Source of the DNA: Gammaproteobacteria bacterium
GTDB taxonomy: Bacteria; Pseudomonadota; Gammaproteobacteria; AKS1
Direction of reading: 5' to 3'
DNA length: 53,720 nt
NCBI GenBank assembly: GCA_027006175.1
Contig: JALTKS010000074.1
Location: 1-53,720 of the forward strand
The notes below the pieces were generated by a model. That model was not told the DNA's origin, ran no database searches, and worked only from the letters and a program-made list of their open reading frames with translations. Position 1 is the first letter of the stretch; each line of letters begins with the position of its first letter. The position numbers and the translations under genes were made by a program. Below, one piece after another: positions 1-53,720 of the stretch.

Positions 1-500
1 TCCCACTGGGTCATGGTCAAACCATGATGAAGCCCCTGGTTGAAGCGAATATGTTGCAGGCGCTGAATGTGCAGCCCACTGAAACCGTGCTGGAAATTGG
101 TACTGGCAGTGGTTTTGTCACCGCATTACTGGCAAAACAGGCTCGCCATGTACACAGTATTGAAATTAACCCTGAACTCAGCGCTGCCGCGGCACACAAC
201 CTTGAGCAACAAGGCATTATTAATGTCACTCTGGAAGTCGGTGATGCGAGCAATGGCTGGGATGCCCATGCCCCTTATGATGTGATTGCCGTAACCGGTT
301 CTTTACCTGTGCTTGAAGAACGTTTTCAGCATTGCCTGAAAGTCGGTGGTCGTTTGTTCGTGATTATTGGTGAAGCCCCTGCGATGGAAGCGGTGTTAAT
401 AACCCGCATTTCTGAAAGTGAATGGCAGCATCAATCATTATTTGAAACAGATATCGCTGCACTACAGAACGCACCCGCGCCACAGCACTTCGAATTTTAA
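1..500 (+). CDS. Protein-L-isoaspartate O-methyltransferase family protein, 5' truncated
   Basis: The reading frame is already open at the window edge. In frame before the first ATG (position 24) it reads PLGHGQTMMKP, the conserved substrate-loop region of the Pcm family (PIGHGQT-like), so the true start lies upstream. The SAM-binding motif I follows as VLEIGTGSGFVTALLA, then an acidic motif IEINPEL. The family is cytosolic and methylates isoaspartyl residues in damaged proteins. Some paralogues next to envelope genes have no proven substrate. About 165 residues are visible, against roughly 210 for a full protein. A rhodanese gene and a TolC-family gene follow on the same strand. Family assignment is firm; pcm itself versus a paralogue is undecided. 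Confidence 0.85.
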   Translation, partial: PLGHGQTMMKPLVEANMLQALNVQPTETVLEIGTGSGFVTALLAKQARHVHSIEINPELSAAAAHNLEQQGIINVTLEVGDASNGWDAHAPYDVIAVTGSLPVLEERFQHCLKVGGRLFVIIGEAPAMEAVLITRISESEWQHQSLFETDIAALQNAPAPQHFEF

Positions 501-532
501 ATTTCCAATACGCTTAACCGGCGTTTTTTCGG

Positions 533-538
533 TATAAT
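533..538 (+). promoter_or_regulatory. Possible -10 box upstream of the rhodanese gene
   Basis: A perfect TATAAT lies in the 83-bp gap between the Pcm-like gene and the rhodanese gene, about 45 bp before the latter's start. No convincing -35 hexamer sits 16-18 bp upstream, so this is a weak promoter candidate. Confidence 0.3.
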
Positions 539-583
539 CCTGACTCGCAGGCGGTTTGTCTGTGTGCGATTTAGAGATGATGA

Positions 584-904
584 GTGAAAGAATTTAGCGC
601 CGAGCAATTACAGCAATACTTAAACGATAACGAGACAGATCCTCTGCTACTTGATGTACGAGAAGAATGGGAGTTTGATCGTTGTCATATAGATGGCTCG
701 AGACTGATCCCGATGGGACAAATTCCCCATCATCTCGATGAGCTTGATCCGGATCGTGTTATTGTTGTGATATGCCATCATGGTATTCGTAGCCGACATA
801 TTGGTATTTACCTTGAACGCGAAGGTTTTGAAAAAGTGATTAACCTGAGCGGTGGTGTCGATGCCTGGGCACGCGATGTTGACCCGGCAATGGCTGTTTA
901 TTAA
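584..904 (+). CDS. Rhodanese-like domain protein (single domain)
   Basis: A 106-residue single rhodanese domain. It contains LLLDVREEWEF near the N-terminus and the active-site loop CHHGIRS with catalytic Cys64, followed by the C-terminal NLSGGVDAWA motif. Such proteins carry a persulfide on the loop cysteine and act as cytoplasmic sulfurtransferases or sulfur carriers (GlpE/PspE/YgaP-type folds). The physiological acceptor cannot be told from sequence. The start is GTG at 584, preceded by the purine-rich GAGATGATGA. ATG codons at 577 and 580 are out of frame or stop quickly. The TolC-family gene begins 7 bp after the stop, suggesting co-transcription. Confidence 0.85.
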   Translation: MKEFSAEQLQQYLNDNETDPLLLDVREEWEFDRCHIDGSRLIPMGQIPHHLDELDPDRVIVVICHHGIRSRHIGIYLEREGFEKVINLSGGVDAWARDVDPAMAVY

Positions 905-911
905 GGATGAG

Positions 912-2231
912 ATGATGAGTTTACGTTTTACACCAGGTTATTTTTTAGTCGCCTCAATGATGTTGTCTGGCAACGCCTTTGCGGCTGGTTTATACGATAA
1001 CTACCTGCTCGCTCATGATAACGACCCGCAATTAAAAGCCGCCGATGCAACGCGCTCGGCTCAAAATGAAACCAGGTCACAAAGTATTGCGCAACTATTA
1101 CCGAACCTGTCTTTTTCTGCCAACACAGACAAAATAAAATCTGAAACAACCAACAGTGCTTTCTTCCCTGCAGTAGCGGAAAGGTATCGTAGTCATGCTT
1201 ACCAGCTGACGTTAACCCAACCGATTTATCGGCATGATCGTTGGGTGGCGTTGCGTCAGGCAAATTCTACGGTGTCACAGGCCGAAGCAGATTACGGTGT
1301 GGCGGAACAGGCACTAATGATTCGTCTTTCTGAAAGTTACTTTAATTTGCTTGCAGCAAAAGACAATCTTGATTTTGCGCAAGCTGAAAAACAGGCCACC
1401 GCAAGACAGCTTGAACAAGCCAAGCAACGTTTTAACGTGGGCTTGATTGCCATTACCGATGTACACGAAGCACAGGCACAATTTGATTTAACCGTGGCAC
1501 AGGAAATTACGGCCAGTAATCAACTCGCCAGTGCACGTGAAGCCTTGTTGGAAATTACCGGCCAATATGAACAAGCACCGTTGTCCTTACAGGCAGACAT
1601 TCCCTTACTTAATCCTGATCCTGCCGATATTGATGCCTGGGTTAAAAAAGCCACCGAGCAGAATCTTTCACTTCAGTCGGCTATTTACGCAAGTGATGTT
1701 GCCAATGAAGAAATTAACCGCCAACGTGCGGGGCACTTACCGACACTGGATTTGGTCGCTAGCCGTAGTACGGCTGTTACCGGCGGTTTAACCGGGCGCG
1801 ATAGTGATGTTGATAAAATATCATTACAGTTAAACGTGCCTATTTTTGCTGGGGGTGGAGTCAACTCGCTTACCCGTCAAGCGGCTTACCGTGCAGAAGC
1901 GGCGAAACAAAATTTAATTCAGGCACGCCGTAGTGTTACCCGACAAGCACGTGATGCTTATCTGGGTGTGATTGCTGAAGTGAGTCGGGTTAAAGCGCTG
2001 AAACAAGCGGTAACCTCTAATGCAAAAGCGTATGAAGCAACCCAGGTTGGTTTTGAAGTAGGTACACGTACCATTGTTGATGTGTTATTAAGTCAGCGTG
2101 AGTTGTTTCGTGCTAAACGTGATTATGCGCGTTCACGTTATGATTATATTCTGAATACGCTACGACTTAAGCAAGCGGCAGGCTCTTTAGCGCGTACAGA
2201 TATTGAAGCGATTAATAAGTGGCTTAAATAA
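912..2231 (+). CDS. TolC-family outer-membrane efflux/type I secretion channel
   Basis: Start chosen at ATG 912 (or 915), just behind AAGGATGA and after the rhodanese stop at 904. An upstream in-frame start at 852 would lie inside the rhodanese gene and hide the signal peptide. The 439-residue product begins with a signal peptide ending near NAFA/AGLYDNY. It then shows the two-fold repeated outer-membrane-factor architecture, with long helices rich in Ala, Gln and Glu (AQAEKQATARQLEQAKQRF; AIADVHEAQAQFD-like and VDVLLSQRELFRAKRDY-like repeats). TolC trimers form the outer-membrane exit duct for RND, MFS or ABC partners. No inner-membrane partner is encoded nearby, so the cargo is unknown. Confidence 0.88.
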   Translation: MMSLRFTPGYFLVASMMLSGNAFAAGLYDNYLLAHDNDPQLKAADATRSAQNETRSQSIAQLLPNLSFSANTDKIKSETTNSAFFPAVAERYRSHAYQLTLTQPIYRHDRWVALRQANSTVSQAEADYGVAEQALMIRLSESYFNLLAAKDNLDFAQAEKQATARQLEQAKQRFNVGLIAITDVHEAQAQFDLTVAQEITASNQLASAREALLEITGQYEQAPLSLQADIPLLNPDPADIDAWVKKATEQNLSLQSAIYASDVANEEINRQRAGHLPTLDLVASRSTAVTGGLTGRDSDVDKISLQLNVPIFAGGGVNSLTRQAAYRAEAAKQNLIQARRSVTRQARDAYLGVIAEVSRVKALKQAVTSNAKAYEATQVGFEVGTRTIVDVLLSQRELFRAKRDYARSRYDYILNTLRLKQAAGSLARTDIEAINKWLK

Positions 2232-2238
2232 GTTACGG

Positions 2239-3516
2239 CTAGTGTTTAATATTTAAATCTTCAATTAATGTTAATAAGCGTTCCATCGCACCGCGATTTC
2301 TTTGTACCACGGCATAAGCATTTTCACCACGCTGCGTCCGTAAGCTCGAATCATTAAAATAATTTAAAACGGTTTCTGCCAACTGTTCGCTGTCGTCAAC
2401 AATTTCCAGTGCTTCACTTTCACGCAACATGCGCGTGACTTCAGAAAAGTTATACAGTGATGGCCCCATAATAACAGGCAAGCCGAGTGCAGCGGCTTCG
2501 ATTGGGTTTTGCCCACCGGTTTGCACCAAACTTCCGCCAACAAAGGCAACATCGGATGCGGCATACATGAGAGTAAGATCGCCCATGGTATCGCCTATAT
2601 AAATATCAATGTCATTTGTGCAAGGACGATGTTTGCTACGCCGCTGAATATTAAAACCGCGTTTCTCACACAGCGCCGCAATACTATCAAAGCGTTCAGG
2701 ATGCCTGGGTACTAACACCAACAACGACTCCGGTCTGTCATGACAAATTTTCGCGAAGGCATCGAGAATTTGTTCATCTTCCCCCTGGCGCGTGCTTGCC
2801 GCGATCCAGATACTGCGCTCAACACCCCAGTCACGGCGAAGCACTTCACCCTGTTCTTTGATGCTTGCGGGTAGATGCATATCAAACTTTACGCTGCCGG
2901 TAACACGCATGATGTCGGTTCTGGCACCCAGACCGATTAAACGTGCGCCATCGCTTTGTGATTGAGCCGCAACCAGATCAATTTGGCTCATTACCTCACG
3001 CATAAAGTGACCGAGCTTTGCATAGCCTTTAGCTGAACGCTTTGACATGCGTGCATTAGCCAACACAACCGGGATTGCCATTTCTTTACAGCGATGAATA
3101 ATATTCGGCCAGATTTCAGTTTCCATAAAAATAGCGATGGATGGTTTCATGGCTTCAAGAAAACGGCCTACGGCACAGGGCACATCATAAGGCACATAGA
3201 CGTGCATGACTTCATCACCCAGAGTTTCTTTGATTCGCGTTGAACCGGTTGGTGTTGTGGTCGTCATTAAAATGGGGTGACTAGGAAAACGTTCTTTGAG
3301 TTTTTGAATCATTGGCAGTGCGGCTTGTGCTTCGCCTACTGAAACAGCATGGATCCAGATTGGATTTTCTTTTACTTCTGTGTCGTAAAAACCAAAGCGT
3401 TCTGCAATACGATCACGATAAGCCGGTGCACGACGACCACGCCAGTAAAGATACGCCAGATAGAACGGCGTTAGTAAATAGAGTGTCGCGCTATAGAGAT
3501 GACGAAGCCAGTCCAT
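2239..3516 (-). CDS. waaA: 3-deoxy-D-manno-octulosonic acid (Kdo) transferase
   Basis: The 425-residue product matches WaaA/KdtA in length and order. An N-terminal membrane anchor (LYLLTPFYLAYLYW) precedes the GT-B domain with IWIHAVSVGEAQAA, then FMETEIWPN, and a C-terminal donor-site region GGSLVQTGGQNPIEAAALGLPVI-type. The enzyme transfers Kdo from CMP-Kdo to lipid IVA at the cytoplasmic face of the inner membrane, founding the LPS inner core. It lies 14 bp after hldD on the same strand, so Kdo addition is linked with heptose precursor synthesis. Its stop is only 7 bp from the convergent TolC-family stop. Confidence 0.95.
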   Translation of the reverse strand: MDWLRHLYSATLYLLTPFYLAYLYWRGRRAPAYRDRIAERFGFYDTEVKENPIWIHAVSVGEAQAALPMIQKLKERFPSHPILMTTTTPTGSTRIKETLGDEVMHVYVPYDVPCAVGRFLEAMKPSIAIFMETEIWPNIIHRCKEMAIPVVLANARMSKRSAKGYAKLGHFMREVMSQIDLVAAQSQSDGARLIGLGARTDIMRVTGSVKFDMHLPASIKEQGEVLRRDWGVERSIWIAASTRQGEDEQILDAFAKICHDRPESLLVLVPRHPERFDSIAALCEKRGFNIQRRSKHRPCTNDIDIYIGDTMGDLTLMYAASDVAFVGGSLVQTGGQNPIEAAALGLPVIMGPSLYNFSEVTRMLRESEALEIVDDSEQLAETVLNYFNDSSLRTQRGENAYAVVQRNRGAMERLLTLIEDLNIKH

Positions 3517-3530
3517 TGTATTCGCCTTGC

Positions 3531-4481
3531 TTATGATCCCTTGTTAAGTACTTTCATGTACTCTGCCACGCCTTGCTCAACGGTCTTAAAGTCTTTGTCA
3601 TAACCGGCATCACGTAATTTGCTGATGTTGGCTTCTGTAAAACTTTGGTAGCAGCCTTTAAGGTGATCCGGGAAAGGAATGTATTCTATATGGCCTTTAC
3701 CATGGTGGGCAATAACGGCATTGGCAACATCATTAAATGATTGAGCTTTGCCTGTGCCGACATTAAAAATACCTGAGGCTTGTGGGTTATCCATAAACCA
3801 TAGATTCACATCAACAATATCACTGATGTAAATGAAATCACGTAATTGACCACCATTATAATGACCATCAGTGCCTTCAAATAATTTTGGATTTTCACCG
3901 GCGTTAATCTGGTTATTCAAATGAAACGCGACACTCGACATACTGCCTTTGTGTTGTTCACGCGGCCCGTACACATTGAAGTAACGGAAACCGGCTACTT
4001 GAATGTTGATGTTATCAAGGTGTTGGCGAATGTATTGATCAAACTGAAATTTAGAGTAGCCGTACATGTTAAGCGGCTCTTCATTATCGCGATCTTCTAC
4101 AAAGACACTGCCACCGCCATAAACGGATGCCGATGAGGCATATAAGAACGAGGCATTTTGATCGACACAGTAATGAAATAATGATTTTGAATAGTCGTAA
4201 TTGTTGTGCATGACATAACGACCATCCCATTCAGTTGTTGATGAGCAGGCGCCTTCATGGAAAATAGCATCTATCGTTGTGCCGAAATTATCATTGGCTT
4301 TTACCGCGGCGAGAAAATCATCTTGATCCATGTAGTCGGCAATATCACAGTCAACAATGTTACGGAATTTTTTTCCATCCGTGAGATCATCCACAACAAT
4401 AATATCTGTGCGACCACGTTGGTTGAGGGTTTTAACAATATTACTACCAATAAAGCCGGCACCGCCGGTTACAATAATCAC
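3531..4481 (-). CDS. hldD: ADP-L-glycero-D-manno-heptose 6-epimerase
   Basis: A 316-residue extended SDR epimerase. The N-terminal NADP-binding motif is [10 protein letters not shown]. The catalytic pair appears as [11 protein letters not shown], with [15 protein letters not shown] and [11 protein letters not shown] further on, all typical of HldD/RfaD. It converts ADP-D-glycero-D-manno-heptose to the L-glycero form used by WaaC and WaaF. The start overlaps the hldE stop by four bases (ATGA), so the two are translationally coupled. The waaF and waaC enzymes that use its product lie about 18 kb away. Confidence 0.96.
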
Positions 4482-5908
4482 CTTAAGTCTCTCCGAATAC
4501 TTTCTACGATACGTGTTGTTGAAACACCTTCTTCATAATCGAGCACGATGACTTCACCGCCTTGCTCTTGTACGCAACTGCCGCCGGCAATATCTTCGGG
4601 ACGGTAATCGCCACCTTTAATTAAAACATCCGGTAATAATTTACAGATGAGTCGTTCAGGTGTGTCTTCACTAAACGGGACGACCCAATCGACACAACCT
4701 AAACCGGCTAATACCGCCATGCGTTGTTCCAGTGGGTTAATCGGGCGTTGTTCGCCTTTGAGTCTGCGCACTGAATCATCATCATTAACGGCAATAATGA
4801 GTCGGTCGCCCAATTTTCGTGCCGCTTCCAAATAACCCACATGACCGGCATGTAAAATATCAAAACAACCATTGGTCATGATAATGCGTTCACCATGATC
4901 GCGGGCATCTTGTACCGCTTGCAGCAGGGTGTCTTCATCAATACTGCCCATCGAGATGGATTGCTGGCTTTGTAAGGCGCGGCGAATTTCACTCACACTG
5001 GCTGTTGCTGTACCCAGTTTACCGACCACAATACCTGCGGCAAGATTCGCTACTTGCATGGCTTGTTCTGAATCTTGTCCCGCGGCGATGCTGGCGGCAA
5101 GACCCGAAATAACGGTATCACCCGCACCAGTGACATCGTACACTTCGCGTGCTTGCGTCGGTAAATGCACGGGGGCCTGATCGCTGCGCAATAAACTCAT
5201 GCCTTTGTCGCTACGCGTTACCAACAAGGAATCAATTTCCATGTCACGGCAGAGTGCTTCACCGCGTGCGACAAGATCCGCTTCATCAGCACACTTGCCA
5301 ACCACCCCTTCAAATTCGGATAGGTTCGGCGTAATGCAACTCGCGCCACGGTAGGGGCTGAAGTCCTGACCTTTAGGATCAACCAACACCGGTTTACTCG
5401 CTGCACGCGCCTGTTCAATTAAGGCAGCTGCGCCAGCTAATGTGCCTTTGCCATAATCTGACATGACCACCGCATCGGCATCGCTGAGAAAGGATTGGTA
5501 TTGCTGTAGTAAGTCTGCCTGATCAAATTCGGCAAAACTGTCTTCAAAATCCAGACGAATTAACTGTTGATGGCGGCTCAGAACACGTAATTTAGTAATG
5601 GTGGGTAGGCCACCCATACGCAGGAAGTGACATTCAACCCCTGCTGCTTCCAGTGTTTGCTGCAAGGTATCGGCCTGTTCGTCATTGCCCGTCACGCCGA
5701 CCAAGGTCACGCGAGCGCCCAGAGCAACAATATTAAGTGCCACGTTTGCTGCTCCACCGGGACGTTCTTCAATATCCACCACACGAACGACCGGAACCGG
5801 TGCTTCTGGCGAAATGCGCGAGGTATCGCCATGCCAGTAGCGATCCAGCATAATGTCGCCGATCACGAGTACGTGCGCGTTTGAGAAATCAGGTAAACTA
5901 AGTGTCAT
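4478..5908 (-). CDS. hldE: Bifunctional heptose-7-phosphate kinase / heptose-1-phosphate adenylyltransferase
   Basis: Two fused domains. The N-terminal PfkB/ribokinase-like half contains [20 protein letters not shown] and DVTGAGDTV (catalytic Asp). The C-terminal nucleotidyltransferase half contains [14 protein letters not shown]. The protein phosphorylates D-glycero-D-manno-heptose-7-phosphate and then adenylylates the 1-phosphate, making the substrate of HldD. In-frame ATGs lie at 5929, 5917 and 5908. I prefer 5908 because MTLSLPDF aligns with the known HldE N-terminus and gives 476 residues, close to the 477 of E. coli. No strong ribosome-binding site distinguishes them. Confidence 0.95.
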
Positions 5909-6057
5909 ATTTGTCATAAAATTTCGCATATAATAGCACAGCCGTGAGATGATTCATGGCTACAAATTGAGTCAAAAATCGATACACGGGTAAGGTTTGA
6001 ACAAAATTGTCATGTTTAGCAAAATAATACCCGTAAAACCCCAAATCGGATATCAAC
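5909..6057. promoter_or_regulatory. Divergent intergenic region between hldE and the lpxL-like gene
   Basis: This 149-bp AT-rich gap must hold the promoters of two divergent LPS units. On the minus strand a TATTAT box sits about 20 bp before the hldE start region. I see no well-spaced -35 element for either side and no clear operator. Confidence 0.35.
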
Positions 6058-7020
6058 GTGAGCGCTTCTTTCCAGTTTAAAGCCCGCCAATTCAGCCACC
6101 CGCGCTATTGGTCACTTTGGCTAGGCTTGGGAATCATGAAGCTGGTCGCCCTGCTGCCCTACCGCGTGCAAATGGCGCTGGGTGGAATCCTGGGCTGGCT
6201 GATGTTCAAGTTCATGCCTGAACGCCGTAACTACGCCCGAATTAACCTCAAGCTGTGCTTTCCCGAAATGACGGACACCCAGCGTCAGGAACTGCTTAGA
6301 AATCATTTTGATTCGCTGGGCAAGGGCATGATAGAAACCGCGATTGCCTGGTGGAGCCCGGCAGCTCGATTAAATAAACTGCAACACGTTGAGGGACTGG
6401 AAAATTTTGACGCCGCTGTGGCAAAGGGCAAGGGGGTCATTTTACTCGGTGCTCATTTCACTACATTGGAAATTGGTGTGCGTTTATTAGCCTTACATCG
6501 CTCTTATCGCGCCATGTACCGTGAGCATAATAATCCTCTGTTCGATGCGATTATGCGCAAACGCCGTGAAAGTTATTTAGACCTGACCCATGAACGCAAA
6601 GATGTCCGAGGCACACTGCGTAGTTTAAAAGACAATAAAGTCATTTGGTATGCCGCCGATCAAGATTATGGTCGCCAGCACAGTGTGTTTGCACCTTTCT
6701 TTGGTGTGCCTGCGGCGCTGATTACCGCCACCGCTCGACTCTCGAAATTATCTGGCGCGCCAGTGGTGCCTTTTTTTCAAACCCGCCGTGAAGATAGCAG
6801 TGGTTATGATTTAAAACTTTTACCGCCACTGGAAAATTTCCCATCCGGTGATGATGTACAAGATGCCACCGCGATTAATCATGTCATTGAAGAAGAAATT
6901 CGTTTACAACCTGCGCAATATTTATGGGTGCATCGTCGTTTTAAAACACAACCGGAAGGAATGAAACGCCCTTACCCACCGCGTAAACGTCGTCACCGCC
7001 GCAAGAAGCAAAACGCATGA
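6058..7020 (+). CDS. Lipid A biosynthesis lauroyl/myristoyl acyltransferase (LpxL/HtrB family)
   Basis: A 320-residue LpxL/LpxM/LpxP-family protein. It begins with HPRYWSLWLGLGIMKLVALLPY, the characteristic N-terminal membrane segment, and includes NLKLCFPEM (here INLKLCFPEM). The catalytic HX4(D/E) motif is HFTTLE within GAHFTTLEIG. These inner-membrane enzymes add a secondary acyl chain from acyl-ACP to Kdo2-lipid IVA. The start is GTG at 6058; no upstream ATG fits the family and the ribosome-binding site is weak. The basic C-terminus (RKRRHRRKKQ) probably contacts the membrane or acidic substrate. It overlaps the next kinase gene by four bases. Which acyl position it serves cannot be told. 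Confidence 0.88.
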   Translation: MSASFQFKARQFSHPRYWSLWLGLGIMKLVALLPYRVQMALGGILGWLMFKFMPERRNYARINLKLCFPEMTDTQRQELLRNHFDSLGKGMIETAIAWWSPAARLNKLQHVEGLENFDAAVAKGKGVILLGAHFTTLEIGVRLLALHRSYRAMYREHNNPLFDAIMRKRRESYLDLTHERKDVRGTLRSLKDNKVIWYAADQDYGRQHSVFAPFFGVPAALITATARLSKLSGAPVVPFFQTRREDSSGYDLKLLPPLENFPSGDDVQDATAINHVIEEEIRLQPAQYLWVHRRFKTQPEGMKRPYPPRKRRHRRKKQNA

Positions 7021-7847
7021 TCCCAACCCGACGCACAGCACATTGTTTTCATGGTGAAAAAGTCTGGTATGCCGATGACTGGGAAGCACCCTTGGCGGAA
7101 ACAGGTATCGCTGAAGGCGATAACTGGGCACGTCTTTGTCCGGGTGAATTTATTTCTGGCGGTTCTCCCATTACCAATTGTTTCCGTGTAACCCTCAGCA
7201 ATGGCGAAGTCGTTTATTTTAAACGCTATGTTTACGATAAACCTCGCCCGCAATTCTGGATGATGCCAAGTAAGGCGGCCGTTGAAGTGTTTAGTTATGA
7301 CTTTATGAAAAACAATGGCATGCCTGTTCCTGACGTGGTTGCTTATGGTGAACAACGTCATTTCGGTACCTTATTCGCTGCGTTTATTGTTACCAAAGAA
7401 ATTCCTGACACGATTAATTTAATTCAGTTTGCCCGCGATCAATGGTTTCGTATGGAAGAACCTGAACGCTCGACAACTTATCAACAACTTGCCGATCGTA
7501 TTTGTGAGCAGGTAAGAAATATGCATGCCGCCGGTTTTTTCCATCACGATTTAAAATGGAAAAATATATTACTGCAACATGATGAGGATGGTTGGCATCC
7601 TATCTGGATCGACAGCCCACGTGGCGCACATGTGCGTATTCGTAAACGCCGCTCTATTATTATTGAACTAGGAAGACTCGGCAGGCTAGCTGGAAGTTAT
7701 TTAACTACTAAACAACAACTTCGATGGCTGCATGATTATCTTGGTGCTACTGCAACAAAAAAAGATGTAAAAAAATTATATTATGAAGTAAAGGATTATC
7801 TGGATCGGCGTCGCCCACCGCATGATTATGAATTACCCAAACACTGA
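7017..7847 (+). CDS. Lipopolysaccharide kinase, Kdo/InaA type
   Basis: A 276-residue protein kinase-like fold of the Kdo/WaaP superfamily. Visible elements are an ATP-binding Lys69 region (VVYFKRYVY), the catalytic loop HHDLKWKNIL (Asp178, Asn183) and a DFG-equivalent Asp199 in IWIDSPRG. Such enzymes phosphorylate sugars of the LPS inner core in the cytoplasm, typically Kdo (KdkA) or heptose. Translational coupling with the LpxL-type acyltransferase (ATGA overlap) places it early in the pathway, next to Kdo2-lipid A. That makes a Kdo kinase plausible but unproven. All catalytic residues expected for an active kinase are present. Confidence 0.78.
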   Translation: MIPTRRTAHCFHGEKVWYADDWEAPLAETGIAEGDNWARLCPGEFISGGSPITNCFRVTLSNGEVVYFKRYVYDKPRPQFWMMPSKAAVEVFSYDFMKNNGMPVPDVVAYGEQRHFGTLFAAFIVTKEIPDTINLIQFARDQWFRMEEPERSTTYQQLADRICEQVRNMHAAGFFHHDLKWKNILLQHDEDGWHPIWIDSPRGAHVRIRKRRSIIIELGRLGRLAGSYLTTKQQLRWLHDYLGATATKKDVKKLYYEVKDYLDRRRPPHDYELPKH

Positions 7848-7860
7848 TATCTTAGTGTTT
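7839..7860. terminator. Small hairpin spanning two convergent stop codons
   Basis: AAACACT and AGTGTTT form a 7-bp stem with an 8-nt loop over the stops of the kinase gene (+) and the membrane protein gene (-). It is weak and lacks a clear T-run, so a bidirectional terminator role is only possible. Confidence 0.3.
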
Positions 7861-9363
7861 AATCCTGAAAATCAGGACTTTATCACCACGCTCATTTGAT
7901 GTTTGATAAACGGGTTTACTACCAATCCATTCCGTCAGTTTTTTATCATAAGCAATTTGTTTACGACTAACTTCAATCATCAGATAGTCATATTTATTCT
8001 TATCAATTTTCAGTCGTTTTGAGTTTCTTAAATCTGCTGCAACCGCTGAAATAATATTAATATTGACCGGTTTCCCCGCATAATAATAAAGTGAACGATC
8101 ACTGGCAGCTATTCTTGCGTCCTCAGCCGCATTCTCAGATACCCATAGTCCTGCTTCACGAATATATGCCTTGCTCGCACCAAATGATGTAATACCATCA
8201 AGAAACATATAAACCAACATGACGGTAAATAATATTTTCCCACGCCTGGACCACTTATTACTGTATTGATTAGACATAAAGGAAGCCAAGCCAAATGATG
8301 CGGGTAAGGTCATTAGTAATGCCATCGTCATGGTATAGCGTGGTGATAGAAATGAATGACTTAATAAAAAAATAATTAGTACGACTAAATTAACAAGCAT
8401 AAATCCGTTAATGACATTAAGCCCCATCATTGCCTTACGCATACTATCGGAGGCATAACTGGTAACAGAAAAATATAAAGGTATAACGCCACTTGCTGAA
8501 ACTATTTTTGCAACTAGCATCATAAAGAGTATGGCAAACATACTCTCTGTCCCCATATCTCTTGCACCACTCAATAAAACTGTTTTTTCCAGCAGTCGTC
8601 CTTTTTCAGAAATACCTACAACAATATTTTGATAGGCATCCTTGAGATAAAATAATGGGTCCGTTATCCGACCAACATAGTCTGGCAGGTCAGCGACCAG
8701 AAATACTATCGCTGCTATACCTGCAATAAAGGCAACAGGTGACAACAACCATATCAAATTCCTGATTTTATATTCAATATCACTAAAAAATACAATGAAC
8801 GGGGCAAATAGTAGAAAAACAATCCCTTCTATTCGAAATAAAGTAGCAATAATCATGCTCAGACTAAAACCAATTGCATATTTTTTAAGATTTAGCTGTT
8901 GGTATCGAAGAAAGAAATAAAGCGCTGTAAAGAAAAAGGCCCAATAACCAAAGTCTCTAACAATTTGATCTCGGTAACCATTCATCGTTACGTTAGTTAA
9001 AATGAGGATAGCCGCAAATATCGCTACCTTGGCATTTCCCCCCATCGCCTGAGCACAGCGAACAAACATAAAGGTTAAAAGTGTCTGTGTTAAAACATCA
9101 ACAACATAGGCAGACGATTCAAGAGGAAGAAAACTCACTTTGCTCACTGCTGCGATCAACAATGAATAAAAAGGCCAATTATATTGCTCTATACTTGCAG
9201 CCCAGTTTCCATTCAACATTTTGGCGGCAACCTCGAGGTAAAGCACGCCATCACTATTAATCAAATCATCTGTAACAATAATCCAGATTGAAACAAATAT
9301 TGTCACGAGGGCAGCTATCCATGCGGGATCATTGGATAGTCGAAAAAACGCCTTTTGCTGCAT
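7852..9363 (-). CDS. Multi-pass membrane protein, probable GT-C (GT39/ArnT-like) glycosyltransferase
   Basis: The 503-residue product has roughly 11-12 hydrophobic segments and a soluble C-terminal tail of about 110 residues. Near the N-terminus, after the first helix, it carries DDLINSDGVLYLEVAAKM, an acidic first-loop region resembling the catalytic loop of ArnT/PMT-type GT-C enzymes, followed by WPFYSLLIA. GT-C proteins use lipid-linked sugar donors in the periplasm. With LPS genes all around, modification of lipid A, core or O-antigen is a fair inference, but specific function is not recognisable. Local DNA is AT-richer than the flanking LPS genes, as are the next two genes. Confidence 0.55.
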   Translation of the reverse strand: MQQKAFFRLSNDPAWIAALVTIFVSIWIIVTDDLINSDGVLYLEVAAKMLNGNWAASIEQYNWPFYSLLIAAVSKVSFLPLESSAYVVDVLTQTLLTFMFVRCAQAMGGNAKVAIFAAILILTNVTMNGYRDQIVRDFGYWAFFFTALYFFLRYQQLNLKKYAIGFSLSMIIATLFRIEGIVFLLFAPFIVFFSDIEYKIRNLIWLLSPVAFIAGIAAIVFLVADLPDYVGRITDPLFYLKDAYQNIVVGISEKGRLLEKTVLLSGARDMGTESMFAILFMMLVAKIVSASGVIPLYFSVTSYASDSMRKAMMGLNVINGFMLVNLVVLIIFLLSHSFLSPRYTMTMALLMTLPASFGLASFMSNQYSNKWSRRGKILFTVMLVYMFLDGITSFGASKAYIREAGLWVSENAAEDARIAASDRSLYYYAGKPVNINIISAVAADLRNSKRLKIDKNKYDYLMIEVSRKQIAYDKKLTEWIGSKPVYQTSNERGDKVLIFRIKH

Positions 9364-9643
9364 GGTAATAATCTAATCCCTAACAAGAACGGTGTATTAT
9401 TGTAATAATTTAGTTGCATTTAATACTATAACAAAGGGTATAAAAACGCCATAAGCATATGCTTACAATCATTTTTTTATTATTTTTGCCCAAATAAACA
9501 AGCCCTCTTGCACTTACAAATAATGACTCGTACCAGACATATTCCAAACAAATTACATCATTTAATGCTTAGAGTATTATAATGATCCAATGGATTTGAT
9601 CTAACAGGGATAATTTTTATGCTTAAAATACTATAGGGCTGTA
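9364..9643. promoter_or_regulatory. AT-rich divergent intergenic region
   Basis: 280 bp between two divergent membrane-protein genes, with no reading frame I would support. It contains several AT-rich promoter-like stretches, including a perfect TATAAT at 9578-9583 reading toward the sulfatase-fold gene. No good -35 partner was found. No repeat shared with other intergenic regions was noticed. Confidence 0.35.
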
Positions 9644-11473
9644 ATGAAGAATTTTATTAACAACGTCAATTTCCAGATCTATTTCATCATTACATCGGTC
9701 TTTAGTATTTATTTAGCTAGCTCATTTCTTGAAAATATTCCGGCACCAACGGTTCGAGATCAAATTCACGCTATTCTTATTGTTGTGACTTACGGCATTA
9801 TTTATCAATTACCTGCTGCCATTAGTTACCTCCTTTTAAAGAAATGGAAATTACTTGCCATCCTTGTTGCCGTCAGTCTTTCAGCATTAGCCCATGTGTT
9901 TATTTTCTCTGATAGTCAGTTATACGACCTCTATGGTTTCCATATAAATGGTTTTGTCTGGAATCTGGTGACAACCAAAGGCGGGATTGCTTCACTCGGT
10001 GCCGATCAAACGAATTACTATCTGGTTAGTTTGTATGTAACGGGGCTTATCGTCATACATCTTGGCGGTTTATTTATTTCTACTTTTTTTAGTAATGCAA
10101 TCGTTCGAAAAAGAACTTTTATCACCTTATTTCTGATTGCTACGTTGTCAGAAAGAGTCGTTTTTGGCTATAGTTTAGCGCAGCTATATGGCCCTGTATT
10201 AGACCGTGGCGATGCTTTTCCTTTTTATAAACAAATGAAAATGAACAGCTTCTTAAGCAAGATTGGTGTTGATGTAAAAAAAGCGAATCATTTACGCTTA
10301 ACCACAAGCGATTCAACGCTTGATTATCCAATAAATAAAATTGTTTATTCGGAAAATCCTCAACCCAAAAACATCATCATGCTGGTTTCTGAATCACTTC
10401 GCTGGGACATGATGAACCCTGAAATTATGCCCAACCTATATGCCCTGTCAGAAAATTCCTGGAATCTGACTCAGCATTACTCAGGTGGTAATGGCACGCG
10501 TCAGGGCATGTTTTCATTATTTTATGGTCTTTATGGCAGTTATTGGGATGCTTTCCTACGTGCCAATCAGGGGCCTGTTCTCGTTGATGCAATGAATAAA
10601 TACAATTATCAAAAATTTATTTATACCAGTGCCAGTTTTACTTACCCTGAATTTGATGAAACAATTTTTGCGCGTATCCCTAAAAAATTACTCCATGAAG
10701 ATCACCATGATGAGCCATGGAAGTGTGATATTCGCAACACTACCTCTTTAATTGATAATATTAAACAACGTGACGCATCCAGACCTTTCTTTGGCTTTAT
10801 TTTCTATGAAGAAACACACGCCAGATATTCTTTTGATGAAAAACATGAAATCGATCATGACTATATCAAGAGCCTGAACTATTTTGGTTTGTCTCGAAAA
10901 GAACTTGCGCCGCAAATAGATAGCCTTAAAGCCCGTTATATTAATGCTGCCCACGGTATTGATTTACAGATACAACGTATTATTTCTACATTAAAACAAA
11001 CCGGTGAACTTGATAATACGATTATTGTCGTTACAGGCGATCATGGTGAAGCCTTTATGGAACGTGCTCGTTGGGGGCATAACTCTGACTTCACCGACTG
11101 GCAAGTACGTGTACCAATGGTTATTTCTATTCCAGGGAAACCTGCAAAGCAATTTACTCAAGCGACCAGTCATATTGATATAGCGCCTACGCTACTAAAA
11201 GAACTTGGGATAAAAAATCCCGTCTCTGACTATGCTCTGGGTGTTGATTTATCAGAGCCTATCAAGAAACGCAGTATTGTTGTTGCCAGCTGGACAGACA
11301 TCGGGATTATTAACGAATTTGGGAAACTAGTTATCCCATTCAAGACCACCACACAGCACAAAAACCTTGCTCTTGACCCATCAGATAATCCCATTAATGC
11401 TGATGTCCTTATTAAACAAATGAAGCTAACGATTCCTTCTGTGCTTGCAAATATTCGTCAATATTATCATTAA
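9644..11473 (+). CDS. YejM/PbgA-like inner-membrane sulfatase-fold protein (DUF3413 plus sulfatase domain)
   Basis: A 609-residue protein. About 200 N-terminal residues form five or so membrane helices with the DUF3413 signature YGFHINGFVWNLVTTKGG. The rest is a periplasmic alkaline phosphatase/sulfatase fold, with the first metal region MLVSESLRWDMM, a nucleophile-position segment GNGTRQGMFSLFYGL (Thr285), and VVTGDHGEAFMERARWGHNSDF. In enterobacteria YejM/PbgA/LapC senses periplasmic LPS and controls LpxC turnover through LapB/FtsH; its sulfatase-like domain is catalytically unconventional. A regulatory or lipid-handling role next to LPS genes is therefore attractive. Phosphoethanolamine transfer is less likely because the domain order and TM signature fit YejM better. 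Confidence 0.78.
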   Translation: MKNFINNVNFQIYFIITSVFSIYLASSFLENIPAPTVRDQIHAILIVVTYGIIYQLPAAISYLLLKKWKLLAILVAVSLSALAHVFIFSDSQLYDLYGFHINGFVWNLVTTKGGIASLGADQTNYYLVSLYVTGLIVIHLGGLFISTFFSNAIVRKRTFITLFLIATLSERVVFGYSLAQLYGPVLDRGDAFPFYKQMKMNSFLSKIGVDVKKANHLRLTTSDSTLDYPINKIVYSENPQPKNIIMLVSESLRWDMMNPEIMPNLYALSENSWNLTQHYSGGNGTRQGMFSLFYGLYGSYWDAFLRANQGPVLVDAMNKYNYQKFIYTSASFTYPEFDETIFARIPKKLLHEDHHDEPWKCDIRNTTSLIDNIKQRDASRPFFGFIFYEETHARYSFDEKHEIDHDYIKSLNYFGLSRKELAPQIDSLKARYINAAHGIDLQIQRIISTLKQTGELDNTIIVVTGDHGEAFMERARWGHNSDFTDWQVRVPMVISIPGKPAKQFTQATSHIDIAPTLLKELGIKNPVSDYALGVDLSEPIKKRSIVVASWTDIGIINEFGKLVIPFKTTTQHKNLALDPSDNPINADVLIKQMKLTIPSVLANIRQYYH

Positions 11474-11477
11474 TTAA

Positions 11478-11505
11478 TAACTGGCTAAGGATAGCCAGTT
11501 ATTTC
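11478..11505 (+). terminator. Hairpin after the YejM-like gene
   Basis: A perfect 10-bp stem (TAACTGGCTA / TAGCCAGTTA, loop AGGA) begins a few bases after the stop and is followed by the short TTTC. It is probably a weak Rho-independent terminator or mRNA 3'-end stabiliser. Confidence 0.45.
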
Positions 11506-11558
11506 ATGCTATATTACCGCTAATAAATAAGCCCCTGATTAATAATTGAGTTATTTTT

Positions 11559-12371
11559 ATGTCTGCACCTGAAGTAACAATACTCTTACCGAACTATAAA
11601 ACACTCGACATCACCAAGATCTGTCTGCGTTTATTGCGCAAATACACAGATACCTCGCGTATCCATGTGATTGCGATTGATAATGCCTCTGGAGATGAAT
11701 CGCTTGAGTATTTACGCAGTCTGAACTGGATAGAGCTGATTGAACGTCCTAAATATGATCATGAAGGGCCTTCTGATTCCCATGCCAACGCACTGGATGA
11801 AGCCATGCAACGCGTTACAACACCGTTTGTTATGTCAATGCATACCGATACCTTTGTACGCCGCGATGACTGGCTGGATTTTTTACTTAACAAAATTAAA
11901 GCCGATGAGAATATTGCAGGGGTAGGTTCCTGGAAGCTGGAAGTAAAGCCCTGGATCAAACGGGTTTTAAAACGCATTGAATTTAAGTGGCAGAGTTTTT
12001 ACTTTCCACTCGTTGGAAAAGGTTACGGCAACCTCGAAGGTATGGGCGATAATTTCTTATACCTACGCAGTCACTGCGCACTGTACCGCACTGATATTAT
12101 TCGCAAACATGGGTTTTTATTCTGGGAAGATAAAGACACAGCCGGACGAATGATGCACAAAAAACTGGTTGAACAAGGTTATGATATGCAGTTTATTCCT
12201 TCAGAAATCCTCATTAAATACATGGTGCATTTAAATCATGCTTCTATGTTTTTGAATGAAGAATTTAAAATTCGTCAGCATAATCGCAATAAAGGCATGG
12301 GTAGAATGCGCAAGGTGTTTCATGATTTGAAAGCACCAGAGATTCTTAAAGACAGTAGCCTAGACGCTTAA
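11559..12371 (+). CDS. Glycosyltransferase family 2 protein
   Basis: A 270-residue GT-A fold enzyme. The N-terminus VTILLPNYKTLDITKICLR and the donor-binding IAIDNASGDES are typical GT2 elements. The DxD-like position is MHTDTFV (residues about 94-100). Family enzymes transfer a sugar from a nucleotide donor. In this LPS neighbourhood a core or O-chain sugar is likely, but donor and acceptor are unknown. It is the only + strand gene abutting the long core operon and converges on it, its stop overlapping the opposite stop by four bases. Whether the YejM-like gene shares its transcript depends on the hairpin between them. Confidence 0.8.
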   Translation: MSAPEVTILLPNYKTLDITKICLRLLRKYTDTSRIHVIAIDNASGDESLEYLRSLNWIELIERPKYDHEGPSDSHANALDEAMQRVTTPFVMSMHTDTFVRRDDWLDFLLNKIKADENIAGVGSWKLEVKPWIKRVLKRIEFKWQSFYFPLVGKGYGNLEGMGDNFLYLRSHCALYRTDIIRKHGFLFWEDKDTAGRMMHKKLVEQGYDMQFIPSEILIKYMVHLNHASMFLNEEFKIRQHNRNKGMGRMRKVFHDLKAPEILKDSSLDA

Positions 12372-13093
12372 ATCCCTTCACTACCTACTTTTACCAGACC
12401 AATACCAATTTGCTTACCACTGCCATCCGGGCCAATAAATTCGACCGTATCGTATTTTTCTTTTAGTTCAAGCCAGAAGCGGTGTACATCCAGACCGGGC
12501 ACATTAGGCCGATCAACAATGTCATGAAAAGCAATTAGCCCACCAGGTCGAACCAACGGGCCATACATTTCAAAATCCTGCTTCACACCTTCGTAAGTGT
12601 GATCACCATCAATAAAAGCAAAATCAATATCATGATCTGAAAAATGTTGTTTCACTTCATCCAGTGTTTCTGTTTTATGTGAATCGGTGCGCATAAGATG
12701 CATGGTTTGTTTTTCACGAGCAAACTCGCTGTAAAAAGGCACACGACATGCAGGGTAGGCGCCACCAAAATCCCCGCCTGGCAAATCGACACTGACCAAT
12801 GTTGCATCTTCTGCTGCGGCCTGTGTCCAGAGGTATAAAGTACCACCCCGTGCTGTGCCTATTTCAAGAATACGTTTCGCATCCAGTTCACAAACCGCTT
12901 TATACAATGACTCAATTTCAAATGGATTTTGGCGCGGCTCAATGATTCTGAAATAACCTTTACCACGGTAGGCAAACGGAATCGCAAAGCGTGCTTCACG
13001 TGAAATTAATTTGCGTTCCAGATCACGGAGTACTTTCATTCCGTAACGGAAATGCCGTGCTGAGAGTAAACTGTAGAACCAATGTTTAAGCAT
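12368..13093 (-). CDS. Class I SAM-dependent methyltransferase (Methyltransf_24 / CmcI-like)
   Basis: The 241-residue product shows ILEIGTARGGTLYLW as the SAM-binding glycine loop, then SVDLPGG and the family-typical FAFIDGDHTYEGVKQDFEMYGPLVRPGGLIAFHD. The latter resembles the cephalosporin hydroxylase CmcI / Methyltransf_24 group with metal-binding DGDH. Members methylate hydroxyl or amino groups of sugars and small molecules. It is the last gene of the core operon, 31 bp after the FkbM-type gene, so it may methylate an outer-core sugar. The substrate is inferred from context only. Confidence 0.7.
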   Translation of the reverse strand: MLKHWFYSLLSARHFRYGMKVLRDLERKLISREARFAIPFAYRGKGYFRIIEPRQNPFEIESLYKAVCELDAKRILEIGTARGGTLYLWTQAAAEDATLVSVDLPGGDFGGAYPACRVPFYSEFAREKQTMHLMRTDSHKTETLDEVKQHFSDHDIDFAFIDGDHTYEGVKQDFEMYGPLVRPGGLIAFHDIVDRPNVPGLDVHRFWLELKEKYDTVEFIGPDGSGKQIGIGLVKVGSEGI

Positions 13094-13124
13094 AATGTTA
13101 AATCTTTATTTAAATTGCGTTAGT

Positions 13125-13856
13125 TTACAAACCTAATCGTTGCGTATGCACAAAAATTGCATTCGACCACATCAACATACCTTTTTCATCTGTTTTAGGT
13201 TTATACATATTGTACAACATGAAACCCGCTTCTCGCAGACACAGGTCTATTTCACTGTATAGCGCGCCGCCTTCGTACAGTGGGTTAAATAATATTTCGG
13301 TATAAACCAACAGGGTTGATTCACGCAAGGTGTTCTTTGCACCGCGTAAGGCAGCAAGTTCCCCACCCTGAATATCAAATTTCATGACCTCGATACCGGG
13401 GTTACCCTGCTCTTCTCGCCATTCATCAATCGTGACAACATCAACCATGGCAGTTTCTTTTACCGCGGCTTCATCCGGATACATGTCTTTCATTCGTTCA
13501 CTAGGCTTAAACAGTGAGGTACAACCTGCCGACTCGGTAATTTGTAATTCAAGACTACCCTTTTGCTCACCCAACGCAAAAAACTGTGGACTAACTCGCT
13601 TATCCTGTTCTGCCAGTGTCGTTAAACGTTCACGATACATTGGCTGAGGCTCAAAAGCATAAGCCTTTGCTTCCGGGAAAACCTTTAGGAACTTTCCGGT
13701 AATACGCCCATTACTCGCACCGGCATCGAGAATACCGTTGACTTTATGTCCGGCGAGTAATTTTTTCATCACAGGATAATGATCATCCAGTGAAACCAGA
13801 TTACCTTTTTTCTTTAATGCCGTTTTACGTAGTAATGACCATAAGACTTTTGCCAT
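13125..13856 (-). CDS. FkbM family methyltransferase
   Basis: A 243-residue FkbM-type methyltransferase, recognised by GILDAGASNGRITGKF (SAM loop), AYAFEPQPMYRERL and the conserved VMKFDIQGGELAALRGAKNTL. FkbM-family enzymes carry out O-methylation, often on sugars of glycans and polyketides. It lies 10 bp downstream of the glycosyltransferase gene in the core operon, so O-methylation of a core sugar is the natural guess. Together with the genes ending at 12368 and 18899, the operon encodes three methyltransferases. Confidence 0.8.
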   Translation of the reverse strand: MAKVLWSLLRKTALKKKGNLVSLDDHYPVMKKLLAGHKVNGILDAGASNGRITGKFLKVFPEAKAYAFEPQPMYRERLTTLAEQDKRVSPQFFALGEQKGSLELQITESAGCTSLFKPSERMKDMYPDEAAVKETAMVDVVTIDEWREEQGNPGIEVMKFDIQGGELAALRGAKNTLRESTLLVYTEILFNPLYEGGALYSEIDLCLREAGFMLYNMYKPKTDEKGMLMWSNAIFVHTQRLGL

Positions 13857-13866
13857 GGTGTTATCC

Positions 13867-14838
13867 TTATTCGCCGCGCATGGCGGTAAAAATTTGTTCT
13901 ACTGTGTGTTGCATATTATGTTCGTTGACAACAAAGTCTCGCCCCATTTTACCAAGCTGGCTTCTTTTATCTGCATCCGCACACAGTGCTTTAATTGCCT
14001 GTTGCCAGTCGCGATCAGTTTCTACTCGCAAACTGTTTGATTCATTCAGTATTTCTGCCGTTGCGCCTCGTACCTGCCCTATTACCGCAATTCCACTTGC
14101 CATGTATTGCAGTGCTTTTATCGGCGACTTGCCTCGAGTAAACGCATCGTCTTCGGGTAAGGGCAATAAACCAATATCCAGTTGCTGCATAAACGCGGCT
14201 TCTGTTCCCGGTGCAAAAGGCGTGTAGTCAAATTCACAGGGCAATACCGGTTTTTTTCCGCTGTACACTGCCAAGCGTAATTCCGGGTTATCTGCTAAAC
14301 ATTGGCAAAGTGTCGGACCAATATGTTCCAGATTTTTAACCGTTGCAGGCGATCCCGCCCAGCCCATGGTTACTGTTGTGCCTTTTTTTTCTGATGGCTG
14401 CCAATCATTAACATCCAACGCCATATGAATAACTTCCACCGCATCTGAAAACTGTCGTGCGTAATTACCTAAATAATCATTGGCAACAGTGACAACATTT
14501 GCCGCTGCCAGCCATTGCTTTAAGCGCGCCTTAACTCGCCATGCGGTTAACCATGAATGATCACGATCGGGGCGTGTCCAGATAGCATCGTCCATATCAA
14601 AAATAATGCGCCGGCTTGCTGCAATAACCTTGTTCGCCAGACTTTTTTTCATCAGGCATTTCTGATTAATTAATACATCATAATTCGGTATGCGTGATAA
14701 TACCGCTGCATCGATGGCATCACGGCGAACATAGTCCAATGTTACGCCACGTTCCGCTAATAATTTTTCATACTGCACAAAACGAAATCGGGTGCTTGCC
14801 TTATCTTGATCGCGGCTGATGATGACAAGCGCTTTCAT
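13867..14838 (-). CDS. Glycosyltransferase (GT4-like, group 1)
   Basis: The 323-residue product is a short GT-B enzyme. Its N-terminus has DKASTRFRFVQYEKLLAERG. The C-terminal donor-site domain carries MGWAGSPATVKNLEHIGP, then LLPLPEDDAFTRGKSPIKALQYMASGIAVIGQ, containing the acidic/positive EX7-type region (PIKALQYMASG). Position after the carbamoyltransferase matches the place of wapH in Pseudomonas core loci, but sequence identity cannot be judged here, so no symbol is given. It likely adds one core sugar at the inner membrane. Confidence 0.75.
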   Translation of the reverse strand: MKALVIISRDQDKASTRFRFVQYEKLLAERGVTLDYVRRDAIDAAVLSRIPNYDVLINQKCLMKKSLANKVIAASRRIIFDMDDAIWTRPDRDHSWLTAWRVKARLKQWLAAANVVTVANDYLGNYARQFSDAVEVIHMALDVNDWQPSEKKGTTVTMGWAGSPATVKNLEHIGPTLCQCLADNPELRLAVYSGKKPVLPCEFDYTPFAPGTEAAFMQQLDIGLLPLPEDDAFTRGKSPIKALQYMASGIAVIGQVRGATAEILNESNSLRVETDRDWQQAIKALCADADKRSQLGKMGRDFVVNEHNMQHTVEQIFTAMRGE

Positions 14839-14848
14839 ATCACTATGA

Positions 14849-16579
14849 TTATTTATCTTTCTTGGTAATCATGATGTCTTCCATGATCAAGTACTCAAGA
14901 TCAGAACCATAAAACATATCCAATGCATCTTTGGGGCTACAGACCATTGGCTCACCACGGCGATTTAAGGAAGTATTCAATACCACCCCATTACCGGTAT
15001 GTTTTTCCAGTTCTTGAATGAGTTTGTAATAACGCGGATTGGTCTCTTCGTTCACAATCTGTGCGCGTGCTGTTCCATCTTCATGTACCACTTCTGGAAC
15101 CCGGGATTTCCATGACTCATTTACATCAAAGGTAAACGTCATATAAGGGGATGGATGATCCGTTTGCAAAAAATCTTCGGCAACGGTATCTAAAATACTT
15201 GGACAAAATGGACGCCAGCGTTCACGGTATTTAATTTGTGCATTAATTCGATCAGCAACACCCTTCTCTGACGGGTTACCAAGAATACTGCGATTCCCTA
15301 ATGCACGTGGACCAAATTCCATGCGCCCCTGAAACCAGGCAACAGGATTTCCATCAGCAAGTAATTTGGCTGTTTGCACAGGTGCATCATCCAGGACTGT
15401 CCAGCTCGGTGATTTCTCGTGAACTTTACAAGCCTCAATACATTGTTCAGTTGTGTATGCAGGACCAAGATAAGCGTGACGCATTGGTTTCACGTCTTCG
15501 CCCTGTTGCCATGCAACATACGATGCAGCGCCTAATGCTGTACCTGCATCATTGGACGCAGGTTGCACAAATAATTCTTTAACGCCATCCATCGCAATAA
15601 TGCGTTGGTTAAGTTTTACATTCAGTGCCACGCCGCCGGCATAACAAATGCGACCGGTTTCACGAATGATATCGCCAAGGTAATAATCAATCAGTTTTAA
15701 TGCCACGTCTTCAAGTAAACGCTGCATACTGGCAGCGTAATCGATATACGGATCATCGATTTCATCGCCCTTACGAATCGGGCCTAGCCAATCGATTAAT
15801 TTAGAGCTGAAGTAATAACTTTTGCCGTTTTCTTTATGGCGACGTAATCCAATCACATTGGCGTATTCATTATTGATTTTGAATTCCTTGCCATCAAAAT
15901 CAATCAAACGTGAAAAATCGAAACGTTCCGGATCGCCATACGGTGCCATGCCCATGACTTTGAATTCACCATCAAGCATTTCAAAACCCAGAAATTCAGT
16001 TAATGCGCCATACAGACCACCGAGGGAGTCGGGATCGTAAAATTCTTTTATCTTATGGATTTTGCCATTCTCGGCATAACCAAACATGGTAGTCGCATAT
16101 TCACCTTTACCATCAATCGTCATCACTGCAGTCTTACCTTCAAACCCACTCAGGTGATAAGCACTGCTCGCGTGAGTTAAATGATGCTCAACTGGGACTA
16201 AACGCACATGTGCGGGATCAATATTCACTGCACGCATCATGTCTTTTGCCATGCGCACATTGCGGCGGAAACGGCGATTACCATTAAATAAGGCTGTCAA
16301 ACCACGATCGGGGGCATACCAATGGCGGAAGGCATAATGCCAACGAGCGGGATTAAACAAGCTGATCGGCGCATACGGCATCGCCACGATATCAACCTCT
16401 TCGGGGCTGATACCGGCTTGCTCAAGACAGAAACGGGTTGCTTCAACCGGAAAACGGCCTTTAGCATGTTTATCGCGAATAAATCGCTCTTCTTCAGCGG
16501 CGGCGACACATTCGCCATCTATAAACAGCGCCGCAGACGCATCGTGAAACACGGCACCGGAAATTCCAAGGATAATCAT
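14849..16579 (-). CDS. Carbamoyltransferase, NodU/CmcH family
   Basis: The 576-residue protein has both family domains. The N-terminal Kae1-like ASKHA domain contains GISGAVFHDASAALFIDG, AAAEEERF and VEHHLTHASSAYHLSG, with metal/ATP ligands in the HxxxH-type motif. The C-terminal YrdC-like carbamoyl-adenylate region contains FQGRMEFGPRALGNRSIL and YRERWRPFCPS. Enzymes of this family transfer carbamoyl from carbamoyl phosphate to a hydroxyl. In Pseudomonas, the gene at this place (wapO) is linked to O-carbamoylation of the second core heptose. The same role is a reasonable inference here. A 67-bp gap separates it from the tandem kinase gene, the largest inside the operon. Confidence 0.9.
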   Translation of the reverse strand: MIILGISGAVFHDASAALFIDGECVAAAEEERFIRDKHAKGRFPVEATRFCLEQAGISPEEVDIVAMPYAPISLFNPARWHYAFRHWYAPDRGLTALFNGNRRFRRNVRMAKDMMRAVNIDPAHVRLVPVEHHLTHASSAYHLSGFEGKTAVMTIDGKGEYATTMFGYAENGKIHKIKEFYDPDSLGGLYGALTEFLGFEMLDGEFKVMGMAPYGDPERFDFSRLIDFDGKEFKINNEYANVIGLRRHKENGKSYYFSSKLIDWLGPIRKGDEIDDPYIDYAASMQRLLEDVALKLIDYYLGDIIRETGRICYAGGVALNVKLNQRIIAMDGVKELFVQPASNDAGTALGAASYVAWQQGEDVKPMRHAYLGPAYTTEQCIEACKVHEKSPSWTVLDDAPVQTAKLLADGNPVAWFQGRMEFGPRALGNRSILGNPSEKGVADRINAQIKYRERWRPFCPSILDTVAEDFLQTDHPSPYMTFTFDVNESWKSRVPEVVHEDGTARAQIVNEETNPRYYKLIQELEKHTGNGVVLNTSLNRRGEPMVCSPKDALDMFYGSDLEYLIMEDIMITKKDK

Positions 16580-16646
16580 AGTGTTACTCGTACGACCCTA
16601 CAGAGTGTGACAACAGGTGAATAATACCGCAAAACCCGCTCATACT

Positions 16647-18116
16647 TCAGCTCTTTATAGTACTCGGCAAGAATTTTTCTGCAGCGGAGTGTGATAATTG
16701 CTCAATAAATAATGCCTCAATCTCCGGTAATTCAGACCAGTTTCTCATAAAGCGCGCCATATCGGTTCGAAATGCCGTTTCAAAGTCTGACTCAGCATGG
16801 TGTTGCTGCATGGCATCCAGATCAATAACAAACAGCTTTTCATCGCTAAAAATGAAATTCGTCACTTTCATGTCTCCATGGCTCAGTTTTGCCTGAATCA
16901 TTTTTTCAAATAACGCCACAAATTGAGCCGCGGCATTCTTCATCTGCAAAGGTGTTTTATCTGCATCACGAAAAATATGATAAGCATTAATACCCTGAAT
17001 ATGTTCCATGAAGAACCACGCCTGCCTGCGAACCGGGCCAAAACGTTTCTCAAGCAATGCTATAGGTTCAGGAGTGGCAATACCGTACTTGATTAGGCGG
17101 TGCGCATTACGCCATGAAACTGAAGCGCGACTCAGGCGAAAGGCGCGCATTAACCCATGCCATGGATTCTTGATATTATAACGTTTACAGACTATTTCTT
17201 GCTGTGGTGTTTTTATTACACTCACTGTACAGGTATTGCCATCTTTTATGACGCTACGCTGAATCTTATCTGATTCAATGTCAGGCTTACTTAACAGCAA
17301 TTGCATTTCATCTTTGTTCTTGTCACGCAATATTGTTGAGAAGTAATTCCAGCGCTTATTCACTGCAAAGGCAGAACAATCACGGTACGTTTTATCCAGA
17401 TATTTACGTAATTTGTAATCACGCATTTTTTCAACTGCGTGTTTTAATTGTTCACATTCATGCTTATCCGTTGGTGCATTACGAGACTGCCAATAATGCT
17501 CATATAATGATGTGATTAGTTTATCCTGATCTGCGGGGAACAGCCCTAACAAATCGACTAAACCCTGCATTGAATCCTTTCGTGACAGTGCCGTTGCTGA
17601 TTTAACAATATCAGCCGCATCAAGCGTATATAAAATATCTTCACTAAAAATAAAATTCAGTAAATGACAATCTTTATGCCGTATCCCGGCAGCATGATGT
17701 TTTGCTATTAATTCAACCAACTGCATCATTAGCATTTGGCGAGCGGTCTGATTTCCATGATCCCAGCGTTGGCGTGCACTTTCTGCGCCGGGCAATTCCT
17801 TATAAACAACTATCTGAGTTGATAACGCTGCTGAGGATTCTGAATAAACAATACCAGGAGCAGGAATGCCAGCAGAGTGTAAATCAGCAATTCCCTGTTG
17901 TTCGTCCTTCCATTCACGGCTAGCTTGGGCGGTCATGGAAAACAATTTAATAAAAACAGGCTTGTTATCGTAAGTGCCTCGACACACGTAACGCCGACCC
18001 GGCATGGCGCGCACGACTTCATTGCAGACTAGTTGTTCATCACCTATTACAGGCACCTGCAAAGGAACAGACAAGTCATAGGCTTCAGACCAGATGCTGC
18101 TATCAAGCACCTTCAT
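16647..18116 (-). CDS. Tandem two-domain lipopolysaccharide kinase-like protein
   Basis: The 489 residues hold two protein kinase-like folds in series. Domain 1 (about 30-240) has candidate Lys57 (VFIKLF), catalytic loop RHKDCHLLNFIF (Asp149, Asn154) and Asp166 in YTLDAAD. Domain 2 (about 285-485) has candidate Lys311 (VCKRYN), loop SHGDMKVTNFIF (Asp415, Asn420) and Asp432 in VIDLDAM. Both keep the residues expected for phosphotransfer. The family (Kdo/WaaP, RIO-like) phosphorylates LPS core sugars. The Pseudomonas core locus also has a large kinase-like gene next to its carbamoyltransferase, so this may be its counterpart. The start overlaps the InaA-type gene by one base. Substrates are unknown. 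Confidence 0.75.
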   Translation of the reverse strand: MKVLDSSIWSEAYDLSVPLQVPVIGDEQLVCNEVVRAMPGRRYVCRGTYDNKPVFIKLFSMTAQASREWKDEQQGIADLHSAGIPAPGIVYSESSAALSTQIVVYKELPGAESARQRWDHGNQTARQMLMMQLVELIAKHHAAGIRHKDCHLLNFIFSEDILYTLDAADIVKSATALSRKDSMQGLVDLLGLFPADQDKLITSLYEHYWQSRNAPTDKHECEQLKHAVEKMRDYKLRKYLDKTYRDCSAFAVNKRWNYFSTILRDKNKDEMQLLLSKPDIESDKIQRSVIKDGNTCTVSVIKTPQQEIVCKRYNIKNPWHGLMRAFRLSRASVSWRNAHRLIKYGIATPEPIALLEKRFGPVRRQAWFFMEHIQGINAYHIFRDADKTPLQMKNAAAQFVALFEKMIQAKLSHGDMKVTNFIFSDEKLFVIDLDAMQQHHAESDFETAFRTDMARFMRNWSELPEIEALFIEQLSHSAAEKFLPSTIKS

Positions 18117-18889
18117 TAAACTTCCTGATGCCTTTTAATACGCTGAAAATTTCGTCTTGCCAGTCTGCGCCAGCATTGTCGCCAATCTTGCATATTAGAT
18201 TGTTTGTGTTTTTCTTCACCAAAATAGGCTTTCATAAAACGACAACGGTCACTCAAACTCCATGCATAGCTGTGACGATTCAAGGTATCTAAATCACGAA
18301 AAATAGCACTGCTTCTACGTAATCGCTTACGTGCTTTTTCCAGATCGATCAGTCTGACATCAAAACCCGCTTCACTGCCCCGCACGAATAAATGCTTTGG
18401 ATATAGGCAATTATGCACAAGCTTATGCTTATGCAACTGTTTAATGACCACGGCTATTTGTTGAATTAATGCGATACGCTGAGAAATACTTAACGCTGCA
18501 GGCTGGATGTTTTCTAAAGGTTGGTAGCCTTCTAATGATTCAGTAACAAGAATCGCTCGTAAAGAACCGTTTATATTTCGTTGTGCAAAATAAACTGGCG
18601 TTAATGCAGGAACATGTGCTTTTTTTAAGGCAAGAATATTTTCCATTTCCCGCGTGAATGTCGGTATGCCGCGAAAGGGATGCGTTAATGTACGTATAAC
18701 GTGATTTTCCTGACGCTTTAGGAACACCACCCGATTGCCGAGCTCAACCCGACTAACCCCGCTCCAACCACCGCGACGTTGATTGGGTGGCTCAAACCAT
18801 TCTGCTTTTTTATCCCACCAATCATCAAAACTCTGCAAGTTATTTTCCTGCAGTGTTTGTTGCCATTCTTCCGCAATATAATCTTGCAT
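18116..18889 (-). CDS. InaA-type lipopolysaccharide kinase-like protein with atypical catalytic loop
   Basis: A 257-residue kinase-fold protein with candidate ATP lysine Lys58 (VVFLKRQ) and a DFG-equivalent Asp182 in RLIDLEKARKRLRRS. The catalytic loop reads VHNCLYPKHLFV (His159, Cys161), so the usual HxD aspartate is a cysteine. As I recall, InaA/WapP/WapQ-type proteins share an H-x-C-LYPKH loop, so this may be a subfamily hallmark rather than a defect. In Pseudomonas, WapP and WapQ genes in this position are assigned to phosphorylation of core heptose II. It lies 9 bp after a methyltransferase gene and overlaps the tandem kinase gene. Confidence 0.78.
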   Translation of the reverse strand: MQDYIAEEWQQTLQENNLQSFDDWWDKKAEWFEPPNQRRGGWSGVSRVELGNRVVFLKRQENHVIRTLTHPFRGIPTFTREMENILALKKAHVPALTPVYFAQRNINGSLRAILVTESLEGYQPLENIQPAALSISQRIALIQQIAVVIKQLHKHKLVHNCLYPKHLFVRGSEAGFDVRLIDLEKARKRLRRSSAIFRDLDTLNRHSYAWSLSDRCRFMKAYFGEEKHKQSNMQDWRQCWRRLARRNFQRIKRHQEV

Positions 18890-18898
18890 TAAATCGAT

Positions 18899-19582
18899 TT
18901 AGGTTTTCTTTGACAATACATAGAGTCGCCACATCGCATAGTTCTTAAGAAAATCAACGTGACCTGTTATTTCAAAACCTGCTTCGCGTACTTCTGCTTC
19001 AAAGCTGGCTTGTGGCTGTACAAAACGATTCTGGTATTTTTTATGGCTACGACGTTTTTCCAGCGCGGCGCGTTTACGTGCTTTATAGTTACCATCAACC
19101 CATAAGGAAATAATCACACTGTCTTTCGTGACACGATGAAATTCTTTTAGCATTTTCATACGGTCATCACGTTCGCCGATATGATGCATTAAACGCATAC
19201 TGAAAATACAATCTACAAAGTTATCTTCTTTAGGAATATCAAATGCCGATGCCTGGAATGTTTCAAAGCGTTTGGTTACCGTCTGAGGGCGTTCTTGCAT
19301 CGCCACATTCAGCATGCTCATGTTGTAATCGGCAGCTAATAATTTTCGATTGGGATCTTCGGCAAGTAATTCCCAAAAGCGACCTGTGCCTGACGGTAAG
19401 TCTAAAACTGATTGTGGGTTGCCTGCCATTTTTAAGGCTTTACGTGCAATCGAAATTTCGCGCCAGTTAGAAAGGTTTCGCCAGAAACCCGCATTATGTT
19501 TTCTAAAGTATTCACGTGCGTGTTCTTCCGTGTACTTTTCGGAAAATTCTAATTCGGGCACGTTCTTATCATTGTCTGTCAT
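18899..19582 (-). CDS. Class I SAM-dependent methyltransferase
   Basis: A 227-residue Methyltransf_11-type enzyme with SAM motif VLDLPSGTGRFWELLAE, acidic AADYNMSMLNVA and the post-motif CIFSMRLMHHIGERDDR. It sits 17 bp after waaP and 9 bp before the InaA-type gene, deep inside the core operon, so a core sugar or its phosphate is the probable substrate. I do not recall an equivalent at this exact spot in the Pseudomonas locus, so it may be a lineage-specific insertion. Confidence 0.75.
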   Translation of the reverse strand: MTDNDKNVPELEFSEKYTEEHAREYFRKHNAGFWRNLSNWREISIARKALKMAGNPQSVLDLPSGTGRFWELLAEDPNRKLLAADYNMSMLNVAMQERPQTVTKRFETFQASAFDIPKEDNFVDCIFSMRLMHHIGERDDRMKMLKEFHRVTKDSVIISLWVDGNYKARKRAALEKRRSHKKYQNRFVQPQASFEAEVREAGFEITGHVDFLKNYAMWRLYVLSKKT

Positions 19583-19599
19583 GTTGTTGCCTTAATCAC

Positions 19600-20472
19600 T
19601 CAATCTTTATTCGACATGGTGTGTTCAATCCAGTTCGGCAGAACCGGTTTGCTACCATGATCATGTTTGTAAGTTCTCAATACTCGTTTGATGACATCCT
19701 GCCAAAAGTCCTGCTTTGCTTGCAGTGCCTGCCGCCATGGCTGACCGGTATAGCCTTCTATAAAGCGTAGTATATCGCCTCTGGTCAATGAGAGCTCGCG
19801 GCTATCATAAAGTGCCGAAAAAAATAGTCCAGCGATATCCTTAACAACCCAGCGGTGCGGCGCAGTGCTACGGCGCTGCACGCGGTGCAAGTCCATCAAA
19901 TACAACTGTATTTTATCGCGTTCCGGCAATCCCTGTTCTGGCACGGCAATCCGGAAATGACATAAATAAAAGTCACGGTGGTTCATACCATTGCCATGCA
20001 GCCGTTTGGCAACCCCTGCAACTTGAGCCAACACCGCGCGCTTAAGCCTCAGTGCCTGTTTTTGATCAGGATGTTGCTGCAATTTGGGTAGCCAATGTTC
20101 CAGGTCTTCGGTATTTTCGATCGCATCGGTAATAATAAAGGAACGCTGAGCGGCGGGGTTCCAGCCTTGCTTACCCCATGCGGCAAGCGGTGTCGTGGCA
20201 ATATTCACCGCAGGATCAGCAAAGGCACGAATCGCTAGCCACTCATTCTCTGCCCCTAATACCGGCATTTTAAACTGAAGTAGATTCTTAACTATCTCAC
20301 CCCAACCCACACCATAATGCGCTTTCATATAGAAATGCCGCCCATCACGCTCAAAACGAAAAATACGGCGTGATGCGACCACATGTTTTACCGTTTCACC
20401 ATCTATACGAAAGAACGCATCCAGCGACGTTTCTGGAAATAGCGACTTTAAATCTTCACGCACACCGATCAT
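19600..20472 (-). CDS. waaP: Lipopolysaccharide core heptose(I) kinase
   Basis: The 290-residue protein matches WaaP/RfaP. It has a candidate lysine in HFYMKAHYGVGWGEI (Lys50) and the diagnostic catalytic loop MNHRDFYLCHFRI (Asp167), followed by LYLMDLHRVQ (Asp194). WaaP phosphorylates O-4 of heptose I in the inner core in the cytoplasm. This stabilises the outer membrane through divalent cations, and it is essential in Pseudomonas. Its start overlaps the waaG stop by four bases, the usual waaG-waaP arrangement. Confidence 0.93.
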   Translation of the reverse strand: MIGVREDLKSLFPETSLDAFFRIDGETVKHVVASRRIFRFERDGRHFYMKAHYGVGWGEIVKNLLQFKMPVLGAENEWLAIRAFADPAVNIATTPLAAWGKQGWNPAAQRSFIITDAIENTEDLEHWLPKLQQHPDQKQALRLKRAVLAQVAGVAKRLHGNGMNHRDFYLCHFRIAVPEQGLPERDKIQLYLMDLHRVQRRSTAPHRWVVKDIAGLFFSALYDSRELSLTRGDILRFIEGYTGQPWRQALQAKQDFWQDVIKRVLRTYKHDHGSKPVLPNWIEHTMSNKD

Positions 20473-21626
20473 GCCATTGCCTGCCTGTTTTTTTCTGCGC
20501 GAGCAATAATAACATCTGCCGCACGTTCAATCAGACTGTATAAATCCGTCTTATCGCAATATGCCGGCCCTTTACCTTTAAATGTATCAAGCACTGCATC
20601 ATTGAGCATATCTGACAACAAACTATTAAATGTTGATTGTTCAAATGGCTCAGGGCAAATCTTACCTGCCTGACTATCAACAACATGAAAAGCGAAACCA
20701 CATACACCCGTCGCCAGTATTGGTAAATCGCACAACATAGCTTCAATCAGGATCGTACCGGTGTTTTCTGTATAAGGCGGATGCACAAGTAAATCCGCGG
20801 CATGATAGAAACGTACCAAATCTTCACGCGCACCGGTGAACACAATGCGATCGGTAATATTTAGACGTTCTGCCTGCTTCTGATAAGGTGCTTGTTTATC
20901 TCCCCCTACGATCACCAACTTTATGTTAGCCGCCTGTTCAGGCGATAAACTTGCCACTGCATCGAGGGCACGATCAAGCCCTTTGGTTTGGAAACGTGCG
21001 CCCACCAATAGCAACATCTTTTCATTTTTAGCGATGCCTAATTCTGCACGAAGCTTGGCAATATCCTCATCACTCGGTGATTGTTCAAATCGCGCGCGAT
21101 TTATTCCGGGTGGCAATAAATGAAACCGCTCGGGTTCTGTGTCGTAATACTTCATAAATTGCTGCTTTTCATTGTGCGCAATTAACATCAATTCTGTTTT
21201 TAAGCCCTTTGCAAACACCGCTGCTTCCTGACGACGAAAACCTAAATAACGCGGAGTAAAGCGATACCACCAGGGTCGACTGCTTGCGACCCGCTCTGCA
21301 TAACAAGGATCACCTGCATAATAAACATCCAGCCCGGGCAGCTTGGTGAAACCGACAACACAGTCATAATGTCCATCTTCTGCTATTGCTGTAGCAAGTT
21401 TTCTGGCCAGGATATCGTTACTGCGTACATTCGTCATCGCACGCGTATCCATTTCATGCACAGTGATATTGGCAGGACGGCTGCCCTGCCAACCACCGGT
21501 AAAAATATGTACGTCATGTCCGCGTTGTGCACAGGCCTGTGCAATACGGAGCAAACTGCGTTGCATGCCACCGTATTCAAAGAACAATGACACTACAAAG
21601 GCAAGTTTGAATTGAGTATCACTCAC
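20469..21626 (-). CDS. waaG: LPS core glucosyltransferase, GT4 family
   Basis: GT-B fold enzyme with the WaaG N-terminus KLAFVVSLFFEYGGMQRSLLRIAQA and FTGGWQG. The C-terminal region carries LLLVGARFQTKGLDRALDAV, HPPYTENTGTILIEAMLCDLPILATGVCGF and the catalytic Glu pair. WaaG adds the first outer-core hexose to heptose II. The frame is open upstream to 21710, but I choose GTG at 21626. It forms a GTGA overlap with the waaC stop, removes about 28 non-homologous residues, and gives 385 residues, near the usual 370-380. It is coupled to waaC and waaP. Confidence 0.92.
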   Translation of the reverse strand: MSDTQFKLAFVVSLFFEYGGMQRSLLRIAQACAQRGHDVHIFTGGWQGSRPANITVHEMDTRAMTNVRSNDILARKLATAIAEDGHYDCVVGFTKLPGLDVYYAGDPCYAERVASSRPWWYRFTPRYLGFRRQEAAVFAKGLKTELMLIAHNEKQQFMKYYDTEPERFHLLPPGINRARFEQSPSDEDIAKLRAELGIAKNEKMLLLVGARFQTKGLDRALDAVASLSPEQAANIKLVIVGGDKQAPYQKQAERLNITDRIVFTGAREDLVRFYHAADLLVHPPYTENTGTILIEAMLCDLPILATGVCGFAFHVVDSQAGKICPEPFEQSTFNSLLSDMLNDAVLDTFKGKGPAYCDKTDLYSLIERAADVIIARAEKNRQAMA

Positions 21627-22660
21627 GACAATACCTGCACTAATCGTTCTTCTACTTCGGCGACACTGATCAATTTCATTGCTTCTGAAGAATGCACCCG
21701 CGTTCCCCATGGCACGGTTGCCGGATCTTTTTTCAATAACGTGGTGACAGCTTCATCGTATTTATCAATTGCAATTTCTCGCTGGCTATAGGGACCACTT
21801 AACCATGCCGGTGCCACTGCGTACAAACCAACGACCTTTGTACCGACTGCAACCGCCATGTGCACTGGCCCGGTATCCGGCGCTAAAACACAATCCCCGC
21901 ACTCCAGTATTGCTGCCAATTGCGATGGCGATGTTTGTGCTGATACATCGGTAACAGGAAAATCGATTTGTTGTTTTATTTGTGCAATAAGCGTTTTCTC
22001 AACCGTGTGCGGTCCACCCGTTAAGATGATCCTCACGCCACGTTGGTGCATTAGCGTAATAATTTCTGCATATCTATTCGCCGGCCAATTTCGTTCGGCT
22101 TTGCTTGCGGCGGGGTTAATCACTAACAGTTTCCCATCACCCTTTGGTAACTGCTGCTTTGCCCATTCACGATCGTCATTTTTTAAAGGCAGATTCCACT
22201 CAATCACTTTTTCTTTTATTCCAATCGCCTCTGCAAACGATAAGAAACTATCCATTAGATGCTGCCTGGCAAAAGGAATTTGTGTATTGGTGAACCAGCG
22301 TTGCCCATCGCGAGCACGGGTATCATCAAAACCCACTTTGATGGCTGCGTTAATAAAGGGGTAAATTAAATTAGTCCGAAGTGCTGCTTGCATCGCCAGC
22401 AATACATCAAACTTTGCATTTCTAAATTGCTTACGAAGTTTTAAATAATCGAGCGGGTTGCGCGGTTTATCAATAACAATAAACTCAACGCCTTCCAGCC
22501 CTTTCACCAAATCAAATGCTGGACGAGAAATAAACCAGGTGATGTGTGCCTGCGGTAATGCTTTCTGTATGGTGCGAATAACGGGTACAACCATACAGAC
22601 ATCGCCAAGCGCCGATAAACGTAAAATAGCGATACGCTTAATAGGCATCGGCATACTCAT
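21623..22660 (-). CDS. waaC: Lipopolysaccharide heptosyltransferase I (GT9)
   Basis: 345 residues of the GT9 ADP-heptose transferase family. The N-terminal motif is ILRLSALGDVCMVVPVIRTIQ. The ADP-heptose site comes late as VLAPDTGPVHMAVAVGTKVVGLYA. WaaC transfers the first L,D-heptose to Kdo. Gene order (waaF before, waaG after, each overlapping by four bases) matches Pseudomonas waaF-waaC-waaG, supporting waaC over another GT9 paralogue. The GT9 signature alone does not fix acceptor specificity. Confidence 0.87.
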   Translation of the reverse strand: MSMPMPIKRIAILRLSALGDVCMVVPVIRTIQKALPQAHITWFISRPAFDLVKGLEGVEFIVIDKPRNPLDYLKLRKQFRNAKFDVLLAMQAALRTNLIYPFINAAIKVGFDDTRARDGQRWFTNTQIPFARQHLMDSFLSFAEAIGIKEKVIEWNLPLKNDDREWAKQQLPKGDGKLLVINPAASKAERNWPANRYAEIITLMHQRGVRIILTGGPHTVEKTLIAQIKQQIDFPVTDVSAQTSPSQLAAILECGDCVLAPDTGPVHMAVAVGTKVVGLYAVAPAWLSGPYSQREIAIDKYDEAVTTLLKKDPATVPWGTRVHSSEAMKLISVAEVEERLVQVLS

Positions 22661-23688
22661 GATGCTTCCAGAATCTCTAATACTTTACTCGGCTCTAAAT
22701 TATTTAAACAATCTAAATGACCGAGTGGGCATTCACGTTTAAAACAGGGGCTACATTCCAACCCCAAGCGAAGTATGTGCGCCTGCTTATTCAGCGGTGG
22801 TGTAAAACCGGGATCAGACGAGCCATACAAAGCAATCAGTGGTCGTTCTAAACTTGCTGCGACATGCATTAAACCGGAATCATTACTCACCACAAAATCT
22901 GCCATCGACATTAAGTCTATGGCTTCCGCTAAACTGGTACGACCGGCTAAATCAACACAGCGATCTTTGGTGTGTGCATTTAACTCCGCGGTAACGGTTT
23001 GATCTTTTTGTGAACCAAACAACCAGACTTGCCCACCTTGCTCCAACCAGTAATTAGCAACTTGTGCGTAATACACGCTGGGCCAGCGCTTGGCTGCACC
23101 GTATTCTGCGCCGGGACAAAGCACCATGATACGAGCATCACTATATAAGGAATGATTTTTACAGGCATCGGCAATGCCTTTGTCTGTCACTTGTAATTTT
23201 GGAATCGGTGTTTCTGATGGTAAGTCAGTCACATTGGCGGGATAGGCATGCGCGCAAAATCGCTGCACCGTCATTGGTAAGGCTTGTTTATCCAGTTTAC
23301 GTGCGTCATTGAGTAAACCGTAACGTGCTTCACCTATGTTTCCGGTACGAACAGGTATGTTTGCGAAAAAAGGTACTAAGGCTGATTTCCAGGAATTAGG
23401 TAATACGATTGCCTGCGTGTAATGATTTTGTCGTAAATCTTTACCGAGTTCTCGCCGCTTAAAGAAACCAAACTCACCGTGCCCCAGTGTCATATCAATT
23501 GCTGCATTTACTTCGGGCATTCTTTCTAATAATGGCCGACTCCATGCCGGTGCTAATACATCAATCGAACAATCCCGGTTACGTTGTTGCAAGGTCATAA
23601 ACAGACTTTGCGCCATGACCATATCGCCGACCCATGAAGGGCCAACAACCAGGATGTTTTGTTCTGTCTGTGAGGAAGCTGCTGACAT
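22657..23688 (-). CDS. waaF: Lipopolysaccharide heptosyltransferase II (GT9)
   Basis: From ATG 23688 the product is 343 residues, beginning near NILVVGPSWVGDMVMAQSLFMTLQ, the diagnostic WaaF N-terminus. The ADP-heptose site appears as VVSNDSGLMHVAASLERPLIALYGSSDPGFTPP. The C-terminus has CSPCFKRECPLGHLDCL. WaaF adds the second heptose to heptose I. A TTG at 23718 would add ten residues, but it lies inside a hairpin and those residues do not fit the family. No Shine-Dalgarno sequence is apparent before either start. It overlaps waaC by four bases and heads the run of waa genes. Confidence 0.94.
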   Translation of the reverse strand: MSAASSQTEQNILVVGPSWVGDMVMAQSLFMTLQQRNRDCSIDVLAPAWSRPLLERMPEVNAAIDMTLGHGEFGFFKRRELGKDLRQNHYTQAIVLPNSWKSALVPFFANIPVRTGNIGEARYGLLNDARKLDKQALPMTVQRFCAHAYPANVTDLPSETPIPKLQVTDKGIADACKNHSLYSDARIMVLCPGAEYGAAKRWPSVYYAQVANYWLEQGGQVWLFGSQKDQTVTAELNAHTKDRCVDLAGRTSLAEAIDLMSMADFVVSNDSGLMHVAASLERPLIALYGSSDPGFTPPLNKQAHILRLGLECSPCFKRECPLGHLDCLNNLEPSKVLEILEAS

Positions 23689-23693
23689 AAATG

Positions 23694-23720
23694 CGTTGCT
23701 GCGTTTAATCCGCAGCAATG
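23694..23720 (-). promoter_or_regulatory. Leader hairpin directly upstream of waaF
   Basis: CGTTGCTGCG and CGCAGCAATG form a 10-bp stem (nine Watson-Crick pairs and one G-T wobble) with a 7-nt loop. It fills the gap between the zinc-finger stop and the waaF ATG, ending 5 bp before the start codon. There is no T-run, so it looks more like a translational or mRNA-processing element than a terminator. Confidence 0.45.
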
Positions 23721-23736
23721 AGCAAGACCTGAATAA

Positions 23737-23925
23737 TCAGGCGTTGTGATCTTTAAGTTTATATTCTGCACCACAGTATGGGCATTTGGCTTCGCCAGTT
23801 TCTTCAATCGCCAAATAAACACGTGGGTGTGAGTTCCATAGTTCCTGACCGGGCATGGGGCAATGTAATGGTAGATCGTCGCTACTAACCACATAGTGAG
23901 ATTGCACTTTGTTTGCTTCAGCCAT
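23737..23925 (-). CDS. Small CHCC-type zinc-finger protein
   Basis: A 62-residue protein with the zf-CHCC pattern: LHCPMPGQELWNSHPRVYL followed by AKCPYCGAEYKL. That gives Cys, His, Cys, Cys as zinc ligands. The fold is shared with mitochondrial complex I subunit NDUFS6. In proteobacteria such small genes often lie between ilvE and waaF, with no established function that I know. A strong ribosome-binding site (GGAGGAG) precedes the ATG. The first gene after the ilvE hairpin, it probably leads the core operon. Confidence 0.82.
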   Translation of the reverse strand: MAEANKVQSHYVVSSDDLPLHCPMPGQELWNSHPRVYLAIEETGEAKCPYCGAEYKLKDHNA

Positions 23926-23942
23926 GTTTTCTCCTCCAAAAT

Positions 23943-23967
23943 ACCTGTTTAGAATATCTAAACAGGT
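23943..23967 (-). terminator. Perfect hairpin between ilvE and the zinc-finger gene
   Basis: An 11-bp perfect stem (ACCTGTTTAGA / TCTAAACAGGT, 3-nt loop). On the minus strand it is followed only by ATTTT and then the GGAGGAG of the next gene, making it a weak ilvE-glnE terminator or attenuator. On the plus strand a long T-run follows, so it would stop antisense transcription efficiently. Confidence 0.6.
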
Positions 23968-23992
23968 TTTAATTTTTTTTATTTATAATTAA

Positions 23993-24931
23993 CTATACAA
24001 CACTCAACCAATCTTGATGTTCAGCGAGTCGACCATGAACATAGTCAAAATAAAGTGTCTGTAATTTTTCTGTTATTGGACCGCGACCGCCGTTACCAAT
24101 GGAACGTCCATCCAGTTCACGAATCGGCGTGACTTCTGCCGCTGTGCCGGTAAAGAAGGCTTCATCGGCACAGTAAACTTCATCACGAGTGATGCGTTTC
24201 TCACGTACTTCATAGCCACACTCGTTCGCAATTTGCATAACCGTTTCACGAGTGATGCCTTCCAGTGCTGATGTGAGTTCTGGTGTATAAATAATGCCGT
24301 TACGTACCAGGAAGAAATTCTCGCCGCTGCCTTCGGCAACAAAACCATCCACATCCAGCAACAGGGCTTCATCACAACCGCAGGCCATGGCTTCTTGCAG
24401 TGCCATCATTGAGTTCATGTAATTACCATTTGCCTTGGCTTTACACATGGTGATGTTGACGTGGTGGCGTGAGTAAGAAGAAGTACGCACTTTAATGCCG
24501 TTCTTCATATTGTCATCACCCAGATACGACCCCCATTCCCATGCGGCAATCATGACATGCGTTTTTAAATTATCGGCGCGCAAACCCATGCCTTCCGAGC
24601 CATAAAAAACCATTGGGCGGATATAAGCCGACTCTAAATTATTTTCTCTAACGGCGGCACATGTGGCTTCGTTGATTTCCGCTTTATCAAATGGCATTGG
24701 CATGTTCAAAATTTTCGCCGAACGGAATAAGCGATCCGTATGTTCTTCTAATCGGAAAATCGCGGTGCCCTGCTCCGCTTTGTATGCGCGCACACCTTCA
24801 AACACACCCATGCCGTAGTGAAATGTGTGTGTTAGTACGTGAACTTTTGCTTCGCGCCACGGTACCATCTCGCCATCCAGCCAGATAAGTCCATCACGAT
24901 CAGCCATTGTTGTTGGTGTAGTCACTGCCAT
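23993..24931 (-). CDS. ilvE: Branched-chain amino acid aminotransferase
   Basis: 312 residues, class IV PLP aminotransferase. Visible are GLIWLDGEMVPWREAKVHVLTHTFHYG, GVFEGVRAY, the lysine-containing segment MCKAKANGNYMNSMMA, and DGFVAEGSGENFF. IlvE interconverts Val, Leu, Ile and their 2-oxo acids using glutamate. It is cytosolic. It lies 47 bp downstream of glnE on the same strand and precedes the core operon, as in Pseudomonas. The linkage with LPS genes is conserved synteny rather than a biochemical link. Confidence 0.95.
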   Translation of the reverse strand: MAVTTPTTMADRDGLIWLDGEMVPWREAKVHVLTHTFHYGMGVFEGVRAYKAEQGTAIFRLEEHTDRLFRSAKILNMPMPFDKAEINEATCAAVRENNLESAYIRPMVFYGSEGMGLRADNLKTHVMIAAWEWGSYLGDDNMKNGIKVRTSSYSRHHVNITMCKAKANGNYMNSMMALQEAMACGCDEALLLDVDGFVAEGSGENFFLVRNGIIYTPELTSALEGITRETVMQIANECGYEVREKRITRDEVYCADEAFFTGTAAEVTPIRELDGRSIGNGGRGPITEKLQTLYFDYVHGRLAEHQDWLSVV

Positions 24932-24978
24932 TTTCCTGTGTTTAATATTTCAAAATTCAATTTTATACTATTTCTATA

Positions 24979-27879
24979 CTAATTATTTTCAGCACCAAGC
25001 CATTTCTGCCATTGTTGCTGAACACTCGCACGCTCTTTAACAAACCTGTCTGCCGATACGCGTGCAGGGCGCTCCTGCAATTTTAGCTTATGCACTTGCG
25101 CACGATAAGTCTGATAAGCATCAGTTAATGTCTGGCCTGTTTTTGCTTCAAGCAAGCCGACTTCGACCAACTTTTGCAACAAACGCACATTATCTGTCCA
25201 TTCCAGCAATTGTGGGTAGTCATGCGCCCATTGCAGGACTGCGTATTGAACCATAAACTCGATTTCTACGATACCGCCAGCGTCCTGCTTTAGGTCAAAT
25301 TCATCGGATTTTTTGCTACCGAGCTGAGCCGCCATTTTAGCGTGCATATCACGAACTTGCTGCTTTAACTCAGCCGGCTGTCTTTTTTGTGACAAGACTT
25401 TGTAACGCAACCAGGCAAACTCACCCGCCAGATGTTCATCTCCTGCGACAACGCGTGCGCGAACCAGTGCCTGATGCTCCCAAATCCAGGCATCTTGATA
25501 TTGATATTCTCTAAATGCTTCGATTGAGGAAACCAACATTCCGGATGCACCGCTCGGACGCAGCCTTAGATCCACTTCATAGAGAATGCCTGCTGTAGTG
25601 GGTGTATTTAGAATGTGTGTGATACGCTGTGCCAACCTAGAGAAAAACACATTAGAATCAATAGGATGCTTACCATTCGTGACGCTATCATCCTTGCCTA
25701 AATGCAGAAAAACCATATCCAGATCCGATCCATATCCCAGTTCAATTCCGCCTAATTTCCCGTAGCCAAGAATCGCAAAACCCGGATCACAGGGCTGACC
25801 ATCAACCACCGAAGGTGGTTTGCCATGTTTTTTAACCAAATGCTGCCAGGCAAGTTCCATGGCTCGTTCCAACACAACCTCAGCAATATCGGTAAGGTGA
25901 TCACTCACCTGCATCAAGGGCATATCAGCATTCACATCGGCTGCGGCAACACCCAACATGCTGGCTTGTTGAAACTGACGCAGCACATCCATTTGTTGCT
26001 CCAGATCATCCTCATCAATACCCTGCATTCGGGTATCGAGCTCAACCTTGCGCTGCTCGCGTGTTGGCAACGCATATAAACTCCGTGGATTAATCAATTC
26101 ATCCAGCAAAATAGGGTGACTGCTGAGATGATCGCTGATCCAGGGGCTCGCCGCACACAAGCGAACCAGCTGTGAAAGTGCCACCGGATTTTCAACCAAC
26201 AATGATAAATAAGCAGTTCGTCGTGCGATCTGTTCCAACAGATTCAGGACTCTAATCAGCGCCGTATCCGCATCCTGCATTGATACTGCCGCCCCCAATA
26301 ACAGGGGCATTAAATCATCAAATCGTCCCCGTCCCTGTGCGCTCAAAGCACGATAGGTAAAACTTTCTTTTAATGCCGTGAGTCGGCGGCAGATTTCCTC
26401 TGCATCTTGATAACCGGCGTTACCTAATAGTTCTACGACCTGATGATCAGGTAATTCTGTCTGCCAAAGTGTTAGCAAACTTTCCTCTTGTTCATCGGCA
26501 TGATCTGTTTGTGGTGTTGCAAAGACACCCTGAAAATGTGCATCAATCTGGGCGCGCGTTGCACTTAATAGCGAGTCCAGACTACCCCAATCCTGAACCC
26601 CCATGGCATAGGCAAGTCGTTGTTGTGCAATTTCATCATCGGGTAAATCATGGGTTTGTTGATCACGCCACATTTGCAAACGGTGTTCACAGTCACGCAA
26701 TAAAATATAGGCTGCCTGACATTCTTCCACGACATATTCTGGCAATAATTCCAGATCTACCAATGCATCAAGAATAATTTGAATGGGTCGTTGGCGAAGC
26801 ACCTCTCTGCGACCACCGTGCACCAGTTGAAAAGCCTGACCGATAAATTCAATCTCACGGATACCGCCCGCACCCAGTTTGATATTTTTTTGCATTCCTT
26901 TTATGGCAACTTGCCGTTCAATTAACTGCTTCATTTCACGCAGCGATTCAAATACGCTAAAATCAATATAACGCCGGTATACAAAGGGTTTAAGACTCGC
27001 CAGAACAGGTTCACCCTGTTGACGATTACCAGCTACAATGCGCGCCTTGATCATGGCGTAACGTTCCCACTCACGTCCGTGCACCTGATAATAATCTTCA
27101 AACGCCGCCGCACTAATTGCCAAAGGTCCACTATCACCAAACGGGCGTAAGCGCATATCAACACGAAACACAAAACCATCTTCGGTCGCGGTGTTCAAAA
27201 CATGAATCAAACTTCGACTCAGGCGAATAAAATATTCGCTGTTTTCCATTTTAAGTCGCTTACCTTTGGTCTGACCTTCTTCCGGGTAGGTAAAAATAAG
27301 ATCAATGTCGGATGAGTAATTAAGTTCATGTGCACCCAACTTACCCATGCCAATCACAATCAGGGATTGCTCCTCACCATGACTGTTCACCGGCTTGCCT
27401 GATTCTTTTTGTTGCCAACGCGACAGCAATGCCAGCGCCGATTCAATACAGGCTTCTGCTAACCAACTTAGTTCCGTGGTCGTGGCATGTAAATCATTCC
27501 AGTTAGATAAATCTCGAAATGCAAGCCGTAACATTTCCCGTTGCCGGTAAACACGTAACACACGCATCAGTTCTGTTTGTTGTTTTACCTTCTGCAAGCG
27601 CTTAACCAATACGGCTAATTGTTCGCCGTATTGGTAATGACGAAACAAATCGCCACTGTGCTGAAGTTCATCCATCAGGTCAGGTTCACGTACACAAAGG
27701 TCACGTGCAAACTCACTGCAAACAAACAGGCGTTTAAGCAGACGAACCAATTCAGGATCTGAAGGGGGGGCAAGTTTAGATTCGGTCAATGACTCAAGAT
27801 AAGCCTGCCAATGCGTCTCAGCCTGTTCATTAAAAACATCGGGCATAGGCATATCGTGACGGTGAGGCAAGGCTTTCAT
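24979..27879 (-). CDS. glnE: Bifunctional glutamine synthetase adenylyltransferase/deadenylylase
   Basis: 966 residues with two nucleotidyltransferase halves. The N-terminal half, which removes AMP, has the acidic motif YSSDIDLIFTYPEEG. The C-terminal half, which adds AMP, has GYGSDLDMVFLHLG, and both show the G/S-D-x-D signature. The LRPFGDSGPLA and LRPSGASGMLV segments repeat the same fold. GlnE switches glutamine synthetase activity in response to PII and glutamine. Length is close to the E. coli protein (946). It is divergent from pilU and read with ilvE. Confidence 0.96.
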   Translation of the reverse strand: MKALPHRHDMPMPDVFNEQAETHWQAYLESLTESKLAPPSDPELVRLLKRLFVCSEFARDLCVREPDLMDELQHSGDLFRHYQYGEQLAVLVKRLQKVKQQTELMRVLRVYRQREMLRLAFRDLSNWNDLHATTTELSWLAEACIESALALLSRWQQKESGKPVNSHGEEQSLIVIGMGKLGAHELNYSSDIDLIFTYPEEGQTKGKRLKMENSEYFIRLSRSLIHVLNTATEDGFVFRVDMRLRPFGDSGPLAISAAAFEDYYQVHGREWERYAMIKARIVAGNRQQGEPVLASLKPFVYRRYIDFSVFESLREMKQLIERQVAIKGMQKNIKLGAGGIREIEFIGQAFQLVHGGRREVLRQRPIQIILDALVDLELLPEYVVEECQAAYILLRDCEHRLQMWRDQQTHDLPDDEIAQQRLAYAMGVQDWGSLDSLLSATRAQIDAHFQGVFATPQTDHADEQEESLLTLWQTELPDHQVVELLGNAGYQDAEEICRRLTALKESFTYRALSAQGRGRFDDLMPLLLGAAVSMQDADTALIRVLNLLEQIARRTAYLSLLVENPVALSQLVRLCAASPWISDHLSSHPILLDELINPRSLYALPTREQRKVELDTRMQGIDEDDLEQQMDVLRQFQQASMLGVAAADVNADMPLMQVSDHLTDIAEVVLERAMELAWQHLVKKHGKPPSVVDGQPCDPGFAILGYGKLGGIELGYGSDLDMVFLHLGKDDSVTNGKHPIDSNVFFSRLAQRITHILNTPTTAGILYEVDLRLRPSGASGMLVSSIEAFREYQYQDAWIWEHQALVRARVVAGDEHLAGEFAWLRYKVLSQKRQPAELKQQVRDMHAKMAAQLGSKKSDEFDLKQDAGGIVEIEFMVQYAVLQWAHDYPQLLEWTDNVRLLQKLVEVGLLEAKTGQTLTDAYQTYRAQVHKLKLQERPARVSADRFVKERASVQQQWQKWLGAENN

Positions 27880-27987
27880 ATCAATAGCTTACGTTCGAAA
27901 GCCCTCTTATGACAAGAAAAAAATGTCACTAAAGAACTTTGCCGTCTAGCCGAAGTATTAAGGAGTCTGTTTATATTGGAGTTGAGC

Positions 27988-29181
27988 ATGGAATTTAAAG
28001 ATTATCTCAAAATACTGGCGATGAAAGACGGTTCCGACCTGTACCTTACCGTGGGTGCGAAACCATCAGCTAAATTTCAGGGCACACTCACTCCCATTGA
28101 TACCAAAACACTCGTCGATGCCGACATCAAAGAGATTGCATACTCCGTCATGAGTGATGAAAAAATCGCCGAATTTGAAAATAAGCCTGAAATGAACCTC
28201 GCTATCTCGGAAAAAGGTGTTGGTCGTTTTCGAATCAATATTTTCAAGCAACGTAACAGTCTTTCAATGGTGATCCGTAATATTGTTGCTGAAATCCCCA
28301 GCTTTGAATCACTTAAGCTTCCACCGGTTTTACAAAAGTTAGTGATGGCTAAAAATGGATTAATCTTATTTGTCGGTGGCACCGGTTCCGGTAAATCAAC
28401 GTCGCTGGCATCGCTGATTGATTACCGCAACACCAATAGCGCCGGGCATATTATTACCATTGAAGATCCAATTGAATATGTGCACTCGCACAAAAAATCG
28501 ATTATTAACCAACGTGAAGTGGGTGTTGATACAGATAGCTATGAAGATGCACTAAAGAACACCTTACGTCAGGCACCTGATGTAATTCTAATTGGTGAAA
28601 TCCGCGATGCTGAAACCATGGAGCACGCACTCGCCTTCGCTGAAACCGGTCATCTCGCTATTTCGACCTTGCACGCAAATAATGCCAATCAGGCAATTGA
28701 TCGTATTATTAATTTCTTCCCGGAAGAACGCCGTAACCAGTTACTCAATGACTTATCGCTAAACTTACAGGGCTTTATTTCGCAACGTCTTATTCCAACC
28801 GTTGATGGCAAGCGTTGTGCCGCTGTTGAAGTGTTGCTTGGCACGCCCATTGTCCGCGATACCGTTAAACGTGGCGGCGTCAGTGAGCTGAAAGAAATCA
28901 TGGAAAAATCAGTAAATCTGGGTATGCAAACCTTTGATCACGCCTTATTAGAGCTATTCAAACAAGGACGTATCTCTGAAGAAGAAGCGATCCGCAATGC
29001 CGACTCTGCAAATAATTTACGCCTTAAAATCAGCCTCTCTGAAGGTGCTTCGCCTGAAGAAGATTCAGGTTTAAGCCTGTTGGAAGAACCGGAAGAAGAG
29101 GAAGAAGAAGCGCCCATGGAAGGGGCTGCTAGTTTTAGTCTAAGCCTTGAACCCGAACCAACTGATACTCAACCAGATTAA
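27988..29181 (+). CDS. pilU: Type IV pilus retraction ATPase PilU
   Basis: 397 residues from ATG 27988, which has TTGGAG six bases upstream. An in-frame TTG at 27976 is that same Shine-Dalgarno stretch and is unlikely to be the start. The N-terminus MEFKDYLKILAMKDGSDLYLTVGAKPSAKF, Walker A GGTGSGKST (Lys136), Walker B-type IGEIRDAETM and the STLHANNANQAIDRIINFFP box define a PilT/PilU secretion ATPase. The long acidic C-terminal tail (PEEEEEEAP) favours PilU over PilT. PilU assists retraction of type IV pili. pilT is not adjacent. Confidence 0.9.
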   Translation: MEFKDYLKILAMKDGSDLYLTVGAKPSAKFQGTLTPIDTKTLVDADIKEIAYSVMSDEKIAEFENKPEMNLAISEKGVGRFRINIFKQRNSLSMVIRNIVAEIPSFESLKLPPVLQKLVMAKNGLILFVGGTGSGKSTSLASLIDYRNTNSAGHIITIEDPIEYVHSHKKSIINQREVGVDTDSYEDALKNTLRQAPDVILIGEIRDAETMEHALAFAETGHLAISTLHANNANQAIDRIINFFPEERRNQLLNDLSLNLQGFISQRLIPTVDGKRCAAVEVLLGTPIVRDTVKRGGVSELKEIMEKSVNLGMQTFDHALLELFKQGRISEEEAIRNADSANNLRLKISLSEGASPEEDSGLSLLEEPEEEEEEAPMEGAASFSLSLEPEPTDTQPD

Positions 29182-29193
29182 CAGGTTAGTAGA

Positions 29194-29287
29194 TGGTCGC
29201 TGTTATCACGTACTGCACATCGCCGAGACAAACGCCCTGCGGGACGCTTGTAATTCGGCGCTGCACAGTACGTGATAACAACTCCTT
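29194..29287. repeat. Palindromic repeat element, copy 1 (94 bp)
   Basis: Starts 12 bp after the pilU stop. It is bounded by TGGTCG and AACTCCTT. Outer arms GTTATCACGTACTG (29202-29215) and CAGTACGTGATAAC (29266-29279) pair perfectly. Between them lies a 50-nt core that itself folds: CGCCGA with TCGGCG, then ACAA(A)CG and CCC with GGG, A bulge, CGCTTGT and a TGC tip. Copy 2 at 31807-31900 has the same length without gaps and a core differing at one position. Its arms differ at six positions per side. No T-run follows, so it is not a normal terminator. No known repeat family is recognised. Confidence 0.85.
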
Positions 29288-29331
29288 AAACAAAGCCTCC
29301 CCAAACAAAGGCAACTAACCTAAGATTACAA

Positions 29332-29406
29332 GCACTGATGTCAGGACTTAGGTGATGGCGAATTACAAGCGTCCTGCAGCCAACAGCTAAGTCCTGGCAG
29401 CAGTGC
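29332..29406. repeat. Second hairpin with nested inverted core fragment, copy 1
   Basis: Twenty-base arms at 29332-29351 and 29387-29406 pair with one mismatch and one G-T wobble. The 35-nt loop contains, at 29357-29379, a 23-nt segment nearly identical to the reverse complement of half of the palindrome core (GCGAATTACAAGCGTCCTGC against GCCGAATTACAAGCGTCCCG). The right arm ends in CTGGCAGCAGTGCGAACCAA (29394-29413), which recurs exactly at 32002-32021. Confidence 0.75.
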
Positions 29407-29420
29407 GAACCAACCTTAAG

Positions 29421-29463
29421 GATAATATGTCTCTGATAAGATAATATGTCTCTGGAACCTATT
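29421..29463. repeat. Short tandem duplication next to the LysR stop
   Basis: GATAATATGTCTCTG occurs twice with a 19-bp period (29421-29435 and 29440-29454). The second copy runs into GTCTCTGGAACCTATT (29448-29463), which is shared exactly with 31923-31938 in the other repeat region. Confidence 0.6.
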
Positions 29464-29467
29464 CATG

Positions 29468-30367
29468 TTAATCCCACGCAGGTTCATCAGAAAAATATTG
29501 CGCCGCAAAATCAATAAAGGTTCGTACCTTTGCCGACAAATAACGTCGCGAGGGAAACACAGCATTAATATTTAATTCAGGTGGACAATAATCGCTTAAC
29601 ACTTGTTGCAAACTGCCGTTACGAAGGTCTTCGCCAACAATAAAGGTTGGCATAAACACAATGCCTAAATCAGCCAATGCTGCCGCTCTCAAAATATGGC
29701 CATTATCCGTTGTCAGTGGTCCACTAACACGCACATTCTCAATACCTGCTGGCCCGTAAAATGACCATGTATCCGGTTTATCTGCATTGGAGTAAAGCAA
29801 ACAATGATGTAACGCTAAATCCTGAGGAACATTGGGTGTTCCGTGTTCTTTCAAATATTTTGGCGAGGCGCAATAAACCAACTTACAGCTAGAAAGTTTT
29901 CGTGCAATTAAACTTGTATCTGCCATCTCGGCAATACGTATCACGACATCAAATCCCTCATCCACAACATCAACAAAACGGTCGGTCAGCTGCAATGAAA
30001 TCTGCACTTGAGGATACTGCTTCATGTATTCTGTAATCACATCTTTAAAATGCAAGATGCCAAACGATCCCGGGGCACCAATCGTCAAGGTTCCACGAGG
30101 TGTCTCTGTATGTTCGCCTGCCATGCTGTCGATTTCATCAACTTCAAGCAACAACACCTTACAGCGCTCGTAATATATGCGCCCCATCTCGGTCAGGCTG
30201 ATGCGACGTGTTGTGCGGTTCAATAAACGTGTGCCTAAATGTGCTTCTAGCTGCATCACCAGCTTACTGATTTGAGCACGCGATAAACCGGTTCTTTCTT
30301 GTGCCGCGGTAAAACCGCCGCGATCAACGACTTCAATAAACACTGACATGCTGTGAAAACGATCCAT
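29468..30367 (-). CDS. LysR family transcriptional regulator
   Basis: 299 residues. The N-terminal winged helix-turn-helix reads MDRFHSMSVFIEVVDRGGFTAAQERTGLSRAQISKLVMQLEAHLGTRLLNRTTRRISLTE-like, and a type-2 periplasmic-binding-like effector domain follows. The MDRFHSM start is typical of the AaeR/DsdC-like group that controls neighbouring oxidoreductase genes. It is transcribed divergently from pirin and nitroreductase genes 108 bp away, the classical LysR layout, so it probably activates them and represses itself. The inducer is unknown. Confidence 0.9.
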   Translation of the reverse strand: MDRFHSMSVFIEVVDRGGFTAAQERTGLSRAQISKLVMQLEAHLGTRLLNRTTRRISLTEMGRIYYERCKVLLLEVDEIDSMAGEHTETPRGTLTIGAPGSFGILHFKDVITEYMKQYPQVQISLQLTDRFVDVVDEGFDVVIRIAEMADTSLIARKLSSCKLVYCASPKYLKEHGTPNVPQDLALHHCLLYSNADKPDTWSFYGPAGIENVRVSGPLTTDNGHILRAAALADLGIVFMPTFIVGEDLRNGSLQQVLSDYCPPELNINAVFPSRRYLSAKVRTFIDFAAQYFSDEPAWD

Positions 30368-30368
30368 A

Positions 30369-30425
30369 TTGTCAATTATAAAGAAACAAACTGTCTTTAT
30401 ATAGTCTATTTATCTTAATAATGAC
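30369..30425. promoter_or_regulatory. Candidate LysR operator: TTGTCA ... TGACAA inverted pair
   Basis: In the divergent LysR-pirin gap, TTGTCAATTAT at 30369 faces TAATGACAA ending at 30425. This gives two inverted half-sites about 45 bp apart. The left one sits directly before the LysR start codon. Such spacing suits paired regulatory and activation sites, but it could be chance in an AT-rich gap. Confidence 0.35.
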
Positions 30426-30475
30426 AACATATATGCTGAATTCATCGTCAAAACAGGCAAAAAGGAGACATAACA

Positions 30476-31165
30476 ATGATCACAGTCAGACACAGCGATG
30501 AACGAGGCACAGTCAACCATGGCTGGCTAAAAGCCAAACATAGCTTCTCTTTTGGCAGCTACTACGACGCCGAACACATGGGTGTTTCGTCACTACGTGT
30601 CATTAATGATGATCATATCGAAGCGGGTCAGGGCTTTCCTACCCACTCCCATCAAGACATGGAAATCATTACCTATGTGACCGCCGGTCGCATCGAACAC
30701 AAAGACAGCATGGGCAATACTGAAATACTTCCTGCCGGTGAGTTTCAATTAATGAGTGCCGGATCGGGCATTACACACAGTGAATACAATCCATCACTCA
30801 CGGAATCATTAAAATTATTTCAGATATGGATTCAGCCTGACAGCCTGGGAATTAAACCAGGTTACCAACAGAAAAAATTTACAGCCACACAAGGGCTGCA
30901 ACTGATTGCCTCACCTGATGCACAGGGTGACTCATTTCTGATTCATCAGGATGCTTATTTATATCAACTCAAACTCAACAGCGGTGAATCACTGTTGCAT
31001 GCTACCACGACAGGACGCAGCATCTATGTACATATTGTCGCTGGTGAACTTGATATTGACGGGCAACATTTATCAGCTGGTGATGCCGCCACTATAACGG
31101 ATGTAAACAGTGTTAATTTTAAAAGCCTGCAAACAGCCGAAGCCTTGATTTTTGATTTACCATAA
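30476..31165 (+). CDS. Pirin family protein (YhhW-like bicupin)
   Basis: 229 residues with the pirin N-domain pattern FPTHSHQDMEIITYVTAGRIEHKDSMGN and EFQLMSAGSGITHSEYN. The His, His, His and Glu metal ligands of the first cupin are in place. Bacterial pirins such as YhhW can act as quercetin dioxygenases; others bind partner enzymes. A strong AAGGAGA precedes the ATG. The gene leads a two-gene unit with a nitroreductase under a divergent LysR regulator, which suggests handling of an aromatic or quinone-like compound. Confidence 0.9.
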   Translation: MITVRHSDERGTVNHGWLKAKHSFSFGSYYDAEHMGVSSLRVINDDHIEAGQGFPTHSHQDMEIITYVTAGRIEHKDSMGNTEILPAGEFQLMSAGSGITHSEYNPSLTESLKLFQIWIQPDSLGIKPGYQQKKFTATQGLQLIASPDAQGDSFLIHQDAYLYQLKLNSGESLLHATTTGRSIYVHIVAGELDIDGQHLSAGDAATITDVNSVNFKSLQTAEALIFDLP

Positions 31166-31201
31166 ACCCTATTGATTCCAAACAAGACAAAGGAAACCCA
31201 C

Positions 31202-31804
31202 ATGCAAACAGCCGATGCTATTACTCAACGCCGTGCCGTAAAACACTACGATGCTTCACACCGATTCTCTGATGATGAAATCAACCATCTCATGTCATTG
31301 GCGAAGTTATCACCAACAGCCTATAACCAACAGAACTATCGTTTTGTACTCGTAAAAGATCCTGAGCTACGCAAACAAATTCGTGCGGCCGCCTGGGATC
31401 AGGCACAAGTCACCGATGCCTCCTTGCTTATTATTCTCTGTGCCGATCTCAATGCATGGCAAAAAGAACCACGGCGCTATTGGGCCAATGCATCTGAAGC
31501 GGTGCAAGACTTCATGGTTGAAGCGATTGATCCTTACTACCGTGACCTGCAACAAGTACAACGTGACGAAGCCATGCGTACCTGTGGCATCGCTGCACAA
31601 ACCATCATGCTTACCGCTAAAGACATGGGCTATGATTCCTGCCCGATGGATGGCTTTGATTTCGATGCTGTAGGTAAGTTAATTAACCTACCTGACGATC
31701 ACGTCATAAGCATGATGGTGGTGGTTGGTAAAGCAACACAAGAGCCGTGGGAAAGACCGACTCAGCTATCTATGGATGATGTGGTTATCAACGATCGGTT
31801 TTGA
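31202..31804 (+). CDS. Nitroreductase family flavoprotein
   Basis: 200 residues from ATG 31202, preceded by AAAGGA. An upstream in-frame TTG (31172) would place non-family residues before the conserved ITQRRAVKHYD. The FMN-binding N-terminus (RRAVKHYD) and SPTAYNQQNYRFVLVKD match NfsB/YdrA-type nitroreductases. The C-terminal region has AAQTIMLTAKDMGYDSCPMDGFD and VVVGKA. These enzymes reduce nitroaromatics or quinones with NAD(P)H. It starts 36 bp after the pirin stop, and repeat copy 2 begins 2 bp after its own stop. Confidence 0.88.
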   Translation: MQTADAITQRRAVKHYDASHRFSDDEINHLMSLAKLSPTAYNQQNYRFVLVKDPELRKQIRAAAWDQAQVTDASLLIILCADLNAWQKEPRRYWANASEAVQDFMVEAIDPYYRDLQQVQRDEAMRTCGIAAQTIMLTAKDMGYDSCPMDGFDFDAVGKLINLPDDHVISMMVVVGKATQEPWERPTQLSMDDVVINDRF

Positions 31805-31806
31805 GG

Positions 31807-31900
31807 TGGTCGTCGCCATCCGTTATTGCACATCGCCGAGACAAGCGCCCTGCGGGACGCTTGTAATTCGGCGCTGCACAATAACGGATGCCAACTCCTT
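31807..31900. repeat. Palindromic repeat element, copy 2 (94 bp)
   Basis: Begins 2 bp after the nitroreductase stop and again runs from TGGTCG to AACTCCTT. Arms are GCCATCCGTTATTG (31815-31828) and CAATAACGGATGCC (31879-31892), pairing at 13 of 14 positions. The core (31829-31878) matches copy 1 at 49 of 50 bases. The one change, A to G, turns an A-C mismatch of the inner stem into a G-C pair. It lies in the same orientation as copy 1, 2.6 kb away. Confidence 0.85.
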
Positions 31901-31952
31901 GGAAAATAGGTCTCGGAAATAGGTCTCTGGAACCTATTACTGGAACCTATTA
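31901..31952. repeat. Short tandem and inverted repeats behind copy 2
   Basis: GGAAAATAGGTCTC and GGAAATAGGTCTC repeat in tandem, then TGGAACCTATTA occurs twice. AATAGGT (31918-31924) and ACCTATT (31932-31938) pair around a 7-nt loop. GTCTCTGGAACCTATT (31923-31938) is shared with 29448-29463. Confidence 0.55.
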
Positions 31953-31978
31953 AAAAAACAGTTAACCCAAAACCATCA

Positions 31979-32021
31979 GCAATGATGTCAGTTGTTAGCT
32001 GCTGGCAGCAGTGCGAACCAA
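31979..32021. repeat. Second hairpin, shortened, copy 2
   Basis: GCAATGATGTCAG (31979-31991) pairs imperfectly with CTGGCAGCAGTGC (32002-32014), with two mismatches and one wobble, around a 10-nt loop. The right arm and its tail CTGGCAGCAGTGCGAACCAA are identical to 29394-29413. The nested inverted core seen in copy 1 is absent here. Confidence 0.6.
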
Positions 32022-32031
32022 ACCCACAAAC

Positions 32032-32066
32032 AAAAAGACCCCGCTAAAAATAGCGAGGTCTTTTTT
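32032..32066 (-). terminator. Rho-independent terminator of groEL (bidirectional)
   Basis: AAAAAGACC(C)CGCTA and TAGCGAGGTCTTTTT form a strong stem with a 4-nt A loop. There are T-runs on both strands, 35 bp beyond the groEL stop. It will end groESL transcripts and also shield against read-through from the nitroreductase side. Confidence 0.88.
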
Positions 32067-32100
32067 AGGCTCAGGCATTAACCTGAAGGTAAAGCAGCCA

Positions 32101-33774
<1,674 letters not shown>

Positions 33775-33809
33775 TTAAATTCTGTTTGTTACGATGATTG
33801 CGACAAGGC

Positions 33810-34100
33810 TTAGCCTTCAATCACACCCATAATGTCTTCTTCACGCATAACCAGCAGTGTTTCGCCATCGGCTTTCACTTCGTTACCGGAAAATTTACCA
33901 AAAATGACTGTGTCACCGACTTTTACGTCAAGGGGTGTGACATCGCCATTGTTATTAGTCGTACCCTTACCAACAGCCAGTACTTCACCCATTGCTGGTT
34001 TTTCAGTCGCTGAATCAGGGATCACAATGCCGCCTGCGCTGGTAGTTTCTTCTTCAGTGCGTCGAATAATAACGCGGTCATGTAATGGACGAATGTTCAT
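33810..34100 (-). CDS. groES: Co-chaperonin GroES (10 kDa)
   Basis: 96 residues, [18 protein letters not shown]-type start. A mobile loop ([14 protein letters not shown]) binds GroEL, and the roof-loop/C-terminal strand [17 protein letters not shown] follows. It caps the GroEL cavity as a heptamer. AGGAGA precedes the ATG. A perfect CIRCE element and a TATAAT box upstream indicate HrcA-controlled heat-shock expression. Confidence 0.98.
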
Positions 34101-34145
34101 TAATCACATCTCCTAGTAGGATTTTCAATAAATTCAATTAGTTAT

Positions 34146-34151
34146 ATTATA
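34146..34151 (-). promoter_or_regulatory. -10 box of the groESL promoter
   Basis: Minus-strand TATAAT lies about 45 bp before the groES ATG and 14 bp downstream of CIRCE. It is preceded by CCCCAA, so CCCCAATATA could also read as a heat-shock sigma factor -10 element. No convincing -35 partner is visible. Confidence 0.5.
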
Positions 34152-34164
34152 TTGGGGTGTGCTG

Positions 34165-34191
34165 TTAGCACTCTCCGTTAATGAGTGCTAA
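34165..34191 (-). promoter_or_regulatory. CIRCE operator (HrcA binding site) of groESL
   Basis: TTAGCACTC-N9-GAGTGCTAA, a perfect match to the CIRCE consensus with a 9-bp spacer, lies 65 bp upstream of groES. HrcA represses chaperone genes by binding this inverted repeat. This predicts an hrcA gene elsewhere in the genome. Confidence 0.95.
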
Positions 34192-34239
34192 TAATAAGGG
34201 CGGAATGGGAAAAATCAAGGGGGATGCGCTTAAAAATAA

Positions 34240-34683
34240 TTATTCGTCATCTTTCCAGTATTCACCTTCGAGTGTTTTAGGTCCTTGTGAGCGGGAATCA
34301 TTCGTTGAGTGAGACTGCATTTTTGCGCCATAACGCCTTATCCAGTAACGAATCAAGGCCTGACGTAGTGGTGGAATAAGACAAAGAAAACCGATGGCAT
34401 CGGTAAAAAAGCCAGGGGTCAGTAACATCGCGCCCCCTATCAGTAACATCATGCCTTCAAGCATTTCCAAAGCAGGCAATTCTCCTCGAGCCGAGGCAGC
34501 CTGTACACGCTTTAATGTCGATAAACCTTGTACTCTCAATAACATAGCGCCTAGCACAGCTGTAAATACCACCATAACAACCGTTGGAAAAGCGCCAATG
34601 ACCTCGCCAACCTGAATAAGGAAATAAATTTCAATTAAAGGGATAGAGAGAAACAATAACAACAAAATTTGAGAAACACGCAT
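34240..34683 (-). CDS. fxsA: FxsA family membrane protein
   Basis: 147 residues with about four hydrophobic segments in the first 110 residues: LLLLFLSIPLIEIYFLIQVGEVIGAFPTVVMVVFTAVLGAMLLR and GGAMLLTPGFFTDAIGFLCLIPP. These are the FxsA signatures (IEI, TPGFFTD). FxsA overproduction in E. coli counters F-plasmid exclusion of phage T7. Its normal role is unknown. The tail is hydrophilic and acidic at the end. The position next to groES and cutA-dsbD matches the conserved enterobacterial neighbourhood. Confidence 0.92.
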   Translation of the reverse strand: MRVSQILLLLFLSIPLIEIYFLIQVGEVIGAFPTVVMVVFTAVLGAMLLRVQGLSTLKRVQAASARGELPALEMLEGMMLLIGGAMLLTPGFFTDAIGFLCLIPPLRQALIRYWIRRYGAKMQSHSTNDSRSQGPKTLEGEYWKDDE

Positions 34684-34752
34684 TCCATTAAAATAGGGGC
34701 GATTATTCTGATTACAAGCGCTACGAGCGAATATCTTGTATCTTAGCCTCCT

Positions 34753-35094
34753 ATGAACGTCTCAGAACAATTATTAATGGTGTACTGCACCTGCCCTGAC
34801 CATGATGCGGCCATTAAAATGGCGAACAGCATTATTGATGCTGAATTAGCCGGCTGCATCAATATTGTGCCAGGGCTTACCTCCATCTACCGTTGGCAAG
34901 GCAAACGCCAACAAGGCACAGAGGAATTATTACTCATCAAAACCACATCTGGAGTGTATCCAGCTCTGCAACAATTCATTGTTACTGAGCACGCTTACGA
35001 ACTTCCGGAGATAATTGCTGTCCCTATAGAGGTCGGGTTATCCGAGTATCTTGATTGGGTACGTGGATCATGTACTGTGTCACACAATAAATAA
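34753..35094 (+). CDS. cutA: Divalent-cation tolerance protein CutA
   Basis: 113 residues, small trimeric ferredoxin-like fold. It shows YCTCPDHDAAIKMANSIIDAELAGCINIVPGLTSIYRWQGK and the conserved EELLLIKTT, EHAYELPEIIAVPIEVG. CutA is linked to copper tolerance, and its biochemical role is debated. It precedes dsbD with a 31-bp gap, the same pairing as in E. coli (cutA-dsbD). The two are probably co-transcribed. Confidence 0.93.
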   Translation: MNVSEQLLMVYCTCPDHDAAIKMANSIIDAELAGCINIVPGLTSIYRWQGKRQQGTEELLLIKTTSGVYPALQQFIVTEHAYELPEIIAVPIEVGLSEYLDWVRGSCTVSHNK

Positions 35095-35125
35095 TAATGT
35101 CCTGTCACCAAAATTAGAGACAATA

Positions 35126-37381
35126 ATGATGAAAAAACTACTGATAGCCTTTCTCGGCTTAGTGCTGAGCTCACAAGTATTTGCCTTAAGTGAAGAGGAT
35201 TTATTACCTCCCGATCAAGCCTTCAGTGTTATTGCTCGCGCTATTGATGCCAATACCGTCGAAGTTGAATGGACCGCCGCCGACGGCTATTACATGTACA
35301 ACGACAAATTCAATTTCAAGTCTGAAACAGCCGGCATTGAATTAGGCGAAATCACCTTACCGCCGGGCAAGAAAAAATTTGGTGTTCGCCCTGATGGTAC
35401 AGAAGGTGAACTGGAAGTTTATCGTCACAAGCTGGCGATTAAAGTACCGCTAATCCGAAATAGTGATGCCACCTCATTACGGATCACGGTTGGCGCTCAA
35501 GGTTGCGCTGATCTCGGGGTTTGTTACCCACCGGCGAAACACACTATTTTGCTTAACCTTCCTCCTGCCGCTGCAGCACCAACAAGTGGCATACAAAAAC
35601 TCAGTTCCCTGGGTGATAGTTTACTTGGTGGTGGACAGCGTGAATTTTTATCTCCCGATCAAGCATTCAGCTACAGCGCCAGCCTCGATAAGAATGGCAA
35701 CATCGTTGCAGACTGGACGATTGCGGAAGGTTACTACCTATATAAAGACAAGTTCAGTTTCAGTACTGATACCGCCGGCGTTCAACTAGGCAAAGTAAAT
35801 TTACCCAAGGGAAAAATGCACCACGGTATTCTACCTGATGGTAGTGAAGGCGAAGTTGAAGTGTATATGAAGACGCTTTCTATCGTTATTCCGGTTGATA
35901 ATGCTCCCGCTGCTGGCACGATTTCTTTTACTGCTAAATTTCAGGGCTGTGCGGATGCCGGTATTTGTTATCCGCCAATGACGAAGAAAACGGACTTAAC
36001 CGTTAGCAACACACTTGCAACAAAATCACCAACACAAACTAATGCCGCGACAGTGAGTAGCGAAAACACATCTGCTGCTAATAAAAGTTATCTCTGGTAT
36101 ATCTTAATTGCGTTTGTTGTGGGCCTGGGTTTAACCTTTACACCTTGCGTGCTTCCAATGGTACCAATTCTATCCAGTATTATTGTTGGCCAAAGTGTTG
36201 ACGGGAAAATTACCAAATTTAAAGGCGGGATGTTATCTGCCAGTTATGTTCTCGGCACATCCGTTATCTATACCATCGCAGGGTATTTTGCCGGTAAGTC
36301 GGGTGACCAACTACAAGCCCATTTCCAGAATATTTGGTTAATCGGTGGCGTGAGTATTATTTTGGTTATTCTTGCATTGTCGATGTTTGGATTATTTACC
36401 ATTCAAATGCCTGCCGCGATTCAATCACGCATGCAAACCAAAAGTTCAGGACTACAAGGCGGCTCTTTGTTTGGCGTGTTCCTGATGGGCATACTTTCTT
36501 CAATGATTGTTGGTGCCTGCGCATCACCTATTTTATTATCCGTGCTACTCGTTGCCATTGAATCACAAGATCCTGTTCTCGGTAGCTTAATCATGTTCTC
36601 TATGTCATGGGGGATGGGTGCGATTCTGATTGCCATTGGTATTGGCGCCGGTGCATTAATTCCTAAAGCCGGCACATGGATGGATAGCGTTAAATACTTC
36701 TTTGGCGTATTGCTCATCGCCGTCGCCATCCATATCCTGACCGTACTACCCGATGTCCCTGTGTTATTACTTTGGGGTGTATTCCTGATTACCCTGGGTG
36801 TTTACATGGGCGCAACGCAAAGCTTACCTGAAGCCGCCAGTGGTTGGCGTTCATTCTGGAAAGGCTTGGGTACAGTATTCCTGGTCTGGGGTGTCTTGTC
36901 GCTCATGGGTAGCGTTCAAGGTAACCGGGACATTATGCACCCTGTGAATTTTAGTAGCTTTGGTGCAAGTACTGTCAGTGTATCGACAAATGAATCAAAC
37001 ACCAGTCAATCAGGTCATGAAGTCTTTATCCAGATTAAATCTATTGCTGATTTAGATCGTGAACTGGCAAAAGCAAAAGCGGCAGGCAAACCAGTCATGA
37101 TCGATTTCTTTGCCGTATGGTGTACCGATTGCCTACGTCTTGAAAAAAGCACTTTTTCAGATCCTGATGTGAAAAAATTAATGGATAATTTTGTTGCACT
37201 ACAAGTTGATGTCACCGATCCATCCAACCCTGACACCTCTGCAGTGCAAAAAAGGTTACGTGTCTATGGACCACCTGCAATACTGTTTTTTGATAAAAAT
37301 GGTCAACGCAATAAAAGCAAAGACTTCTACGGTTTCAAAGATGCCGCCGATTTCACTGCCCATCTTAAACAAGCATTATAA
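35126..37381 (+). CDS. dsbD: Thiol:disulfide interchange protein DsbD with duplicated N-terminal domain
   Basis: 751 residues, against about 565 in E. coli. A signal peptide (LLIAFLGLVLSSQVFA) is followed by two alpha (nDsbD) domains. The first is at about 25-150 with QGCADLGVCYPP (Cys127, Cys133), the second at about 170-300 with QGCADAGICYPP (Cys275, Cys281). Then comes the eight-helix beta domain with FTPCVLP (Cys341) and VGACASPI (Cys465), and a C-terminal thioredoxin-like gamma domain with WCTDC (Cys666, Cys669). DsbD carries electrons from cytosolic thioredoxin to periplasmic DsbC, DsbG and CcmG. Start at 35126 (or 35129) gives the signal peptide; the frame runs further upstream into cutA without cause. 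Confidence 0.95.
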   Translation: MMKKLLIAFLGLVLSSQVFALSEEDLLPPDQAFSVIARAIDANTVEVEWTAADGYYMYNDKFNFKSETAGIELGEITLPPGKKKFGVRPDGTEGELEVYRHKLAIKVPLIRNSDATSLRITVGAQGCADLGVCYPPAKHTILLNLPPAAAAPTSGIQKLSSLGDSLLGGGQREFLSPDQAFSYSASLDKNGNIVADWTIAEGYYLYKDKFSFSTDTAGVQLGKVNLPKGKMHHGILPDGSEGEVEVYMKTLSIVIPVDNAPAAGTISFTAKFQGCADAGICYPPMTKKTDLTVSNTLATKSPTQTNAATVSSENTSAANKSYLWYILIAFVVGLGLTFTPCVLPMVPILSSIIVGQSVDGKITKFKGGMLSASYVLGTSVIYTIAGYFAGKSGDQLQAHFQNIWLIGGVSIILVILALSMFGLFTIQMPAAIQSRMQTKSSGLQGGSLFGVFLMGILSSMIVGACASPILLSVLLVAIESQDPVLGSLIMFSMSWGMGAILIAIGIGAGALIPKAGTWMDSVKYFFGVLLIAVAIHILTVLPDVPVLLLWGVFLITLGVYMGATQSLPEAASGWRSFWKGLGTVFLVWGVLSLMGSVQGNRDIMHPVNFSSFGASTVSVSTNESNTSQSGHEVFIQIKSIADLDRELAKAKAAGKPVMIDFFAVWCTDCLRLEKSTFSDPDVKKLMDNFVALQVDVTDPSNPDTSAVQKRLRVYGPPAILFFDKNGQRNKSKDFYGFKDAADFTAHLKQAL

Positions 37382-37399
37382 AAAAAGAGAAACGAACTC

Positions 37400-37951
37400 G
37401 TGAATAAAAAATTATTATTACTTGCTGGATTACTCGCTATCTCTCTTTCAGGCTGTGATAGCAATGCAGAAACATCAAGTGCAAGCACCAGCAATGAGCA
37501 AACTAATGTATCAACACCTGTTATTGCAAAAATAGGATCATATCGACCCGAATTCTCATTACCGGATATGGACGGTGTACAACGAAAATTAACCGAGTGG
37601 GACGGAAAAGTTTTAGTCATTAATTTCTGGGCAACCTGGTGTCCACCTTGCCGTAAAGAAACACCTGCTTTCGTTGAACTACAGGAAAAATATGGCGCAC
37701 AAGGTTTACAGTTTATTGGCGTTGCCATTGATGAAAAAGACAATGTTGAAGACTTTGCCGATACCTACGGTGTGAATTACCCAATGCTACTTGGCGATCT
37801 TGATGCTATTAACACCAGCAAACAATACGGCAACCGTTTTGGCACATTACCTTACACGGTGATTGTTGATCGCAAAGGCAAAATTAATTTTATTCAACGT
37901 GGTGAATTACTTAAAACAACCGCCGAAGAGAAAATTAAAGCCCTCCTGTAA
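37400..37951 (+). CDS. TlpA-like thioredoxin-fold lipoprotein
   Basis: 183 residues starting with GTG. A lipoprotein signal peptide with lipobox LSGC (Cys19) leads into a linker rich in Ser, Thr and Asn. A TlpA/ResA-type domain follows, with FWATWCPPCRKE (Cys81, Cys84), VAIDEKD and GTLPYTVIVDRKG (cis-Pro loop). Such proteins reduce disulfides in the cell envelope, for example during cytochrome c maturation. Its place 18 bp after dsbD strongly suggests that it is an electron acceptor of DsbD. Confidence 0.88.
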   Translation: MNKKLLLLAGLLAISLSGCDSNAETSSASTSNEQTNVSTPVIAKIGSYRPEFSLPDMDGVQRKLTEWDGKVLVINFWATWCPPCRKETPAFVELQEKYGAQGLQFIGVAIDEKDNVEDFADTYGVNYPMLLGDLDAINTSKQYGNRFGTLPYTVIVDRKGKINFIQRGELLKTTAEEKIKALL

Positions 37952-38164
37952 AAATACCGGCTTCAGGCAAGCTATCCGCTTTAATTTGTCGCCATTTCCG
38001 CCGATTTGTGACCTAAGTTCCAAAAACGTGCATAGAACTGGACAAATTCGATATTGTCCTGCACAATACACGGGATTTTTGATGAAAAAAGTGGTCTGAT
38101 CATGCAGGGAAATGCTTCGATCTAGGCGTTATTTGAAGCTATTTATTTTAACCCAGGCGTATTG
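37952..38164. promoter_or_regulatory. Intergenic region before aroQ
   Basis: A 213-bp gap that probably contains the aroQ-accBC promoter. A small inverted repeat, GGACAA (38040-38045) with TTGTCC (38054-38059), is present. I see no clear -35/-10 pair and no supported coding frame. Confidence 0.35.
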
Positions 38165-38614
38165 ATGGCTAAATTACTGCTACTTAATGGTCCCAACCTG
38201 AATCTACTCGGCACCCGCGAGCCGGATGTCTATGGTGCCACAACCCTCGCAGACATAGAAAAGGCCGCGCTTGCACAGGCAAAAGCCGCCGGCCATGAAC
38301 TCGATTGCCTGCAAAGTAATGCCGAACACGAACTGGTTAACCGCATTCAACAAGCACAGCAAGAAGGCGTTGCCTTCATTATCATCAATCCCGCTGCATT
38401 TACCCATACCAGTGTCGCGGTTCGCGATGCATTGGCAGGCGTAGCAATCCCTTTTATTGAATTACATTTATCCAATGTGCATGCCCGTGAAGAATTTCGC
38501 CGTGATTCCTATTTTTCGGATATCGCTGTCGGGGTTATTTGTGGTTTAGGTGCACAGGGTTACGAATTGGCGTTACAGGCAGCGATTAAACACGCTGAAT
38601 CTGCAACAAACTGA
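38165..38614 (+). CDS. aroQ: 3-dehydroquinate dehydratase, type II
   Basis: 149 residues with the type II signature [20 protein letters not shown] at the N-terminus (catalytic Tyr in DVYG) and [32 protein letters not shown] includes the catalytic His region. It dehydrates 3-dehydroquinate in the shikimate pathway as a dodecamer. ATG 38165 was chosen over an adjacent TTG at 38162. The aroQ-accB-accC order is conserved in many gammaproteobacteria. Confidence 0.96.
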
Positions 38615-38639
38615 ACATATTTAAGAATGAGTTAATACT

Positions 38640-39101
38640 ATGGATATTCGCAAAGTAAAAAAATTAATCGAACTACTCGAAGAATCGGGTATTGCAGAAA
38701 TTGAAATTAAAGAAGGAGAAGAATCTGTACGCATCACGCGTAACAGTAGTGTTGCCGCTGCACCTGCCATGATGCAAATGACAGCACCTGCTCCAGCAGC
38801 AACGCCCACACCTGCAGCAGCGGCACCTGTGGCGGAGGCAAGCAGTGATGCAGATGCACTACCAAGTGGTCATATTGTTAAGTCACCCATGGTGGGCACT
38901 TTCTACCGTTCACCGGCACCGGGCTCCCCTGAATTTGTACAGGTAGGTCAAAGCGTCAGTAAAGGTGAAACCATTTGTATTATCGAAGCGATGAAAATCC
39001 TCAATCAAATTGAAGCTGATAAAAGCGGTGTGATCAAAGCCATTCTTGCCAATAACGGCGAGCCTGTTGAATACGATGAACCTTTGTTCGTTATTGAATA
39101 A
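38640..39101 (+). CDS. accB: Biotin carboxyl carrier protein of acetyl-CoA carboxylase
   Basis: 153 residues. The N-terminal part [28 protein letters not shown], an Ala/Pro-rich flexible linker (about 45-70) and the biotinyl domain with [10 protein letters not shown] (Lys119 biotinylated) are all present. [10 protein letters not shown] is the thumb-bearing strand. It carries carboxybiotin between AccC and AccAD, the first step of fatty acid synthesis. It lies 23 bp before accC. Confidence 0.97.
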
Positions 39102-39124
39102 TCTACAACAAAGAACTCACAATT

Positions 39125-40468
39125 ATGTTTGAAAAAATTGTTATAGCCAATCGCGGTGAAATCGCACTTCGTATTCTCCGTGCCTGCCGTGAAATGGACA
39201 TTAAAACTGTCGCCGTTTATTCCTCGGCTGATCGTGATCTAAAACACGTTCGTCTTGCTGACGAAGCAGTTTGTATTGGTCCACCATCCTCAGTAGACAG
39301 CTACCTGAATGTACCTGCACTTATTAGTGCGGCTGAAGTTACCGATGCCATGGCGATTCATCCCGGTTATGGTTTCCTTTCAGAAAATGCTGACTTTGCT
39401 GAACGTGTTGAACAAAGCGGTTTTACCTTTATTGGTCCATCCGCCAATGATATTCGTACCATGGGCGATAAAATCACGGCGATTGAAACCATGAAAGCCG
39501 CCGGTATCCCCTGTGTACCGGGTTCTGACGGCCCGATTACCGAAGACGATCCGAACGTTACCAAAATCGCTCAGGAAATTGGTTACCCGATTATTATTAA
39601 AGCCGCCGGTGGTGGTGGTGGTCGTGGTATGCGTGTTGTACACAGTGAAGCGGCATTATTAAACGCCATTTCACTGACCCGCAGTGAAGCACGCGTTGCC
39701 TTTAATAATGATATTGTTTACATGGAAAAATTCCTCGGTGATCCACGTCATATTGAAATTCAGGTTCTCTCTGATTCTCATGGCAATGCCATTCACCTTG
39801 CGGAACGTGATTGTTCAATGCAACGCCGTCATCAAAAAGTCGTTGAAGAAGCGCCCGGACCCGGCATTACCGAAGAACAACGTGCCTTCATTGGTGAACG
39901 TTGTGCCGAAGCCTGTCGCAAAACCGGCTACCTCGGTGCCGGTACCTTCGAATTCCTGTTTGAAAATGGCGAATTCTATTTCATTGAAATGAATACCCGT
40001 GTTCAGGTTGAACATCCGGTGACTGAAATGATCACTGGTGTGGATATTGTTAAAGAGCAAATTCGTATCGCAGCCGGTATGGAGCTGTCTTTCAAACAAG
40101 AAGATATTTCAATCCATGGCCACTCAATTGAGTGTCGTATCAATGCTGAAGATGCGAAAACATTTATGCCTTCACCCGGCACTATTAACAACTTCCATGC
40201 TCCCGGTGGTATTGGTGTGCGTGTTGATTCACATATTTACAATGGCTATCGCGTTCCCCCCAATTACGATTCAATGATTGGTAAAATTATCACGCATGGT
40301 GATACTCGCGAGATTGCCATTGCTCGTATGCGTGGTGCACTGAGTGAACTGGTCATTGATGGTATTAAAACCAACGTCGATCTGCATTTGGATATTCTTA
40401 ATGACAGTGCCTTCCAGGCCGGTGGCGCAAACATCCACTTCCTCGAGAAAAAACTGGGTTTGTCATAA
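39125..40468 (+). CDS. accC: Biotin carboxylase of acetyl-CoA carboxylase
   Basis: 447 residues, ATP-grasp biotin carboxylase. [34 protein letters not shown], the glycine loop [33 protein letters not shown] and [20 protein letters not shown] are all intact. It carboxylates biotin on AccB using bicarbonate and ATP. Length equals the family standard (about 449). Confidence 0.97.
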
Positions 40469-40487
40469 TGACAAACCTGGTTTTATC

Positions 40488-41366
40488 ATGCCCTGGCTTC
40501 GTCTAACACTCCGCTCAGATACTGAACATGCCGAAAGGGTCAGTGATGCGCTCGAGCAAATGGGCGCACAAGCGGTCACCATGATCGATGCAGAAGACCA
40601 GCCTCTGTTCGAACCCCTTCCGGGGGAAACACCGCTCTGGGCAAATCTGGAAATCACCGGTTTGTTTGAAGCAGACATTGATACGCCTGAATTACTTCAA
40701 CAATTAAGCGATCAACTGCCCGACATCATTATTGCCAGTCATCGTCTTGAACCACTTGAAGACAAGGACTGGTCGCGAGTATGGATGGATGATTACCATC
40801 CGATGCAATTTGGTGACAATATCTGGATCGTGCCCAGTTGGTGCGATGCGCCAGAACCCGGTGCCGTCAATATCCTGCTCGATCCCGGTCTGGCTTTTGG
40901 AACAGGCACCCACCCCACCACATCACTCTGCCTGCAGTGGCTGGATGAACAGGATTTAAAGCACAAACAAGTCCTCGACTATGGCTGTGGTTCCGGAATT
41001 TTAGCCATTGCCGCCGCTAAACTGGGTGCGGCAAAAGTCACCGCCATCGATATTGACCCTCAGGCATTGCAAGCAACAAATGATAATGCCGAGCGCAATC
41101 AAGTCAGCGAGCTTATTAGCACTCATCTACCGATGGATCTTCCCGAGGCGGGCTACGATATGCTGCTTGCCAATATTCTTGCCGGCCCACTTGCCGAACT
41201 TGCCGACAGGCTATGTGCGGCGCTGCGTCCGGGTGGCAGATTGGTATTATCGGGTATTCTTGCTGAACAAGCCGACAATGTAGCCACTGCTTATCATCGT
41301 CATTGTGAAATCAGTGAACCGGCTCAACAAGGAGACTGGATTCGCCTAAGTGGTGTCAAACGCTAG
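40488..41366 (+). CDS. prmA: Ribosomal protein L11 methyltransferase
   Basis: 292 residues from ATG 40488, matching MPWLRLTLR of the family and the 293-residue E. coli protein. The frame is open upstream inside accC, but that part is not homologous. An N-terminal substrate-recognition domain precedes WIVPSWCDAPEPGAVNILLDPGLAFGTGTHPTT, the SAM motif VLDYGCGSGILAIAAAKLG and MLLANILAGPL. PrmA trimethylates L11. It follows accC by 19 bp. Confidence 0.96.
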   Translation: MPWLRLTLRSDTEHAERVSDALEQMGAQAVTMIDAEDQPLFEPLPGETPLWANLEITGLFEADIDTPELLQQLSDQLPDIIIASHRLEPLEDKDWSRVWMDDYHPMQFGDNIWIVPSWCDAPEPGAVNILLDPGLAFGTGTHPTTSLCLQWLDEQDLKHKQVLDYGCGSGILAIAAAKLGAAKVTAIDIDPQALQATNDNAERNQVSELISTHLPMDLPEAGYDMLLANILAGPLAELADRLCAALRPGGRLVLSGILAEQADNVATAYHRHCEISEPAQQGDWIRLSGVKR

Positions 41367-41408
41367 CACTGCTACATCGCTAGCCAATCAATGCTATTGT
41401 TAGATTCT

Positions 41409-42473
41409 ATGCAGACCCAATGCCCACATTGCCAAACGCTATTTCATGTGACAGATGAACAGTTACAGGCTGCTGATGGTCAAGTCCGTTGTGGTCAATG
41501 TGATGAGGTTTTTACTGCCGATATCATCTCAACGCCCGATGCGCCTGTTCTAAGCGAGATCAATAACCCTGAACTCTCTATTGAAGAACTTTCTATCGAT
41601 GACCTGGACGACATTCAGCTAGACGTTGTTAGCATTGAGGTACCTGAATTAGATTCCAGTGATGACAATAATAATGAGCCTTCTATAACCGAAACCGATT
41701 TAACACGACTGATTGAACAAGAAACAAAGCAGGAAACAGAGCAGGAAGAACCTTCTGTAAAACAGAATCAACCCAATTTACGCTTAGTCAATACGGATAA
41801 ACCCGTCATCGACACCCATGAAAATGAGTCTCAAACTGAACTTAATCCAATTCAAACCAATACATTATCAATTGATACTTCATTAAGCGCCGCCAATGGT
41901 GAGCATGACGCGCAAACGATGACAGATGAGATCGGCGATTTATCCGATGATGGTTATGATCCTTCAGAGCTCTACCCCGAACTTCAAACAACACCATCAA
42001 TACAAACGTCAATGCCGTTCAGATACATTCTGATAAGCACAATATTAATATTACTGTTCATTGCTCAAAGCATATTTCTTTTGCGAGATAACCTTGCCGA
42101 ACGAGGATTCCGACCACTCATGCAAAGTCTCTGTGCCAGCTTAGACTGCGATCTTGCCTTGCCCAGAGCACCCAATAATATAATTTTAAAAAGCCGAGAG
42201 ATTCGCAGCCACCCTAATATTAAGAATGCACTCAGCGTTAAAGCCACCATTACAAATCAAGCTAAATTCAGGCAGGCATTTCCAATACTTCAAATACAAT
42301 TCCACGATATTGAAGGTCGAATCATCGCCGGGCGAGATTTTCTACCAAAACAATACTTGCCCGATGATATCAACCTAAAACAGGGGATCGCTCCTAACAA
42401 TCTTGTCAATATTTCACTGGAACTCGTTGATCCTGGCAAAAATGCCGTCAGCTTCCTGTTTATCTTCAAATAA
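41409..42473 (+). CDS. Zinc-ribbon and DUF3426 membrane protein
   Basis: From ATG 41409 the product is 354 residues and opens with the MJ0042-type zinc ribbon QCPHCQTLF and VRCGQCDEVF (Cys5, Cys8, Cys28, Cys31). An alternative ATG at 41391 adds six residues; neither start has a clear ribosome-binding site. An acidic, low-complexity linker (about 45-195; NNNEP, EQETKQETEQEE) precedes one membrane helix (about 203-224) and a DUF3426 domain outside. Function is unknown. The gene sits between prmA and dusB as in Pseudomonas. Confidence 0.82.
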   Translation: MQTQCPHCQTLFHVTDEQLQAADGQVRCGQCDEVFTADIISTPDAPVLSEINNPELSIEELSIDDLDDIQLDVVSIEVPELDSSDDNNNEPSITETDLTRLIEQETKQETEQEEPSVKQNQPNLRLVNTDKPVIDTHENESQTELNPIQTNTLSIDTSLSAANGEHDAQTMTDEIGDLSDDGYDPSELYPELQTTPSIQTSMPFRYILISTILILLFIAQSIFLLRDNLAERGFRPLMQSLCASLDCDLALPRAPNNIILKSREIRSHPNIKNALSVKATITNQAKFRQAFPILQIQFHDIEGRIIAGRDFLPKQYLPDDINLKQGIAPNNLVNISLELVDPGKNAVSFLFIFK

Positions 42474-42597
42474 ACCGCATTAAATACGCTTTTAGCACTT
42501 TGACGACACCTTCAATGCGCGTATGATTAGCCGTCCGTTTACTGTGGTCGACAAGGCCTCAAAAAATACATAACGATACAAAATAATATTATTTTCT
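42474..42597. promoter_or_regulatory. Intergenic region before dusB-fis
   Basis: A 124-bp AT-rich gap expected to hold the dusB-fis promoter. In E. coli that promoter is growth-phase controlled and Fis-autoregulated. I see AT-rich tracts that could bind Fis but cannot point to a defined site. Confidence 0.3.
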
Positions 42598-43584
42598 ATG
42601 CAAATCGGACCTTACCAAATCAGTAACCGCTTAATTCTCGCGCCCATGGCCGGCGTGACAGATAGGCCGTTCCGCCAGCTCTGTAAGCGTCTTGGCGCGG
42701 GGATGGCTGTGTCTGAAATGGTGACATCCAATTCACTATTATGGGGTAGCGAAAAAACCAAGCGCCGCGCCAACCATGATGGGGAAACTGATCCTCGTTC
42801 AGTCCAGATTGCCGGCTCAGATCCTGCGATGATGGCTGAAGCCGCCAAACACAATGCCGATAACGGTGCTCAAATTATTGATATCAACATGGGTTGCCCC
42901 GCCAAGAAAATTTGTAATGTCATGGCAGGCTCGGCACTCCTGCAGAATGAAAAGCTGGTGGGTGAAATACTGGAAGCCGTTGTTGCTGCGGTTGATATCC
43001 CTGTCACACTGAAAATTCGTACTGGCTGGGATCGTGACAACCGCAATGCCCCGACTATTGCACGCATTGCCGAGGATGCCGGTATTCAATCGCTGGCTAT
43101 TCACGGTCGTACCCGCGCCGATGCGTATAAAGGCGATGCTGAATACGACACTATTGCTGATGTAAAAAGTCGTATCGCCATTCCGGTGGTTGCCAATGGT
43201 GATATCAGTACCCCTGAAAAAGCCCGTTTTGTACTGAATTACACCGGTGCTGATGCGGTCATGATTGGCCGCGCCGCACAAGGTCGCCCATGGATTTTCC
43301 GCGAAATTGACCACTTTTTAACAACCGGTGAAACCCTGGCGGAACCCTCACTGGTTGAAATCCGCGATATACTGCTTGAACACCTAGCCAACCTGTATGA
43401 ATTTTATGGCGAATTCACTGGTGTTCGTGTCGCCCGCAAACATATTGCCTGGTACAGCAAGGGACAGGCACATGGTGCCGAGTTCCGCCGTGCCGTCACC
43501 CGTGTTGAAAGCAGTGCAGAACAACTTGATATGATTCACGATTTTTTCCTTAAACTAATCCAAAAACAAGAAATTGCCGCATGA
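42598..43584 (+). CDS. dusB: tRNA-dihydrouridine synthase B
   Basis: 328 residues, FMN-dependent TIM-barrel enzyme. LAPMAGVTDRPFRQLCKRLGAG, DINMGCPAKKICNVMAGSALL (catalytic Cys), IHGRTRADAYKG and VVANGDISTPEKA are family motifs. It reduces uridine to dihydrouridine in the tRNA D-loop. It overlaps fis by four bases, the conserved dusB-fis arrangement that supplies translation initiation for fis. Confidence 0.96.
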   Translation: MQIGPYQISNRLILAPMAGVTDRPFRQLCKRLGAGMAVSEMVTSNSLLWGSEKTKRRANHDGETDPRSVQIAGSDPAMMAEAAKHNADNGAQIIDINMGCPAKKICNVMAGSALLQNEKLVGEILEAVVAAVDIPVTLKIRTGWDRDNRNAPTIARIAEDAGIQSLAIHGRTRADAYKGDAEYDTIADVKSRIAIPVVANGDISTPEKARFVLNYTGADAVMIGRAAQGRPWIFREIDHFLTTGETLAEPSLVEIRDILLEHLANLYEFYGEFTGVRVARKHIAWYSKGQAHGAEFRRAVTRVESSAEQLDMIHDFFLKLIQKQEIAA

Positions 43585-43871
43585 ATAACCTCCAACAAGC
43601 TATTGCAGAAGAAACCGTATTTGAAGTCAGTACGGAACAATCTAACCGCCCACTGCGCGAATGTATCGCCACCGCGTTAAAAGATTATTTCCATCATCTG
43701 GATGGTCATGAACCTGATAATTTATACCAAATGGTTCTACAGGAAATGGAAGAACCCTTATTACGAGCCGTATTAGAACACACCCGCAGTAACCAAAGCC
43801 GCGCTGCCATTATGTTAGGGCTGAATCGCGGTACCCTGCGCAAAAAAATGAAACAGTACAATCTTGATTAA
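43581..43871 (+). CDS. fis: DNA-binding protein Fis
   Basis: 96 residues (E. coli 98). The N-terminal beta-hairpin region is followed by helices and the C-terminal helix-turn-helix NQSRAAIMLGLNRGTLRKKMKQY. Fis is a nucleoid-associated homodimer that bends DNA and activates rRNA promoters. Coupling with dusB and the following purH match other gammaproteobacteria. Confidence 0.96.
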   Translation: MNNLQQAIAEETVFEVSTEQSNRPLRECIATALKDYFHHLDGHEPDNLYQMVLQEMEEPLLRAVLEHTRSNQSRAAIMLGLNRGTLRKKMKQYNLD

Positions 43872-43890
43872 TTATTTTTAGAGGTAAGTC

Positions 43891-45453
43891 ATGTCTGCTA
43901 TCCGTCGCGCACTCATCAGTGTTTCTGACAAAACCGGTATTGTTGAATTTGCTGCCGCTCTTGCGGCACAGAATATTGAGATTTTATCAACCGGTGGCAC
44001 CGCTAAAATGCTCGCAGACAGTGGTATTGCGGTCATTGAAGTCTCTGACTACACCGGCTTCCCGGAAATGATGGACGGGCGTGTAAAAACCTTGCACCCC
44101 AAAGTGCACGGTGGTTTATTAGGTCGTCGTGGTACCGATGATGCCGTGATGCAGGAACATGACATTCCACCGATTGATATGGTGGTGGTTAATCTCTACC
44201 CTTTCGCCGCCACCATCGCTCGTGATGATTGTGATCTTCCAATGGCAATTGAAAATATCGATATTGGTGGTCCCACCATGCTTCGCGCAGCCGCCAAAAA
44301 TCACGCGGCAGTAACGGTTGTGGTTGATGCCGCCGATTACCAACGTGTACTCGATGAAATGAGCAAAAATGCGAATGCCATTAGCGATGCAACCCGCTTT
44401 GATCTCGCGGTTAAAACATTTGAACACACCGCGCAATATGATGGTGCTATTGCTAACTATTTAGGTGCGATTGGTGATGATGATAAACCTGCTGGTTTTC
44501 CCCGCACCTTCAATAGCCAGTACATCAAAACACAGGAAATGCGCTACGGTGAAAACCCTCATCAATCGGCTGCGTTTTACATTGAAGCCGGTGCGAAAGA
44601 AGCCAGCATTAGCACAGCCAAACAATTACAGGGTAAAGAGCTTTCCTATAACAATATTGGCGACACCGATGCCGCCCTGGAGTGCGTTAAACAATTTAGC
44701 GATGCACCAAGCTGTGTCATTGTTAAACATGCCAACCCCTGTGGTGTTGCAACCGGTGGCTCATTATTAGAAGCCTATGATCGCGCTTACAGCACTGATC
44801 CTGAATCTGCTTTCGGCGGCATTATTGCCTTCAATGGTGAACTTGATGCTGAAACAGCGCAAACGATTGTTGACCGCCAATTCGTGGAAGTCATTATTGC
44901 GCCTACCGTTAGTACCGCTGCGATTGAGGTTGTAAAAGCAAAGAAGAATGTTCGCCTATTAGAATGTGGTCAGTGGCCAAACGAAGCGTCAAACCGACTG
45001 GACTTCAAGCGCGTGAACGGCGGCCTGTTAGTTCAAGATGCCGACTTATTGCTTGATAATGACATCAAGATTGTCACTAAACGCGAACCAACCAAGCAGG
45101 AAATGCTCGACTTACTATTCAGCTGGAAGGTAGCTAAATACGTTAAATCCAATGCGATTGTCTATGCGCGTGATGGCATGACTATCGGCGTTGGTGCAGG
45201 CCAAATGAGTCGTATTAACTCAGCGCGTATTGCCGGGATTAAAGCCGAACATGCCAAACTGGAAGTAAACGGTTCCGTCATGGCCAGTGATGCATTCTTT
45301 CCTTTCCGTGATGGTCTTGATCAAGCTGCCAGTGTGGGTATTCGTGCGGTTATTCAACCGGGTGGTTCCATGCGTGATGATGAAGTGATTGCAGCAGCGG
45401 ATGAAAATGATATTGCGATGGTCTTTACCAGTATGCGGCACTTTAGACACTAA
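43891..45453 (+). CDS. purH: Bifunctional AICAR formyltransferase / IMP cyclohydrolase
   Basis: 520 residues. The N-terminal IMP cyclohydrolase domain (MGS-like) begins [19 protein letters not shown] and contains [18 protein letters not shown]. The C-terminal formyltransferase domain begins about residue 195 with [13 protein letters not shown] and includes [10 protein letters not shown] and [14 protein letters not shown]. PurH performs the last two steps of IMP synthesis. The stop overlaps the sensor-kinase stop on the other strand by four bases. purD, normally next, is displaced by two opposite-strand genes. Confidence 0.97.
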
Positions 45454-48056
45454 GCGTCGTCTATTAAGCTACGTACTCGCCCCAGTAATTGTTCCGCTGA
45501 ATAGGGTTTATCAATAATCGTTTTGGTATAGGGATTATCTTTTTCCTTACCAAGACGCTCACTTGAATAACCACTCACCAACTGAATCTTAACATCTGGA
45601 TACATACGTTTTACCTTCCGTGCTAATTCATAACCATCGACGCCCGGCATAATGACGTCACTAACCATGACATCGATTTTATTGCGCGACAACGTCCATA
45701 GCGCACCATCTGCGCCCTCGGCACAGAACACCTGATAACCACGCTGCTGAAATATATCTTTACCCAGATCCAGTAAGGCGACCTCATCATCAACCAGTAA
45801 AATATTTTCAGTGCCACTTAAATTATCATCTTCTGTATTGCTAGCTACTTCTTGTTCTATCATATTTTCATCAGACATTGTGCGAGGAAAATACATCGTA
45901 AACTCAGTACCTACACCCACTTCTGAAAAAACTTTAATAACGCCATTACAACGTTCCATAAAACCAAAGACCTGGCTTAAACCAAGCCCCGTTCCTCGCT
46001 CACCTTTAGTAGTAAAAAATGGATCGAATATTTTATTGACCATTTGTTCATCCATGCCGATTCCCGTGTCTATCAACGATAACCGGACATAATCACCAGC
46101 ACAGGGTAAACCTAAATTATCAGCCTCTCTCGGTGATAATTTTTCATTTAATGATAGATAGGTTAACTTGCCACCAGCAGGCATTGCATGCATAGCATTA
46201 ATACTTAAATTCAAGATAGCATCTTCAAGCTCACCTTTGTCTACTAACGTAAACCAGAGTTCATCATCCAGTTTCAGGTTAATATGAATGCGCGCAGTTA
46301 ATGTTTTCTTTAACATATTAATGTCATCTTTCAAGACATCATTAATATTTACACATGACTGTGTTGAAGCTGTTTGACCTGAAAATGACAATAACTTTCT
46401 GGTTAATGCAGCACCGCGCTGCCCCGCTTCTTTAATTTCTTTTGCGAAATGCTGGTTAGATGAGCCATCATCCAGATTACGACTCAATATCTCTGAATAA
46501 CCGATAATCACATTGAGCATATTATTAAAATCATGTGCAACACCACCGGTTAACTTCCCAAGTGCATCCATTTTTTGGGTACGACGTAACATTTCACTTT
46601 GCTTTCGCTGCTCGGTTATATCAGTTGAAATACTACATAACGCATAAGGCTCACCATCCGAATCAAATAAACAGAATTTGGTGCTTGAATATAAATGCAT
46701 ATTTTCAGCGTGTGGTATCTTCTCTTCTGACTGAAGTGATATACGTGATGCAATAACGTCTTGATCGTTATTCACCAATTCTTCTGCCACTTCAAAAGGA
46801 AAAACATCATATGTTGTTTTACCTACAACATCCTCATTCGATCTTCCTAAAAGCTTTTCATATTCGCGGTTAATCATAATGAACTTGCCATCAAGACTCT
46901 TAACACAAATCGCCGCAGGGCTATTATTCATAATTGCCTGCAAATGAGCTTCATTGTTCTTAACTGATTCTTGTAAGGCATATTCTTCTGTGACGTTTCT
47001 GAATACAAGAATAACACCAATGATATTGTCACTTTCATCAATAATAGGCGCAGCACTATCTGAAATCTGATATTCCTTTCCATCCCTTGCTAATAACAAA
47101 CTGTGATTTGCCAACCCAACAATTTTTCCTGATTCAAGTACTTGATCAACAGGGCTAACCATTGCTTTTCGTGTCAATGCATTTACGATAGGAAATACTT
47201 CAAATAAGGCTTTACCTTTTGCTTCCTCAATTGTCCATGCCGTTAACTCTTCTGCAATAGGATTCATTCTTGTGATATACCCTTTATTGTCAGTCGCAAT
47301 AACGGCATCACCAATACTGTTTAATGTTTGTGATAAATTTTGCTCACTCTTTGATAACAGTGAAATTGAGTTAACGATATTGCGTTGCATTAAATGAAAT
47401 GCATCTACCAACAAATCAAATTCATCCTGTTTGTTACTATCGTTCTCAGGACGGTCAAGAACCAGAGTACTATTTAGATTATCAATACTCACACCCTTGG
47501 CGTACTCAGCAAATTGACGTAGGTGTCTGCCAATTAAATAGTAAAACAGAAATATCATGAAGCCACTAATAAGAAATGTTTTTAGTGCATTACCCAAAAT
47601 TATTGCTAATGCCTGATTAATAATATGCTGATATATATTACTAAGGCTTGCGGCAACATGTAGCACCCCAATGTTTTGCTTTTGCCCTCGAAAGGTGTAC
47701 ATCAAGGGATATTCTCTAAAAACGACATTGTCATCAGGCATACTGCCTGATTCAGCAATAAGCTGCGTACCTTCATAGATTCTAACATGAACGATACCCG
47801 GTAACCGCAAAAGATTTTCTACATCACGGTTGAGTTCATCCTTATTCGCCACCCATACGCGTGATGCAATCGTATCAACATAAGTAACACCGATTTCTTC
47901 CAGACGTGTATCGATCTCACTTACATCATTCGTGTAAATTTCATATAACTGGAAACTAGAGGTAAATATTGTTATAAACGTACTGGCTAATACCACATAG
48001 ATCACCAGTCGCCTTGCAAGACGACTACTACGTTTAAAAATATTGCTTTTCATCAT
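45450..48056 (-). CDS. Hybrid sensor histidine kinase with PAS domains and receiver
   Basis: 868 residues. Two membrane helices (about 20-40 and 155-180) frame a periplasmic sensor segment. HAMP-like and coiled linker residues lead to two PAS domains: about 240-360 ([22 protein letters not shown]) and 370-490 ([25 protein letters not shown]). The HisKA region [21 protein letters not shown] holds the phosphorylated His. The HATPase has [17 protein letters not shown] and GTGLGLSQV. The receiver domain has VSDVIMPG. The kinase resembles hybrid kinases without a linked output gene. A binding-protein gene lies 3 bp upstream, so it may sense what that protein binds. Confidence 0.9.
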
Positions 48057-48059
48057 TCG

Positions 48060-48821
48060 TTATTTTTGTACATGGTTATCATGTACTTTTCCAACGTGGT
48101 CATTAAAAGGCATTAAATATTTATTAAATAATTTCTGATAACTACCGTCTTGCTTCATTGCTACTAGCTCATGACTCAATAACGGTACAAGTGCTTTATG
48201 TTTTTTATGTAAGTAAATATACATTTCTTTTATTGCAAGTGGTTTCTCCGCCATTTGCACTCCATTCATTTTCATTTTATGAAGAAAAAAATGTCCTCCC
48301 CATCGTTCATACAAAATAATATCGGTGCGTTTTCTTCTTAACAAATTAAATAAACTCTCAGCATCACTGGTACGACTTATTTCTGCAGTATCAGGGACAT
48401 TCTTTTCAAAAATTTTCCATCCATTGACATAAGCCACACTTTTATTCGACAAGTCCTGCCAGCCATGTTGTAACGTAAAATCTTTGTATGAAAAACCAAC
48501 AAAGGCCCAATCCATCACTTTCTCAGGTACTCGTATCAAGTTCTTGTATACCTTATCAAGGCCCTTTACTCGACTCATTTCACCATCAACAATACCACTG
48601 TTCGAATTAACAAGACCTCGTTCAGCTGGCAAGTGTATTGCTTTTAATTCATATCCTATCCGTCGAAAAGCTTCTTTGGAGACTAAATCTAAAAAACCAG
48701 ATTGGTCCGCAGTATTTAATGGTGGTTGACCCGTTACATTTAACTCAATGTTTTTATCATTTGCCATGATATAGACAGGGAACATCAACAAAATCAAGAT
48801 GATAATAGTTAATCGTTTCAT
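48060..48821 (-). CDS. Periplasmic substrate-binding protein, SBP_bac_3-like
   Basis: 253 residues from ATG 48821 (behind GGAG), giving a clean signal peptide LTIIILILLMFPVYIMA. A frame extension to 48863 would spoil it. The mature part resembles family 3 amino-acid-type binding proteins: FLDLVSKEAFRRIGYELKAIHLPAERGLVNSNSG, then GEMSRVKGLDKVYKNLIRVPE. No permease or ATPase is nearby. Standing just before a hybrid kinase, it is more likely a sensory ligand-binding protein than a transporter part. Confidence 0.78.
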   Translation of the reverse strand: MKRLTIIILILLMFPVYIMANDKNIELNVTGQPPLNTADQSGFLDLVSKEAFRRIGYELKAIHLPAERGLVNSNSGIVDGEMSRVKGLDKVYKNLIRVPEKVMDWAFVGFSYKDFTLQHGWQDLSNKSVAYVNGWKIFEKNVPDTAEISRTSDAESLFNLLRRKRTDIILYERWGGHFFLHKMKMNGVQMAEKPLAIKEMYIYLHKKHKALVPLLSHELVAMKQDGSYQKLFNKYLMPFNDHVGKVHDNHVQK

Positions 48822-49037
48822 TATTACTCCATGTAATAAAATAAAAGATTCTGGATCTAACACCCACGGTCATATCAGCGAAACTACGCTTCGTTTCTTG
48901 GTACTAATCGTTTAAAATCCTACCCATTCAACTATAGCACTGCGTTTAAAGTATTTTTGTTAATTATTTGTAACAATTCCAGCCCTCTCAATGCATTATA
49001 GGCTCACTTTTACGCACTTTTATAAGGCAATAACGTA

Positions 49038-50330
49038 ATGATGAATATTCTTGTCGTCGGCGGCGGCGGTCGTGAACATGCATTAGCATGGAAATTAGCC
49101 CAATCATCACTTGCTCAGCAAATCTTTGTTGCGCCAGGTAATGCTGGCACAGAACTGGAATCGGCAATAACAAATGTTGCCCTTGCGGCCGATGATATCA
49201 ATGGCTTACTGGACTTTGCAAAATCAAATGATATTCATTTAACCGTGATTGGGCCTGAAGTGCCGCTGGTACTGGGTATTGTTGACCAATTCGAGGCTGC
49301 CGGCTTACGTTGCTTTGGCCCACGTCAAGCGCCTGCACAACTGGAAGGCTCCAAAGCTTTCACTAAAGACTTCCTGGATCGCCACCACATTCCAACCGCC
49401 TGGTACGATGTCTTCACTGAGATTGAACCCGCGATTGCCTTTATTGAAGAAAAAGGCGCACCGATTGTTATCAAAGCTGACGGACTTGCTGCCGGTAAAG
49501 GGGTTATTGTTGCGCAAAGCAATGAAGAAGCGATTGCTGCCGTAAAAGACATGCTGGCGGGCAATGTATTTGGCGAGGCCGGCTCACGCGTCGTCATCGA
49601 AGAGTTTTTAGCTGGTGAGGAAGCCAGTTTTATCGCCATGGTCGATGGCAAACATATTCTTCCTATGGCAACCTCTCAGGATCATAAAGCCAGAGATGAC
49701 GGTGACACCGGCCCCAATACAGGCGGAATGGGTGCCTACTCTCCCGCACCTGTTGTAACGCCAGAGATAGAACAACGCATTATGGATGAGGTTATTCGCC
49801 CAACGGTTGATGGCCTGGCCAATGAAGGCATGCCCTACACGGGGTTCCTTTACGCAGGTATCATGCTTGGTGAAGATGGTATCCCTAAAGTACTTGAATA
49901 CAACTGTCGTTTTGGTGATCCGGAAACCCAACCTATTATGCTGCGCTTAAAATCTGATTTAGTCAGTTTGATTAACGCTGCACTTGATGGAAATCTGGAC
50001 GCTGTTTCTGCTGAATGGGATCCTCGTAGTTCGCTCGGTGTCGTATTAGCGGCAGGTGGTTACCCTGATACTTATGACAAAGGTGATGTCATACAAGGCT
50101 TACCTGAACATGAACTGGAAAGTGAAAAAGTATTTCATGCGGGAACCAGCCGTGATGATGCCAATAATATTGTAACGGCAGGGGGACGCGTACTTTGTGT
50201 CACAGCTCTTGGGACAGATATCGCTGATGCACAAACACGAGCCTATCAACTTGCGAATAAAATAAACTGGAGTGGCCGTTATATGCGTCATGATATTGGC
50301 CATCGCGCTATTTCCCGAGTAAAAAACTAG
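49038..50330 (+). CDS. purD: Phosphoribosylamine-glycine ligase
   Basis: 430 residues, ATP-grasp GARS. VVGGGGREHALAWKLAQSS, VIGPEVPLVLGIVDQFEAAGLRCFGP, VIKADGLAAGKGVIVA, RDDGDTGPNTGGMGAYSPAP and LEYNCRFGDPETQPIM are all family motifs. It condenses phosphoribosylamine and glycine in purine synthesis. ATG 49038 or 49041 is equally possible. In related genomes it follows purH directly; here 3.6 kb of opposite-strand signalling genes intervene, so it needs its own promoter. Confidence 0.97.
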   Translation: MMNILVVGGGGREHALAWKLAQSSLAQQIFVAPGNAGTELESAITNVALAADDINGLLDFAKSNDIHLTVIGPEVPLVLGIVDQFEAAGLRCFGPRQAPAQLEGSKAFTKDFLDRHHIPTAWYDVFTEIEPAIAFIEEKGAPIVIKADGLAAGKGVIVAQSNEEAIAAVKDMLAGNVFGEAGSRVVIEEFLAGEEASFIAMVDGKHILPMATSQDHKARDDGDTGPNTGGMGAYSPAPVVTPEIEQRIMDEVIRPTVDGLANEGMPYTGFLYAGIMLGEDGIPKVLEYNCRFGDPETQPIMLRLKSDLVSLINAALDGNLDAVSAEWDPRSSLGVVLAAGGYPDTYDKGDVIQGLPEHELESEKVFHAGTSRDDANNIVTAGGRVLCVTALGTDIADAQTRAYQLANKINWSGRYMRHDIGHRAISRVKN

Positions 50331-50523
50331 AGTATTAAATAGCATTATCCATCTATAAAAATAAAAATGTCAGAAGTAGGAAATACCTCACAAAACACAA
50401 CGTAGACATAATGTACTATTGTGGATAGTTAGACTCTGTCTTAATCTGCGTCTAAATAATAAAAAAGTTATGCAATTAGGGATTTAAAAAAGTATAAAAA
50501 ACCAACTTAGGGAGAAATAAACA
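50331..50523. promoter_or_regulatory. Intergenic region before the di-haem protein gene
   Basis: A 193-bp AT-rich gap. A 6-bp inverted repeat, TTAGAC (50429-50434) with GTCTAA (50450-50455), could be an operator. The gap ends with the strong ribosome-binding site AGGGAGAA. No coding frame is supported. Confidence 0.35.
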
Positions 50524-51987
50524 ATGACGTTACGTTCTATCAGTATCGCCTGTGCGTTCGCGCTGGCTACACCACTTTCGGCATCTGCCAATGATGTGGA
50601 TCTCAACAAACTGTACTCTGGCACCAATCGAGTTCAACAGGCAGATCTTGCCACTATGTCACGTGATGAAATTCGTCTTGCTGGCATGCGTATGTTCACC
50701 AAACCCTTCTTGACTTCTGAAGGTTTTGGCGATGGCAATGACACGAATCCATCCGGTGCTCAAACTGAACGAGGATCAATCCAGGGTATTGGCACTTTTC
50801 AGCGCGTTGGTGGGCTTGATGGTCAAACATGTCTTGAATGTCACAGTATTATTAGCCGCCGTACTGTACCAATGAAATTTGGTATTGGTGGTGTTGGTGG
50901 TGTTAACAATTCTGTGATCGGTGCCGGTGGTAATACCTTTGTTGATTTAAACCTCAGCCTGCAAAGTGGTGGCGACTCCAAGAAAAATATCGATGGTCGT
51001 GTTATTAACCCACCTTTCATTTTTGGATCAGGTGGTGTTGAACAAGTTTCAAATGAAATGACCATTGAACTTCAAGCACAAATCGCAGCAGCTCCTGCCA
51101 ATACAACAACGGCATTAAACGCTAAAGGCGTGAGTTTTGGTTCTATCACTAAAGACGCAGCCGGTGATATCGTTGTCGATGGCGATGGCAATGCACTCGG
51201 TGCTGAAGGTACATTTGATCTAAGAGCAGAAAGCCCAGACTTTATGGTTGTTGCACCATTTGGTCGTAAAGGTGATGCAAAAACAACCCGTACATTCGAT
51301 GTCGGTGCCTTATCATTCCATATGGGCATGGCTGTTGACGGCGGCGTAGATCACGATAATGATGGTGTTGTACACGAAATTACTGAAGGCGAATTATCTG
51401 CACTTAGCGTCTTTGTTGCGACAACTCAAACCCCCATTGCCAAACATCCACATGGCAAAGCACTACGTGGTCGCCAAATTATTAAAGACATCGGTTGTAC
51501 AGAATGTCATATCCCAAAAATGGAAACCAACAGCAAATTTCTTGGCTTCCGTTCACCTGAAATTGCTCAGGACCCTACCGCAAATGTACACACAACCATT
51601 GATTTGACGAAGAAACCAATGCACTTTAAGAGAAATCATCAAGGTGGTGTCACCGTACCATTATATGCTGACTTAAAACGTCACTACATGGGCGCTGATC
51701 TGGCAGAATTTGATGGTGATTCTATGTTCACAACGGGTCGTCTTTGGGGTGTCGCTGATACAGCACCTTACCTTCATGATGGCCGCGCCTTAACCATAAT
51801 AGATGCTATTAAAATGCACGGTCAACCTGACAGTGAAGCCTTTGATGCGGTTAATAACTTTAATGGCCTAAGCAATAGTGATCAGGAGGCCGTGCTAGCC
51901 TTCCTCGATACACTTCGTACGCCTAATGGTACATTTAAGAAATTGAATCGACTTGCAAGGAAAGTAGCAAGACAACAAGGTCAGTAA
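50524..51987 (+). CDS. Periplasmic di-haem oxidoreductase family protein (DHOR, c-type cytochrome)
   Basis: 487 residues with a Sec signal peptide (SIACAFALATPLSASA). Two CXXCH haem-binding sites are at CLECH (Cys103, Cys106, His107) and CTECH (Cys325, Cys328, His329). Between them is PPFIFGSGGVEQVS, and near the end LWGVADTAPYLHDGRALTIIDAI, a pattern of the di-haem oxidoreductase/MauG-CcpA superfamily. It probably moves electrons or oxidises a substrate in the periplasm, but no specific reaction can be assigned. The gene stands alone with a strong terminator, so it is a single transcription unit. Confidence 0.85.
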   Translation: MTLRSISIACAFALATPLSASANDVDLNKLYSGTNRVQQADLATMSRDEIRLAGMRMFTKPFLTSEGFGDGNDTNPSGAQTERGSIQGIGTFQRVGGLDGQTCLECHSIISRRTVPMKFGIGGVGGVNNSVIGAGGNTFVDLNLSLQSGGDSKKNIDGRVINPPFIFGSGGVEQVSNEMTIELQAQIAAAPANTTTALNAKGVSFGSITKDAAGDIVVDGDGNALGAEGTFDLRAESPDFMVVAPFGRKGDAKTTRTFDVGALSFHMGMAVDGGVDHDNDGVVHEITEGELSALSVFVATTQTPIAKHPHGKALRGRQIIKDIGCTECHIPKMETNSKFLGFRSPEIAQDPTANVHTTIDLTKKPMHFKRNHQGGVTVPLYADLKRHYMGADLAEFDGDSMFTTGRLWGVADTAPYLHDGRALTIIDAIKMHGQPDSEAFDAVNNFNGLSNSDQEAVLAFLDTLRTPNGTFKKLNRLARKVARQQGQ

Positions 51988-52022
51988 AAAATATGAATGG
52001 TTAATCTATTCATAACATCATT

Positions 52023-52053
52023 AAGAAAGGGAGCCTTGGCTCCCTTTCTTTTT
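52023..52053. terminator. Strong bidirectional terminator
   Basis: AAGAAAGGGAGCC and GGCTCCCTTTCTT form a 13-bp perfect stem with a 2-nt loop. It is flanked by T-runs on both strands, between the convergent di-haem gene and response-regulator gene. Confidence 0.9.
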
Positions 52054-52078
52054 GTTTAAATTTCGCTTAAACAAATAT

Positions 52079-52483
52079 CTAATCTGTCGTTTCTGACGTA
52101 TTCAAACATTTTTCCACTTCACTTAGCAGATGATCAACTTTGATCGGCTTTGCCAAAAACTGGTAATTGCCTTCCTGATTATCAACCATCATTTCCTGTT
52201 CTTCTGAAATGATGCTGGTTAGAAAAATAATGGGAATAGCTTGAGTAGAGATATTCTCAGATAAGTAATGCGCTGCCATTCCTCCACTCATATCCGGCAT
52301 CATAACATCCAGAATAATCAGATCTGGTACTTCCTGCATCGCCATGCTAATGCCGTCTTTGCCGTTAGAAGCGGTCAATACCTGATAATCACTCCGAGAT
52401 AGCAGTTCTTCCAAAAATGAGAGAAATGCATCATCGTCATCGACGACCAATAATTTAGGTAAATCAGAGGGTTTATCTGGCAT
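52079..52483 (-). CDS. Single-domain response regulator
   Basis: 134 residues consisting only of a receiver domain. The acidic pocket is VVDDDDAF, the phospho-acceptor Asp59 lies in LIILDVMMPDMSGG, Thr89 is in FLTSI and Lys112 in LAKPIK. There is no output domain, so it works through protein contacts or phosphorelay. No histidine kinase is adjacent on its strand. The nearest kinases or partners are the hybrid kinase ending at 45450 and the divergent HDOD protein, 168 bp away. Confidence 0.9.
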   Translation of the reverse strand: MPDKPSDLPKLLVVDDDDAFLSFLEELLSRSDYQVLTASNGKDGISMAMQEVPDLIILDVMMPDMSGGMAAHYLSENISTQAIPIIFLTSIISEEQEMMVDNQEGNYQFLAKPIKVDHLLSEVEKCLNTSETTD

Positions 52484-52651
52484 TGTGATCCATTTCCTTT
52501 AAAAAATCGTATAAGAACAGGAGAATTAAGCGCTATTCGTTATTATTGTTATAAAAACTAAAGTTTCCCGCCATTCCTCCGATAAACTAGTGTACACAAA
52601 AACACTATTCAATTAAATATAGCAAGCTACTGAACTAGATACGGAAATGAG

Positions 52652-53720
52652 ATGAGTCGCGATATTTCTATTCATGCCAGCTTGACCAGGAGTGGTCGAG
52701 ACTTTGAGGTATTACCCCATATTATTGATGGGAATCTAATCGATATGGCGAATACCAGTCATGTTCGACTACAAAATGTCGCGCGTAGCGTTCTACTCTC
52801 GGATGACAATAATTCTCTACTATTGGCCATTACACCCGCATCACATTGCATTGATATTGCGGCATTAGGGAGACAACTCCACCGCAATATGAAAGCAGCA
52901 GAACCTTCGGCAATTGAACTTTTGTTTCCAGAATGTCACAGCGAGAATCTGCCTCCTTTTAGTCTCGTTAGTGTATTGCCTTGTATTATCGATGCTAACC
53001 TGGCTGGACAAGACCAGATTTACTTTCCGACGGAAAATAATCAGTTAATCCGAATGGCTGCTGAAGACTTCCATGATCTGCTTGATCATGCTTTACATGG
53101 TTTTAATTTCTCATACCCAATGCCCGGTCATAAAGACAGTATTGAGCAGAAACAGGATTTAATTATCCTGCCCGCTATTCTGGAACAACGCCTGTCTGCA
53201 CTTGATGCACTGCCCAGTATTCCTGAAACAACTCGACAGCTGCTTCGTCTACTTAATAATGAACATACAAAAGTAAATGAACTTGCCTGTATTATCGATC
53301 AGGATCCGATGCTTTCTGTGCAACTTCTAAGACAAGCACGTTCTTCTTTATACGGTTTTGGCGGTAATATCGAAACAATCCAGCAAGCTATCTTGCAAGT
53401 ATTCGGCTATGACACAGCCCTGCATATGGCAATAGGTATGTCTGCTGCCAAAAGCTTTCAAGGTGCAAAACAAGGGCAGCTAGGCCAAAAGAATATTTAC
53501 CGAAATGCCGTATTAGTGTCTGCATTAAGTGAAACACTTGCTAAAAAGATGCCCATTTCCAAACGACCCGCCAAGGGCTCGGCTCAACTTGCAGGCTTAT
53601 TACATAACCTCGGTTATCTATTACTTTCTCACTTATTTAATGAAGAATATGATGATCTGAATAAACAAATTGGCAGTAATAAGGATTCTTCCATATGGGA
53701 GGCGATCAAACTTCGCTTTG
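52652..53720 (+). CDS. YbaK-like plus HDOD domain protein, 3' truncated by the window
   Basis: The frame is open from ATG 52652 to the window end (356 codons) without a stop. Residues about 10-150 resemble a YbaK/ProX aminoacyl-tRNA deacylase-like domain (HVRLQNVARSVLL, ITPASHCIDI). Its usual catalytic Lys position appears to be Arg45. From about 185 an HDOD domain begins, with LDALPSIPETTRQLLRLLNNEHTKVNELACIIDQDPMLSVQLL and AGLLHNLGYLLLSHLF. HDOD proteins act in signalling without hydrolase activity. The divergent single-domain response regulator suggests a signalling partnership. The C-terminal part is missing. Confidence 0.8.
   Translation, partial: MSRDISIHASLTRSGRDFEVLPHIIDGNLIDMANTSHVRLQNVARSVLLSDDNNSLLLAITPASHCIDIAALGRQLHRNMKAAEPSAIELLFPECHSENLPPFSLVSVLPCIIDANLAGQDQIYFPTENNQLIRMAAEDFHDLLDHALHGFNFSYPMPGHKDSIEQKQDLIILPAILEQRLSALDALPSIPETTRQLLRLLNNEHTKVNELACIIDQDPMLSVQLLRQARSSLYGFGGNIETIQQAILQVFGYDTALHMAIGMSAAKSFQGAKQGQLGQKNIYRNAVLVSALSETLAKKMPISKRPAKGSAQLAGLLHNLGYLLLSHLFNEEYDDLNKQIGSNKDSSIWEAIKLRF

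Follow-up and report, generated by a model that had tools for sequence, protein, structure and literature searches.

A predicted two-domain kinase encoded in a lipopolysaccharide core locus of a gammaproteobacterium

The core locus and the tandem gene

The gene described here lies at positions 16647-18116 of the window, which is the whole stretch of DNA that was analysed (53,720 nucleotides, contig JALTKS010000074.1). The initial annotation had given this open reading frame of 489 residues exactly; we add that it is read on the minus strand, from 18116 to 16647, while the plus strand of the same interval is full of stops. The gene start is backed by a one-base overlap with the upstream gene (TAATG) and by an AGGA-type ribosome site. 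The order of transcription is waaF, waaC, waaG, waaP, methyltransferase, WapQ/InaA-type gene, tandem gene, carbamoyltransferase and glycosyltransferase. The features of the locus are as follows.

20469..23718, minus strand: waaG, waaC and waaF, core glycosyltransferases, upstream and in the same direction (labels from homology to core loci and gene order)
19600..20472, minus strand: WaaP, heptose I kinase (NF011703, 264.7 bits; cut-off 170)
18899..19582, minus strand: class I methyltransferase, in the position of Pseudomonas WapP
18116..18889, minus strand: WapQ/InaA-type protein, upstream overlapping gene, with the catalytic Asp replaced by Cys (HNCLYPKH, 18392-18415)
16647..18116, minus strand: tandem LPS-kinase gene encoding a PA5006-type D1-D2 protein, 489 residues plus stop
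14849..16579, minus strand: carbamoyltransferase (wapO-like), next gene downstream of the tandem gene

This gene order is that of the published Pseudomonas core locus, in which the same slot is occupied by PA5006 (PMC8005017), except that the window has a methyltransferase where Pseudomonas has wapP. A methyltransferase in the wapP position of a core operon was also observed in loci L048 and L032. Outside the operon, the window carries another Kdo/WaaP-type kinase at 7017-7847 on the plus strand, whose HHDLKWKN loop is intact; from the published locus, it is possibly the counterpart of PA4998. As a test for mobile or plasmid origin, plasmid matches were sought for the tandem-gene locus and none was found.

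Both halves are predicted to adopt a kinase fold

The protein consists of two domains, D1 and D2.

17367..18116, minus strand: D1, N-terminal kinase domain, about residues 1-250, structurally nearest to Rio1 and also to APH(3')-Ia
16650..17366, minus strand: D2, C-terminal kinase domain, about residues 251-489, structurally nearest to PRPK/Bud32 and WaaP

The AlphaFold model, made with 74 aligned sequences, has a mean pLDDT of 96 and a pTM of 0.92, and no residue falls below 70. When the model was compared with solved structures by VIA-align, D1 matched Rio1 (Z 15.0, rmsd 4.0, 193 aligned) and APH(3')-Ia (Z 14.1, rmsd 3.9, 199 aligned). D2 matched human PRPK (Z 18.0, rmsd 3.6, 205 aligned) and the WaaP crystal structure 6dfl (Z 17.6, rmsd 3.2, 209 aligned), and these two neighbours are tied within 1 Z unit. 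The initial annotation had proposed two kinase folds. This proposal was confirmed at the level of prediction, as both folds, not only one, are complete in the predicted structure. We also considered a single degenerate fold, which was ruled out by the model together with the alignment of both halves to solved kinases.

Each half scored above the cut-off of the Kdo/WaaP family PF06293 (21.3 bits): D2 reached 44.0 bits and D1 34.3. All 74 members of alignment A3, which was built from 73 of 79 loci, match this family at E 0.001 or better. The tandem did not reach the cut-offs of three more specific models, namely the WaaP/RfaP equivalog NF011703 (36.8 bits, cut-off 170), the KdkA Kdo kinase equivalog NF002475 (43.0 bits, cut-off 142) and Bud32 TIGR03724 (55.2 bits, cut-off 125). 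The Bud32 and Kdo kinase models were the best-scoring NCBIfam models, with the top-scoring stretch in D2, yet the scores were far below their cut-offs. WaaP/RfaP (PDB 6dfl) resembles the tandem in fold (as seen with D2), Pfam family, locus and fusions, but the tandem is far under the WaaP equivalog cut-off; the Mg-loop position is His in WaaP and Asn in both D1 and D2. KdkA and Bud32/PRPK are closest to D2 in profile and fold, but D2 is far under their cut-offs and lacks the alphaC Glu. KdkA and Bud32 have this Glu, and KdkA is a single-domain protein.

These similarities bear on the nature of the acceptor. An acceptor other than heptose (Kdo or a different sugar, or else a protein belonging to the core-assembly complex) would agree with the top rank of the Bud32 model (55 bits) and the Kdo kinase model (43 bits), each far under its cut-off, and with the structural proximity of D2 to PRPK/Bud32 (Z 18). 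We regard such an acceptor as most improbable, because the gene lies in a core locus, relatives are fused to WaaP, and D2 matches WaaP as well as it matches PRPK to within 1 Z unit (Z 17.6).

Catalytic residues are conserved in both halves

The catalytic loops named in the initial annotation, HKDCHLLNF from residue 147 (D149, N154 and downstream D166) and HGDMKVTNF from residue 413 (D415, N420 and downstream D432), were found as listed there. The catalytic features are as follows.

17946..17948, minus strand: D1 beta3 Lys57, 79/79 aligned
17655..17678, minus strand: D1 catalytic loop H147-N154 (HKDCHLLN), from the sequence and its relatives
17619..17621, minus strand: D1 DFG-like Asp166, 80/80
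17184..17186, minus strand: D2 beta3 Lys311, 62/62
16857..16880, minus strand: D2 catalytic loop H413-N420 (HGDMKVTN), with H413, D415 and N420 in 62/62 similarity-only relatives
16821..16823, minus strand: D2 DFG-like Asp432, 62/62

Conservation was counted in two sets. Set 1 consists of the window protein and 79 relatives from a named genome collection, with L094 left out for its unknown residues. Its relatives were picked by a pattern lying in D2, so that D2 counts on this set are biased and D1 counts are unbiased. Set 2 consists of relatives gathered by overall similarity alone.

The active-kinase residues of D1 are all present in the window protein (K57, E72, D149, N154, D166). In set 1, D149, N154 and D166 are found in 80/80 sequences and K57 in 79/79 aligned, and position 72 is acidic in 79/80. 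In set 2, Asp149 is kept in 65/66, and Asn154 and Asp166 in 66/66. This conservation of D1 is far beyond chance. The His of the HRD motif is replaced by Gln in 71/80 sequences of set 1, and the window protein has His. Asn185, which is near-invariant in set 1 (76/80), is Gly in the window protein.

D2 of the window protein has the beta3 Lys, HxD Asp, Mg Asn and DFG Asp of active kinases (K311, D415, N420, D432). Lys311, His413, Asp415, Lys417, Asn420, Asp432 and Asp434 are conserved in 62/62 sequences of set 2. Furthermore, K311, H413, D415, N420, D432 and D434 are kept in 17/17 D2-type sequences that have no full D1, one of which (L106) is doubtful. As far as these alignments indicate, the catalytic residues of either half are lost almost never. 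The alphaC Glu was also sought in D2. Its position, placed by profile alignment to WaaP, is Ser334 in the window protein, and no acidic residue was found there in 62/62 D1-D2 relatives of set 2 (54 Ser, 6 Ala, 1 Cys, 1 Tyr).

The absence of this Glu raises the question whether only one half is an enzyme and the other, likelier D2, is a kinase fold with a regulatory or substrate-holding role. TYK2 and JAK pseudokinase-kinase tandems are among the Foldseek matches, which would fit such an arrangement, although these matches reflect only the presence of two kinase folds per chain. It has been reported that the WaaP mutant E78A, in which the corresponding Glu is changed, still supports growth, with a 128-fold EDTA shift (PMC6147952); the missing Glu in D2 therefore does not exclude catalysis. 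The Lys, HxD Asp, Asn and DFG Asp of D2 are invariant not only in the tandems but also in the 17 sequences that have no full D1 to regulate, and D1 retains all of its own catalytic residues. A single active half is thus rather unlikely. The earlier proposal that both halves are active can be upheld in part: the conservation of catalytic residues favours it, whereas the missing alphaC Glu of D2 and the Gly at D1 position 185 of the window protein weaken it.

If both halves are active, they might serve one position in series, the first adding a phosphate and the second extending it to a di- or triphosphate, as in Pseudomonas cores. Heptose di- and triphosphates have been described in the cores of P. 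aeruginosa and P. syringae (PMC8005017, PMC7168646), where the available text names no enzyme for them, and a basic strand of D2, KRYNIK, is invariant and lies near R330. No sequence feature separates a phosphate from a hydroxyl acceptor, and we consider action in series very unlikely.

Distribution and history of the two domains

Relatives were searched for in a collection of genome contigs in two ways. A scan with the single protein found no relative, and an alignment-based scan found 484, of which 80 were kept. The kept relatives include Gammaproteobacteria, Methylophilaceae and Desulfobacterota, and in 80/80 the D1 and D2 searches land in a single open frame. The D1-D2 tandem is found in Gammaproteobacteria, Betaproteobacteria and Desulfobacterota, and across relatives it usually adjoins waaP and often wapO. 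Some match was present in 54/369 genomes of the class and in 91/293 genomes of the order of a Parendozoicomonas genome; the weaker matches in these two scans are probably other kinases.

Architectures were counted over all fetched loci as open reading frames, not de-duplicated. D1-D2 was found in 142 (including L031 and L165, whose D1 score is at remnant level), WaaP-D2 in 6, WaaP-D1-D2 in 5 and D2 alone in 9 (including the doubtful weak match L106). Several lineages thus retain D2 but have no full D1, and D2 there stands alone or is fused to WaaP. In L161, L163, L164, L165 and L166, D2 genes have 100-160 additional N-terminal residues and no full D1; these residues are possibly a remnant of the D1 C-lobe, as the match ranges begin at 155-227. 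Strong D1 without D2 was not seen in these loci: single-D1 matches had at most 56 bits, and the 56-bit one was cut by a contig end. Some lineages have lost D1, which is therefore dispensable there, a point against a kinase with two active sites.

Profile comparison gave scores of 94.5 for D1-D2, 102.5 for D1-WaaP, 113.7 for D1-WapQ, 121.7 for D2-WapQ and 92.6 for D2-WaaP. A recent tandem duplication was ruled out, because the D1-D2 score is no higher than those of D1-WaaP, D1-WapQ and D2-WapQ. As the two domains resemble one another no more than they resemble WaaP or WapQ, the tandem arose from an old joining of two branches or from a very old duplication. The initial annotation described the halves as diverged copies. 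They do differ, but the profile comparison indicates that they are better described as separate old branches of the family. Pairwise distances of D1 and D2 are correlated (Mantel r 0.85; 0/2000 permutations as high), and this indicates that the two halves have been inherited together and have co-evolved.

The WapQ/InaA-type neighbour

The InaA/WapQ protein encoded just upstream belongs to the same Pfam family as the tandem, and its gene overlaps the tandem gene by one base. In contrast to D1 and D2, which retain the catalytic Asp, this residue is missing in 28 of the 75 open reading frames for which the wapQ HMM was the sole match (46 have it and 1 is unclear). The frames without Asp mostly have InaA-type loops, and they keep the beta3 Lys (27/27 aligned) and the DFG Asp (28/28). 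Asp is also absent from this position in the wapQ-slot proteins of all six Pseudomonas-order genomes, whose loop reads HGCFYPKH, and the InaA loop of E. coli K-12 likewise has none (HGCCYVRH). The wapP-type proteins of the same six loci have HNDLKWRN. WapQ/InaA-type proteins may therefore be pseudokinases, judging from their loops. This comparison casts doubt on WapQ as a kinase and makes the D1-D2 tandem, as far as sequence can tell, the better candidate for unassigned core phosphates. A neighbour of this type without Asp was found in 20/99 D1-D2 loci versus 0/14 loci without a full D1 (Fisher p 0.07, relatedness ignored; loci with fewer than 1400 upstream bases left out).

It is conceivable, though distinctly unlikely, that D1-D2 makes the inner-core phosphates credited to WapQ. 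In this scenario, the Asp-less WapQ/InaA-type proteins would serve as pseudokinase partners, holding or activating D1, and both sites together would build heptose di- and triphosphates.

Relationship to PA5006

PA5006/PSPTO_4997 resembles the window gene in its slot between wapQ and wapO and in its length. The window gene has the PA5006-type architecture, that is, D1-D2 in a waaP locus before wapO. In six genomes (L147, L151-L155), D1-D2 follows a wapP-type and a wapQ-type gene, in that order, which places it in the PA5006 slot; waaP lies upstream in 5/6, the stretch of L147 being too short. One of these D1-D2 proteins shares 30% identity with the window protein across 480 columns. Judged by position and length, PA5006 would belong to the D1-D2 family.

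The initial annotation suspected a related gene in Pseudomonas core loci, and this gene is indeed in print. PA5006 is tabulated as a kinase (PMC8005017), and it has been named a putative LPS kinase that self-associates in two-hybrid tests (PMC8707732). In the same work, fragment 300-493 of PA5006 bound the transporter PA2576 (PMC8707732); should the domain boundaries correspond, this fragment would represent D2. PA5006 also appears in expression tables (PMC5348532, PMC9866376). The family is already known as a putative kinase, and the tandem is not peculiar to the window genome. The dual activity was said to be undescribed, and this agrees with our searches of mainly open literature, in which no statement of two kinase domains or of a substrate for PA5006 appeared. 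Likewise, neither is described in the accessible text of PMC8982409, PMC7168646, PMC1262709, PMC4702295, PMC11167607 and PMC9138534.

Proposed function

The outer membrane is held together by the phosphates of the inner core, which in P. aeruginosa are regarded as essential (PMC6147952, PMC8005017). In the accessible parts of the literature examined, no enzyme is named for several inner-core phosphates or for the di- and triphosphates. The tandem probably adds phosphates to the LPS inner core, and the candidate that emerges from our comparison is a two-site enzyme whose key residues can be named (K57/D149, K311/D415). Our favoured reading, which we hold with reasonable though limited confidence, is that the tandem is a cytoplasmic kinase of the LPS inner core with two active sites. 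With a Lys, Asn and Asp of its own, each half would bind ATP-Mg and phosphorylate the nascent lipid A-core at the inner membrane, acting either after WaaP or alongside it. The likely acceptors would be inner-core heptoses. D2 may be the constant activity, since it persists in lineages lacking D1 and also occurs in direct fusion with WaaP. D1 may be an additional site with a specialisation of its own, which has remained attached to D2. The predicted two folds, family membership, residue conservation, locus and fusions presented here support this reading, and we infer catalysis by both halves, LPS as the substrate and the choice of hydroxyls. The initial annotation suggested that the two sites may serve different core positions, and we regard this as a reasonable guess.

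WaaP is joined to D2 or D1-D2 in 11 open reading frames. Those with three kinases, WaaP-D1-D2, occur in L007, L013, L022, L027 and L041. A WaaG-like glycosyltransferase fused to WaaP in one open reading frame was also observed (L084:1340-3412, L167:1143-3293, L168:4875-6998). Together, the WaaG-WaaP, WaaP-D2 and WaaP-D1-D2 fusions suggest a physically linked inner-core assembly line. Two further kinds of long frame were seen among the loci. L170:3769-6147 is an open reading frame of 793 residues with D1-D2 followed by a third kinase-like stretch. In L049, L054, L059, L063, L068, L078 and others, the waaG open frame has 750-800 residues, roughly double what is usual.
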